Positions 1 to 43,793 of a stretch of DNA of 43,793 nt are shown here, one piece after another. How positions within the stretch are numbered: the stretch's first letter is position 1; every line of letters begins with the position of its first letter. A program made the position numbers and the translations under genes. The notes under the pieces are model-generated. The model saw only the letters and a program-made list of their open reading frames with translations. It was not told the origin of the DNA and did no database searches. The DNA is from a virus. The DNA lies in the IMG/VR virus record IMGVR_UViG_3300047491_000264, positions 1-43,793 of that record, one strand, 5' to 3'.

Positions 1-120
1 GACTGTGCGAATAGAGACAAGCGGTGCGACGAGTGCATTAGATACTCAGAGTATACGCCAGAGCAAACGCAGTCCAGTACCATCCAAAGCACACCAACCG
101 AGTCAGAAAGTCGTTCTTGA
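1..120 (+). CDS. Cys-rich microprotein, 3' part only (truncated by window start)
   Basis: The open frame enters from the window edge and stops at 118-120. It encodes the C-terminal 39 residues of the protein that is complete at 43038-43205, with identical sequence. It retains three of the four cysteines (the last two in a CDEC pair) and a Ser/Thr-rich tail. It overlaps tail-to-tail with the minus-strand membrane gene ending at 38. On a closed circle this is simply the other allele of the 43038 gene. Confidence 0.8.
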   Translation, partial: DCANRDKRCDECIRYSEYTPEQTQSSTIQSTPTESESRS

Positions 121-433
121 GGAGCTTGAAGAGCCATGAGTCCTTGCCGTAAGAAGGAGCCAACCAAACGAGGAAAGGGATACACAATAGAATCGTCCAG
201 CGATGTGTGGCTAAGAGAGATGCTCCGCAGACGAGAAAAGGAACACCAACTCTACGATACAATTTGGAACCTTGCGACCACCCACCTAGCCGCCAAAGGA
301 TACCACTTGCCACCATTAAAGGAAGAACCCACCACCCCACGATAAAATAAAGGGGGAACTGGAGACAAGCCCCGACGAAGATTTCCTCCCAGTTATCGAA
401 GAAACTCTTAATGTCCAAAGAAATAACTCGCAA
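38..433 (-). CDS. Small integral membrane protein B (left allele)
   Basis: This hydrophobic protein of about 130 residues has three or four likely membrane segments and conserved aromatic stretches (GWYWTAFALAY near the C-terminus). From WEEIF onward it is nearly identical to the right copy, with only about two conservative changes in ~117 residues, although the DNA differs at about 20 sites. Most changes are therefore silent on this strand, so the minus strand is the real coding strand. The start is uncertain: the right allele uses GTG overlapping the stop of gene A, while here the homologous codon is ATT, leaving TTG at 433 or 418. The function is unknown; the position next to spanin-like genes suggests a lysis or envelope role. 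Confidence 0.75.
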   Translation of the reverse strand: MRVISLDIKSFFDNWEEIFVGACLQFPLYFIVGWWVLPLMVASGILWRLGGWSQGSKLYRRVGVPFLVCGASLLATHRWTILLCIPFLVWLAPSYGKDSWLFKLLKNDFLTRLVCFGWYWTAFALAYTLSI

Positions 434-445
434 TCTCCCAGCCGA
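408..445 (-). pseudogene. Orphan 3' end of membrane gene A, left behind by HNH insertion
   Basis: Immediately after the HNH stop codon, the minus strand reads GWEIASYFFGH and then a stop. This matches the C-terminus of gene A in the HNH-free right allele (GWEIASYFFGSRL). In the left allele, gene A (879-1169) has a different tail (ELISYFLLK). The ancestral gene-A 3' end was thus separated from its gene when the HNH segment arrived, and a replacement end was supplied with the insertion. Confidence 0.7.
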
Positions 446-832
446 TTATTGTGCTGGATGAAAACTTTTTATATGCTCTGCGTTATTTTTGCATACGACC
501 AGATTCTCAATTCTATTATCAGTTTTTATTCCGTTAATGTGGTGAATCCGCTCATTCTTCTCTAGATTCCGACCAAGATGAATCTCCATTATGTGCCTAT
601 GCACTAGCTTTCGTTTCAAATCGTTTCTGCTAAAACGAAGGTAACCTTTGTGGACGTAAGTTCCGCCTTTCCAATTAGGGCTTTTCTCAAACCTTTGGTC
701 TAGCCCCATGCACTTCCTTGAGCAGTACATCAAGAAAGAGCTTTTGAACATCCACTTCTCTTTTCCGCATCTTAAACATTTCCCAAAAACGTATTGTATT
801 CCTTCTTTCGACTTCTCATCTCCAACCTTCAT
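446..832 (-). CDS. HNH homing-type endonuclease
   Basis: The protein has 128 residues from the ATG at 832, which follows a strong GGAGGTGG ribosome-binding site; an upstream ATG at 859 lacks one. The N-terminal half has a Cys4 zinc-ribbon pattern (CLRC, CSRKC) and an NWKGG motif common in phage homing HNH enzymes. The C-terminal half has the nuclease signature, with HRHIMEIHLG, RIHHINGIKTDNRIENL and a terminal helix. It is free-standing: there is no room for an intron between its ends and the flanking gene-A fragments. The homologous site at 43510-43530 lacks it, which marks it as a recent mobile insertion. Known HNH enzymes of this type nick or cut the empty allele to spread. Confidence 0.88.
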   Translation of the reverse strand: MKVGDEKSKEGIQYVFGKCLRCGKEKWMFKSSFLMYCSRKCMGLDQRFEKSPNWKGGTYVHKGYLRFSRNDLKRKLVHRHIMEIHLGRNLEKNERIHHINGIKTDNRIENLVVCKNNAEHIKSFHPAQ

Positions 833-878
833 TTGCCACCTCCATATAATGTTGACCAATTATATGGGGTAACATTCT

Positions 879-1169
879 TTATTTCAAGAGAAAATATGAA
901 ATAAGTTCAAAGGCAATAACACCAAAGGTTATATACACAAAAAACCAAAACCAGACCCATTGCTTTCTGAATCCCGTGATAAATAGAAGTCCCGCATCAA
1001 ATCCTATCAGCATCCAAAGCCCGATTGTCCGAAGAATGCCGGGGATACCCAAGTGGATTGTAAGTCCAAACATCGCCAACGCAAAACAGGCTAAGGCTGA
1101 GTATGACCACGCTGGCTCCTTCTCATTCCAAGCGTACCACCGCTGACTGATTGTCTTTCGCTTGCCCAT
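879..1169 (-). CDS. Small integral membrane protein A (left allele)
   Basis: The protein has 96 residues. A basic N-terminus (GKRKTISQRWYAWNEKEP) is followed by three hydrophobic segments. The right-end allele (43494-43790) is nearly identical over the first 45 residues but diverges strongly towards the C-terminus, the side facing the HNH gene. The start ATG overlaps by one base the stop of the lipoprotein gene upstream. The function is unknown; a place in the lysis cluster is inferred from its neighbours. Confidence 0.75.
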   Translation of the reverse strand: MGKRKTISQRWYAWNEKEPAWSYSALACFALAMFGLTIHLGIPGILRTIGLWMLIGFDAGLLFITGFRKQWVWFWFFVYITFGVIAFELISYFLLK

Positions 1170-1339
1170 TATTTTGCCTCCAATTTAGCTTTCATAACTT
1201 CCTGAATATACTCAGGCGTCATACACACCCAGTTTCCATCCATTCGGATATCTTTCTCGCTCATAGGATGAAGCACGATTGTTTTACAGCCTGTTAATAG
1301 CATCGAACATAGCAGTAATAGTGCTAGGGTCTTTGGCAT
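1169..1339 (-). CDS. Small lipoprotein, o-spanin-like, nested in the preceding gene
   Basis: This 56-residue frame starts at an ATG preceded by AGAGGTGAAGA. It has a classical lipoprotein signal: MPKT, a Leu-rich core (LALLLLCSML), then the lipobox LLTGC with Cys18 as the lipidation site. The mature part is about 39 polar residues. The first 56 bases lie inside the 3' end of the TM gene at 1284-1454 in another frame. Rz/Rz1-type spanins show the same nested arrangement of an inner-membrane protein and a small outer-membrane lipoprotein, which suggests an outer-membrane disruption role in a Gram-negative host. The partner is shorter than usual i-spanins, so this is tentative. Confidence 0.65.
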   Translation of the reverse strand: MPKTLALLLLCSMLLTGCKTIVLHPMSEKDIRMDGNWVCMTPEYIQEVMKAKLEAK

Positions 1340-1454
1340 TCTTCACCTCTTTCATGATTTCTTTCGCTTTTTTCTTCTGCTCCGAGGTGAACTCAAACCA
1401 CTTCCCCAAGAGTAGAAGAACCAGAGAAAGAACTTGTCCTATTAGGGCGATCAT
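1284..1454 (-). CDS. Short single-TM protein, possible i-spanin or holin partner
   Basis: The protein has 56 residues. An N-terminal hydrophobic segment (MIALIGQVLSLVLLLLG) is followed by a basic, helical, charged tail (SEQKKKAKEIMKEVKNAK). The start overlaps the 3' end of the gene at 1451-1660. Its own 3' end overlaps the lipoprotein gene in a different frame. The topology (one N-terminal TM and a helical soluble tail) fits an inner-membrane spanin subunit or a small holin; the shortness makes either assignment weak. Confidence 0.55.
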   Translation of the reverse strand: MIALIGQVLSLVLLLLGKWFEFTSEQKKKAKEIMKEVKNAKDPSTITAMFDAINRL

Positions 1455-1660
1455 TTCTTAAACAGCCCCAAGACATCCTTGGCATTTTCCACAATCTCGC
1501 CAATCTCGTCTTTTGTGAGTTTACCGTCCTCTAACCCATCAGCAATCTCACAAAGCAACTCTCCAACTTCTTTGCAGATGCCTTTTAGTTTTAAGACAAT
1601 TGGCGTTACAACCGCCAATCCAATAAGAAACCCGCTGACAATCTCAATTAACTGATCCAT
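1451..1660 (-). CDS. Membrane-anchored small protein, unknown
   Basis: The protein has 69 residues. One N-terminal transmembrane segment (roughly residues 5-25) precedes an amphipathic acidic part with a short DGLEDGKLTKDEIGE stretch. That stretch superficially recalls an EF-hand loop, but a single loop is weak evidence. Its start overlaps the end of the glycyl-radical-like gene, and its end overlaps the next small TM gene, so it is translated within the same compact cluster. A holin-like role is possible but unproven. Confidence 0.6.
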   Translation of the reverse strand: MDQLIEIVSGFLIGLAVVTPIVLKLKGICKEVGELLCEIADGLEDGKLTKDEIGEIVENAKDVLGLFKK

Positions 1661-1850
1661 TTACCGCCTCCTTTGGTTCTTTGAATACTTTACGATCTGC
1701 AAACTCTTGTTTCTTCCCAATGTTCCAACCACTAATCGGGCGGTGGTAGCCCATGACCCTACTCCACACCTCACAGCGTGTCCTCTCCGACTCCGACAAT
1801 GTCTTCGATGAAGCGTTTGACGCTGACGTATCCTTCTCTAATTCTGTCAT
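1644..1850 (-). CDS. Free-standing NrdD-like glycyl-radical domain peptide
   Basis: The protein has 68 residues, starting at an ATG behind GAGGAAACC. After a low-complexity Ser/Thr/Glu linker (1-25), residues 26-56 read CEVWSRVMGYHRP followed by a WNIGKKQEFADRK segment. This is the signature of the extreme C-terminus of anaerobic class III ribonucleotide reductase (NrdD), where the Gly of the RVxGY motif carries the radical; here it is Gly34. No catalytic NrdD barrel or NrdG activase is encoded in the window. It could be a YfiD-like spare subunit for a host enzyme, or a domain reused for something else. The family match is by eye but the motif is long and specific. Confidence 0.7.
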   Translation of the reverse strand: MTELEKDTSASNASSKTLSESERTRCEVWSRVMGYHRPISGWNIGKKQEFADRKVFKEPKEAVNGSVN

Positions 1851-1956
1851 GGTTTCCTCTTGGTATGGATAGCTCTTGGCGAAGTTCTGCGTGGAGCATC
1901 ATTAAAGTTTCACGACAACTGTGGCACCCAAACTCATGACGGCAATTTGAATCCAT
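1771..1956 (-). CDS. Small Cys/His-containing protein, unknown
   Basis: The protein has 61 residues from the ATG at 1956, behind a GGGGGATTAG ribosome-binding site. The N-terminus has a compact Cys/His cluster (CRHEFGCHSC) that could bind a metal. The 5' end overlaps the gene at 1934-2266 by a few codons. The 3' end overlaps the NrdD-like gene by 80 bases in another frame, which lowers confidence that the full length is used. No function is assigned. Confidence 0.45.
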   Translation of the reverse strand: MDSNCRHEFGCHSCRETLMMLHAELRQELSIPRGNHDRIREGYVSVKRFIEDIVGVGEDTL

Positions 1957-2266
1957 GACTAATCCCCCATGCGAGGTATGCAACCAGTGCAAGAATAAGA
2001 GAAGTAGCAAGCGTCCACCCAATCCCCTCAATCCTCTTCACGATACTGGCGTGATGGTCGATGACGGGAACGAGCTTCATAAGCGTCTGGTCAAGATTGT
2101 GGATGGTGTGGCTCATCCCGTTATCAATGCGGGTTTTGATGTGCTTGATGTCCCCCTGAATCTCAACCTGACGAACCTCCATCTGACCCAACTGCTTCAT
2201 CTTCTCTTCATGGAAAGTGAAGAGCTTTGCGATGTTCTCTTTCTGGTTGCAATCATGCTCTTCCAT
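1934..2266 (-). CDS. XhlA/holin-accessory-like protein (coiled coil plus C-terminal TM)
   Basis: The protein has 110 residues. Residues 1-75 are a polar heptad-like helix (VRQVEIQGDIKHIKTRIDN) and residues ~82-103 are a hydrophobic segment (IGWTLATSLILALVAYLAWG). A soluble coiled coil followed by one membrane anchor is the architecture of the hemolysin XhlA family, whose members work with holins. The position at the start of the small membrane-gene cluster supports a lysis role. The family assignment rests on architecture rather than a diagnostic motif. Confidence 0.55.
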   Translation of the reverse strand: MEEHDCNQKENIAKLFTFHEEKMKQLGQMEVRQVEIQGDIKHIKTRIDNGMSHTIHNLDQTLMKLVPVIDHHASIVKRIEGIGWTLATSLILALVAYLAWGISHGFKLPS

Positions 2267-2269
2267 AAA

Positions 2270-2404
2270 TCATTCCGCTTTCTTTTCTTCCTTTGGTTTG
2301 GATTCTTCAGCAATCTGCTGGTTGAGTTGCTGAAGTTCTGCGTTAATATGCTGTTGCATGGCAAGCAAATCGTAGACTCTGGCTTTTAATTCCACTACCG
2401 TCAT
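2270..2404 (-). CDS. 44-residue coiled-coil microprotein
   Basis: A short frame (MTVVELKARVYDLLAMQQHI then a Gln-rich helix and a Lys/Glu tail) starts within an ATGA overlap with the stop of the 2401-2745 gene and ends four bases before the next ATG. The perfect coupling to both neighbours and the helical composition argue that it is translated. Phages often have such a helical microprotein beside fibre genes. Function unknown. Confidence 0.6.
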   Translation of the reverse strand: MTVVELKARVYDLLAMQQHINAELQQLNQQIAEESKPKEEKKAE

Positions 2405-2745
2405 TGTGGTTCCTCCTGTTGTAGTTCAGTTATAGTAACAGTCCCATCCTCGTTAATCACATACTCGTACTTCTCTGGAACTTGAAGCGGGACGTAGCTT
2501 GGGTCAATCGCCTGAATGGATTGTTGCCATACTGCGAGTTTCACGAACAGGTCTTTGGCATATACTCCATAGGTCGCCGACATCTGCATCGGGGTTGCGT
2601 TAGCGTTGTTCCAGAATCGGTTGAACATCTCCGCTGTGCGCTCCCTCGCAACCTGGATGGTTCCAGAAACCCACGCATTGAGTTCCTTCACCTGTTGCTT
2701 CGTTATCTCTTCCTGTGTCGGTTGCGGGTCTGGAAATATGCCCAT
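2401..2745 (-). CDS. Hypothetical structural-region protein
   Basis: The protein has 114 residues and is mostly helical. The N-terminus (MGIFPDPQPTQEEITKQQVK) has the form of phage neck or virion accessory proteins, and the acidic C-terminus ends in QQEEPQ. It has no signal peptide or membrane segment. It lies between the fibre/decoration-type gene and the small lysis-type genes, with an AAGGAGAATTT ribosome-binding site. I do not recognise the family. Confidence 0.6.
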   Translation of the reverse strand: MGIFPDPQPTQEEITKQQVKELNAWVSGTIQVARERTAEMFNRFWNNANATPMQMSATYGVYAKDLFVKLAVWQQSIQAIDPSYVPLQVPEKYEYVINEDGTVTITELQQEEPQ

Positions 2746-2757
2746 AAATTCTCCTTT

Positions 2758-3843
2758 TTATGCTGTTTCAAGCCATCCACGAAGGACGCTTGTGACTGAG
2801 CCACTGAATCCAGTTAATCCGATTGCTGATACTTTTATATCCGTCTTTGCCGCAAGTTTCGTAGGGATTGGAAAGTAAATCCCACCGTTCTCATTCGTGA
2901 CAAGCATCTCGGTGTATCCATAGAAGCAGTTTGAGAGAAATCCAGTAGATGGTTCTCTATTCGCCCTTGTCATCAACCTTGCAGTCTGCACCTTTGTATC
3001 ATTATTTGTTGCCGCACCAACTTGCCACATATTCACATAGAGCGTCTTCCCAAGAGGGACGGTATACATATTGTTTCTTGCCCTTGTATATCCTGCCGTG
3101 ATGTAGGAGTAATCCTGTCCGCCCACAGTTGCCTCAATCGTGAGGTTTCCAACCGCCGCACCCGTCGAACCGCAAGAAATCGCTCTGAATGAATTGATAC
3201 GGAACGGAGAAGCAGTCATCGCTACTGCGGTATCCCCGTTTAGGATCACAATCTCTGACTTTTCAGCATAAGTAGCGTCAAGGAATTCAATCTTCACTGC
3301 GTGTGCCCCAGTTTTAGCAGAGACATCAATAATGTCATAGCTTGTCCTTGAAGCACCTGTTCCGCCACTTGAAAGCCCTCCAGAGAACGTAAGAACTGTG
3401 TCGCTCGTAACAGCCGAGACATACGCCCACTCAGGAGTAGTTCCCGCCTTATCAAGAATGATTAAATCTCCAACCGCAGTCGTGGTCAGGAAGTTCTCTC
3501 CCGCTACGGAAATAGTCGTTGTGGAACCACCAGAACCAGTCGCTCCTCCAGAGTGAATGACCGTTCCCAAGTCCTCATCACCAGCGGAAGACGATACCAC
3601 CTGCATCGCAGTTGCGGCAGTCGGGAACACATAAGTTCCACCAGCACTCCAAACATCCTCCATGCTCGTTGTAATGGCAGGATTAAACCCAACCTTCGAC
3701 CAAGGAGTATGCCCCGAAACATTCCCTTCAGCAATCTGCTCAAGATAGGTCTGGTTCACCACCCTTGGGTTTCCATCTACATTCTTAAACCCGTTATAAG
3801 CCCCAGTAGTATCAAGCCACCCCACTCCATGAATATTGCTCAT
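2758..3843 (-). CDS. Virion protein, probable tail-tip or fibre component
   Basis: The protein has 361 residues from MSNIHGVGWLD. This ATG overlaps the stop of the upstream fibre gene and has a TGGAGCG ribosome-binding site; the longer frame to 3894 lies inside that gene. It is rich in Gly, Ser and Thr with predicted β-structure, and a segment of about 60 residues (TTISVAGENFLTTT, then GDLIILDKAG) looks like a small β-barrel insertion. The C-terminal half has alternating polar/hydrophobic strands. No enzymatic motif is seen. Tight linkage to the fibre gene suggests they are assembled together. Confidence 0.65.
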   Translation of the reverse strand: MSNIHGVGWLDTTGAYNGFKNVDGNPRVVNQTYLEQIAEGNVSGHTPWSKVGFNPAITTSMEDVWSAGGTYVFPTAATAMQVVSSSAGDEDLGTVIHSGGATGSGGSTTTISVAGENFLTTTAVGDLIILDKAGTTPEWAYVSAVTSDTVLTFSGGLSSGGTGASRTSYDIIDVSAKTGAHAVKIEFLDATYAEKSEIVILNGDTAVAMTASPFRINSFRAISCGSTGAAVGNLTIEATVGGQDYSYITAGYTRARNNMYTVPLGKTLYVNMWQVGAATNNDTKVQTARLMTRANREPSTGFLSNCFYGYTEMLVTNENGGIYFPIPTKLAAKTDIKVSAIGLTGFSGSVTSVLRGWLETA

Positions 3844-5690
3844 ATCACGCTCCATGTGTTTGCGGCGATGCAGATGACCTGAACGCCTTCCCATTGATAA
3901 ATCGCTTGGTTCAAATCTCCGTCAATCGTGTCACTTCCAGCTCCTTCAAGAGTCACAGTCCCAGCTCCGATGTTCTTAAAGTTGAACCTCTGCCCGACCA
4001 CCGCCGTTGGAAGCGTCACGGTGAAGGCTGTTGCCTTGTTGCAGATGACTGTCTCGTCTGATACGAGAACGGTATAAGTGTCCGTTGCGGTGGTTATTTT
4101 ACCAATTATCCCGCCATCGGTCTGTATCCTGTCGTTGAACTTGAACTGGTCTTCATCCTCCATCCAAGTGAGGACACCATCGTTGGTTTCTCCGTCAAAC
4201 TTCAAAACATAATCTACTCCAGCTCCGCCAATACCAATATTTACATTACCTGCGACTGTTAGTTTTTCTGCTGGTGTCGTCGTCCCAATGCCAACATTCC
4301 CTGTTCCAGTTAAATGTAATCTTGGGGTTGTTCCGTCACTAGCCCAAATATCCATTATGTTAGAAGTCTGTGCGGAGTTAGCGAGGATTTTAAGTTGAGC
4401 TCTATCCGCAGAACCAACGACAGATAACTGGTCGCCTAGTCTGTTCAACCCCGCACTAGTATAAATTGCGTAATTATTCGTCGCCCCAGATTGAGAGCCG
4501 ATGAGTAGACCATACTTGCTAGTCCCCACTGCATTAGTACTTCCTTCGGCATAAAAAGCGGCGGTAGTGGTCGGAGAGTTATACGCCGCCATGTTTACAA
4601 CGTGAACACCGTAAGAATTAGTAACCGCTTTTGCAGAAGTAGAAAATGACTGTACTAAAGCCCCGTTTCTTGTTGTCACAGTCCCAGTATCAGTACCAGT
4701 TGTCCCAACAATAAACCACATACCGTTCTGCGTGGTCATTGTTCCAGTTCCTGAAAAATAATTATTCCCATAAATACCACTATTTGAAGATGTAAAATTA
4801 GAGGCACCACTCCAAGAGGTTTGAATAGCTACTCCTGCATTTTGGTAAGCATCATTTGAAGCGGCGGCTTTAGTAAAATAGACTTTAGTTCCCAATTCAG
4901 CTTTTGTATTATCAGTAGCGATTTTTAAAACTTCCAACCTTTCAGTTGGGGTAGTTGTTCCAATACCAACATTACCAGTATTTGAAATTACAGCTCTAAT
5001 ATTACCATTTGTTCCAAAATACAAATATCTATCACTATTTGTTCCGAGTAACAAATTTCTACTTGTTCCACCTGTATTAAAAATAAAATCATTCTCTTTA
5101 CGATTTACACCAAATAGAGTGCTAGAATGATTTATGCTTGGAACTGTCAAAGCGAGATAATGCCCAGATGTATCCATCATTATCAAGCGTTCTTCGGCTG
5201 ATGTTCCCGTGCTTTCATTCGCAATTTTTAACCCCATGATTGCATTGACATTATCAACAACAGCTAATTTATAATCAGGGGTAGTTGTTCCTATACCAAC
5301 ATTACCATTATTAAATATAAAATCCCCTGTTCCTACATCTCTGGAATTAAAATTAAAATTAGTCCCATCATAATAAATACTTGCATCGTTTCCTGTTCCA
5401 AAATAATGTTTTAAATTATCACCTATCTTTAAATCTCCAGTAAACGGCTGATTAGTGCCGTCTAGTTTAGCGTAAGGAGTTAGGTCGGAAGCGGTGAGAT
5501 AGGTGTTCGTATCAAGTCCAAGAAGCCCTGCCGTCACCTTCATCAAACCCGTGCCACCGCCAAGGTTCGTGAAGGTCTGGGGAGTGGTCTGGTCAAGATG
5601 CAGAGAGAGCGGGTCGGATTCTGCTAAAACTCCTCCATCAACAAGTTGTAGTTTTCCTGTGAATGGGTTTAGAATGGCTTCATACGCCAT
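3840..5690 (-). CDS. Tail fibre with repeated GIGTTTP modules
   Basis: The protein has 616 residues. Its N-terminus (MAYEAILNPFTGKLQLVDGG) resembles phage virion-attachment regions. Three copies of a GNVGIGTTTP motif (roughly residues 129, 239 and 463) separate β-rich segments. This motif is widespread in phage fibres and secreted β-helical or trimeric proteins. The last ~90 residues are a compact β domain typical of phage tail proteins (LVSDETVICNKATAFTVTLP, ending NTWSVI). The middle, rich in Thr, Asn and Gly, is the likely receptor-facing shaft. It follows the ejection genes and an NIP-repeat protein, the usual place for host-recognition genes. Confidence 0.8.
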   Translation of the reverse strand: MAYEAILNPFTGKLQLVDGGVLAESDPLSLHLDQTTPQTFTNLGGGTGLMKVTAGLLGLDTNTYLTASDLTPYAKLDGTNQPFTGDLKIGDNLKHYFGTGNDASIYYDGTNFNFNSRDVGTGDFIFNNGNVGIGTTTPDYKLAVVDNVNAIMGLKIANESTGTSAEERLIMMDTSGHYLALTVPSINHSSTLFGVNRKENDFIFNTGGTSRNLLLGTNSDRYLYFGTNGNIRAVISNTGNVGIGTTTPTERLEVLKIATDNTKAELGTKVYFTKAAASNDAYQNAGVAIQTSWSGASNFTSSNSGIYGNNYFSGTGTMTTQNGMWFIVGTTGTDTGTVTTRNGALVQSFSTSAKAVTNSYGVHVVNMAAYNSPTTTAAFYAEGSTNAVGTSKYGLLIGSQSGATNNYAIYTSAGLNRLGDQLSVVGSADRAQLKILANSAQTSNIMDIWASDGTTPRLHLTGTGNVGIGTTTPAEKLTVAGNVNIGIGGAGVDYVLKFDGETNDGVLTWMEDEDQFKFNDRIQTDGGIIGKITTATDTYTVLVSDETVICNKATAFTVTLPTAVVGQRFNFKNIGAGTVTLEGAGSDTIDGDLNQAIYQWEGVQVICIAANTWSVI

Positions 5691-6568
5691 TAGAACACCT
5701 CGTAGAAATAATCGTATGATTGTCCAGCTCGATTAGTCCAAGCTGTAGTATATCCAGACGAACCCTTGCAATAGCGATAAGTGTCAGCCCCGGCGGAAAC
5801 GGTTTCTTTCATAATGTACCAGTTTCCAAAAGCATCGGTGAAGCCGTAGTAGTTCGGAGAAGCGTCAGCGTCTTTATCAGCAATTGAGTATCGAGCCGTT
5901 GGAAGCTCAAGCTCGTTCTGAGCCGCTTTATATTCACTCTGCGTAAGCCCATAAGATGTGGATACGACTGTTGCCAGTCTCTCCCCATTCTCTTTAAGCG
6001 TGGCGGTCAGAGCGTCAATGAAGTGCCGACCATCGCTCATTCTTACCGTGATTGGCTTGTTAGGATCACGACTCAGTAGCCGTAGCGGTTGCAAAGCTTG
6101 CAACAACTGGTCAATATTAATGTCAACTATAGGCGACAATTGCGGAGGAATATTGACTACTGGACTTGGCTGTTCAGGGATATTTACGATTGGTGCCGGT
6201 AAGTTAACAACTGGGTTTACATTGATTCCCTCAACCGCCGTTAGCAGTCTGTCTAGGAGAGTGCTAAGTTCAGAGAGGTTGTTCACCTTTATCGACTCAG
6301 GAGCCTTCTCAGCCTTCGGGAAGTTCGTTACCTCTAGCTTCTTCGGAGCCTCTGGGATGTCAATGGCGTTGATCGCCTTAACGACAGCCGCAAGCTCCTC
6401 ACGGAGATACTTCTTCACGAAGTCAATGTTATTGACCTCTACCGAGTCAACAGCCTTCTTCGACAGCACCGCCTTCTCGACATCCTTCAGTGCGTCAGTG
6501 ACTGGAGTTAGATCAATCGGCTCTTCGGCTACTTCGGATGAGTAGGATGGGTAGTTAGGGTTAATCAT
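5690..6568 (-). CDS. Virion-associated protein with proline-rich VNIP repeats
   Basis: The protein has 292 residues. The N-terminal ~110 residues are charged and helical. Residues ~115-150 contain a repeated VNLPAP / VNIPEQPSP / VNIPPQLSP segment that may form an extended rod. The C-terminal ~90 residues (PNYYGFTDAFGNWYIMKETV) form a small β domain rich in Tyr and Trp. The start overlaps the preceding ejection-type gene by four bases and the stop abuts the fibre gene. Similar short proteins with a C-terminal GNWYIM-type domain occur just before fibre genes in environmental phages; they may act as an adaptor between tail and fibre. Confidence 0.65.
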   Translation of the reverse strand: MINPNYPSYSSEVAEEPIDLTPVTDALKDVEKAVLSKKAVDSVEVNNIDFVKKYLREELAAVVKAINAIDIPEAPKKLEVTNFPKAEKAPESIKVNNLSELSTLLDRLLTAVEGINVNPVVNLPAPIVNIPEQPSPVVNIPPQLSPIVDINIDQLLQALQPLRLLSRDPNKPITVRMSDGRHFIDALTATLKENGERLATVVSTSYGLTQSEYKAAQNELELPTARYSIADKDADASPNYYGFTDAFGNWYIMKETVSAGADTYRYCKGSSGYTTAWTNRAGQSYDYFYEVF

Positions 6569-8103
6569 AGATGTTTTGCTGCCCTTCTTGCCATGCCGAT
6601 ATGCCCACCAGTTAGAATATCTGCACTTGTTCCAAGTATGAAATCTCTTATTGAATCCTGAGATTTTTTGTTTTTTGCAGTTGCCTCAATGGTATCTAAA
6701 AGATTTCTATACTCATCCGTTAACCGCATTTCCTCACCCAATGCCCTCCTTCCATAGTCTGCTAAATCAACCTCAAGATTCGCTTCTATACCAGCAATTC
6801 TTTCGGATATGCTAGTTAGTTTTTTTGCTTCAGATGTTACTGGTTTTACAAAATCTTCACCGAAGTACTTATTTAACTTTCCAAGAAATTCAATATCTTG
6901 AGGAGTCCCACGCCCTTCTCCAATTCTCTGGAACATCCCATAAGATGTTCTATCAAGAACCGTTTCCTTCGCTGGATTAAATATTTTCCAAGCCTCATTC
7001 TTAAACTTATAGCGGTCTTTAAACTCAGCCCGAAGCTCTCTTAATCCTTTAACCTTATCAGTCAAAAGACCATCTAAATTATGCGCCAAATCACTTTGTA
7101 GACGCATATCAGCATCATATTGTTTTCCACGAAGTCCTTTTCTTAGTTCTCTAACCTTTGAATCAATTCCGTTTGCAGTCGAAATGTTCTTCCAAAAATC
7201 TTCTTTGTTCTGTAAGTCGTCATACTGGGACAATATTGTTTTCTGTTTTGGACTCAAAAGCGCATCATCAATCCTATCTAATCCATTTTCTTCTATTGTT
7301 TTCTTGTAAGCAGAAACAATTTCATCTCTTGAGAATTTGTCAGTCTTTTTTCCAGCTTCATCAACGAGAGCATCCCTTCTCATTCCAAACTCATCATTTA
7401 ACTTCTTATGAAAGTCAAACCATCTTTCTTTTCCTTGCGTCTGCAAATCGAATGCTTTTTGTTTTACAATATCTTTTGTAGTTTCAATTTCATTTTTTGA
7501 CTCAAGTATGCGATCTGAATATAGTTTTTTTATAAGAGAAGTTTCGGCATCTCTCGAAGCGTTTCTCAAAAGTTTGGCATCAGAAAATTCACGCTGTGCC
7601 ATCGTTGCCATTTCTTCAAGAGATTCTATTGTCGGATGCTGGAATCTTCCTTTTCCAACACTTGGAATATTAGAACCAATTGAACCAAGACCAAAAGATG
7701 CGGCAACGCCAGCACCAGCTTGCGATACAGCTCCGCCAAATGTCTTGGGTTGATAAAATCCGACATCCCTGTCTTTTTTCCCAAGCAAACTTCCAATTAA
7801 ATCTTCTCCAGCGGCTATATTTGCTCCGACTACACCGCCTCTGGCAAAAGACTTTGGGTTCTGAATTGCCCCACCAGTTAACTCGTTTAAAGCCCCAGTA
7901 AGAGCTGGCCAAGCCCCCTCTTCCTTAAAAGAAGACCCCTGTGCCCCTATCATTCCAGCAGACAAAGTAGGAATAATTGTAGCATCCCTATTTATTTCTT
8001 CCGTTTTTGCTTCCTTTGAACCGAGTGGTCGAGCGGTAGAGATGTCAAACCCACTACCGCCACCACTTGAAATAACTTTTGCAGTCTTTATGTCGAAGCC
8101 CAT
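6565..8103 (-). CDS. Probable internal/ejection protein, long coiled coil
   Basis: The protein has 512 residues. The N-terminus holds two short imperfect repeats (GFDIKTAKVISSGGG and GFDISTARPLGS), a common tag in phage internal virion proteins. A Gly/Ala-rich stretch around residues 95-145 could insert in membranes, and residues ~155-480 are charged helix. There is no lytic transglycosylase motif. With the two genes upstream (8106-9035 and 9046-9930) it makes a three-gene block in the place of the P22-type ejection proteins. Confidence 0.6.
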   Translation of the reverse strand: MGFDIKTAKVISSGGGSGFDISTARPLGSKEAKTEEINRDATIIPTLSAGMIGAQGSSFKEEGAWPALTGALNELTGGAIQNPKSFARGGVVGANIAAGEDLIGSLLGKKDRDVGFYQPKTFGGAVSQAGAGVAASFGLGSIGSNIPSVGKGRFQHPTIESLEEMATMAQREFSDAKLLRNASRDAETSLIKKLYSDRILESKNEIETTKDIVKQKAFDLQTQGKERWFDFHKKLNDEFGMRRDALVDEAGKKTDKFSRDEIVSAYKKTIEENGLDRIDDALLSPKQKTILSQYDDLQNKEDFWKNISTANGIDSKVRELRKGLRGKQYDADMRLQSDLAHNLDGLLTDKVKGLRELRAEFKDRYKFKNEAWKIFNPAKETVLDRTSYGMFQRIGEGRGTPQDIEFLGKLNKYFGEDFVKPVTSEAKKLTSISERIAGIEANLEVDLADYGRRALGEEMRLTDEYRNLLDTIEATAKNKKSQDSIRDFILGTSADILTGGHIGMARRAAKHL

Positions 8104-8105
8104 GA

Positions 8106-9035
8106 TTAAAACTCCTCGATTGTGCCATCTCTTCTTCGGATTGCGTAGTTTCCTTCCGCATCCTGTAATACCTCTCCATCTCCAGCAAAAACCTTAAGTT
8201 GCATTTTCTCTATCTGGTTAAGATATTTTTCAGCATCTTTCGGGCTTAGGGTTCTTTTTAATGCCGTAGAAGCATTTTTTAGTTGTTGAAGCTCTTCCTT
8301 GTTAAGTTGTCCAAATCCTGTCGCCCCTGTCTGACTCGCTGATTTCATAGTTGTCATTAATTCCACTATCTTTCCAGAAAGCAACTTCTCAACATTTGTT
8401 TCCCAATTCTTCCTTTCTGCCCTCTCCCCAGCAAGAGAAGACGGCGCTGCTTCACTTGGGAGATCCCCAAGAACACCGAAATATTTCAGACCTTTCTTAA
8501 CCTCCTGCACTGAACGAAATAATTCTTTTGCCGTATCAGTAACTAAAGTGGTTTCTTTTTCCTTCTTTGCCTTTTTTTCCTCAAGTTCAAACCTATCCTT
8601 CTCGCTTAAAGGCTCGACATAGTTTGGATTAACAACCTTAACTCCACCGACATCAATTTCCTTCCAAGTTGGGCTTGTTTGTTGGTCTTGAGATGTTTGA
8701 GGTTTCCCACCAATTGTCGCTTGCGTTCCCCCTAAGAACTGATTCAAAAAGTTTTGTTCTGTATTCCTCTTATCTATCTGAGACCGAAGATTTTCAACCT
8801 CTAAAGCATCTTTGGGGTCTTGAAGCATTGGGTCTTTTACAAAACCATCTAATCCCCTTCTTAAACCTTTAGTCGCCAAAGTCGCATCAATCTGGAGCAT
8901 ATCAATCATGTTCTTCTGTTGCTGTTGCCTCCCCTGAATGAAAGCGTTCACGGCGGCGGGGATTGCGTTGGCGGCTTGAGTCTCAGCCCTGTCTTGGTAT
9001 TCCTTGTAAGCGAGTACATCCTGTAATATTCCCAT
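8106..9035 (-). CDS. Probable internal/ejection protein
   Basis: The protein has 309 residues from MGILQDVLAYKEYQDR. The ATG at 9035 has an AAGGAG ribosome-binding site; the frame continues upstream to 9077 without one. It is Gln/Lys-rich and helical, with a Gln-run around residues 37-40 and a long charged segment (KKAKKEKE). The N-terminus (DVLAYKEYQDRAETQAANAI) resembles that of many podovirus internal proteins. It has no signal peptide. It sits between the glycine-zipper protein and the 512-residue coiled-coil protein. Ejection or DNA-injection function is inferred from position and composition. Confidence 0.6.
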   Translation of the reverse strand: MGILQDVLAYKEYQDRAETQAANAIPAAVNAFIQGRQQQQKNMIDMLQIDATLATKGLRRGLDGFVKDPMLQDPKDALEVENLRSQIDKRNTEQNFLNQFLGGTQATIGGKPQTSQDQQTSPTWKEIDVGGVKVVNPNYVEPLSEKDRFELEEKKAKKEKETTLVTDTAKELFRSVQEVKKGLKYFGVLGDLPSEAAPSSLAGERAERKNWETNVEKLLSGKIVELMTTMKSASQTGATGFGQLNKEELQQLKNASTALKRTLSPKDAEKYLNQIEKMQLKVFAGDGEVLQDAEGNYAIRRRDGTIEEF

Positions 9036-9045
9036 AATTTTCTCC

Positions 9046-9930
9046 TTAGTACGGATACTGGTAAAGACCTCTACCAAGTCCTTGCTGATTAAAATTCCGT
9101 GTTAAGTCCGTGACAGACTCAGTTCCTCTTGTGTATGTATTTGGCGCATAAGAGCTCGTTGCTCCCAACTTTGAACCAGCCATATATCCGGCTCCTTGGA
9201 CTCCGCCACTAAACAGGGAACTCCCCATTTGAGGGCTCATTAGCCCCATTGCAGTTCCACCGCCAGCTCCGATACCACCACCAATCAAAGCTCCCATGCC
9301 AAGACTAAGCCCTCCAGTTGGAGCGGCTAATAAAGCACCAAGTCCGGCACCAAGTAAAGCCCCTCCAGTTCCCCCCATTAAACCTCCGAGAAGTCCAGAA
9401 TCTTTCTGATTCATCATCGCCGCAGCAACCTGGTTCTCGTAGTTGGCGAGGGCAAACTGATTCATCTGCTGTTGGTTCTGAAGACCAGCCTGTCCTACAT
9501 TCTGACCGACATTAAGGCCTGTAGTGTAAAGCTGAACCCTGTTGTTTAATGCTCTCTCGACATCAGCTAACCCATACTGTGCTTGCATCCCAGTCAGAGA
9601 ACTCATATAGTCGGCTTCAAGGTTTCCAAGTGAAGAAGCAGTGGTTGAACCAGTCAACTGATTATTCGCCTCAAGCGTGTTAATCAAGTCCTGACGCCGT
9701 TGGCGGTATGCTGGGTCTAGTTGCGACTGAGCATACTGCATCGAAAGTCGGCTGACTTCTGGGCTGATATTAACAGCATCACCGAGAAGTCCGCTCAAAG
9801 AACCACCCTCAGTAGTAAGCCCTTTCATAAGATAACCATACTGCTCTTTAAGTCTATCCTGACTCCATCCAACATTCGGGTCTGGTTGCCACTTCGGTGC
9901 TTCTGGAATTGAACTCTTCTTCTTACTCAT
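9046..9930 (-). CDS. Ejection-type protein with C-terminal glycine-zipper membrane segment
   Basis: The protein has 294 residues from the ATG at 9930, chosen because it follows a perfect AGGAGG box; the longer frame to 10005 would overlap the previous gene without one. Residues 1-165 are helical and Gln/Asn-rich, a common feature of podoviral internal proteins. Residues ~180-240 are an extended Gly/Ala/Leu stretch with GxxxG spacing (GGALLGAGLGALLAAP), typical of proteins that insert into or cross membranes during genome ejection. The C-terminus is Tyr/Asn-rich. Confidence 0.65.
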   Translation of the reverse strand: MSKKKSSIPEAPKWQPDPNVGWSQDRLKEQYGYLMKGLTTEGGSLSGLLGDAVNISPEVSRLSMQYAQSQLDPAYRQRRQDLINTLEANNQLTGSTTASSLGNLEADYMSSLTGMQAQYGLADVERALNNRVQLYTTGLNVGQNVGQAGLQNQQQMNQFALANYENQVAAAMMNQKDSGLLGGLMGGTGGALLGAGLGALLAAPTGGLSLGMGALIGGGIGAGGGTAMGLMSPQMGSSLFSGGVQGAGYMAGSKLGATSSYAPNTYTRGTESVTDLTRNFNQQGLGRGLYQYPY

Positions 9931-10327
9931 AATTACTCCTCCTGACGATGATTCGTTTAAAGTCCGTGTCGGAGTTCCGCCTGTAGTAGCATAGCTCCTT
10001 GACATCGGGGTTAGCTTTCAAATACTCACGAAGCATCCGAAGTAGCGTCCATCTATTCGGTTCTTCTGAAACGGCAAAGTTCACGAAGAAGATTGAGCCT
10101 TGTTCCTTCTCAGGAATCGTGGTCTTCCACTTATCATTAAGCTCAGGGATTCTGTAACCGCATACAAAGGCGTTGGCTTTGCGGTTCGTATAAAGGTATC
10201 CGTGATCGTGTGAATATCCCACCACTTGAGCCATCTCGCTCCTAGGAGTGTCAGGGCAGACATTTGTCTTCTCAATCATCTTCATGCACCGATGCTTCAA
10301 AGCCTTCTCAATCAAACCTCTGTCCAC
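9923..10327 (-). CDS. Putative GNAT-like virion-region protein
   Basis: The protein has 134 residues with a GTG start at 10327, six bases after AGGAG; a downstream ATG at 10285 is an alternative. The segment FFVNFAVSEEPNRWTLLRML followed by REYLKANPDVKEL and YYRR resembles the strand-helix layout of the GNAT-like proteins found among phage internal genes, such as the T7 gp13 region. I cannot see a clear acetyl-CoA pyrophosphate loop, so the enzymatic assignment is weak. Its ends overlap both neighbours, showing operon coupling. Confidence 0.5.
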   Translation of the reverse strand: MDRGLIEKALKHRCMKMIEKTNVCPDTPRSEMAQVVGYSHDHGYLYTNRKANAFVCGYRIPELNDKWKTTIPEKEQGSIFFVNFAVSEEPNRWTLLRMLREYLKANPDVKELCYYRRNSDTDFKRIIVRRSNYE

Positions 10328-10548
10328 ACAGAACTCCTCATTTGGTAGAGCTTCCCGCTATCCGTTCTGATAAACAATGAACCTTCCCCAGCTCCAATCG
10401 TTGGAACTCCAGTTCCAGTAAGCACTTTTGTAGTAATTCCGTCTCCAGCTATGTTCTCATAAAGTTCACGAAGCATCCTGTTCAGCTCATTTAAACCGTC
10501 AATGACCGTCAGAGATTGAGGAGTTAAAGGAACATAACCATCAGCCAT
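10312..10548 (-). CDS. Small virion-region protein
   Basis: The protein has 78 residues. The N-terminal half (NELNRMLRELYENIAGDG) is helical. The C-terminal half (GVPTIGAGEGSLFIRTDSGK, then LYQMRSSVWTEV) is a β-rich motif common at the ends of phage fibre and fibre-accessory proteins. The start overlaps by eight bases the coiled-coil microprotein upstream. It may be a tail accessory or adaptor for the large adhesin encoded just before it. Confidence 0.6.
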   Translation of the reverse strand: MADGYVPLTPQSLTVIDGLNELNRMLRELYENIAGDGITTKVLTGTGVPTIGAGEGSLFIRTDSGKLYQMRSSVWTEV

Positions 10549-10720
10549 TTAAGTCTGACTCCAACTTCGCAATCGAAGCAGTAACAGAATCAATTTGAGC
10601 GTTTAAAGAGTCAACATTCGCCTTCATTACATCTTTCTTCGCCTTAATACGCTTCTTTAACTGAGAGAGCTTCTCAATCTCCCAACGGATCGCCTTCTTG
10701 CTGTCTTGTGATATTCCCAT
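10541..10720 (-). CDS. 59-residue coiled-coil protein
   Basis: This frame has an ATG at 10720 behind AGGAGCAACT and a stop inside the next gene's start. Apart from the first eight and the last two residues, the protein is one charged heptad-pattern helix (WEIEKLSQLKKRIKAKKDVM, then NVDSLNAQIDSVTASIAKLE). Short coiled coils next to a large adhesin often act as trimerisation or assembly factors; that role here is inference. Confidence 0.65.
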   Translation of the reverse strand: MGISQDSKKAIRWEIEKLSQLKKRIKAKKDVMKANVDSLNAQIDSVTASIAKLESDLNG

Positions 10721-10728
10721 AGTTGCTC

Positions 10729-13527
10729 CTAAATAAAGAACATTACTTTGTTGACACTAAGTTTTTGTTTAGGCGGATTAAAAGTCTCCGTATACCTCGC
10801 CACGCCTTTGGAGATGCGGATGTTGTCCATTAGACCAAGTAGAAAGTCATAGTTTGTGCCGTTGAATGTGTAATACCACACACCAGCACGAACATCTCTT
10901 GTTTGCTGATAATCAGCAGTATCCGCTTTGCTCTGAAGTTCAGTTCCATTATGAAAGAATTTTGTTACACCAGAACTTCTTGCCATTGCGAAATGGTTCC
11001 AAGTGTTTTCAAGAATTACTGGGGAAGAAATAACAGTTCCATTAACATCTGTTTGCCAATCTACAATTCGGTATTTCTTATCTCCGTTAAGATAAACACC
11101 CCAACCCCCTCCAGTGTGAACCGCCATATCAAGAAGAGAACAAGTTGTTTCTCCAGTTCCAATCCTATAATACCCCTCAACATCAAAATCACCAGTTCCA
11201 AACTTGAAATCATCATCGTTTGGTGTGGATAGATATGAATTCGTCCCATCAAAATACCCAACCCCACTCCCAAACGCAGAGAAGAAGTCCACTTTTGCCG
11301 AGCCAACGGGATACGGATAATGCGTAACAGCTTTCATGGAGCAAGTATCGCACCATCCGTATTGATTTCCAGCAGAAGCAACGGCTGTGATATCTATATA
11401 TGTCGTTGTGGTGGTTGCTGTAAAAATTATTTTATGCTCCGTAAATGCACTTGTACCAGATTCTGTTTCATTCAAATATTGTCCACCAAAAGCTGATGTC
11501 CCGACCATGATTCGGACACCGCTTCCAAGGTCTCCATTTTTCAAAAGAACAGAAAATAAATATTTCTGACCAACAACTGTAGTAATTACTTGTTCAATGC
11601 TGGAAGCAACATCTACGGTTGTAAGTTTCAGAGTTCCAGAATCAATATCGTATGTATCATTGACCGACCCTACGTATTTTGACCAGTTGTCCGGTGGGGT
11701 CGTTCCAGATGCTCCAGTCCAATCTGTTCCATTAGTCACTAACTCAGTTTCAATTATTGGAGCAGTGCTTGCGTCGTCCTTGAAGATGCAGGAGCGGTAG
11801 TCTTCGGTGTATTTTATTTTGGTGTCGCCAAAAATACTGATTTGTTTAGGTGACGTTTCAGAATCAACAATGGATTCAATTGGTTCAAACTGAACTATAC
11901 CAATTAAATCATCCGTTCCATAACACGCGGTAATGTCAAGTTTGTAGTAACGATAAGCCGTACTATTCGTGAAACTAAAAGTCGTAAGTGTTGTTGGCTG
12001 TTGACCAGTTCTTGTGTCAAGCGTTGTCCAAGTAGAGTCATTATTTGAACCTTGAACCGTCCAATCTGTTGGAGATTGACTACTGTAAGACAAAATTCTA
12101 TATCCCGTAATAGCCTTCGCAGTTCCAATATCAATCTTTAGCCATCCCGTATGAGTTCCAGATGGAGTAGCCCATCTTGTTGCTGCGTTTCCATCAAATG
12201 CCGCATAAGCAGGATATGAACCGCTGTAAGTAGAAGAAGCAGAAGCAACGTAAGGAGATGGGGCATTATCAGCAGTCATTACTGGAACGATTGTCTGCCC
12301 ACTACCATTATTCTCATCCCCCTTGATGTAGAGCTTCGTATTGCTGTCTACCGTGAAGCCTGTTTGGGAGGGGGTGAAGGCAGAGGTGTAGCGGGCGACA
12401 TTGGAGATGCGAAATTCACGAATGAATCCTGTCATAGGTAAATTTACAGCGACATTCGACCCAATCAAAAATGCGGATGTATCTGTTATGTTTTCTGAAG
12501 AAGCAATTCCTGCTCCGATAGGTACACCATTCACAAAGAACCGAAGCGTTCCAGAGGCTCTTGACCACGCAAAGTGATACCAGCGATTTGATTGAATTGC
12601 CTGTCCGTAAGATGTGCTTATTGGATAAAATGACTTTCCAGTACTTTCTAAAACAACATTCATTTCATCTCCAGAGGATTGAAGCACCGCATAACTTCCT
12701 GCCGTTGCTCCCCTATCCCAGAGAACTTGCTGGGTCGATGAAGAAGAAAGCCAAAACGATCCTTCAATCGTAAAATCACCAGTCCCGAAATTCCAGTCAG
12801 TTGAGTTTGCGAGACTCAAATAATCCCCCGTCCCATCGAAGTAAATCGCAGGGCCGAGCGGAGAGGTCGCAGGATTGTCGAACTTCATGTCGAGGACGGT
12901 GGTTCCTGCTTTTGTGATGGTGAGGTTTTTGAGCCAGCAATTAACGAAAGAAGAACCAGCCGCAAATCTTGAACCTAAGCAAATACCCTGAGTTGAAGAA
13001 TCAATGGCAGTTGCGTAGTTCCAAGAACTTCCTTTCTGGACATCGTCAATAAAAAACTTTGCTACACCAGAAACACGATTTACTTTTAATTTATACCAAG
13101 TATTTAGAGATGGTGTATGAGCAATATAACCGCCTTCTGGATTCGTTCCGTTAAAATAGATAATCCATCCAGAGCCAGAAGCGTAATAAATTGTTATTCC
13201 TTTTGAACCAGCGTTCTGTCCCATTTCAAGAATCGTACCAGAAGATGGCAACGATAAAAAGTTTATATACAGTTGTATTTCAAAATCACCATCAAAATCC
13301 CAATCCGCCGAATCCCCAATGCGAACATCATCCGTCGTCCCGTTGAAGAATCCAGCGGTGCGTTTGCCTGCAAAGTCGGCGTGAATGGAGAGTTGCGTGG
13401 CGTTCCCGTTGGCTGTGATGGTTTTTGGGTTGGCGGTAGAGGAGTCTACGAAGGTCGTAGTGGTTCCGTCGCACTTCGCAAAGAGCTTGTCGTAACTGTC
13501 TATGGTATAGAAATTCTTACTCGCCAT
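10729..13527 (-). CDS. Large multi-domain adhesin: three LamG-like folds, F5/8C domain and CBM-like domain
   Basis: This 932-residue protein is the largest in the window. Three concanavalin/LamG-like domains (about 35-215, 220-395 and 755-925) each begin with a phrase like YFDGTGDYLSLANSTDWNFG and contain the RVSGVAKFFIDD-type strand pair. Residues ~415-555 form a discoidin/F5-8 type C domain (AYAAFDGNAATRW, WLKIDIGTAKAITGYRI). Residues ~590-735 resemble a carbohydrate-binding β-sandwich. No hydrolase motif is visible, so it probably binds surface glycans rather than cutting them. It is coupled by a one-base stop/start overlap to the 203-residue gene upstream. Confidence 0.8.
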   Translation of the reverse strand: MASKNFYTIDSYDKLFAKCDGTTTTFVDSSTANPKTITANGNATQLSIHADFAGKRTAGFFNGTTDDVRIGDSADWDFDGDFEIQLYINFLSLPSSGTILEMGQNAGSKGITIYYASGSGWIIYFNGTNPEGGYIAHTPSLNTWYKLKVNRVSGVAKFFIDDVQKGSSWNYATAIDSSTQGICLGSRFAAGSSFVNCWLKNLTITKAGTTVLDMKFDNPATSPLGPAIYFDGTGDYLSLANSTDWNFGTGDFTIEGSFWLSSSSTQQVLWDRGATAGSYAVLQSSGDEMNVVLESTGKSFYPISTSYGQAIQSNRWYHFAWSRASGTLRFFVNGVPIGAGIASSENITDTSAFLIGSNVAVNLPMTGFIREFRISNVARYTSAFTPSQTGFTVDSNTKLYIKGDENNGSGQTIVPVMTADNAPSPYVASASSTYSGSYPAYAAFDGNAATRWATPSGTHTGWLKIDIGTAKAITGYRILSYSSQSPTDWTVQGSNNDSTWTTLDTRTGQQPTTLTTFSFTNSTAYRYYKLDITACYGTDDLIGIVQFEPIESIVDSETSPKQISIFGDTKIKYTEDYRSCIFKDDASTAPIIETELVTNGTDWTGASGTTPPDNWSKYVGSVNDTYDIDSGTLKLTTVDVASSIEQVITTVVGQKYLFSVLLKNGDLGSGVRIMVGTSAFGGQYLNETESGTSAFTEHKIIFTATTTTTYIDITAVASAGNQYGWCDTCSMKAVTHYPYPVGSAKVDFFSAFGSGVGYFDGTNSYLSTPNDDDFKFGTGDFDVEGYYRIGTGETTCSLLDMAVHTGGGWGVYLNGDKKYRIVDWQTDVNGTVISSPVILENTWNHFAMARSSGVTKFFHNGTELQSKADTADYQQTRDVRAGVWYYTFNGTNYDFLLGLMDNIRISKGVARYTETFNPPKQKLSVNKVMFFI

Positions 13528-14138
13528 TAAGCAGTCCTCTTAAAGGTTAGAACCAAAAGACACCTCTGAATCGTCGTGCAACTGTCCACATTTATGCGGA
13601 TAATATCTCCAGCAGTAACGGTAGTAGTCCACCCCGTCAGAGTCGTATCAGATGCTTTCACGTCACTTGATATGGTCGGCTTCGCACTCGCCGTAATCGT
13701 GTCAGCGACGGTCGGTGGGAAATTCGCATAAGTATCTTTCCATAAATCAATGACGATAGAACCTGTTTGATCAGCTAGGAGATAAGCTCCAGTGATTGTG
13801 CATCCAAAAGGAATCCTGATGTCTCCTTGAATCCCTGTAGCAATCACAGCACCCGAACCGTCAATGTGATAGTTCAGCGTCCCGGTGGACTCAGCCCTCA
13901 CCAAGTTAGTGCCGTTATGAAGGACATAATCTCCAGAGACTCCGCTAGTAAGCGTCAAATTACTAACGAGAATCTTCGGGCCTTCAGCAGTCGTAGCGTC
14001 GTGCTTATGCCCCGTGGAAGAGTCCATCATGTCATTGATGTAGTTGATGATTACATCATACTGACCTTCCAAGTCAGAGTCGGTTAATACTTCGGTTCCC
14101 CAGTTTTTCGTTCTTGCAACTAAAGCGGGCCATGCCAT
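13527..14138 (-). CDS. Tail/adhesin-associated structural protein
   Basis: The protein has 203 residues. The N-terminal ~55 residues (NWGTEVLTDSDLEGQYDVII, then GHKHDATT) match the virion-anchoring end of many phage fibre proteins. The remainder is β-rich and Thr-rich, with a segment (GTLNYHIDGSGAVIATGIQG) seen in fibre or baseplate-type proteins. It lies between the β-propeller tail protein and the adhesin, and its stop overlaps the adhesin start. It probably links the adhesin to the tail. Confidence 0.7.
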   Translation of the reverse strand: MAWPALVARTKNWGTEVLTDSDLEGQYDVIINYINDMMDSSTGHKHDATTAEGPKILVSNLTLTSGVSGDYVLHNGTNLVRAESTGTLNYHIDGSGAVIATGIQGDIRIPFGCTITGAYLLADQTGSIVIDLWKDTYANFPPTVADTITASAKPTISSDVKASDTTLTGWTTTVTAGDIIRINVDSCTTIQRCLLVLTFKRTA

Positions 14139-14150
14139 CGTGTGTTCTCC

Positions 14151-15731
14151 TTATGGTTCCCCAATGGCGATGGCACTGATTTTGACCTTCTTGATTTCTG
14201 GTCTTGCAGAGTCGCCGTTGTTGGTGAATGTGAAATAAAATCGTTTTCCTACTGCTGAATTTGGAAATGATACAACTACTGATTTGTCAGGCGGTGCTGA
14301 AACGATAGAGGAAGTATTGACTATAAAGGTCGAGTTCAGTAAATCTCCACCAGAACTCGTCAAGTCAAATGTCCTTGAGCCAGTATGAAGACCACGATCC
14401 GCAGACCAGTAGAAGCCCAATAACCCAGCAGTTCCGTTATAAGTAATCGCTAGCTTCGTCAGTTTAATGCGAACATCGTCTATGGGGAACTGACCACCCG
14501 AAGCAACCGCAAAATCACGGCTTGAGAAGTTCTTCGTTGTATAAACAGCTTCTGTGTCGTAACCATTATCCGAGTTATCATTCGTCTCAATCTCATAGAC
14601 TGAATCTTTTGTAGAAGAGCCTACATATAACTCATTATTTGAATAGGTCAGAACCGCCGGATACCCGAAGTAATCAGCGACATCATCGTTGATTGGTCGC
14701 TCCATCCACCGCTTAAACTCTGCATCATAGATTCTTAGGCGATTAGGAGTGGATGCCCCTGAATTAGCTTCGGTGTAGAAAAGATAGTAACAACGATTGC
14801 GGTAAATCCCGAATATTCTGTAATCGAAGTCAATCTTGTCCACGAAGACATCGTGGTTGAGCGATGTAAGTTCTACAAAGTTGATGCCGTCGAAAACAAA
14901 GACTCCTAGGGTTGGATACTTTGAAACAAAATAGATTCCCTCATCCCCTTTAGCAATTGAATAGGGGGCGGAACATCCTCGGGCAGAAGCGCCAAGAGGT
15001 CTAAAGGCTGTGTTCGGAAAATTATAAATTGCATAAGTGTTTCTTTCCGTGAACGCCAATACTTCATTCCCTGAAGGAAAGTCTGGTGCTAAGCCTGTGG
15101 TTGACCCAGGCAAATCAATCGACCAAGCGTCATTGGAAAGAGTCCATCCATCAGCGGCAGTCCAGTTCCCAGTCCCAGTGCGTGAGCCGTAAATCCTCTG
15201 CGGTTGGGAAGTAGACCCTTCAGCAATTAGGCGGTTCTTGTGGTTATAGATTCTTGCACAAGCCGTTGTCGGGGTTGTTGTTGGAACAGTGATTGCACCT
15301 GCGACCGTTTTATACTTCAGATTATCCGTTGAGTTTGTAATCCAAAGCTTTGAGCCAGCTGACACTGCGTGGCAGAGAACATCCTCGGTGAAAGCGGAAG
15401 CATCAGTCTGCGTTAAGGAAGTTCCATTCACATACACCAAGTCCCCATCAACAACTCCATAAGTTTCAGACCCTCCAGTATCTTTGTGCTGAATGAGAAG
15501 GTCTAATGGCCCTGAATATCCAACTCCACCAGTTGCAACCTCCTTGAAACCCTTGGAGCGAATCATTCCTCCCAATGAGGTTGAATCCCAGTTCTGCAAA
15601 GTTCTCGCCTCATCCGCCTTACAGACATGATCTTCTGAAATCGTGTTCTCTCCACCAGCGAAGGAGAGGAGTTCTAGCGATAGTTCTAAGTCATGTAACC
15701 GATTAAGGGTTGGTTCGTTGGTTACAGCCAT
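14151..15731 (-). CDS. P22 gp10-like tail accessory (DNA-stabilisation) protein, β-propeller
   Basis: The protein has 526 residues and is β-rich throughout, with repeated strand-turn units such as KLWITNSTDNLKYKTVAG and GIYFVSKYPTLGVFVFDGIN. The N-terminal GGENTISEDHVCKADEARTL segment and the propeller-like core fit the tail accessory / packaged-DNA stabilisation proteins of P22-type and marine podoviruses. It directly follows the adaptor gene, the conserved order in that module. The assignment rests on architecture and order; no catalytic motif is expected. Confidence 0.65.
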   Translation of the reverse strand: MAVTNEPTLNRLHDLELSLELLSFAGGENTISEDHVCKADEARTLQNWDSTSLGGMIRSKGFKEVATGGVGYSGPLDLLIQHKDTGGSETYGVVDGDLVYVNGTSLTQTDASAFTEDVLCHAVSAGSKLWITNSTDNLKYKTVAGAITVPTTTPTTACARIYNHKNRLIAEGSTSQPQRIYGSRTGTGNWTAADGWTLSNDAWSIDLPGSTTGLAPDFPSGNEVLAFTERNTYAIYNFPNTAFRPLGASARGCSAPYSIAKGDEGIYFVSKYPTLGVFVFDGINFVELTSLNHDVFVDKIDFDYRIFGIYRNRCYYLFYTEANSGASTPNRLRIYDAEFKRWMERPINDDVADYFGYPAVLTYSNNELYVGSSTKDSVYEIETNDNSDNGYDTEAVYTTKNFSSRDFAVASGGQFPIDDVRIKLTKLAITYNGTAGLLGFYWSADRGLHTGSRTFDLTSSGGDLLNSTFIVNTSSIVSAPPDKSVVVSFPNSAVGKRFYFTFTNNGDSARPEIKKVKISAIAIGEP

Positions 15732-16415
15732 TTATCCCCCGTAGTCGTAGCCTTGCCCCTGACAGTCATTCACACCAGCGTCAATCGTGTTGGTATCGGG
15801 GTTGGCGTACTGCTTTGTCATATAAAGTGATTCAGCTTGCGATTGACCGTCCTTTACAAGCCTTGTATAAATGGCTAAGTAGCGGTCGGCGTATTCCGAC
15901 TTTCCGACCTGCTGAAGCAACTGAGCGGCGGCGTAATAAACGCTGGCTTCACGGAACTCATCGGGGATAATGCTCTCATCCGCATCAACAGATAAAGCGG
16001 TAGAGGGCTTGGCTATGTAATGAAGCGTATAACCGACTCCTGTAACTGAGCCAATGAAGTTGATGTAGCGAGTTCCAGATTCTTGAGAGAGGTAGTAGAG
16101 TGGATAAGTCCCACCATAGGAATACCACCTATCATAATCAGCGATAGAGATTTCCCTGTCCTTGTTTAGGACATAATTTGAGACAATCAATGACACAATC
16201 TCAAGGAAATCAGTGGGAAGTGCCACCTTGTTAGTGGCATCCAGAGTACCAGTGGCTTTGTTTCGGATTAACTTTGAATCCTTGCAGAACTGAATCTCGC
16301 CCCTATTCAACTCCGACTTACGAATCGCCAAAGGCCAAGCGTCATCGGCTCCAGTATTTGAGTCCTGAAGCAGAACGGACAATTTTGACTGTTGCTCTAA
16401 GAAAGTGAAACCCAT
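15732..16415 (-). CDS. Head-to-tail adaptor (P22 gp4-like)
   Basis: The protein has 227 residues. The pattern of an N-terminal helix, then W..IRKSELNRGEIQFC, LPTDFLEIVSL, DYDRWYSYGG, a β-hairpin and C-terminal helices with REASVYYAAAQLLQQVGKSE, is typical of podoviral adaptor proteins that dock on the portal. It is the first gene behind one of the two repeated extended -10 promoters, and its ribosome-binding site is GGGGAG. It restarts the structural module after the sugar locus. Confidence 0.7.
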   Translation of the reverse strand: MGFTFLEQQSKLSVLLQDSNTGADDAWPLAIRKSELNRGEIQFCKDSKLIRNKATGTLDATNKVALPTDFLEIVSLIVSNYVLNKDREISIADYDRWYSYGGTYPLYYLSQESGTRYINFIGSVTGVGYTLHYIAKPSTALSVDADESIIPDEFREASVYYAAAQLLQQVGKSEYADRYLAIYTRLVKDGQSQAESLYMTKQYANPDTNTIDAGVNDCQGQGYDYGG

Positions 16416-16432
16416 AGTTTTCTCCCCAATAT

Positions 16433-16455
16433 CCGTCCCAATATATTATATCACA
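16433..16455 (-). promoter_or_regulatory. Phage late promoter copy 2 (extended -10), upstream of adaptor gene
   Basis: On the minus strand this reads TGTGATATAATAT, three A/T bases, then GGGACGG. It is identical at 21 of 23 positions to 28317-28339 in front of the portal gene. It contains a perfect extended -10 (TGA-TATAAT; TATAAT at 16445-16450). It overlaps the last codons and stop of the glycosyltransferase gene, so it would uncouple the adaptor/tail genes from the sugar locus. Confidence 0.75.
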
Positions 16456-17588
16456 CTGCCTTTTGGATTTAGAACGGACTCGTAAGCGTTTAACCAAAGA
16501 TGCAGTTTTTTCTCAAGATTATGGTTAGCTAAAACATCGTCTTTAGCCTGACACGAAATCGCCCACCGATGTGCCTTATCTTTGATGAGTTTGTCGAGAG
16601 CGTCTTCCCACTCTTGCTCGTTCTCGTTACATAGGATACCAGTGTTTCCGTTGCTAATCACTTTTGAGTATGGAGGGATATTGGCGGCTATAGTTGCCAT
16701 CCCGACCATCGAGTATTCCATCCACTTGATTGCCGATTTGGAGCGGTTAAACTCATTGTCAACTAAAGGACAAAGCCCGATATCACCATTCAAGAGAGAT
16801 AGCTTATAGGGGTAAGCATCCAAGCTAACCCAATTGTGGAACTCAATCTTTGACTGATCGCACTTGTCGAACAGCTTCTTAAAACGATAATCCCCAAAGA
16901 ACACAAACTTCACATTGTCGTGCTTCTCAAGAATTCGCATAATCACGGGGTGGATGAAGAACAAATCTTCGTAGTGACCCGCGGCCCCCTGCCACACGAT
17001 TCTTACTTCCTTCTTATTCATCTCTGGGATTGGAGGGAACCACTGCGGAGAGATTAGGTTAGGAAGCACTACCGTATTTGGGTTAATCTTTCGGAACTCT
17101 TCGGCAAGTTCTTCCGTAGTGGTGGTGACCATATCAGCCTTGCGGAAGTTCGCTCTGAAGGTTTCAAGATAGTGAATGTTCTTCTCAATGTTGAAGATTT
17201 TCTTTCCGCTAGAAGACACCATATCCTCGTGCCATAGCCATTCCTTCTTTCCGTCCGGCCACTGATACTCGACATTCTCAACGCCTAGGAACTGATAGTA
17301 GGGTGTAAGCGGAGATGTCTTAAACGGATTATCGTCATAATCGGCAACGAAGAACTTCCCATTCTTCTGCATTAGCTTAATGAACTTGAACCACTCCTCC
17401 GATGCTGGTCGGTGCATCACCGTCATATCCGCCCAAATAGCAGATTCAAGAGCAGAAGGGGTGCTTAGTTGGAAGTCGTACATCAGCGAAACTTCAGCCA
17501 TTCCTTTATCGGCAAGCATCGCCAAAGGGGAAAGGATTCTGTAGTAGTTACACGCCGACTGATCTCGCTGACAACTAAATAACCTCAT
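16446..17588 (-). CDS. Glycosyltransferase, GT4-like (GT-B fold)
   Basis: The protein has 380 residues. The N-terminal domain starts with MRLFSCQRDQSACNYYRILS, and residues ~190-375 carry the C-terminal Rossmann half with VRIVWQGAAGHYEDLFFIHP, FVFFGDYRF and a donor-site helix (SKSAIKWMEYSMVGMATIA, then NGNTGILC). That layout matches GT4-type transferases using nucleotide-sugar donors; the usual EX7E motif is altered. It is the last gene of the sugar locus, and its stop codon lies inside the downstream promoter. The target could be host surface glycan or the virion itself. Confidence 0.75.
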   Translation of the reverse strand: MRLFSCQRDQSACNYYRILSPLAMLADKGMAEVSLMYDFQLSTPSALESAIWADMTVMHRPASEEWFKFIKLMQKNGKFFVADYDDNPFKTSPLTPYYQFLGVENVEYQWPDGKKEWLWHEDMVSSSGKKIFNIEKNIHYLETFRANFRKADMVTTTTEELAEEFRKINPNTVVLPNLISPQWFPPIPEMNKKEVRIVWQGAAGHYEDLFFIHPVIMRILEKHDNVKFVFFGDYRFKKLFDKCDQSKIEFHNWVSLDAYPYKLSLLNGDIGLCPLVDNEFNRSKSAIKWMEYSMVGMATIAANIPPYSKVISNGNTGILCNENEQEWEDALDKLIKDKAHRWAISCQAKDDVLANHNLEKKLHLWLNAYESVLNPKGSVI

Positions 17589-18573
17589 TTTTTTCCTCCA
17601 ATGCGTAGGTGATTTGTTTACTTACTGAACGAATTGAGTAGCTATCATCCCAACCCTTTGATGGTTTGTTTGGAATTCCGAGGCAACTAGGCGGTTCAAT
17701 CTCGTCCTCTTGGTCTTTGAATTTCGCCCACCCAAAGTCAATCAGCTTTATTACCCCATCCTTGACCATCAAATTATCGAGGCGAATATCACGATGCTCA
17801 ACCTCGTTTAACTCCAAGTCTTCAAGAATCTCATCGAGTTGTTCTTCCCAGTTTTTAGGAATATCACTTAAAAGTGATACTCCGCAATCCTCCATCTCAA
17901 GGACTCCATCTCGCAGAGAATAGACCTTTGGAAAGTGGACAGAATGAACCTGCGAAAGGATTGCCCACTCATTCGGAATGAGGTTATATTTAGTCCACCC
18001 AACCTGACGCTTGAATACTCGCCCATCCTTCTTCTCAACTACGGAAGTTGCACCCTTCCAATAAGGATTAAAGCGTCCCACTGAAGGGTCTTTGGGTTCA
18101 GTCCAGCCGATTGAGGATTCCTTGAGAGCCTCCAATAATTCTTCAACATTAACATCACCAAGATAGCGTCTATAATTATCTGAAATCATATTTTTATGAT
18201 GACAACAGTGTGCGGCAAGGGCGAGCCTGTGGTGGACGGGATCGGGAGTCCAGAAACCGTTTTGGTTCCACTCCCTTGACACAAGCATCGCCCTGCCGAA
18301 ATCGTCAGGATAGTACCCGTCCCCTATGTGCCTGACATCACAGTAGAAGAATGAGTCGCCAATTGGAATCTTCATACGAACTCTTGGATAAGGATACTCC
18401 GCTTTAGCTGTAGGAATTACCTCACAAAAATGTTCAAAATCGTACACATATATGTCTAAATCCGAATGCGCTCCAAGACAAACATCATTAGGAAGATTCT
18501 CCCAGTTGCGTAGCACGACATAGTGGAAATCAACGGCGTGGAGGCGGTCGAAGAAGTCTTTCAGCGTTTCCAT
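17575..18573 (-). CDS. Nucleotidyltransferase-like / protein-kinase-like fusion
   Basis: The protein has 332 residues from METLKDFF (ATG at 18573 behind GAGGAAAG). The N-terminal part (~1-150) contains YVVLRNWENLP and AHSDLDIYVYD, reminiscent of nucleotidyltransferase-fold sugar enzymes with a GSDxD site. The C-terminal part (~170-320) is kinase-like: VFKRQVGWTKYN, a hinge EMEDCG, a catalytic EHRDIRLDNLM loop (HRD near 260) and IDFGWAK (DFG near 279). It resembles LPS heptose/Kdo kinases and aminoglycoside-phosphotransferase-type folds more than Ser/Thr kinases. The context in a glycan locus suggests a sugar substrate. The stop overlaps the next gene. Confidence 0.65.
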   Translation of the reverse strand: METLKDFFDRLHAVDFHYVVLRNWENLPNDVCLGAHSDLDIYVYDFEHFCEVIPTAKAEYPYPRVRMKIPIGDSFFYCDVRHIGDGYYPDDFGRAMLVSREWNQNGFWTPDPVHHRLALAAHCCHHKNMISDNYRRYLGDVNVEELLEALKESSIGWTEPKDPSVGRFNPYWKGATSVVEKKDGRVFKRQVGWTKYNLIPNEWAILSQVHSVHFPKVYSLRDGVLEMEDCGVSLLSDIPKNWEEQLDEILEDLELNEVEHRDIRLDNLMVKDGVIKLIDFGWAKFKDQEDEIEPPSCLGIPNKPSKGWDDSYSIRSVSKQITYALEEKNEVI

Positions 18574-19097
18574 TCTTTCCTCAACATTTTGGTAGTTCCC
18601 TCGATGCCCCATTTCTCCAAGGCTTCAAAGAGACTGATTTTGTATTCATTGGAAGTAACGAATGGGATTACCTTTATACCAGAGTCTTCCATCCTATTCA
18701 CATCAAGGTACTTCTCTTCTGCCGAAGGATTGGTGAGGTATTCGTCACACTCAAACTTACGGCAGTAATCAATGATGCGGTCAGTCCCTGTTTCAATGGT
18801 CGCCTCATCAAACACAATCTTGCTCGTGTCAATCCCAAGCAACCGAGCGAAGCCAATAATGAGAGGGACTGTAATTTCCTCCAATCTATGTCCGTTCATA
18901 CACATCTTGTCGGCAATCATCGACATACCGCCCTTAACTGGAATGGTGTACCACTTATCCTTCCACTTGAAGCGATTCGTCCACCCGTTCTTCTCAAACT
19001 GCACATAACGCATAAGAACGAACTTATCGGCTTCTTGCATCTTTTTGAAGAAGTGGAGCCACGGAATGGCGTTGCATTGGTGTGCGGCTAGCTTCAT
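18561..19097 (-). CDS. WbqC-like family protein
   Basis: The protein has 178 residues from MKLAAHQCNAIPWLHFFKKM; this ATG has AGGTGG five bases upstream. The opening (HQ..IPWL.FF.K...AD.FV) followed by RYVQFEKNGWTNRF and WYTIPVKGG is the WbqC signature, a family found in O-antigen and modified-sugar clusters. Its exact chemistry is poorly defined; some members are thought to act on amino-sugar nucleotides. Four-base overlap with the deacetylase gene upstream shows translational coupling. Confidence 0.75.
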   Translation of the reverse strand: MKLAAHQCNAIPWLHFFKKMQEADKFVLMRYVQFEKNGWTNRFKWKDKWYTIPVKGGMSMIADKMCMNGHRLEEITVPLIIGFARLLGIDTSKIVFDEATIETGTDRIIDYCRKFECDEYLTNPSAEEKYLDVNRMEDSGIKVIPFVTSNEYKISLFEALEKWGIEGTTKMLRKEWKR

Positions 19098-19678
19098 ATC
19101 ATCCACCTAATCATTTCAAACGCTTCCGCATACTTTTTGCCAGCTTGCATTCCCCGCACGAGTGCGAGCGACCGTATAAATTCTTCATTCGCATAAGGGC
19201 GGTTTCTTTGAGACAGGTAGCATCCAAGTGCCTTGATTTTTTTGTCAATGTCCACTGGTTGCAACTCGACGAAGCAGTTGGTTTGGAAAATGAGATTGTT
19301 CTGAGGCATCTCATATCCGAGGATGGAATGGCGTTTGAAAGCTCTGAATCCTTCTTCACGGATCACCTCATGGTCTTGGTGCGTATCGGTTGTGGCTGGG
19401 ATGAGAACGAGGTCTGGAGACACTTGCCGTTCAAGACGCACAAGGTGTTCAAGGACAACTTGCCTGTAGGTCTTGAACTCTCTTGTCGGCAACTCGTGGA
19501 GTTCTGTGCTTTCAATTCCGAGTTCTTCATTCGCTTTGATAAACTCTTGTTTGTCAGCCGACCCGCACGAAAATGACACACCATAAACTTTAGCTCCTTC
19601 CCTTATCCATCGGCTTAATGACCCACCACAGGCAAACTCGTAATCGTCCGTATGGGCTGATACAGCAAGTATCTTCAC
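19094..19678 (-). CDS. PIG-L / LmbE-family de-N-acetylase
   Basis: The protein has 194 residues. Residues 7-14 are SAHTDDYE, the zinc-binding AHPDDxE motif with Thr replacing Pro. Residues ~97-105 are TDTHQDHEV, the second zinc/catalytic motif. Length and fold pattern fit zinc-dependent de-N-acetylases acting on N-acetylglucosamine-type substrates. With a WbqC protein, an N-acyltransferase-type hexapeptide enzyme and two glycosyltransferases next to it, removal and replacement of an N-acyl group on an amino sugar is a plausible combined activity. Confidence 0.8.
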   Translation of the reverse strand: MKILAVSAHTDDYEFACGGSLSRWIREGAKVYGVSFSCGSADKQEFIKANEELGIESTELHELPTREFKTYRQVVLEHLVRLERQVSPDLVLIPATTDTHQDHEVIREEGFRAFKRHSILGYEMPQNNLIFQTNCFVELQPVDIDKKIKALGCYLSQRNRPYANEEFIRSLALVRGMQAGKKYAEAFEMIRWMI

Positions 19679-20808
19679 TCATACCTCTTCCCGTGAGGCA
19701 TTGCGGGGACACCGTACCATTTTTCTCCCGCAGGCACATCCTTGCTCACCACTGCTCCCGCCCCAACAATCGCCTTTTCTCCAATGGTAACGCCCGGCAA
19801 GATGATGGCTCCCATCCCTATCGCCGCACCTTTTTTGACGAGGATTTTTCCCCAGTTTTCCTTTCCGCTAGGAGGTCTCTTATCGTTTGAAAAACTAACC
19901 CTTGGGGCAATAAAAGAATCATCTTCAATAGTAACTCCTTCTGGGATGAAACAGAAAGCTCCGATTCTGACGTTATTGCCAATAACGACCTTATTTCCGA
20001 TTTCACAGTAGCTTCCAATGGAACATCCCTTTCCTATTTTAGCGGTCTTGTAGATATTGCAATTTCCCCATATTTTTGTTGATTTATCAATATCGTATGC
20101 TTTGCGAAGAAGGGGTGTTTCGTATTGCTCAAGAAGAATCTCCATATCCTCGACCGTGCAATGCCCACCGACATAGTCCTTGAACGGATAAAGTATTGGC
20201 TGGCAAAGGTCAGAACGATTGATATTGGCTAACCCAATAGACCTTGTCTGCTCATAATCATTAACTGCGGTCTTATAATCGACACCAAAGTGTTTGCAGA
20301 TTCCTTCCTGCTCTTTGGCAAATGCGATGTATGTTCCATAGCGACAAAGTTCAAGCAACTTGGCAAGCTCGGTTGTTTTAGTTCCTTTGATGAGTTTTGT
20401 TTTAATTCCAGCCTTCTCAAAATATGCACAAACCTGTTCATTTATGACAGTATCCTGCAAATCAGAGCCGACATACTTTACATAATTCAGGATTCCACCA
20501 GTCATATCCGGGTGTTGTCCTCTTATCGGTGAATGGAATACAGTAATCCCTGTAAGTTTTGACAACTCCTCGCAAGTTCTAACAGGAACAGAAGAATGAA
20601 CAACAAGATAAGTTGGTTGTTGAACGGAGACATATTGTTTGACGATTGCGTAGAACTCCTCCGACCATGGGATGCAAATGTGCATGATTTCAGTTCCGTA
20701 ATGCGGATCAGAATGTTTTTCAAACCACTGAATGTCGTAGTGGTTCTTCAAGATTGCAAAAAGACCTGCCCCAACTTCCCCCAATCCGATTATTGAGCTT
20801 CTCACCAA
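19675..20808 (-). CDS. Fusion of UDP-sugar-dehydrogenase-like and hexapeptide acyltransferase domains
   Basis: The protein has 377 residues. Residues 1-230 resemble nucleotide-sugar dehydrogenases: a Rossmann start (SSIIGLGEVGAGLF), a VVHSSVPVRT segment, an ELAKLLELCRYGTYIAF helix and DYVGGHCTVED, like the GGHC active-site Cys region. The UDP-binding C-terminal domain is missing. Residues ~243-377 are a left-handed β-helix of hexapeptide repeats (IGKGCSIGSYCEIGNKVVIG) with PRVSFSNDKRPP and IGMGAIILPGVTIG, as in UDP-amino-sugar N-acyltransferases. The fusion is unusual. It couples to both neighbours by overlaps. Confidence 0.75.
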   Translation of the reverse strand: MVRSSIIGLGEVGAGLFAILKNHYDIQWFEKHSDPHYGTEIMHICIPWSEEFYAIVKQYVSVQQPTYLVVHSSVPVRTCEELSKLTGITVFHSPIRGQHPDMTGGILNYVKYVGSDLQDTVINEQVCAYFEKAGIKTKLIKGTKTTELAKLLELCRYGTYIAFAKEQEGICKHFGVDYKTAVNDYEQTRSIGLANINRSDLCQPILYPFKDYVGGHCTVEDMEILLEQYETPLLRKAYDIDKSTKIWGNCNIYKTAKIGKGCSIGSYCEIGNKVVIGNNVRIGAFCFIPEGVTIEDDSFIAPRVSFSNDKRPPSGKENWGKILVKKGAAIGMGAIILPGVTIGEKAIVGAGAVVSKDVPAGEKWYGVPAMPHGKRYE

Positions 20809-21485
20809 CTTGTCCTCCGATTGACTTGTGCATAGTAATCTTTATGCTCTTGAGTTTTAATGCAAAGCGGATGCGTTCCGCTCCAATGTCCAATATCCTC
20901 AACCACCACCGAAGGAACCCACCCAATCTTCGGCTCTTTGTCTATAATGATTTGCTTTAAAATCTCAAATGCCCCGTTTATTCCTTTTAGGTTTGGATAC
21001 CTCGTAAACTCCATCCCATCAATCATTGACCGCTTCATAAACCAAAGTCCACCGACATAATCAGACGGCATATAACCTTGCCCTTCGTCTGGTCTTCCAA
21101 GCTTTAAAGCGGCGTGGGAAGGGTTAACATCGGGGCTGAGAATATCGGCATCGGATTTAGAAAACACAGCCAGCATATCATTCATCCAATTCTTCGGCAT
21201 GAGACAGTCGTTTCCGACCACAGTGATGAATTCCGTGTCCTTCCCGACCATCTCAAGGAAATTGATGAGAATATTGCGAAGCCCACGATTCTCCTCATTC
21301 ACCACCACCCGCTTATTCAGCGAAGACGCTTGAAGAATTCTATCAGTACCATCGCAAGAGCAGTCATCCCAAAGGTGAAAAAGAGTGTTGTCATAGGTTT
21401 GTGCCTCCTCTAAGGCTTTGATGCACTGGTAGGTGTACTCTGGACGCTTAAAGCATGGACATAAAATTTCTACCTTAAATGGCAT
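20802..21485 (-). CDS. Glycosyltransferase family 2-like
   Basis: The protein has 227 residues from MPFKVEILCPCFKRP. Residues 1-50 show the GT-A nucleotide-binding core with LWDDCSCDGTDRIL, close to the family-2 D-DGS-D pattern. VVGNDCLMPKNW (about 89-100) supplies the metal-binding DxD equivalent. The C-terminal region has GLWFMKRSMID and ends near PLCIKT. It is the first of the six sugar genes and begins inside the 3' end of the HNH gene. Confidence 0.8.
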   Translation of the reverse strand: MPFKVEILCPCFKRPEYTYQCIKALEEAQTYDNTLFHLWDDCSCDGTDRILQASSLNKRVVVNEENRGLRNILINFLEMVGKDTEFITVVGNDCLMPKNWMNDMLAVFSKSDADILSPDVNPSHAALKLGRPDEGQGYMPSDYVGGLWFMKRSMIDGMEFTRYPNLKGINGAFEILKQIIIDKEPKIGWVPSVVVEDIGHWSGTHPLCIKTQEHKDYYAQVNRRTSW

Positions 21486-22158
21486 CTGCGGCCCCACCTA
21501 CTTGTAGTTTTTTATCGAAATATCCAAGCCAAAATGGTCTTCCATAGTTTGTTTTTGCATGACATCTCTGACAAAGAGATACTAAATTTTTTAATGACAA
21601 ATCTTTTTTGTTATAGTTGATATGGTGAACATCTAACTTTCTAAAACAATCAACCTCATGGACTCCGCAAATCTGACATTTATATCCGTCCCTGTTTCTT
21701 ATTTGTTCCTTAAATGTTTTGTTCCAACCAAGAGGATATGGTTCAAAAGAAATACCACCAATCCAATTTGAATTATTTTCAAGTTTTGATTTACACTTCG
21801 TGCATCTCTTATATCTTTCATTAATACTTCCCCTGCTAGACAATTCCTTTCCACAATCAATACATTTTGGTTTCCCACCCCTCCAATTTGGATTTGATTC
21901 TCCGCATCTTCCTGTCATTGGATTTTTGAATCTCTTCATCCTTTCAACACCAGCGCAACGACAACATCTTTTTACTGTAAAAGTAGAAACTTTTTTCCCG
22001 CAATCAATACAGTGATATTTTTCTAATGTTTTTCCATGTTTATAATTAAATGCTTCTTTCCCGTTCTTTCCAAACCAAGGACTATTCTTTCCAGAATTAA
22101 TCTTGTGACCTTTCTGAAAACCAAGCTTTGTTCCGTCTTTTCTGAAACCCATTGGCAT
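21475..22158 (-). CDS. HNH endonuclease with zinc fingers (homing type)
   Basis: The protein has 227 residues from MPMGFRKDG (ATG 22158; AGGT upstream; just after the stop of the previous gene). It has several CxxC pairs (CIDCGKK, CCRCAG, CIDCGKE, CTKCKS) and two NW.GG motifs typical of phage homing enzymes. The C-terminal HNH domain is CQICG..., LDVHHINYNKKDLSLKNLVS, LCQRCH. It lies between an unknown gene and the sugar locus, overlapping the glycosyltransferase start. It could have helped carry or fix the locus by homing, which is inference. Confidence 0.88.
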   Translation of the reverse strand: MPMGFRKDGTKLGFQKGHKINSGKNSPWFGKNGKEAFNYKHGKTLEKYHCIDCGKKVSTFTVKRCCRCAGVERMKRFKNPMTGRCGESNPNWRGGKPKCIDCGKELSSRGSINERYKRCTKCKSKLENNSNWIGGISFEPYPLGWNKTFKEQIRNRDGYKCQICGVHEVDCFRKLDVHHINYNKKDLSLKNLVSLCQRCHAKTNYGRPFWLGYFDKKLQVGGAADAI

Positions 22159-22166
22159 AATTTTAC

Positions 22167-22625
22167 CTAAAACAGCGTCTCTCTTGCTTCGCAAATAGCA
22201 TCTGAAAAAATCTTAAATTCTTCTTTTGAAAATTCCAATCTAATATCACGCACTTTAACATGAAGATATGTCTCGTCACTAAATTCCGCACCTTCTGCGA
22301 AGATTCTCCCTTCATTCTCCGCATAGAGGTTCTTATTTAGATTGACCTTGCAGAAATCATTGTCAATTGGTGAGGAAGCAACTTCCTTACGACATAGTTC
22401 AATGTGTTGCCCTTTCTTGGCTTCCGGCTTTCCACGATCCAACCACCGCTTCCAAGCGTCTGCGACACCCTTGCCGAAGGATTCCCAATCCGCTTGTGAA
22501 AGAACAATCCTTAAATTGCGGTAATGGAAATGGAACGACTCAGCAACCTCAACCACCATTCTCTTATCAAAGATGGGTTGCCCTTCCAACTTCTTATCAG
22601 CTAAAGAAACAAGTGTCTGTCCCAT
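22167..22625 (-). CDS. Conserved-looking hypothetical protein
   Basis: The protein has 152 residues from MGQTLVSLADKK (ATG 22625, one base beyond the preceding stop). It appears to contain two similar halves: each has an acidic/β part followed by a motif (FHFHYRNLRIVLSQADWESF and TYLHVKVRDIRLEFSKEEFK) in which an H.. R..R/..LRI..S unit precedes a W/F-containing helix. This internal duplication suggests a small binding protein. Its place between capsid and sugar genes does not settle the function. Confidence 0.6.
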   Translation of the reverse strand: MGQTLVSLADKKLEGQPIFDKRMVVEVAESFHFHYRNLRIVLSQADWESFGKGVADAWKRWLDRGKPEAKKGQHIELCRKEVASSPIDNDFCKVNLNKNLYAENEGRIFAEGAEFSDETYLHVKVRDIRLEFSKEEFKIFSDAICEARETLF

Positions 22626-22626
22626 A

Positions 22627-23094
22627 TCACATCCCGTGGCTCGTGACTTTGCCCATCTCACGCCCATAATGTGAGCGAACCCACACGAGCAGTTGGTTGG
22701 GGTCTTCGCCTTTGCAGAGACGGTTCATAAACTTATCCGCAATCCTCTTGTTGTGTGTCTCCCAAAATCCATCAAAGACTAGGTTTTGCATAAAGTGATA
22801 AAGTTCTTGGGGAATCTCAAACTGAAACTTCATTTCATGATTTTCTGACCAGCCGTAGGTGTCGGTGTACTTTCCTTTGTAGCCAGTCTCACGAAGCTGT
22901 TGCCATTTGAGCATATTCTGAACCCTCGCTATCTCGCACATACGAGGAAACTCTTCTAGCTTCTTTTGGCAGAACTTGCGGTGGACTTCTCGGATGAACT
23001 CTTCGGGGTTCGTCTTGGCGAGGTTCTTGTGTTGCTCCGAAGTCTCGTTAAATACTTTTTCTCTGAAGGCGTTTTCTGAGGGATTCCCGTCCAC
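22627..23094 (-). CDS. Hypothetical protein downstream of capsid
   Basis: The protein has 155 residues and is charged and helical, with aromatic clusters (YTDTYGWSENHEMKF, HFMQNLVFDGFWETHNKR). It has no signal peptide or membrane segment. It follows the capsid gene after a strong hairpin, so it is likely expressed less than the capsid. I do not recognise the family. Confidence 0.6.
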   Translation of the reverse strand: MDGNPSENAFREKVFNETSEQHKNLAKTNPEEFIREVHRKFCQKKLEEFPRMCEIARVQNMLKWQQLRETGYKGKYTDTYGWSENHEMKFQFEIPQELYHFMQNLVFDGFWETHNKRIADKFMNRLCKGEDPNQLLVWVRSHYGREMGKVTSHGM

Positions 23095-23115
23095 TCGTTA
23101 CTCCTTTTAGTGGCA

Positions 23116-23143
23116 GGAGAGGGCTGGTTTCCCAACCCCCTCC
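23116..23143 (-). terminator. GNRA-capped hairpin after the capsid gene
   Basis: On the minus strand a 12-bp stem (GGAGGGGGTTGG paired with CCAGCCCTCTCC, two wobble pairs) is closed by a GAAA tetraloop. It lies 15 bases after the capsid stop. No U-run follows, so it is either an attenuator/partial terminator or a 3' end that stabilises capsid mRNA. Confidence 0.6.
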
Positions 23144-23157
23144 CGACCATATTGCTA

Positions 23158-24081
23158 TTACGCAATAGCTCCGCTGTCCGTGCAACCGAACAGTTTGCCA
23201 TGCGCTTTTTCATTGCCCCAACCAAGGGACAACTCCGCCTCGACCCAGCCTTTTTCGCCAGAAGCCGTGGGCGCACCCTTGTACTGCTTCATGTCACGCA
23301 GAACGAATACCTTGAGCTGTTCAGGCGTAACAATCGTGACACGCTTCGTCATGTGCTGACGATCAGGAATAATGTCGAGAGTCCCGAAAGAACCCTCATA
23401 CTTATTCACGTTCGCAATCGCAACACGAGCCGACGCATTCACATTCCAAGAAAATCCAGTCTTGGCAGTGAATTTCTTGCTGATGACCATCTTCTGATGC
23501 CCACCGCAGAAAAGAGCACGAGGGTCACCACCAGCCGTCCAGATTTTGCGGAGGATTACATTCACCGCATCTTCCGTGAGCTGGGAGGTCGCCGCCGCAG
23601 AAGCACCAGCGGAAGCCGTCGCCGAGTTACTAGTGATGGCTTTCTGGATACCCTTCGCCTGACGAGCGATAGCTGAAGTTCCAGCCGACGCATTACCCGT
23701 AGCGAGGAAGATTTTGTCGTAGTCGGTGGCGAGGGCTTTAAGAGCCTTCATCACTTGACGAGCAAACTCATCCTTGATACCAGCAATATCCACAGCCATC
23801 TGCGTAAACGAAACAGAATAGTTCCGCAAACGGATCATGGTGTAGTTGCTGACACGGGTACGAGCCGTCGGTGCGCTGTAAGAAAGGTCAGCACCTTCCA
23901 CGATACCAGTAGCAGAAGCGGACGCAAGAGCATCACTCTGCCATTCAGGTTTCGTAGAACCGCACTTCACTTTCTCGCACATCGCAAAAAACGGTACTTC
24001 ATCCGCAAAGAGGTCAGCGACCTGCGAGGTCAACCCTTCACGATTCCCTACTGCACTGTAACTTGTTACATAACTAGCCAT
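23158..24081 (-). CDS. Major capsid protein, SU10 / DUF5309 type
   Basis: The protein has 307 residues. The pattern VGNREGLTSQVADLFADEVP then EWQSDALASAS, EGADLSYS, RTRVSNYTMIRLRNYSVSFT and AGIKDEFARQVMKALKALAT is the hallmark of the SU10-type HK97-fold capsid family. The C-terminal TFKIR-like portion is replaced by VTPEQLKVFVLRDMKQYKG followed by GWVEAELSLGWGNEKAHGK. Length and order (portal, scaffold, capsid) agree. The ribosome-binding site is GGAGATTCAAA. Confidence 0.92.
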   Translation of the reverse strand: MASYVTSYSAVGNREGLTSQVADLFADEVPFFAMCEKVKCGSTKPEWQSDALASASATGIVEGADLSYSAPTARTRVSNYTMIRLRNYSVSFTQMAVDIAGIKDEFARQVMKALKALATDYDKIFLATGNASAGTSAIARQAKGIQKAITSNSATASAGASAAATSQLTEDAVNVILRKIWTAGGDPRALFCGGHQKMVISKKFTAKTGFSWNVNASARVAIANVNKYEGSFGTLDIIPDRQHMTKRVTIVTPEQLKVFVLRDMKQYKGAPTASGEKGWVEAELSLGWGNEKAHGKLFGCTDSGAIA

Positions 24082-24093
24082 TTTGAATCTCCT

Positions 24094-25074
24094 TTAAACC
24101 CTATCAAGGAAACTCTCGACCTGTGAATCAGTATTCAGCGTCTTCTTGAAAAACTCCAACTTATCTCTGATTGCACCGTCTTTGGCTCTCTTGAATAACT
24201 TCACAGAACTATCAGGTTCCTGCGAAGCCTTCCGAGAAACTCCATCAACGGATACTTTTTTCTTGAGCGTATTGACTTGACGGTCAAGCTCAGCTACCTT
24301 CGATTTGCCGACATTCGCTTCTTGCATAATTTTGTAATGTTGAACCGCAAGATTCCAAGCTCGTGCCTGCCCCGAAACGGACTTGTGAAGCTCTGGAGCC
24401 GTCTCGTAAATCTGTTTTGCCAATGCGAATACATCCTTACTAACCTTGTTGAATTCAGGAATTTCCTGAGAAGTCATGGTAACCGCCTCATTGAACTGCT
24501 GGACTTGATTCTTTGCAAACCGCTCTGGAGCAGTCCTCAAGGTTTTATCAATCTTGTCCTCTAGTTCCATAAGCTTGGCAACCATAGAATCATCAGAAGC
24601 GTTCTTGAGTTGGGCGATTCGTGTCTGCCGTTTCAGGTTCTCCAGTTCGGCTTCTCCCATCTTCTCCAACTTAACGAGGTCTTCGTCTACGGGTTGACTA
24701 TTGACCGCCTTCTCTTCTAAAGCTTTAAGGCGCATCTCAAGTAACCGTTTCTCCCTTGTCATCTCGTCCAAGCGTTTCTGGAAAGTTGACTTCGGAATCA
24801 GTTCCTCGTCTTTCTCTTCATCTTTGGCTTCCTCTTTTTCCTCTTTAACTTCTTCCTTGGATTCCAAAGATTCAGGCAGTTCCGCTTCTTCTTCCTTCTC
24901 CTCGACTTCCTCTTCAACCTTAGGCTTCGCTTCTTCCTCGATTTTACTATCTACTGACTGCTGAACCGAAGTTGGCAAATCGAAGCTGTTTAGAATGTTA
25001 TCAGCGACACTTTTGCTGACTGCGTCGATTTCCTCTTGATTGGGTTGTTCGTTATTTTGAATTACTGGTGACAT
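24094..25074 (-). CDS. Capsid scaffolding protein
   Basis: The protein has 326 residues. It is highly charged and helical throughout, with a long Glu/Lys run at ~43-92 (VEEEVEEKEEEAELPE) and coiled-coil segments. It lies immediately before the capsid gene. The basic, helical C-terminus (KLFKRAKDGAIRDKLEFFKK) is the usual capsid-binding end. No protease motif is visible. It is preceded by an unusual structured leader at 25124-25189. Confidence 0.85.
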   Translation of the reverse strand: MSPVIQNNEQPNQEEIDAVSKSVADNILNSFDLPTSVQQSVDSKIEEEAKPKVEEEVEEKEEEAELPESLESKEEVKEEKEEAKDEEKDEELIPKSTFQKRLDEMTREKRLLEMRLKALEEKAVNSQPVDEDLVKLEKMGEAELENLKRQTRIAQLKNASDDSMVAKLMELEDKIDKTLRTAPERFAKNQVQQFNEAVTMTSQEIPEFNKVSKDVFALAKQIYETAPELHKSVSGQARAWNLAVQHYKIMQEANVGKSKVAELDRQVNTLKKKVSVDGVSRKASQEPDSSVKLFKRAKDGAIRDKLEFFKKTLNTDSQVESFLDRV

Positions 25075-25123
25075 TAAGTTGCTCCTTTGTTCGTCATCGT
25101 GTTTAAGCCCACGAAGAAGGCTC

Positions 25124-25189
25124 GGTCACAATTCACAGTTTAACGCCATGAGAGGCGCACAGTTTAACGAGGTGAGGCTCGTCGTGACC
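25124..25189 (-). ncRNA. 66-nt three-way-junction RNA-like element in the scaffold leader
   Basis: Minus-strand reading: an outer stem GGTCAC/GTGACC encloses two hairpins. The first is ACGAG-CCTCAC-CTCGT and the second CGCC-TCTCAT-GGCG. Each is followed by the same single-stranded TTAAACTGTG. The whole fits between the stop of the 25199-25576 gene and the scaffold start 49 bases downstream. Nested perfect stems plus a repeated linker are unlikely by chance in 66 bases. Candidate roles are a regulatory RNA for scaffold/capsid expression or a protein-binding site. No known riboswitch class is recognised. Confidence 0.55.
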
Positions 25190-25198
25190 AAAAATTAT

Positions 25199-25576
25199 TT
25201 ACGGGGTTTCCGTTTCTTGCATCCCATCGTCTTCCCCCTGTAGTGGTGCTTGGAGTTTGTCCTTGTCTAAAACGAACTGCTCCAAGTCATCCCATAAATT
25301 GTTTGCCATTTCAATCCTGCCAAGAACTCGCTCACTTGAGAGTTGCCCGTTCTTGTTGGCGTTCAGTTCAGTGCTTACCCGCCCCGCGGTTAAAGCCTTT
25401 AGAATCGCCCCAAACTCGCTCTTAATCGCACCCTCCACTAACTCGCCGACATAGATGATGTGTTCAGGTTCGTGCCGTCCACAGCCAGCGAGCCGTTCCT
25501 CTATGACTACGGATGAGTGTGTAGGTTTAGAGCGTTTTACTTCTTCTGAAAGAACTTTCTTTTTGCCTTTAGCCAT
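25199..25576 (-). CDS. Hypothetical protein between portal and scaffold
   Basis: The protein has 125 residues. The N-terminus is basic (MAKGKKKVLSEEVKRSKP), the middle is a mixed helix region (ELVEGAIKSEFGAILKALTA), and the C-terminus is acidic (EDDGMQETETP). The start overlaps the preceding stop by one base. Position suggests a minor capsid or assembly factor; no motif supports a specific role. Confidence 0.6.
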   Translation of the reverse strand: MAKGKKKVLSEEVKRSKPTHSSVVIEERLAGCGRHEPEHIIYVGELVEGAIKSEFGAILKALTAGRVSTELNANKNGQLSSERVLGRIEMANNLWDDLEQFVLDKDKLQAPLQGEDDGMQETETP

Positions 25577-26295
25577 TATTTTTTTTCTTTTACAATTTTA
25601 AGCATTTTAGGGTTTGTAATCCTTATCCCGTATTCGCTCAAATAACCGCTCGATTCATAATCTATTCCGTCAATTTTCTCATCCTTGAGAAGTTTATTTA
25701 GCTTCCGCATGGAAACATCTTCCCATGAAGTCCCTAGTTCTATCAGCTTATCTTCAAGGTCATTAAACTTAATAATTTTTGCTTTCGGAGAAACTAAAAC
25801 TTTATGAACATTTTTCCCATATGTTTCAGCAAGAGATTTATCTTTTGTAACTGATATCCCACTATGAAACGAATCGTAATCCATAGAAGGTTTTAGTTCT
25901 CCAACGATATCTTTATCAGTTCCATGATAAACATACATATCGTCTTCAGAAAACAACGGCCTCAACTTCAACTCATCTGGAGCAGGAGGATTGATTAACG
26001 GTTTCGGAGCCACCACTTCAATCGGGTCTCCTTGCAATCCTCTCCTCATCCAATCTGGAGCTGGGGGATTTATCAATGGTCTCGGCGTAACATCCTGAAT
26101 GGGAGTAACGCTCGTCCTATCCTTCATCCAATCTGGGGCGGGTGGGTTAATCAACGGTTTCGGTGAAGCATCCGAAATCCCCATCGTCAAATTCTTCATC
26201 TTTTCAATGAGCGCACGCTTCTGGAGCGTTTGAATCATAGCCGCCCGCTCCATCGCAGAAGAACTTCCGCTAAGAGGGAGGCTATTCAGAAGCAT
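25576..26295 (-). CDS. Putative ADP-ribosyltransferase-like protein with N-terminal proline-rich repeats
   Basis: The protein has 239 residues from MLLNSLPLSG (ATG 26295, AAGGA seven bases upstream). Residues ~45-110 hold three copies of a PLINPPAPD(W) unit spaced ~29 residues apart, which looks like a flexible docking arm. The C-terminal ~130 residues match the polyvalent/H-Y-E ADP-ribosyltransferase layout: MYVYHGTDKD, then SGISVTKDKSLAETYGK, then IDGIDYESSGYLSEYGIRIT and NPKMLKIV. Candidate residues are His in YHGT, Tyr in ETYG and Glu in SEYG. T4 injects ART proteins with its DNA; here the location next to the portal suggests a packaged effector. The family call is by eye. Confidence 0.55.
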   Translation of the reverse strand: MLLNSLPLSGSSSAMERAAMIQTLQKRALIEKMKNLTMGISDASPKPLINPPAPDWMKDRTSVTPIQDVTPRPLINPPAPDWMRRGLQGDPIEVVAPKPLINPPAPDELKLRPLFSEDDMYVYHGTDKDIVGELKPSMDYDSFHSGISVTKDKSLAETYGKNVHKVLVSPKAKIIKFNDLEDKLIELGTSWEDVSMRKLNKLLKDEKIDGIDYESSGYLSEYGIRITNPKMLKIVKEKK

Positions 26296-28300
26296 ATTTT
26301 CGTCCTTCAATAGGCGTTAACATCGCCGCCTTCTCAACCTCAAGCAAGTTCTTCGCCTTCTGCATATTCAAAGCGACCTTCAGCTTGTCATTCTCTGCCA
26401 TCGTTTGACTCATCATCGCCTGTTGCATTTCTTCAGGAGTCTTGATTAAGAGCTGGCTCACTTTGGTATCCATACTGTCAAGGAACAGTTTGCGAAGCGC
26501 ATCTTGGCGGATAAAAGGGTCGTTCACCAACATCTGAAACAAAGTCTGCGCTTGATTGGTACGAGCCACAGGATCAGCGTCATTGACCTTGCCATTAGGA
26601 ATGATGTTGAACTTCCCACGAATCTCCTGACGAGTAATACGGACGGGCGGTTGCCCAGTGATTGCCAACTCCTCAACCTCATCACCAAACTGATAATAGA
26701 GCGAATCAATCTGGTAGTACAAATCTTGCATTTGATACTGAAACACCAATAAATCCATTGCAGTGTTTTGGGCAGACATCGCACCAATCATCGCCACTTC
26801 ACGAGCGGTCTTAGTCCCAATCTGCGAAGCACCAGGAGTGTTATTGCTTGAAGAAATGGCAGACTGAGCATTCCCCACTCTGTCATTTGCCCACGCCTTC
26901 AAATACTGCATATTTGCGAAACGGGCCGACTGTCCAAGGTTGGGGTTCTGAGTAACCTGATAGTCGGCGGCCCCGTTCTCCGTCTCGACTACCTGCCCCG
27001 GCACATAACGGAGGTTTCGCAAGTTCTTGACTGAGTTCTTACGTGCTACCACAGTCGGAGTCGTTGCGATTGTCCCAGCATCAATGTCTTGGTTAAAGAG
27101 CGTTGAAATACCAGTCTGAAAGTCATCATCTAATTGTGCAATGCCACGGCTAGAAATAATCTCGGCATCGTTCATCTCACGGCGAATAACAACGTAAGGG
27201 AACTGCCCGTGGTCGTATGGGTTCTCGATGAAGAAAAGAATGCTCCGAGGATTCTGGTACGGATAGCAAATTCTTACTCGTTCATCAATGCCGTCATTGT
27301 TGACATCGTACCAACTGTCAACCTCGCACAGAAGAATCTCGCCCTCATCCTTTTCGTAATACTGCGAAACTCCGTCCCTTAAATTCCGCAAATAATCAGC
27401 GGTGGAGTTATCAGAGTCAATCTTGCCAGTCCACTTGTCAATTTCATAGTCATCATACTTCTTGAACTTCCCAGACTTCATATTCTTCTTCACCTGATTT
27501 TTGGTCATCGTGAATCGGTACTCAATGAAATCTGCCTGTTGAATGTCGGTGGTGTTAACTGGAAAGATTACCTCATGGCGTGGATTGATTGCCTGAACAT
27601 CCACTCGGTTCTCAACCTTCTCAACGAACGAGAACTCAAACTTCGTGATGCCGTTCCTGAACTCGCCGATGACTCTCTTAATTTCATCGACATTTTCTTG
27701 GAGGCTCATATCTGGAAGCATTTCCTCTGCGATAATTTGCCCCAAAGTGTTATCATCAACTTCTGGCATATAAAGAGCCTCAAGCACTTTCTGATCCAAG
27801 TCGGCCAAGTCAAGTTTTTTGCAGTAATACCCCAACTCAAACTTCCAACCCGTCTTGAAAAGTGTGAAGCCGTTGTTCAGCAAATAATCAACACCGAGGC
27901 AGTAAGGCTTGAAGAACTTCACCTGAGTTCTCATTCGCCAATCAAACAACTGCTCTCTCTTTTTGGAGGGTTCAATGTCTTCTGGGCCGTAAGGCTCATA
28001 AGTAACGATAGGAGAAACACCGAAAGCCATGTTGATGTAGGCTGGTTTAAGGCGGTTGATGTCGGTGTCGATTTGCGGAAGCATGAAGTTTGCTGAACCG
28101 ACCCACGGGAAATTCTTCTTCGCCCGAATACCATAGCGTTTCTTCGTCAGCGAATCAATGCGTCCTTCCCAAGTTCCACGCTTATTCTTTTCTTCAACGG
28201 CACAAGAAGCTAATTTCTCGACAAAGGAGTAAGCGTCCTCTGACAACTTCACATCCTTCATGTCTTCAAGATTCTCTGGGTCTTTTACATCGTATGGCAT
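26282..28300 (-). CDS. Portal protein
   Basis: The protein has 672 residues. The N-terminal segment KNFPWVGSANFMLPQIDTDI then NRLKPAYINMAFGVSPIVT and EPSKKREQLFDWRMR is characteristic of P22-like portal proteins in environmental podoviruses. Further support comes from the DVNNDGIDERVRICYPYQNP segment and the long helical C-terminal barrel region (MAENDKLKVALNMQKAKNLL). It follows the large terminase and is the first gene behind a strong extended -10 promoter; the ribosome-binding site is AGGAG. Confidence 0.88.
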   Translation of the reverse strand: MPYDVKDPENLEDMKDVKLSEDAYSFVEKLASCAVEEKNKRGTWEGRIDSLTKKRYGIRAKKNFPWVGSANFMLPQIDTDINRLKPAYINMAFGVSPIVTYEPYGPEDIEPSKKREQLFDWRMRTQVKFFKPYCLGVDYLLNNGFTLFKTGWKFELGYYCKKLDLADLDQKVLEALYMPEVDDNTLGQIIAEEMLPDMSLQENVDEIKRVIGEFRNGITKFEFSFVEKVENRVDVQAINPRHEVIFPVNTTDIQQADFIEYRFTMTKNQVKKNMKSGKFKKYDDYEIDKWTGKIDSDNSTADYLRNLRDGVSQYYEKDEGEILLCEVDSWYDVNNDGIDERVRICYPYQNPRSILFFIENPYDHGQFPYVVIRREMNDAEIISSRGIAQLDDDFQTGISTLFNQDIDAGTIATTPTVVARKNSVKNLRNLRYVPGQVVETENGAADYQVTQNPNLGQSARFANMQYLKAWANDRVGNAQSAISSSNNTPGASQIGTKTAREVAMIGAMSAQNTAMDLLVFQYQMQDLYYQIDSLYYQFGDEVEELAITGQPPVRITRQEIRGKFNIIPNGKVNDADPVARTNQAQTLFQMLVNDPFIRQDALRKLFLDSMDTKVSQLLIKTPEEMQQAMMSQTMAENDKLKVALNMQKAKNLLEVEKAAMLTPIEGRKYASE

Positions 28301-28316
28301 AAGTTTCTCCTAGAAG

Positions 28317-28339
28317 CCGTCCCTTTATATTATATCACA
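28317..28339 (-). promoter_or_regulatory. Phage late promoter copy 1 (extended -10), upstream of portal gene
   Basis: On the minus strand: TGTGATATAATAT, three A/T bases, GGGACGG, between the terminase stop and the portal ribosome-binding site. TATAAT lies at 28329-28334 with an extended TG. Only two of 23 bases differ from the copy at 16433-16455. No good -35 is seen, fitting an extended -10 or phage-modified RNA polymerase. Confidence 0.75.
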
Positions 28340-28350
28340 GTGACTTTTAA

Positions 28351-29805
28351 TCATAAGTTATAACCAGAATAATCATCCACCAAAGTATCGCTTTCGTAGT
28401 CAACTGGAGTTCCACGCCCGGCCCTATCGACCTCGTCTTTTTCTTTTTCTTCGGCAAATGAGTTGACTTGACGAAGAGCATAAAGCCCCATCACAAAAGC
28501 ATCGGCTCGGTCGGGTGATCTCCCAAGACGCTTCTTGATATCATCTTTTGCTTCAGCCTGAATCTTGCCATTGCCAGTAAACTTATACTTTACAGACGAA
28601 AGCTGTCCTCCGAGGACATAATCATCCCCCAAACAAACACACCCTTTCCCGAACTCATCTCCAGCCTCCATCCACATCTGCGCCCGAAGGTTGTAATACT
28701 TCTTCTCATTCGTCTGGCTCGTTGGCTTCGAGGAGGAGTTGATGGAAAGCACGGACTCACCTAAATCTCCTAAAGCGTCAACGATACCCGCCCCGATACC
28801 GATGACATCGACTGCTATGGTCTGTGCTCCCATCAACTTCCTCAAGGCAGATAAACGCCCCGCCGTGTCCATCGTACTCTTATGCTCCAAAATAATCTCT
28901 TTCTCAACGAATGAATGAGTCGGGGTCTGTGCCATCACATAAACAACATTCTCGTCATCTCCGAACCGAGCGGGGTCGTTCACAATAATGCGGCGAATAA
29001 CACCGCCCATAGGTTGCTTGCCAGTTGCTTTCTCCACAGCACTCGGTTGGATGCAGATGTCGTGCCCAGCCAAATCGTCCCAAGAACCATGCAAATAAGC
29101 GGCTAAAAGTTGCGGTCTATGCTGAAACGCTTCGCTTAAATTCTGCACATAAGAAGGCGGTAGGTATGGATTGTCGGTCGGCAACGCTTTGATGTACTTA
29201 AACCCCGGCTTCGGATGTAGAATGAAGTCTTCCTTGAGCCAGCACTGAGCGGGGTTAGCAGACATCATCACCTGATAATCGGGCGTAAAAGACTTGTCAT
29301 CTGGAGTCTTGGCGTTATGGCGAAGCGTACCTCTAAGCATAGCGAAACTGTCTTTCTCAATCTCCTCGGCTTGGTCTACCGCAATGTTCCCATACTCCGC
29401 CGAGTTCAATGATTGAATCAGCAAGGGATCGTCCAATCCACCGTAATCAATCACCGTGCCGTTAAACATGAAAATCTTTTTCTTCTGCTCGTGAATTCTG
29501 TAACACTTCGCAGGAATACACTTCTTCCAAGTCTCCAAGGTCGTGTTCGTAAAGTCAACTGAACGACGGCGACAAAAGAATATCTTGTTGTATGGAATTT
29601 GCAGAGCCTTACTAAAGACCCAAATACACATGAACCAACTCTTGCCACCGCCCTTTGCACCGCCATACAAAACAAACTGCTCCTTGGCTCCATAGGCAAT
29701 CCCCTGCCTCTCACTCAACTCAAAGTTCAAGGCATCGGGCGCAGACAACCCTTCCGTAGTCGCCTCACGCTCATCTACAACTATCTTTCTAGTTACCTTC
29801 TTCAT
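28351..29805 (-). CDS. terL: Terminase large subunit
   Basis: The protein has 484 residues. ATPase domain: Walker A YGGAKGGGKSW (about 47-57), Walker B IAVDQAEE (141-148) and a coupling MSANP motif (181-185). Nuclease domain: IIVNDPARFGDD with the metal Asp near 277, IAVDVIGIGAG (second acidic site) and RSPDRADAFVMGLY near the C-terminus (third). All catalytic elements seem intact. The 5' end overlaps the methyltransferase gene by 17 bases. Confidence 0.93.
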   Translation of the reverse strand: MKKVTRKIVVDEREATTEGLSAPDALNFELSERQGIAYGAKEQFVLYGGAKGGGKSWFMCIWVFSKALQIPYNKIFFCRRRSVDFTNTTLETWKKCIPAKCYRIHEQKKKIFMFNGTVIDYGGLDDPLLIQSLNSAEYGNIAVDQAEEIEKDSFAMLRGTLRHNAKTPDDKSFTPDYQVMMSANPAQCWLKEDFILHPKPGFKYIKALPTDNPYLPPSYVQNLSEAFQHRPQLLAAYLHGSWDDLAGHDICIQPSAVEKATGKQPMGGVIRRIIVNDPARFGDDENVVYVMAQTPTHSFVEKEIILEHKSTMDTAGRLSALRKLMGAQTIAVDVIGIGAGIVDALGDLGESVLSINSSSKPTSQTNEKKYYNLRAQMWMEAGDEFGKGCVCLGDDYVLGGQLSSVKYKFTGNGKIQAEAKDDIKKRLGRSPDRADAFVMGLYALRQVNSFAEEKEKDEVDRAGRGTPVDYESDTLVDDYSGYNL

Positions 29806-30571
29806 ATATTCTCTGCTTGGCGATGTTGAAATAAGTCTCGTCTTTCTCGATGCCGATGAACCTGCGTCCTAACTGATTCGCCATTTTTCCCGTAGTCCCA
29901 CTCCCCGTAAACGGGTCTAATACAACGTCTCCCTCGTTTGACCATGAGATAATGTGGTCGTGTGCAAGTTGTTGTGGGAATATAGCCGGGTGTCCGTTAT
30001 TTTCTCCCCTATTATGTATTTCCCATATATTATTTCTTAATCCATATTCAGATATTTTTGAACCTTTTTTATGCCCACTCAATGGACGCAACTCACCCGT
30101 CCCAACATCACGCTTTGTGCCTCCAACAACGCATCCAAAATGCTTATTTTTTTTATCTTTTATTCCATTAAATATTTTTAGTCTTCCTTTTGAAAAAATA
30201 AACATAAACTCAAATTCTTGCTCATAACGGTTGTGGGACAACGGTGCGTTTTGTTTTTTCCATATCATCGTATCATGCAGATTGAATCCACAATCCTTTG
30301 CCCACAATGCCTGTTTGAATGATGTCCCTGTTTCGCTCCCCTTGATTGTAGCATCACCAACCACCCAAACAACCACACCTCCGTCCTTCGTCACACGGAA
30401 TAATTCCTGAATAACCGGCTTCCAAATATGCTCTCCCCAATCAAGAGTTCCGTTGTAAGTCCGAAGGTTATCGTAGGGCGGTGAAGTGACGGTTAAATCC
30501 ACAGACTTATCCGCAATCTTCGGCATCTCCACCAAACAATCCCCGTGAATCATCTCAATTCGGAAGGTCAT
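29789..30571 (-). CDS. DNA methyltransferase, β-class amino-methylase
   Basis: The protein has 260 residues from MTFRIEMIHGDC (ATG 30571 behind GGAGAAG); an upstream ATG at 30589 lacks a site. Motif IV TSPPY is at residues 29-33 and the S-adenosylmethionine motif VVLDPFTGSGTTG is near the C-terminus. That IV-before-I order defines the β class (N4-cytosine or N6-adenine). No restriction partner is present, so it is an orphan methylase, probably for evading host restriction. It overlaps the terminase start. Confidence 0.88.
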   Translation of the reverse strand: MTFRIEMIHGDCLVEMPKIADKSVDLTVTSPPYDNLRTYNGTLDWGEHIWKPVIQELFRVTKDGGVVVWVVGDATIKGSETGTSFKQALWAKDCGFNLHDTMIWKKQNAPLSHNRYEQEFEFMFIFSKGRLKIFNGIKDKKNKHFGCVVGGTKRDVGTGELRPLSGHKKGSKISEYGLRNNIWEIHNRGENNGHPAIFPQQLAHDHIISWSNEGDVVLDPFTGSGTTGKMANQLGRRFIGIEKDETYFNIAKQRIYEEGN

Positions 30572-30598
30572 AACTTCTCCATGTCCCATTTGTTGTCG

Positions 30599-30667
30599 TC
30601 AAGCCGAAAAAGCCCACGGAGGATCAGCATAAATAATCTGGTACTTCTTAGGGCTCTTCGTATCCAT
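30599..30667 (-). pseudogene. N-terminal remnant of an MT-A70-type adenine methyltransferase
   Basis: A 22-codon frame reads MDTKSPKKYQIIYADPPWAF before a stop. KYQIIYADPPW is the classic MT-A70 motif with its DPPW catalytic tetrad. Removing one T from the T5 run at the break would extend it by LDDNKWDMEKL to a stop overlapping the methyltransferase ATG. The rest of a ~170-200 residue enzyme is absent. It overlaps the 3' end of the 30648-30983 gene. Confidence 0.65.
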
Positions 30668-30983
30668 CATTCCTCAACAATCTCTCAATAGCCTCGGCAG
30701 TCTCCTCATCATCGCACACAACAACTTTTCCTTCAGCCGCTAAAAATGGACTTACCTCCCTAGACCTCGAATCCGTCAACATCAACGCCCTCAAAACCAC
30801 CCCCTCCTCCCTACTCAAAGCCCATTCCCTAAAGGCATACCTAAACACCTGAAAAGCATTCCTCAACTGCACCAACGAACAAGGAATACAACTCTCCTTC
30901 ATCCTCAACTCAGCTAGCTTATAGATGTCAATAATATCTCGCTCGGCTTTCTTTAACTGGGGAATTGTGTAGGAAAGGTTCAT
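30648..30983 (-). CDS. Hypothetical protein
   Basis: The protein has 111 residues. An N-terminal helix (TIPQLKKAERDIIDIYKLAE) precedes CIPC and a mixed region with an EGKVVVCDDEETAEAIERLL segment. It has no recognised family and no TM segment. The start overlaps the previous stop by four bases (ATGA), so the two genes are translationally coupled. Confidence 0.6.
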   Translation of the reverse strand: MNLSYTIPQLKKAERDIIDIYKLAELRMKESCIPCSLVQLRNAFQVFRYAFREWALSREEGVVLRALMLTDSRSREVSPFLAAEGKVVVCDDEETAEAIERLLRNDGYEEP

Positions 30984-31213
30984 TTATCGTTTTTGAACTC
31001 TATCTTAAACGTGTTCTTTGTGTACCGAATCAACACTAAAGCAAATTCAGAATCAAACGCATCAAATGTTTTATTTTTCCTATTCTTTCTTTTCCCAATT
31101 TCAGCACTAATTGATTCCTTCCAACTCATAGGAACATAAACAACAACAGGCCGCATGTAATTATTCCAACCAAGTTCAAATAGATTGTTTATAGCTTCAA
31201 TTGGTGAATTCAT
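30980..31213 (-). CDS. Hypothetical protein
   Basis: The protein has 77 residues, basic and β/α mixed (YMRPVVVYVPMSWKESISAE, KRKNRKNK). It is the first gene after a 131-base gap that carries a G-rich element, so it probably opens a small transcription unit. No family recognised. Confidence 0.55.
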   Translation of the reverse strand: MNSPIEAINNLFELGWNNYMRPVVVYVPMSWKESISAEIGKRKNRKNKTFDAFDSEFALVLIRYTKNTFKIEFKNDK

Positions 31214-31255
31214 TTTTGGGTCGGATTATGTGTGTGGTGTATAACAGTAACAGTA

Positions 31256-31295
31256 GGGGTGGGGGGTAAGCCTATACCCGTCATCCCTCCCCCCC
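31256..31295. other. G/C-tract element with quadruplex and hairpin potential
   Basis: The plus strand carries GGGGTGGGGGG (31256-31266) and CCC, CCC and C7 tracts (31277-31295). The minus strand therefore reads G7-A-GGG-ATGAC-GGG, a possible four-tract G-quadruplex. A GGGTA-TAGGCT-TACCC hairpin is also possible. It lies in the leader between the putative small terminase gene and 30980-31213. Homopolymer-rich tracts in an otherwise moderate-GC genome stand out. Confidence 0.5.
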
Positions 31296-31344
31296 TCATC
31301 GTCAGCATATCAAACGACCTATAATAATTGTTATGTAAACTAAA

Positions 31345-31866
31345 CTACGCATCATTGCTTATGTCCTTAACTTCAATGGTATCATTGGCTTGTGTATTCG
31401 CTGGACGTATAATAATATTTATTTGAGTAGGATTATAGGACTGATTCGCCTCTTTCTGCTCCTTTCCGTAGCCTATCATTCCAAGTCCAAACTTGGTTGC
31501 GTCCAGTTTTATGCGCTTGTCTTCATCGTCTACGCATTCATTCAGCGATCTTGCTAGTTTCGCCTCATCTAAACCCTGGCTTGCCAACAGTTGCAAAGCT
31601 CTTTGGTCTATTCCTCTAGCCTCGATTCGTTGTGGTGCTAGTGTGCGGGCAGAGTCATAGGAGCAGTCTGGATAAGCTTTCATATAGGCATCTGTTTTAG
31701 TTGCGCCTTTGGATCGCTCAATAGCTATGATTTCATCTTTGGGGGAAAGTTTAGGCTTCTTCCTTGCAATAGGAAGCGATTTAAGCCTCTTTTTTGGTAG
31801 GGGTGCTATGTTACCATTACCTTGACTATTTTGTTCCATGGCGGGCAAATCCTTAAAAGTGTCCAC
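31345..31866 (-). CDS. Terminase small subunit (putative)
   Basis: The protein has 173 residues (GTG 31866; ATG at 31839 is an alternative start). After a basic N-terminus, residues ~44-90 (DEIIAIERSKGATKTDAYMK, then AYPDCSYDSARTLAPQRIEA) form a helix-turn-helix typical of small terminases. Residues 90-135 (LDEAKLARSLNECVDDEDKR) fit the oligomerisation core. It opens the late arm upstream of the large terminase, although two to four other genes intervene. No other protein here is a better candidate. Confidence 0.65.
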   Translation of the reverse strand: MDTFKDLPAMEQNSQGNGNIAPLPKKRLKSLPIARKKPKLSPKDEIIAIERSKGATKTDAYMKAYPDCSYDSARTLAPQRIEARGIDQRALQLLASQGLDEAKLARSLNECVDDEDKRIKLDATKFGLGMIGYGKEQKEANQSYNPTQINIIIRPANTQANDTIEVKDISNDA

Positions 31867-32021
31867 TATACATCCGTTTCCCGTTTGGGAGGTTGTTTGA
31901 TTTGGTCAAAGCTTGGGCATCGAATAATGGTCAAATCCTCGTGTTGTTTGCAGGCTTGACGACATTTAAGGCATTTTCTGTTTGTTCGTAGTGGTTTCCC
32001 GGTTCTGGTAAATTCTATCAT
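31866..32021 (-). CDS. Zn-ribbon microprotein
   Basis: The protein has 51 residues from MIEFTRTGKP (ATG 32021, ribosome-binding site GTGAGGGC). CLKCRQAC and a later Cys in RCPSF make a small metal-binding motif, with a basic surround. The reading frame continues upstream to 32126 without a ribosome-binding site, so the short form is preferred. It is the first gene of the leftward arm and overlaps the next start by one base; a regulatory role is possible. Confidence 0.55.
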   Translation of the reverse strand: MIEFTRTGKPLRTNRKCLKCRQACKQHEDLTIIRCPSFDQIKQPPKRETDV

Positions 32022-32265
32022 CCTGCCCTCACTTTTTATTTGTGCGCAGAGACTATCATAAAGCAGGATTTTATTCAATGATTTTATTGCATATATTTTA
32101 TGGGGAATAATTTGCCAAAAACACAATATCTAGTGGGTCGATGGTGTTGGAGTTGGCATATAAAGTTCTGGTGTTTTTATTAAGTTATGTTAGAGTTGTG
32201 TCGTAACAAGTGGTACGGAAAAAACAAAAACTCTTTTCAGTAAACTTTAACCGGAGGGTTCAAAG
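32022..32265. promoter_or_regulatory. Divergent control region between the two arms
   Basis: All genes to the left read leftwards and all to the right read rightwards, so both arms must have promoters here. It is AT-rich. On the minus strand, TTGGCA followed 17 bases later by TATATG (about 32084-32112) is a possible promoter. On the plus strand TTGGCATATAAAG and a TTAAG stretch are weak candidates. It contains none of the two-copy late motif. No repressor gene or clear operator repeat is visible. Confidence 0.6.
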
Positions 32266-32592
32266 ATGACAAACGACAAAGCAACGCCGAGGCCGTGGAG
32301 TTTTGCGCCCTCGAGCATTGAGGATGGAAAATTCGTTATCGGAACAAGCGACTGGAAAAAGACTATCGCTTTACTTGATAGTCAAAACGATCCAGAAGCA
32401 AACGCCGAGTTGATTGTCCGCTGTGTGAACGGATACGATAAACTAAAAGCCTCTAACGATGCGCTTCTGGAGGCTTGCAAAAAGTCTCTAGAACAGTTTA
32501 CGCTTATTGCAGAGCATTATGGCTATGAAGTAGCGGATGCGGAAATTGATATGCTCAAAAAAATAATCGCACAAACCGAGAAAGGGAACTAG
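32266..32592 (+). CDS. Early hypothetical protein (Ead/Ea22-like style)
   Basis: The protein has 108 residues behind a GGAGGGTTC ribosome-binding site. The design PRPWSFAP.., then NAELIVRCVNGYDKLKASND with ALLEACKKSLEQ, is shared by many early phage proteins of the Ead/Ea22-like group whose function is unknown. It is the first gene of the rightward arm. Confidence 0.65.
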   Translation: MTNDKATPRPWSFAPSSIEDGKFVIGTSDWKKTIALLDSQNDPEANAELIVRCVNGYDKLKASNDALLEACKKSLEQFTLIAEHYGYEVADAEIDMLKKIIAQTEKGN

Positions 32593-32596
32593 AGCC

Positions 32597-32803
32597 ATGA
32601 AAACAAAATATAAAGTCTCTGTATTTGGTGCTATCGCATTTTGCGAAAATATTGGTAATTGCACTACTAAGCGTGGAGCGTTGATTATGGCCAAAAAGTG
32701 GGCAATCAGTAATTGCGTTTCAACGCATTGGCTAAATGTGCATATGACTCCCACTGATGGCACAGAACCGGTTTCGATGATGTATGGTGACGATAACCAA
32801 TAA
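32597..32803 (+). CDS. Hypothetical small early protein
   Basis: The protein has 68 residues, with a mixed composition, two Trp residues (KKWAISNC, THWLN) and an acidic tail (GDDNQ). It starts five bases after the previous stop. No motif recognised. Confidence 0.55.
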   Translation: MKTKYKVSVFGAIAFCENIGNCTTKRGALIMAKKWAISNCVSTHWLNVHMTPTDGTEPVSMMYGDDNQ

Positions 32804-32828
32804 GCCCCAAGAGGGCGAAGGAGGAGTT

Positions 32829-33149
32829 ATGAGGATTCAATACACAGCCACAGCAAAGCGCTGGTTTGACAAAGTGAACGGCAACACCTATCACAGCGTT
32901 AGAGTTACAAGGAACGAGGACGGAAAGACCATAGCTTGCCCATTTCAATATGGTTATGGTGATTGTTACCGCCAAACCGCTCTTTATGCCATGTTGAAAG
33001 AGGGCTGGATTCCTGCGAAGTATGGCAAGGAACGCGCTAACGGCTCAAACGACCTCTATTCTTTTGAGCGTGGAAACGATTACCCGATAGCGTGGAATGT
33101 TTCGGACGGATTAAAGCGTGATTGTGTCGCTAATGGTGAATTAAAATAA
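32829..33149 (+). CDS. Hypothetical early protein
   Basis: The protein has 106 residues from MRIQYTATAKRWFDKVNGNT, chosen because GAAGGAGGAG lies directly upstream; the upstream extension to 32784 overlaps the previous gene. The YHSVRVTRNEDGK... FQYGYGDCYRQTALYAML pattern looks like a small α/β protein common in phage early regions. Function unknown. Confidence 0.6.
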   Translation: MRIQYTATAKRWFDKVNGNTYHSVRVTRNEDGKTIACPFQYGYGDCYRQTALYAMLKEGWIPAKYGKERANGSNDLYSFERGNDYPIAWNVSDGLKRDCVANGELK

Positions 33150-33186
33150 CAGCCTCTATCATGGGGCAGAAAGAAGGGGAAAGACA

Positions 33187-33570
33187 ATGACAAAAAAAGA
33201 GAAGATGTATCAGGCAATAGAGAAGCACGGGGAAAACCTGAATAGGATTTTCAAAACAAAGTATGACAACATAACCCTGAGCAAGAAGCTTTTCAGCCTA
33301 GAAAATAAGGCTCATAGGCTTGCTTTGGATTATTGCAACGGAACGTATCATGGAACGGATTATGACGGGGAAACGGACGAGAAAGTCATTCTGGACAAAG
33401 TAAATGCGCTTCTCGTAAATATCCAGAAGGAACACGTCCCTGTTTTCCTGAATTATGATGCAAGGGGATACGCTCTCAAAATCCGTTCGGAATATGTTCA
33501 GGCTCATAACTTGGAGATATATAAAGACTGGGGTGGATACGGTATCCTTGCCCCTGATTTTAACAACTAA
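33187..33570 (+). CDS. Hypothetical early protein
   Basis: The protein has 127 residues, with a basic helical N-terminal half (KHGENLNRIFKTKYDN, LENKAHRLALDYCNG) and a β-rich C-terminal half (VFLNYDARGYALKIRSEYVQ). It ends in GILAPDFNN. A short hairpin (CCCGC-CACAA-GCGGG) follows the stop without a U-run. No family recognised. Confidence 0.6.
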   Translation: MTKKEKMYQAIEKHGENLNRIFKTKYDNITLSKKLFSLENKAHRLALDYCNGTYHGTDYDGETDEKVILDKVNALLVNIQKEHVPVFLNYDARGYALKIRSEYVQAHNLEIYKDWGGYGILAPDFNN

Positions 33571-33630
33571 AACCCCGCCACAAGCGGGACAACTTGCGGA
33601 TGTGATGCTATGCAAAAGGAGAGCTTGACC

Positions 33631-34026
33631 ATGAATATCATATTGTCGCTAGTAATGCTTTGCCTTTTTGTACCGACAGCAGAGGCTAAGATCCCAAAGG
33701 ATAAGGCATTGAGAGTAATAATCGGCGAGTCTTCAAATCAAGGCTATGAGGGAATGTTGGCAGTTGCCGAGGTCTTGAGACGCAGAGAAGCCCAGAAACG
33801 GCCTTTACGAGGCTTTTACGGCCTTAATTCGCCTCATGTCGATAAACAACCTCAATGGGTCTGGAAACAGGCTGAAAAGGCTTGGGAGGCCTCAAAGACA
33901 AGTAATATAACACTAGGGGCAACGCACTTTGAGAACATTAAGGCTTTCGGTGTTCCATCATGGGCAAAGGATCAGAAGCCAGTTGTCATCATTGGCGACC
34001 ACGCTTTTTATAAGCTTAAAAGTTGA
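33631..34026 (+). CDS. Secreted SleB-like cell-wall hydrolase
   Basis: The protein has 131 residues from MNIILSLVMLCLFVPTAEA, an evident signal peptide with an AEA-K cleavage site. The mature part shows the SleB-type layout: IIGESSNQGYEGMLAVAEVL with the catalytic Glu of IIGE, RRREAQ, GATHFENIKAFGVPSWA and IGDHAFYK. SleB-like enzymes are lytic transglycosylase-type peptidoglycan hydrolases. It is the only peptidoglycan hydrolase candidate seen, so it may be the endolysin (signal-dependent), though its early-arm position far from the holin-like cluster is odd. Confidence 0.75.
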   Translation: MNIILSLVMLCLFVPTAEAKIPKDKALRVIIGESSNQGYEGMLAVAEVLRRREAQKRPLRGFYGLNSPHVDKQPQWVWKQAEKAWEASKTSNITLGATHFENIKAFGVPSWAKDQKPVVIIGDHAFYKLKS

Positions 34027-34081
34027 ATTGCTTATCAAGTGGGAGTAGATTCTCCACATTATAAACCTTGAGGGCTTTATC

Positions 34082-35170
34082 GTGGACGAAGAAAAAAGCA
34101 AGTTGTTTTCGGATGCGTTTCAAAAAGAGTTGCGGGAGTTGATTGCTGGAACATACAAGCCGGAAGATGAAAGCTTGGGAGTTGTCCCGATATTTGTTGG
34201 CGATAAGTTGAAAGAGGCAATTGATAATATTTCAGATGAGAGAATTCCGCTCATAGAAGGCTTTTTATATCAAGGTTGCGTTTCGATGATTTATGCCTCT
34301 GATGGTGAGGGAAAGAGTAGTTGCGTTCTTAATGCGATGATCGAGGCAAGTGCCGGATTGCCTGTCTTTAAGGGGTTGCCGTGTCCCAAGCCTTTAAATA
34401 TCATCTGGCATTGTGCTGAGAGGCCGTTGGATGAACCTTGGGAGCGCATTAAAAACATGAGGAATTCCGTAGAGCCAAATTATCAAAATATTATCTTTGA
34501 CAAGGAAATTCAAGGAATGGATTTAACCTCCAAGGATGGCTTTTCTAAGTTCTTTTTGAGGATGGCTGAGCTTGTTTCTGCGTTGCCGGATAATCGTGTC
34601 GATATCGTTGTAATCGATCCGATATACAGTATAACTGGTGGCGACCTCTCCAATCAAAAGGATGTCCACATTATCAACAATCTAATAAGGACTATCCAAA
34701 ATCGTTATTCATGTGCCGTTCTTTATACCCATCACACCAATCGAGGTTCTAGGGCAAAGGATACTGGTGAGCGTGTCGATGGCGATATGTATGGCTCTCG
34801 TTTTTTATCTGCCAATGTCACAGGGCTTTATCACCTTAAAAAGAACAGCGAAGGCGTTGATTTATACTGCAAGAAAAACACCTATAGCAACCTTCTGAGC
34901 CATATCCCCTTAATTTACGACTCCATTACGCAAACTCTATCAATAAGCGATGATATGGGGGACTTTAATAAAAGGGACAACATTCTTCTGTTCTTGCGTA
35001 AAAAACACGCTGAAAAGAAGGAGTTTGTTTTGAGGGAGATCAGTAACCAGATTAAGGTCTCCGATGCCTATATTCGCAAGACTCTTGCCCCTCTCATTAA
35101 ATCGGGGCACGTCATAAATAAGGTCGTTAAGGGGGCAAAGGGGAGCTATTATGTCGAAAAGAATGTTTAA
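34082..35170 (+). CDS. RecA-fold replicative helicase/ATPase (RepA-like)
   Basis: The protein has 362 residues, GTG start. Residues 56-81 include the Walker A variant YASDGEGKSS; residues ~165-180 hold Walker B (DIVVIDPIYS); VLYTHHTNRG follows as the sensor region. This matches the AAA_25/RepA group of hexameric helicases and primase-helicases. The C-terminal ~60 residues (LREISNQIKVSDAYIRKTLA, then PLIKSGHVIN) form a winged helix for DNA binding. It begins the replication module. No polymerase gene is present, so it presumably recruits the host replisome. Confidence 0.8.
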   Translation: MDEEKSKLFSDAFQKELRELIAGTYKPEDESLGVVPIFVGDKLKEAIDNISDERIPLIEGFLYQGCVSMIYASDGEGKSSCVLNAMIEASAGLPVFKGLPCPKPLNIIWHCAERPLDEPWERIKNMRNSVEPNYQNIIFDKEIQGMDLTSKDGFSKFFLRMAELVSALPDNRVDIVVIDPIYSITGGDLSNQKDVHIINNLIRTIQNRYSCAVLYTHHTNRGSRAKDTGERVDGDMYGSRFLSANVTGLYHLKKNSEGVDLYCKKNTYSNLLSHIPLIYDSITQTLSISDDMGDFNKRDNILLFLRKKHAEKKEFVLREISNQIKVSDAYIRKTLAPLIKSGHVINKVVKGAKGSYYVEKNV

Positions 35171-35336
35171 AAAAAGAGGCGGTCTTAATAATAGCAACCT
35201 CTATACTCTACTATTCCCTATTAAAGGTACAAAGTGTAGTATACACCCCATTTTCCCTATACAAAGGGGGTAGATACTAAATTGATAAAAAAAGTATTTA
35301 TTATCTAGGTCAACCCAAAAAAGGAGGTCTAAAAGT
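35171..35336 (+). promoter_or_regulatory. Noncoding gap with inverted repeats before a new gene block
   Basis: This AT-rich stretch holds a perfect palindrome GTGTA-GTA-TACAC (about 35236) and C4/G5 tracts able to pair around TTTTCCCTATACAAA. A possible -35-like TTGATA (35282) is poorly spaced from any -10. An AAGGAGG box precedes the next gene. It may hold a promoter, an operator or an origin; none is proven. Confidence 0.4.
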
Positions 35337-35564
35337 ATGCATGAATTTAAGGGAAAAGCGGTTGTAAAGTTAACAGTTGAGGTGCCAGTTTTGGGGCAAT
35401 TCAACGAGAATTATAGGTCGGGAGAAGAGGAGTTAGAAGAGCAAGCCATTAAGGACTTGCTTCTCTATATTCCGGCTGATTTTAAGGTTAGTGTGCTAGA
35501 CGTAGAAACTAAGGAATACGAACTGCTAGACAAAATAAGGGGGGATTATGATGCACAGGACTAA
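35337..35564 (+). CDS. Hypothetical protein
   Basis: The protein has 75 residues, acidic, with an N-terminal β-strand segment (KGKAVVKLTVEVPVLGQF) and a helical end. It has a strong AAGGAGG site. It overlaps the next gene by 17 bases. No family recognised. Confidence 0.6.
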   Translation: MHEFKGKAVVKLTVEVPVLGQFNENYRSGEEELEEQAIKDLLLYIPADFKVSVLDVETKEYELLDKIRGDYDAQD

Positions 35565-35748
35565 AGATTTGGCTATTGAGGAGCAACAAAAAGAGGAGGC
35601 TACGCTCAAGGTCAGAGCTATGGAGCATCTTCTAGCCTCTTGCGATAGGCGGGAGTGTTTGCAGTTGATTGGAATGGCTTACGACCGCATCACCTACTAC
35701 GATAACAAGGAACAAGCTCTAAAAGGGCTATATGGGAGGACAAACTAA
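35548..35748 (+). CDS. Hypothetical protein
   Basis: The protein has 66 residues, entirely helical and charged (LAIEEQQKEEATLKVRAMEH), with Cys pair positions CDRREC. It starts inside the previous gene and ends on the next start codon. Unknown function. Confidence 0.55.
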   Translation: MMHRTKDLAIEEQQKEEATLKVRAMEHLLASCDRRECLQLIGMAYDRITYYDNKEQALKGLYGRTN

Positions 35749-35951
35749 TGTTTATATGCACAGACAACCTATCTGATGAACGGCAAGAGTTTACGGTCGA
35801 TGTTGATGATGATATGGATCATCCGATAACCTTAAAGCTCAAGATGGGGCAGTATGCCGCCAGAATCCATCTTAGACGAAACGAGGCTTTGGAGATTATG
35901 TCAAAGCTTGAGAAGGCCGTTCATGAGACGGCAGAAGGAGAGGTTCTATGA
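35748..35951 (+). CDS. Hypothetical protein
   Basis: The protein has 67 residues with an acidic N-terminal part (VDVDDDMDHP) and a helical C-terminal part. It is coupled to both neighbours by overlap (ATGA with the nuclease gene). It may partner the nuclease, but only by proximity. Confidence 0.55.
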   Translation: MFICTDNLSDERQEFTVDVDDDMDHPITLKLKMGQYAARIHLRRNEALEIMSKLEKAVHETAEGEVL

Positions 35952-36754
35952 GATGGTCAGAGATTAGTTGCTTTAACTCTTGTCCCAAGAAGTATCAGTT
36001 GCAAAAAGAAGGGTGGCACAAACAAGAGGACGGAGAGGAGACTACCGATCTTAGATTTGGAGCCGCGTTGCATTCTGCCTTAGAAGCCCATTATCAAGGA
36101 AAGAGCCAAGAGGAGGTTTTGAATGTTTTTAGGAACCAGTATACAGAAGCCACGGAGAAAAAGGAAAAGTCTCTTGAAAGCGGACTTGAGACTCTTAAAA
36201 ACTATATTGCCCATTACTCTGAGCAAGACAAAGATTGGAGGGTTATTGCGACAGAACTCAAGGGAGATGTCGAGACGCTCACAGGAAACCACGAGCTACA
36301 CATTGATTTAGTTGCCGAGCATTTGCCGAGCGGGTCGATCTACCTATTCGACCATAAAACGACTTCCAAAGCCTTTTCGCCGATGTACTGGAAGAAGTTT
36401 GAGATTGATAGCCAGATGAGCCGCTACACTAAGTATGTTCAAGACAAGTTTGGCTCATGTGCAGGAGTGGTTATCAATGGCTTGTCGATTGGCTACAGAA
36501 GCCGAGCTTACAAGGGAGAACCTGCCGGATATTGGCAGAAGTTTGAACGGCAGATTTTTAATCGCTCACAGGATGTTTTAAATATGTGGCTTGAGAGCGA
36601 TAAGAAGTGGGAGAAGCTAATCGCCTTTGCCGAGCAAGAGAATTGCTTCCCCTCTCAGCTTGGGTCGCTCTGTGCTTGGTGCGAGTTTTACCAGTTCTGC
36701 GCCTGCGGTGAAGATAAGATGATCCTTGAATCTCTTTACAACAAAAAGGACTAA
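35948..36754 (+). CDS. Cas4/RecB-type PD-(D/E)XK exonuclease with Fe-S Cys set
   Basis: The protein has 268 residues. The N-terminus has SCFNSCPKKYQLQ (Cys12) and the C-terminus has CAWCEFYQFC (Cys242, 245, 251), the four-cysteine clamp of Cas4/AddB-type nucleases. Catalytic elements: the early FGAALHSALEAHYQG helix, HIDLVAEHLP and LFDHKTTSK (D-x-K of the nuclease core). Phage homologues process DNA ends for recombination. The Sak4-like ATPase and ssDNA-binding gene follow within 1.5 kb. Confidence 0.82.
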   Translation: MRWSEISCFNSCPKKYQLQKEGWHKQEDGEETTDLRFGAALHSALEAHYQGKSQEEVLNVFRNQYTEATEKKEKSLESGLETLKNYIAHYSEQDKDWRVIATELKGDVETLTGNHELHIDLVAEHLPSGSIYLFDHKTTSKAFSPMYWKKFEIDSQMSRYTKYVQDKFGSCAGVVINGLSIGYRSRAYKGEPAGYWQKFERQIFNRSQDVLNMWLESDKKWEKLIAFAEQENCFPSQLGSLCAWCEFYQFCACGEDKMILESLYNKKD

Positions 36755-36757
36755 GCC

Positions 36758-37252
36758 ATGACTAGCAAGAAAAAACAAGAGCTGATTGACAGGCTTGAGG
36801 CAGATAGGTTTGTTTTAAAAAAACAGTACGATAAATGGTTTGAAGAAAGGATGGAGATGTTGCAAAGAGGAGAGTTTGAGGGCAAAAAAGAGGGGAACGG
36901 CTACACAAAAGAAGAAAACTCCCTATACAAACAGCTCAAAAAAATAAGGATGAAATTGGTTGAATTAAACCCCGAAAAGTATCATTATGGAGGTGGAAAA
37001 TCAAAAAACCCGCTGTATAAAAATAAGGCAATAAGCAAGGGGGACAACGGTTTTTATTCTTGCGCTTGTTGCCATAGGTTGTTTGGGTATAACGAGTCGC
37101 TGAAAAAACTGGAGGAGTTTAAGAAGGTTGGTGGGGGAAGAAAAAAGAAAGATCGGGAGATTCAGTATCGTGAGGCTTTTATTGATTGCAGGTTTCATGC
37201 CGGATTAAAACCAGTAGGAACAATCAAATTAACAACGGAGGGGTTATGGTAA
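36758..37252 (+). CDS. Zn-finger-containing hypothetical protein
   Basis: The protein has 164 residues. The N-terminal two thirds is basic coiled-coil-like helix, then SCACCHRLFGYNESLKKLEE gives a Cys pair (with a distant CRFH) that could form a zinc site. It overlaps the ATPase start by seven bases. Possibly a DNA-binding partner of the recombination module; not recognised. Confidence 0.6.
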   Translation: MTSKKKQELIDRLEADRFVLKKQYDKWFEERMEMLQRGEFEGKKEGNGYTKEENSLYKQLKKIRMKLVELNPEKYHYGGGKSKNPLYKNKAISKGDNGFYSCACCHRLFGYNESLKKLEEFKKVGGGRKKKDREIQYREAFIDCRFHAGLKPVGTIKLTTEGLW

Positions 37253-38022
37253 TCACGAAGGAGCAGTTGATGAATGACAAGAGCAAGGTTAAGTTGAAGG
37301 TGTTGTTGAATGGTGGGTTTGGGTCTGGAAAGACTTATGGAGCGATGACTTTTCCGAAGTGGGCTTACGCACAGATTGAGCCGAATGGGTTGATGACGGC
37401 AAAGTCGAATCCGCATCTGCTTGAGAATATGGTTGTGGCAGACCAGTTCATATTGAGCAAGGATGAGGATGTCGGCGAGACTTTCAAGCGGTTGTCGGCT
37501 TTTTGTTCCGATATGCGTGAGAAAGCGAAGAAAGGAGAGATTGAGACTTTTATTCTCGACAATCTGAGCCATTTGTCGGTCAATCGCTGGGCGCATATTG
37601 AGAAGTATGAGAAGGCGGTCAGTGCAAAGACCGGGAAGGAAGACACCCAAGCTATGTATGGGACTTTGGGGAAGTGGCTCTATAAGTTTATCTTGACCGA
37701 GGTGGTGTCGCTTCCATGCCATGTTGTTGTTTGTTGCCACACCCAACCAGAGGAGGTGGACGATGGATCGGGAAAGCTTGTCTCGACTGGTAGAATCATT
37801 TCCCAAACACTTGGAGGCTTCAGAAATCAAGCTTCGTCTCTCTTTAATGCATCTCTTTTCCTTGAATGCAAGTCCCAGAAAGGAGTACACACCTATTCGG
37901 CGCAGTGTTTGCCGTCACACCAATTTGCGGCAAAGAACAATGTCGGGCTTCCGCAAACGGTCGAGAATATATCGTACCAGACCATCATTCAAAACCTTCA
38001 TCGAAATGAGTCAACCAAGTAA
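37246..38022 (+). CDS. Sak4-like RecA-fold ATPase (single-strand annealing)
   Basis: The protein has 258 residues from MVITKEQLMNDKSKVKLKVL (ATG 37246 behind GGAGGGG). Walker A is LNGGFGSGKTYGAM; Walker B is ETFILDNLSHL; VVVCCHTQPEE and QTLGGFRNQASSLFNASLFL follow as in the AAA_24/Sak4 group. Sak4 proteins are truncated RecA-like recombinases working with phage ssDNA-binding proteins. The following gene fits that role. Confidence 0.78.
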   Translation: MVITKEQLMNDKSKVKLKVLLNGGFGSGKTYGAMTFPKWAYAQIEPNGLMTAKSNPHLLENMVVADQFILSKDEDVGETFKRLSAFCSDMREKAKKGEIETFILDNLSHLSVNRWAHIEKYEKAVSAKTGKEDTQAMYGTLGKWLYKFILTEVVSLPCHVVVCCHTQPEEVDDGSGKLVSTGRIISQTLGGFRNQASSLFNASLFLECKSQKGVHTYSAQCLPSHQFAAKNNVGLPQTVENISYQTIIQNLHRNESTK

Positions 38023-38060
38023 CTAACAGTTTTTTATCAACCAACAAAGAGGAGGAAAAA

Positions 38061-38600
38061 GTGACAGAAGAACAAACGCAGTTCGGTGAGATTGACCTTG
38101 GGGATATGACTGGCCTAAAGGAAATCAAAGATGTGCTTCCTGCCGCCAATGGAGTCAGGGTCAGAGTCGATAAGGCTAGCATCAAAGACAATTCATACGA
38201 AGGTTCAGTTCCGACCAAGAAGTATTTGAACCTTCAGCTTCGGATTGTCGATGGCATTAGCTTTGTCGATTCAGAAGGCGTTGCACAAACGAAGTACAAG
38301 AACAAGGTGGTGTTCACCAACAACAAAGACCTGCCTGTGTGGGTCGATACCAACCACGAATTTTACAAGGGGGAGAAATTCGTTAAGGGAGCCTACCTTA
38401 TTCCCCTACGGCAGTTCTTGGTTGCCTGCGGTTGCGATCCGAAGGCTGTCAAGATTGATGCCGGACTCCTTGAAGGTCTTAAAGGAGTTGAGTTAGAAGT
38501 GGATATTGCTCAAAACCAGAAGAAATCCAAGGACGATGAGGGGAATTGGATTGCTACTGGCGAGTTTGAAAACCTTTTTCGTAACTGGAAGAAGGTCTAA
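38061..38600 (+). CDS. Putative phage ssDNA-binding protein
   Basis: The protein has 179 residues with a GTG start after GAGGAGG. The pattern VRVRVDKASIKDNSYEGSVP, then YLNLQLRIVDG, KYKNKVVFTNNK and IALPLRQF-like LIPLRQFLVACGCD, and a C-terminal DDEGNW..., resembles the OB-fold single-strand binding proteins encoded next to Sak4 genes. The end ENLFRNWKKV is not the usual acidic SSB tail. The assignment is mostly from context and fold pattern. Confidence 0.62.
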   Translation: MTEEQTQFGEIDLGDMTGLKEIKDVLPAANGVRVRVDKASIKDNSYEGSVPTKKYLNLQLRIVDGISFVDSEGVAQTKYKNKVVFTNNKDLPVWVDTNHEFYKGEKFVKGAYLIPLRQFLVACGCDPKAVKIDAGLLEGLKGVELEVDIAQNQKKSKDDEGNWIATGEFENLFRNWKKV

Positions 38601-38601
38601 T

Positions 38602-39030
38602 ATGATTGACGGCGGGGCGAGCGAAGAAAGACCAACAGAGTCTATGGCTTCCTCCCCCGCTGTTATTCATAAGGGTTGGCGAATACCAATGCTCCCAGTT
38701 TCGATGAATAAGCTTTACGCCATCAACTACAGAACCAAACAGGTTTATATGACACCAGAAGCCAGACAGTTCAAGAGCCAAGCCAAGCTATTCGTAAGTC
38801 CTTTTGAGATAAAGAGTTCCGACAGGCTAGAAATGAAGCTTGATGTTCACACAGATTGGTATTTTAAGAACGGCAATCCCAAAAAATCAGACATTCAAAA
38901 CTTAATCAAGGTTGTAGTCGATATGCTTTCGGAGCGTCTTGGGTTTGATGATTCGCAAGTGTGGATTTTTACGGCAAATAAGATTCAATCAACCGAAAAC
39001 TTCTGTTGGGTGGAGATTACTAAATTATGA
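38602..39030 (+). CDS. RusA-like Holliday-junction resolvase
   Basis: The protein has 142 residues from MIDGGASEERP (ATG 38602 with GAAGGTC). The C-terminal half shows the RusA pattern: a WYFKNGNPKKSDIQNLIKVV catalytic stretch with DIxN...K and VDMLSERLGFDDSQVW. RusA enzymes resolve branched DNA intermediates made by recombination or packaging. The opening ~45 residues are a low-complexity leader. Confidence 0.8.
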   Translation: MIDGGASEERPTESMASSPAVIHKGWRIPMLPVSMNKLYAINYRTKQVYMTPEARQFKSQAKLFVSPFEIKSSDRLEMKLDVHTDWYFKNGNPKKSDIQNLIKVVVDMLSERLGFDDSQVWIFTANKIQSTENFCWVEITKL

Positions 39031-39041
39031 GGAGGTCTGCT

Positions 39042-39170
39042 ATGTGGAAGAAATATAGCAACTGGCGAAAGAGCAAGGCACAGCATCTTCGGAGCCTTCG
39101 TTTTATGGCGATGTTTGGATGGCCTTTGGAGCAGATGTGGAATGGAAGAAAAAGGAGCGAAGTTAAGTGA
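39042..39170 (+). CDS. 42-residue basic microprotein
   Basis: The short frame MWKKYSNWRKSKAQHLRSLR then FMAMFGWPLEQMWNG and a basic tail is behind a perfect GAGGAGG box. Its stop overlaps the next GTG start (GTGA). Highly basic with Trp; possibly nucleic-acid binding. Confidence 0.55.
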   Translation: MWKKYSNWRKSKAQHLRSLRFMAMFGWPLEQMWNGRKRSEVK

Positions 39171-39886
39171 GAATTGCCAAGCTCAATGACTGGCATATCC
39201 CCTACCACGACAAGAGAGCTTTAGCGGTTGCTTTTAACTTTGTAGAGGCAACGGAGCCGGAGATTATCTTAGTCGACGAAGTAGTTGATTTCTACGCACT
39301 TTCAAAATTCAGCAAAGATCCAAGACGGAGATTGGAGCTTCAAAATGAACTCGACGAAGCGCAAGACTGGCTGTGGAAGCTCAAGAAAAGATTCCCCAAA
39401 AGCACAATCAAAATGCTTGAGTCAAATCACGACCGAAGGCTCACCAAGTACCTCAACAGTCAGGCTTCCGAGCTTTCTTACTTACGGTGTTTGGATTTTG
39501 CTCATCTGCTTGGGTTGGATGGTCTTGGTATCTCTTATTTGCCTCACTTTGTCTATCGTGGGGTTCTTTTTAAACATGGCGACATTGTAAGGCGTGATTC
39601 GGCAATGTCTGCAAAGGCAGAGTTTATGCGGGAAGGGTGTGCCGGAGCTTCGGGTCATACACACAGAGCTGGTGTTTTCTATCAGACGCTTCGTGGAGGT
39701 AAGTATTCTTGGGTTGAATGCGGATGCCTTTGCACCTTGAAACCAGATTATGTTGATGGAATTGCGAATTGGCAACAAGGCGTTGGGCTTTTTACTTTTG
39801 AAGATGGCTCAGACCTTTACGATCCAAAGGTTTTTACAATCAACAAATATAAAGTCCTGTGGGGTTCTAGGACGATTGGAGAATAA
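39167..39886 (+). CDS. Calcineurin-like metallophosphoesterase
   Basis: The protein has 239 residues, GTG start. Metal-site motifs in order: NDWHIPYHD (DxH-like), VDEVVDFYAL, SNHDRR (GNHD with Ser for Gly), FKHGD and GHTHR. This is the standard binuclear phosphoesterase series. Phage members often act as nucleases or phosphatases in DNA metabolism. It is in the replication module. Confidence 0.85.
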   Translation: MRIAKLNDWHIPYHDKRALAVAFNFVEATEPEIILVDEVVDFYALSKFSKDPRRRLELQNELDEAQDWLWKLKKRFPKSTIKMLESNHDRRLTKYLNSQASELSYLRCLDFAHLLGLDGLGISYLPHFVYRGVLFKHGDIVRRDSAMSAKAEFMREGCAGASGHTHRAGVFYQTLRGGKYSWVECGCLCTLKPDYVDGIANWQQGVGLFTFEDGSDLYDPKVFTINKYKVLWGSRTIGE

Positions 39887-39888
39887 TA

Positions 39889-40065
39889 ATGGGAAGACAA
39901 ATCGATTATGTTGTCGGGAAGATTGAGGATTTGGAGGATGACAGACAAGCTGGATGGGAAGCGTTCTACAAAAAAGATTATGAGAATGAAGCATTAAGAG
40001 AAGAGATTGCCAAATTAAAAGCCGAGATAAGGAGGCTCAAAAGTGGGAGCAAAAAGTCGAGGTAA
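39889..40065 (+). CDS. 58-residue coiled-coil microprotein
   Basis: The frame MGRQIDYVVGKIEDLEDDRQ then a charged helix ending LKAEIRRLKSGSKKSR. Its final codons overlap the start of the Zn microprotein at 40043; the same arrangement of a GSKK end over an MGAKSRG start recurs at 43038. Confidence 0.6.
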   Translation: MGRQIDYVVGKIEDLEDDRQAGWEAFYKKDYENEALREEIAKLKAEIRRLKSGSKKSR

Positions 40066-40192
40066 CTGGTCGCTTGGATATTGTATGAAGACTGATTGTC
40101 AGAATAGAACTGACGATAAATGTTCAGAGTGTTTTAGATTCTCAAACTATCGACCACCACAGGACGAGCCAAACGATGAACCAAAGAATTGA
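40043..40192 (+). CDS. Zn microprotein, paralogue 1
   Basis: The frame uses GTG at 40043, giving 49 residues. The start MGAKSRGNWSLGYC then CQNR and KCSECFRFSNY matches the protein at 43038-43205 (MGAKSRGGW..YC.., CANR, RCDECIRYSEY). The four cysteines form a plausible CX4C...CX2C metal site. The tail is Pro/Asp-rich. It overlaps the genes on both sides. Confidence 0.65.
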   Translation: MGAKSRGNWSLGYCMKTDCQNRTDDKCSECFRFSNYRPPQDEPNDEPKN

Positions 40193-40355
40193 CGAGTATA
40201 TACATGACATTTCGGTGCGGTTTTTTCCAGAAGACTCCGAAAAGTGCGAGGAATTGGTTAACATTTTAAGTGAATTGGTGGCACGAGTTATGATAGAGTA
40301 CCGCAAAGAGATTGAGGCGATTGAGTACAAACCAGACGAGGTAAGGCATGGCTAA
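40176..40355 (+). CDS. 59-residue acidic helical protein
   Basis: The frame MNQRIDEYIHDISVRFFPED is followed by a helical, mostly hydrophobic/charged segment (LVNILSELVARVMIEYRKEI). It overlaps the paralogue at 40043-40192 and the 40348 gene. No motif. Confidence 0.5.
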   Translation: MNQRIDEYIHDISVRFFPEDSEKCEELVNILSELVARVMIEYRKEIEAIEYKPDEVRHG

Positions 40356-40551
40356 AGTTACTATGACTTTTAAGTTGCCCGATGAGAAATGGGAGCATCA
40401 AATTGCGAACAAGGGATATGAGTTTTATCGTGCGTTGGTTGAGATTAAAAACGAGATAAGGAACCATAACAAATATGAGAAAAAAATCAAGGATTGTTTT
40501 GAAGCAATCGAAGCAATCTGCCAAGAAGTTGATACCGAGATTAATGGGTGA
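40348..40551 (+). CDS. 67-residue helical protein
   Basis: The frame MAKVTMTFKLPDEKWEHQIA has a β-strand start and a helical rest with two Cys. It resembles small phage proteins of unknown role whose N-terminus is ..TFKLPEE..H. Function unknown. Confidence 0.55.
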   Translation: MAKVTMTFKLPDEKWEHQIANKGYEFYRALVEIKNEIRNHNKYEKKIKDCFEAIEAICQEVDTEING

Positions 40552-40554
40552 ATA

Positions 40555-40842
40555 ATGGCTGATATCACGGCTTGCAACGATAAAAAATGTCCTTCAAGAA
40601 CTCTGTGCCACAGATTCACTTGTGAGAAAGACGATTGGCAGTCTTACTTTGCGAAGAGTCCGAGGGCTAAGGGAAAGATGCGGTGTGAGATGTTTTGGAG
40701 TAATTCCACCGAGTGCAGATGTAATATGTTCGGGATGGCTCATGGGAGAACTGTTTCCTGCGATATTTTTGAGCAGATTACGAAACCTGCGTTGTCGCAA
40801 AAACATAGCGGTATTTGCGCCAAGAAACGGAAGAAAAAATGA
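40555..40842 (+). CDS. Cys-rich protein
   Basis: The protein has 95 residues with nine Cys (near 7, 12, 18, 23, 44, 54, 56, 69 and 87) and a very basic end (AKKRKKK). Cysteine spacing suggests more than one metal centre. The last codons overlap the next gene's ATGA. Not recognised. Confidence 0.6.
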   Translation: MADITACNDKKCPSRTLCHRFTCEKDDWQSYFAKSPRAKGKMRCEMFWSNSTECRCNMFGMAHGRTVSCDIFEQITKPALSQKHSGICAKKRKKK

Positions 40843-41132
40843 CAGACAGGGAGATGTACCAAATTCTTGAGGACTTCGCCAACTCTCATACTCTAGCGAG
40901 GGATTTAGAGGTTGAGATCACGGAGCATTGCAAGCGGTTCACGGCTCTTCCCGACACCCCTGCCAAGTACGAAGATGTAGTGCTTCTTTCTGACATCGTG
41001 AGAGGAGCTGAACATTTTATGATGTGGCTGAGGCGGGAGGGTAAAGCCAGACTTGTCAAACGCCCCTCAAAAGAGGCACAAAAGCCCAAAATACAACTTA
41101 AAGCATGTAAAAAGGGGCGTTATGCCCGCTAA
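40839..41132 (+). CDS. Hypothetical helical protein
   Basis: The protein has 97 residues from MTDREMYQILEDFANSH (ATG inside the previous stop). It is acidic then basic, with a C-terminal Lys/Arg run. The 5' extension to 40815 overlaps the previous gene without a ribosome-binding site and was not used. Confidence 0.55.
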   Translation: MTDREMYQILEDFANSHTLARDLEVEITEHCKRFTALPDTPAKYEDVVLLSDIVRGAEHFMMWLRREGKARLVKRPSKEAQKPKIQLKACKKGRYAR

Positions 41133-41148
41133 CAACACGGAGGGGGAG

Positions 41149-41238
41149 ATGGGAATAAGAGATTGGCTTTACGCTTTGGTGCTTTTAGTTATTGGATTTA
41201 TTTGCGGCGCAATATCAATTCTTTCCAACCCCCGATAA
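41149..41238 (+). CDS. 29-residue single-TM peptide
   Basis: The frame MGIRDWLYALVLLVIGFICG then a short tail forms one transmembrane helix. A GGAGGGGGAG box directly precedes the ATG; a slightly longer 38-residue version from the ATG at 41122 is possible. Could be a holin-like or regulatory membrane peptide. Confidence 0.5.
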   Translation: MGIRDWLYALVLLVIGFICGAISILSNPR

Positions 41239-41257
41239 AGAGTGAGGAGACAAAACA

Positions 41258-41590
41258 ATGAGTATTATGGACGAGCTGTATAACGAGACAAGTGAGAGGT
41301 TGTTTTTGATGAACCGATTCATGGGGCGTGTGAAGGGACTTCTGTCATTTCCAATGCTCCGTAACGATGCACAGGTCATCGATGAACTGAAGAAGATTGT
41401 CGAGGAGTGTGAGGTTGAATACCAGAAGATGTGGGATAAGCAATTAGAGATGTGCAAGGATAGAATGAAGCCGGGTTCTGACATCTCCGACTGTTGCGGT
41501 AAACCAATTACTTTTGAGAAAGATTCGTCCCCAGTTTGCACAAAATGCGACCAAGACTGCAATGCGGTCGGTGGTTACGATAAAGAGTGA
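41258..41590 (+). CDS. Hypothetical protein with C-terminal Cys4 ribbon
   Basis: The protein has 110 residues. The N-terminal ~75 residues are helix, then DCCGKP and CTKCDQDC supply a zinc-ribbon-like Cys4 set. The start follows GAGGAG. A transcription or DNA-linked role is possible; not recognised. Confidence 0.6.
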   Translation: MSIMDELYNETSERLFLMNRFMGRVKGLLSFPMLRNDAQVIDELKKIVEECEVEYQKMWDKQLEMCKDRMKPGSDISDCCGKPITFEKDSSPVCTKCDQDCNAVGGYDKE

Positions 41591-41596
41591 GGAGTG

Positions 41597-41669
41597 ATGC
41601 CATTCATTGAAAGTCTGGTGTCCCGACCAAAACCATCGGAAAGTAGGGCGAAGTGATTCCGAGCCAGAC
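41597..41669 (+). other. Structured segment and possible 19-residue ORF upstream of the tRNA
   Basis: An ATG with GTGAGGAG upstream opens a 19-codon frame ending at 41656 (MPFIESLVSRPKPSESRAK). The same DNA can fold: an outer stem GTCTGG (41613-41618) with CCAGAC (41664-41669), an inner stem TCGGAA/TTCCGA (41636/41657) and a CCC/GGG pairing (41622/41645) that would form a pseudoknot. It could be a tRNA leader, a structured RNA or a degraded tRNA. Confidence 0.35.
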
Positions 41670-41681
41670 CCAATTTAACAA

Positions 41682-41770
41682 GGGCATGAGGGGGATATTG
41701 GTTAAGCCTCAGCAGACTGTAAATCTGTATCGTGCTAGACACGGTGGTGGTTCGATTCCATCCATGCCCA
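41682..41770 (+). tRNA. tRNA-Tyr (anticodon GTA), CCA not encoded
   Basis: Acceptor stem GGGCATG (41682) pairs with CATGCCC (41763-41769) plus discriminator A. The D arm is GGGGATATTGGTTAAGCCTC. The anticodon stem-loop GCAGA-CTGTAAA-TCTGT gives GTA. A long variable arm (class II) and a TTCGATT T-loop follow. The AGCAGACTGTAAATCTG stretch is typical of bacterial tRNA-Tyr. The 3' CCA is absent and would be added by the host enzyme. Confidence 0.93.
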
Positions 41771-41794
41771 TAATTTAACCGAGGAGATTAAGCC

Positions 41795-41881
41795 ATGAAT
41801 AAGGACGAGAAAGACCCCGTGAAAGATGAAGTGAAAATTTTGATTAAGTCCCCTGCAAGGGAAAATAAGGAGGCAACATGA
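41795..41881 (+). CDS. 28-residue charged microprotein
   Basis: The frame MNKDEKDPVKDEVKILIKSP then a short end, behind GAGGAG, stops in an ATGA overlap with the Tad1-like gene. This could be a leader peptide that couples translation of that gene. Confidence 0.45.
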   Translation: MNKDEKDPVKDEVKILIKSPARENKEAT

Positions 41882-42213
41882 ACGCAATAAAAGATTGCAT
41901 AGTTCAGAACGTCGAAGATGTAAATGGGAATCCAGCTGGTGGTTCCGTAACTGGAACTGGGTTAAATATCGAGTGGCAGAACGGCCCGCTTGGTCGTGGT
42001 GAGGCTAGAAAAGAACCAAACGGAGCTTTTGTAGAAACCGTTCTTTCGGCGGCACTTCAGCGTATTGAGTGGTATCAAACGGCAAGCAATGGAAAGTTTA
42101 AATGCCGTGAAAATGCTATTGCAATTACCAAAATCGAAGAAGCGTTGCTTTGGCTCGACAAGAGAACTCGTGACAGAGAAGCCCGTCAAGTCGAAGGAAC
42201 TCACACAAAATAA
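41878..42213 (+). CDS. Tad1/Acb2-hairpin-like anti-defence protein (putative)
   Basis: The protein has 111 residues. The N-terminal part (GTGLNIEWQNGPLGRGEARK) is a β segment. NGAFVETVLSAALQRIEWYQ, then KCRENAIAITKIEEALLWLD with KRTRDREARQVEGTH form the two-helix hairpin I recall from the Acb2/Tad1 group (ending in RTxDRxxRxVEGTH). Such proteins bind cyclic nucleotide or cyclic-ADP-ribose signals made by CBASS or Thoeris immunity. The adjacency to a tRNA and other accessory microproteins fits an anti-defence locus. The family call relies on recalled motifs. Confidence 0.65.
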   Translation: MNAIKDCIVQNVEDVNGNPAGGSVTGTGLNIEWQNGPLGRGEARKEPNGAFVETVLSAALQRIEWYQTASNGKFKCRENAIAITKIEEALLWLDKRTRDREARQVEGTHTK

Positions 42214-42249
42214 CGAATCTCTTGCAGGGGATTTTTCAAAGGAGGAATT

Positions 42250-42621
42250 ATGACCGATACCGTGAAGGAATTAGTGGAGGAAGTGTTGCCCTTGTATCGT
42301 CAAGGGCTTTACTGCGATTGTCAGGAGAAACTTGCTCAAGCCATCCGTCAAGGCAAGCTCGTCATTCCTCGTAGGGAGGATGCGGAGAAAATCGCCGCCC
42401 TCGAAGCCGAGAATGAAAGCCTAAATCGGAAACTTCGTGATGCTTTAGACTGCATCGGAAAAGATAACGAGGCTTGGGGAGCTGGGTGCGACCACATGGC
42501 TAAGAGATTAGAAGCCGAAATCAAGGCGAAGGATGAGAGGATTAAGGAGCTTGAAAGAACACGAGATGTTTGGAAAGAGGAATTGCAGAAGAATAACCCC
42601 TCAAGACAGGAGAAGGTATGA
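42250..42621 (+). CDS. Coiled-coil hypothetical protein
   Basis: The protein has 123 residues. The N-terminal ~40 residues (LVEEVLPLYRQGLYCDCQEK) precede a long coiled coil (IAALEAENESLNRKLRDALD, RLEAEIKAKDERIKELERTR). The stop overlaps the next ATG. No function inferred. Confidence 0.6.
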   Translation: MTDTVKELVEEVLPLYRQGLYCDCQEKLAQAIRQGKLVIPRREDAEKIAALEAENESLNRKLRDALDCIGKDNEAWGAGCDHMAKRLEAEIKAKDERIKELERTRDVWKEELQKNNPSRQEKV

Positions 42622-42863
42622 GCCATGATGTTGAGCATTGTATGTGCTGTGGATGTGTAGATAAGCGTGGAAGGATTATCGACAATCAACCACGGCAGAC
42701 TGTGACGGTGGGGCGAGAGATTTTAGAAGCTCTACAAGTTACTCATCAAGCATCGCAATGGCACGGATGGAACAACTTTTCTGACAAAGATTCTTTGGAA
42801 CGAAGATGTCACGATAAAGTTAAACTTGCTCTCACCATGCTCAAGGAAAAGGGGGTTGTATGA
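42618..42863 (+). CDS. Hypothetical protein with CxCCGC start
   Basis: The protein has 81 residues. The N-terminus has CMCCGC (a possible metal site), followed by a helical part (VGREILEALQVTHQASQWHG). Coupled by ATGA overlap with the previous stop. Not recognised. Confidence 0.55.
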   Translation: MSHDVEHCMCCGCVDKRGRIIDNQPRQTVTVGREILEALQVTHQASQWHGWNNFSDKDSLERRCHDKVKLALTMLKEKGVV

Positions 42864-43054
42864 AGGACGAGGAGTTTGAGAAGTTGGCTGAATATTGTTT
42901 GCAACATCTTTATATCGTGAGGAGAGGAACTAAGACGAAGATTGAAACTCACGAATTAAAGAGTGAAATCATCGAGAAATATATTCGCCAAGCCCATTCG
43001 GAAGGGTATCGGGAGGGATATGAGAAAGGAGTTGAAGATGGGAGCAAAAAGTAG
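42860..43054 (+). CDS. Hypothetical helical protein
   Basis: The protein has 64 residues, charged and helical, ending in YREGYEKGVEDGSKK. The end overlaps the MGAKSRG start of the next gene exactly as at 40043. Confidence 0.55.
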   Translation: MKDEEFEKLAEYCLQHLYIVRRGTKTKIETHELKSEIIEKYIRQAHSEGYREGYEKGVEDGSKK

Positions 43055-43205
43055 GGGCGGTTGGAACCTGAACTACTGCCTGAAAGACTGTGCGAATAGA
43101 GACAAGCGGTGCGACGAGTGCATTAGATACTCAGAGTATACGCCAGAGCAAACGCAGTCCAGTACCATCCAAAGCACACCAACCGAGTCAGAAAGTCGTT
43201 CTTGA
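43038..43205 (+). CDS. Zn microprotein, paralogue 2 (complete copy)
   Basis: The protein has 55 residues: MGAKSRGGWNLNYCLKDCAN, RDKRCDECIRYSEY, then a Ser/Thr/Gln tail. Cys14, 18, 25 and 28 make a CX3C...CX2C site. It is paralogous to 40043-40192 and is the last gene of the rightward arm. Its final ~83 bases overlap the minus-strand membrane gene B, and this dual-coding stretch is identical in the two terminal alleles. Confidence 0.7.
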   Translation: MGAKSRGGWNLNYCLKDCANRDKRCDECIRYSEYTPEQTQSSTIQSTPTESESRS

Positions 43206-43497
43206 GGAGCTTAAAGAGCCATGAGTCCTTGCCGTAAGAAGGTGCCAACCAAACGAGAAATGGGATACACAGTAGAATCGTCCAGCGATGTGTGGCTAAG
43301 AGAGATGCTCCGCAGACGAGAAAAGGAACGCCAATTCTGCGATACAATTTGGAACCTTGCGACCACCCACCTAGCCTCCAAAGGATACCACTTGCCACCA
43401 TTAAAGGAAGAACCCACCACCCCACGATGAAGTAGAGTGGGAACTGGAGGCAAGCCCCAATGAAGATTTCTTCCCACATCCAGAAGCTATCTTTCAC
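43123..43497 (-). CDS. Small integral membrane protein B (right, uninterrupted allele)
   Basis: The protein has 124 residues from the GTG at 43497, which overlaps the gene A stop (GTGA), a normal coupling for adjacent genes. Hydrophobic throughout, with the same TM pattern as 38-433. A longer frame extends to 43581 but overlaps gene A heavily and lacks a start signal. Confidence 0.75.
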   Translation of the reverse strand: MKDSFWMWEEIFIGACLQFPLYFIVGWWVLPLMVASGILWRLGGWSQGSKLYRRIGVPFLVCGASLLATHRWTILLCIPFLVWLAPSYGKDSWLFKLLKNDFLTRLVCFGWYWTAFALAYTLSI

Positions 43498-43790
43498 AAT
43501 CTGCTCCCGAAGAAGTAGGACGCAATCTCCCACCCGATAACCCCAAGCGTCACATAGCACCAGAAGGAAAACCACCACCATTGTTTCCTGAAGGCTGTGA
43601 TGAAGAGAAGACCGCAGTCAAAGCCGATGAGCATACAGAGTCCCACCGTTCTCCATAACCCAGGAATCCCTAAGTGGATCGTAAGCCCTAACATCGCTAA
43701 AGCAAAGCAAGCCAAGGCTGAATAAGACCACTGAGGCTCCTTCTCGTTCCAAGCATACCACCGCTGACTGATTGTCTTTCGCTTGCCCAT
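43494..43790 (-). CDS. Small integral membrane protein A (right, uninterrupted allele)
   Basis: The protein has 98 residues with the same basic N-terminus and TM segments as 879-1169, but its intact C-terminus is GWEIASYFFGSRL. It shows the pre-insertion organisation, with gene B directly coupled to it. The window ends three bases beyond its start codon. Confidence 0.75.
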   Translation of the reverse strand: MGKRKTISQRWYAWNEKEPQWSYSALACFALAMLGLTIHLGIPGLWRTVGLCMLIGFDCGLLFITAFRKQWWWFSFWCYVTLGVIGWEIASYFFGSRL

Positions 43791-43793
43791 TAT

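Follow-up and report, generated by a model that had tools for sequence, protein, structure and literature searches.

A tandem pseudoknot RNA leader as a candidate translational operator upstream of phage scaffold protein genes

The window, by which we mean the whole 43.8-kb stretch of DNA analyzed here, comes from a virus record of a tailed phage and carries the head genes on its minus strand, in the order terminase, portal, two small genes, scaffold, and major capsid protein. The major capsid protein belongs to PHROG 1328, major head protein (E value of 9e-65), and to the Pfam family SU10_MCP (E value of 2e-62). Between the stop codon of a 125-aa gene (25199) and the start of the scaffold gene (25074) there is a 124-nt gap, 25198 to 25075 on the minus strand, which we call the leader (Table 1). 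Elsewhere, the window has a tRNA-Tyr gene with anticodon GTA (41682 to 41770, plus strand).

Table 1. Positions in the window of the leader elements and of the two genes downstream (S1 and S2, first and second helix of a pseudoknot; SD, Shine-Dalgarno sequence)
Feature	Position	Strand	Remarks
Outer closing stem, 5' strand GGUCAC	25184..25189	-	pairs with 25129-25124
Pseudoknot 1	25158..25183	-	module finder and covariation
Pseudoknot 2	25134..25157	-	S1 CGCC/GGCG; S2 C-U-CA / UG-U-G; loop 3 UUAAAC
Outer closing stem, 3' strand GUGACC	25124..25129	-	directly adjoins pseudoknot 3
Pseudoknot 3	25095..25123	-	beyond the 66-nt element first described; S2 pairing kept in relatives
SD AAGGAG of scaffold gene	25082..25087	-	7 nt past pseudoknot 3
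Scaffold protein gene, 326 aa	24094..25074	-	precedes major capsid gene; homologues L001-L008; AlphaFold2 model
Major capsid protein gene, 307 aa	23158..24081	-	starts 12 nt past scaffold gene

A sequence-only reading of this DNA had described a 66-nt structured element in the leader, in which a 6-bp closing stem encloses two hairpins with 6-nt loops, each followed by the identical linker UUAAACUGUG. We found all of these parts on the minus strand, the sense strand of the genes, where 25189 to 25124 reads GGUCAC GACGAGCCUCACCUCG UUAAACUGUG CGCCUCUCAUGGCG UUAAACUGUG AAUU GUGACC. The tandem imperfect repeat that had been noticed is present as well, its copies being spaced by 24 nt and sharing 84% identity over 19 nt. 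The minus strand folds at -21.8 kcal/mol (z score of -3.2) and beats 200 of 200 dinucleotide shuffles, while the plus strand is weaker (z score of -1.9), with 11 of 200 shuffles equally good. The stem and hairpins of the proposed closed three-way junction hold, but a plain junction was rejected because the loop-linker pairing covaries. That loops pair with linkers was first hinted at by a subthreshold match to a plant virus pseudoknot. The linker is composed of loop 3 plus the 3' strand of S2, and the 6-nt hairpin loop pairs with the linker end. In pseudoknot 1, S1 is GACGAG/CUCGUU (core CGAG/CUCG), S2 is C-U-CA / UG-U-G with a U.U mismatch, and loop 3 is (UU)AAAC. The outer 6-bp stem surrounds pseudoknots 1 and 2, and its pairing may extend to UUUGGUCAC at 25192. 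The 66-nt extent is real, but the unit is longer and includes a third pseudoknot, with S1 GAGCC/GGCUU, S2 C-U-UCGUG / CACGA-U-G, and loop 3 AAA. The SD is unpaired in the canonical form. On both strands of the window, these three are the only strict modules scoring at least 17.

Relatives were collected through the capsid protein (8 viral contigs), and more were added through capsid and scaffold alignments. The scaffold leaders of related contigs share the window arrangement, which bears out the claim of a structured element in the scaffold-capsid leader: it is conserved ahead of the scaffold genes. A module consists of an S1 helix of 3 to 8 bp, whose loop C-Y-(2 to 5 nt) is the 5' strand of S2; the 3' strand of S1 is followed by a short A-rich loop 3, mostly UUAAA, UAAAA, or UAAAC, and then by (2 to 5 nt)-Y-G, the 3' strand of S2. 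Beside the terminal C-G there is a conserved mismatch (U.U in 33, C.C in 28, C.A in 4, and G-C in 2 of 67 modules). The S2 register CAN/GUG, which is obvious in the window alone, was discarded, as it pairs only 83% of S2 cells, compared with 100% for C-Y-CA/UG-Y-G. The 24 leaders of the window phage group contain 50 strict modules, whereas 30 rounds of dinucleotide shuffling gave a mean of 0.5 and a maximum of 3, and the reverse complements of the same leaders gave none. In 2.4 Mb of unrelated viral DNA, searched on both strands, the background was 0.016 modules per leader length (130 nt), and no tandem pair scoring at least 17 was found.

All 112 of 112 pair cells are standard in 16 canonical modules, where two-sided changes number 24 (6.8 in shuffles) and the covariation score is 0.61 (0.16 in shuffles); module rows were picked by a finder requiring pairing, so that the shuffles and three further tests are the fairer evidence. 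A second module set shows similar covariation in S1, with S2 invariant. For the first of the three tests, S2 strands were crossed between leaders. The longer S2 helices (for example, CUUCGUG/CACGAUG, CUUCAGA/UCUGAUG, CUUGAGA/UCUCAUG, CUCGCC/GGCGUG, and CUUGCG/CGCAUG) are 100% Watson-Crick within leaders but 35% when crossed, and S2 of pseudoknot 3 is fully paired in relatives with unrelated sequences. Likewise, the outer stem is formed in relatives by unrelated complementary sequences, such as GGCUAC/GUAGCC, UUUUGCCC/GGGCAAAA, GCAACC/GGUUGC, and GCAUAGC/GCUAUGC, among others, and when strands of different leaders are combined, only 0.4% of the combinations pair as well as the median true stem. 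The third test used a pattern with S1 mostly unspecified, CTCCCAN5TWAAATGCGAG, which fixes one S1 base; it matched 98 viral contigs, many of them near-duplicates, and all have S1 of at least 3 bp, for which about 4% is our estimate of the chance expectation. The covariance check suggested along with the element was thus positive, compensatory changes being present. The RNA structure is under strong selection, and it is nearly certain that the leader is a cis-acting RNA with three H-type pseudoknots, two of them within a closing stem and the third adjoining the ribosome-binding site.

Packaging sites sometimes take the form of repeats close to head genes, and a DNA-level element acting in packaging, recombination, or as a transcription operator was considered. 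We regard it as most improbable: the modules always lie in sense orientation beside the scaffold SD, natural U.G closing pairs (UGUC/GACG) turn into A.C on the opposite strand, and the geometry, a pseudoknot whose loop 3 is rich in A, is a signature of RNA. Of the three roles guessed for the element from sequence, a packaging-linked RNA and a DNA operator gained no support.

The third guess, a translation control site, is the best supported, for the spacing between the last pseudoknot and the adjacent SD hardly varies. In 31 of 34 leaders, this pseudoknot has its end between -10 and -29 relative to the start codon, and the median is about -17. In all but one of the 98 pattern-matched contigs, the module lies just before a scaffold-like open reading frame (ORF); the sole exception, L316, is probably due to chance. 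The leader therefore likely controls initiation of scaffold translation. An mRNA processing or stability element, in which the pseudoknots would stop exonucleases, or mark a cleavage site, and so protect the scaffold-capsid mRNA, would fit the compact stacked pseudoknots between head genes and the need for coat and scaffold mRNAs to last. We consider it improbable, as it leaves unexplained both the near-constant distance from the last module to the SD and the link with a scaffold segment described below, and the surroundings of the leader showed neither a terminator-like signal nor any other signal for processing. Compact H-type pseudoknots whose loop 3 is A-rich are also used by known small riboswitches, and the units here are repeated, which might suggest a riboswitch that senses a ligand in the manner of a tandem H-type pseudoknot aptamer. 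The chance of this is very small, given that the S2 sequence varies freely with no conserved pocket past C-Y..Y-G and the A's, that the downstream gene is always a scaffold gene and never a metabolic one, and that no Rfam riboswitch matches.

The module also occurs, in one to three copies, ahead of the scaffold genes in Firmicutes phages whose capsid proteins are unrelated to those of the window group; a common ancestry of the two groups of capsid proteins was not detected (hhalign probability of 0.4%). Examples, some of them dairy phages studied in depth, are Lactococcus phages TP901-1, ul36, and Bacchus, Streptococcus thermophilus phages 9871 and CHPC926, Brochothrix phages NF5 and BtpYZU03, and Lactobacillus phages JNU_P11 and LfeSau, with a variant in Lj928. 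Among the modules listed for the complete TP901-1 genome, the UCCCA/UGCG form is found only before sfp, at 18727 to 18749, and the other finder matches there lack this form. Three modules in tandem occur in two loci (L238 and L294) and two in a Vagococcus silagei prophage. In this prophage (L201/L187), what follows the modules is a 71-aa scaffold-like remnant with the major tail protein gene immediately downstream, and the capsid gene is apparently missing. Exact matches to the pattern were found in about 2% of 298 Lactobacillales genomes, two of them without S1 complementarity and probably fortuitous, and a phylum-wide pattern search added nothing beyond Vagococcus. In distant capsid relatives, Pelagibacter phage HTVC106P and Methylophilales phage Venkman, the gap before the scaffold gene is only 50 to 55 nt. 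No capsid relatives were found in bacterial genomes, and a DNA similarity search of the region against phages gave no match.

Several leaders show further features. About 40 to 80 nt upstream of the module, TP901-1 (L206) and six other loci (L204, L207, L208, L210, L239, and L264) share a second conserved element, GUCC-GUUUCCGA..GUUGU-GGAC-(G)UUAAAUAAAACACGAG, which looks like a pseudoknot with a longer loop and GUU/AAC as S2. The leader of L008 (2973 upstream) is arranged differently, with GGUCGCUGACCGACG and GGUCGCUGAUCGACC repeats and one clear strict module only. Five loci (L239, L258, L267, L305, and L321) have the same leader in front of a 55-aa ORF, and a GC-rich hairpin sequence comes after this ORF. 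Two contigs of this type, 2651869820 and 2667527935, also carry a full scaffold gene with its own leader, and the 55-aa ORF loci may represent a duplicated or interrupted scaffold gene. Pairs of TTAAACTGTG across viral contigs proved unrelated, almost all being coding repeats with a 33-nt period in other genes; the TTAAACTGTG repeats are the antisense view of AQFNA-like coding repeats in many phage contigs (most of L010-L128).

The scaffold proteins of the window group and the Firmicutes group belong to different families. Profile comparison gave one weak match (probability of 35%, E value of 4e-4), starting from a short basic segment, QKR[IL]xx[LE][TQ]xEKxxLE, to which the similarity is confined. 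In the window scaffold, QKRL-DEM-T-R-EK at residues 98 to 109 opens a helix predicted by AlphaFold2 at residues 97 to 126 (pLDDT of about 93), and residues 50 to 92 ahead of it are a disordered acidic stretch in the model. The motif QKR[IL]xx[LE][TQ]xEK is present in 33 of 46 module-bearing and in 0 of 17 module-free scaffolds, a contrast that is not an independent test, as the expression was written after inspection of the module-bearing scaffolds; 4% of background ORFs have it. Among the 13 module-bearing scaffolds without the motif, some are near matches and some have clearly diverged. For a fairer test, we used 30 loci chosen by protein family alone (DUF4355, Lactobacillales). A pseudoknot before the SD was found in 4 of 4 motif-bearing loci (L351, L353, L358, and L362), two of them canonical and two being close relatives with a variant scored by eye, compared with 1 of 26 others (L361); the one-sided p value is about 0.0002, or 0.001 with close relatives merged. 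The variant, AGUU CCCCGA AACU UUAAAA CGUG with S2 CCCCGA/CGUG, was missed by the finder, whose own match in L351 is spurious. Common descent of leader and scaffold is a confounder that could yield such co-occurrence without binding.

Leader types differ within one host order (Lactobacillales) while tracking the scaffold segment, and the same type is common to phages with unrelated capsid proteins; both observations favor a phage-encoded ligand. They also bear on a translation enhancer, whose pseudoknots would bind the 30S platform or bring in a host factor, with no phage repressor, for strong late-infection translation of the scaffold and capsid genes. Such an enhancer would agree with the tight adjacency of the module to an SD left unpaired in the canonical form and with the bulk need for both proteins, and the upstream pseudoknot domain of tobamoviruses, whose architecture is the same, has been linked to translation and replication of the virus (PMC4683447). 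However, several pseudoknot sequence types are found within one host order and the type follows the scaffold segment, which is not expected if all of them shared one ribosomal or host ligand, and in some relatives the SD is buried in a pseudoknot. On balance, we think an enhancer rather unlikely.

The reading that we favor, with about an even chance, is that the pseudoknot array serves the scaffold-capsid mRNA as a translational operator, with the scaffold protein itself as the probable ligand. As an operator, it would work as follows: a protein, probably free scaffold through the conserved QKR[IL]..T.EK helix start, binds and stabilizes the pseudoknots, and these keep the 30S subunit off the adjacent SD; when scaffold is consumed by procapsid assembly, the operator would open and synthesis would resume. 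Repression is the direction that we infer, and activation or mRNA protection would give the same sequence footprint. The scaffold protein is a candidate ligand, which we put forward more weakly than translational control.

Scaffold leaders without the canonical module often have another H-type pseudoknot with an A-rich loop 3 (10 of 26, against 0.9 in shuffles). In three of them (L335, L212, and L216), the S2 strand is the GAG of the SD itself, and in L347 it is the GGU of GAGGU at the SD site. These four and L348 and L350, all from DUF4355 or related phages, have differing H-type pseudoknots at the same site. A broader proposal, which we advance tentatively and with somewhat less than even confidence, is that tailed phages have a widespread, hitherto undescribed family of modular pseudoknot operators, which makes translation of scaffold, and with it of coat protein, depend on capsid assembly. 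As lock and key, the RNA type and the QKR[IL]..T.EK segment would coevolve and be inherited or exchanged across phages with unrelated capsids, and other scaffold lineages would use other pseudoknot types, some of which bury the SD.

Phages need scaffold and coat protein in the right ratio. In phage P22, free scaffold protein exerts posttranscriptional feedback, for which no defined RNA operator is known to us. For scaffold feedback, both a specific, conserved RNA and a protein segment are now available as candidates. As the module is present in laboratory phages such as TP901-1, feedback from capsid assembly is directly testable by compensatory mutations. It would also add one more pseudoknot family to phage translational control, where very few are listed.

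The statement that the element belongs to no known RNA class agrees with our searches. Rfam 15 gave 0 matches at gathering score in the whole window, and 14 related loci compared at E values up to 1 gave nothing relevant. No description of a scaffold-leader pseudoknot was found in the open-licence literature, and reports elsewhere are possible. The upstream pseudoknot domain of tobamo- and furovirus 3' untranslated regions (UTRs) (RF01106, RF01104, and RF01072) likewise has consecutive small H-type pseudoknots, and one of these families shares the string CGUUAAACUGU with the leader. The matches are below threshold, at 11 to 21 bits (Rfam E values of 0.6 to 10) against gathering cutoffs of 34 to 39 bits; the window reached 14.4 bits against 38 and L167 21.1 against 34. 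The domain lies in 3' UTRs of plant RNA viruses, and we ascribe the resemblance to chance or convergence. The nearest tandem pseudoknot motif in bacteria is STAXI (RF01728), in which a pseudoknot is repeated in two or three copies (PMC2864571). STAXI differs in its occurrence in Enterobacteriales near DNA manipulation genes and in its frequent UUCG loops (PMC2864571), and cmscan found no match of it to the window leader even at an E value of 10. Its context of SSB, topoisomerase, antirestriction, and integrase genes was not seen, scaffold genes being found in all contexts examined.

Two operators are closer in what they do. The Escherichia coli rpsO (S15) operator is a pseudoknot at the ribosome-binding site bound by its own product (PMC3014915), but it is a single pseudoknot in a cellular ribosomal protein gene, and we claim no sequence relation. 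Nearest in proposed function, by analogy, is the gene 32 leader of phages T4, T2, and RB69, whose H-type pseudoknot lies 5' to the ribosome-binding site and is the autogenous translational operator of gp32 (PMC3014915), as control by the gene's own product is proposed here. Both have H-type pseudoknots near the ribosome-binding site, three in the window with the last 7 nt before the SD. The gene 32 leader, in contrast, has one pseudoknot of other sequence in an A+U-rich leader, before the gene for a single-stranded-DNA-binding protein; the modules described here, one to three per leader, share a conserved Y.Y mismatch and invariably stand ahead of a scaffold gene, which in the window precedes an SU10-type capsid gene.
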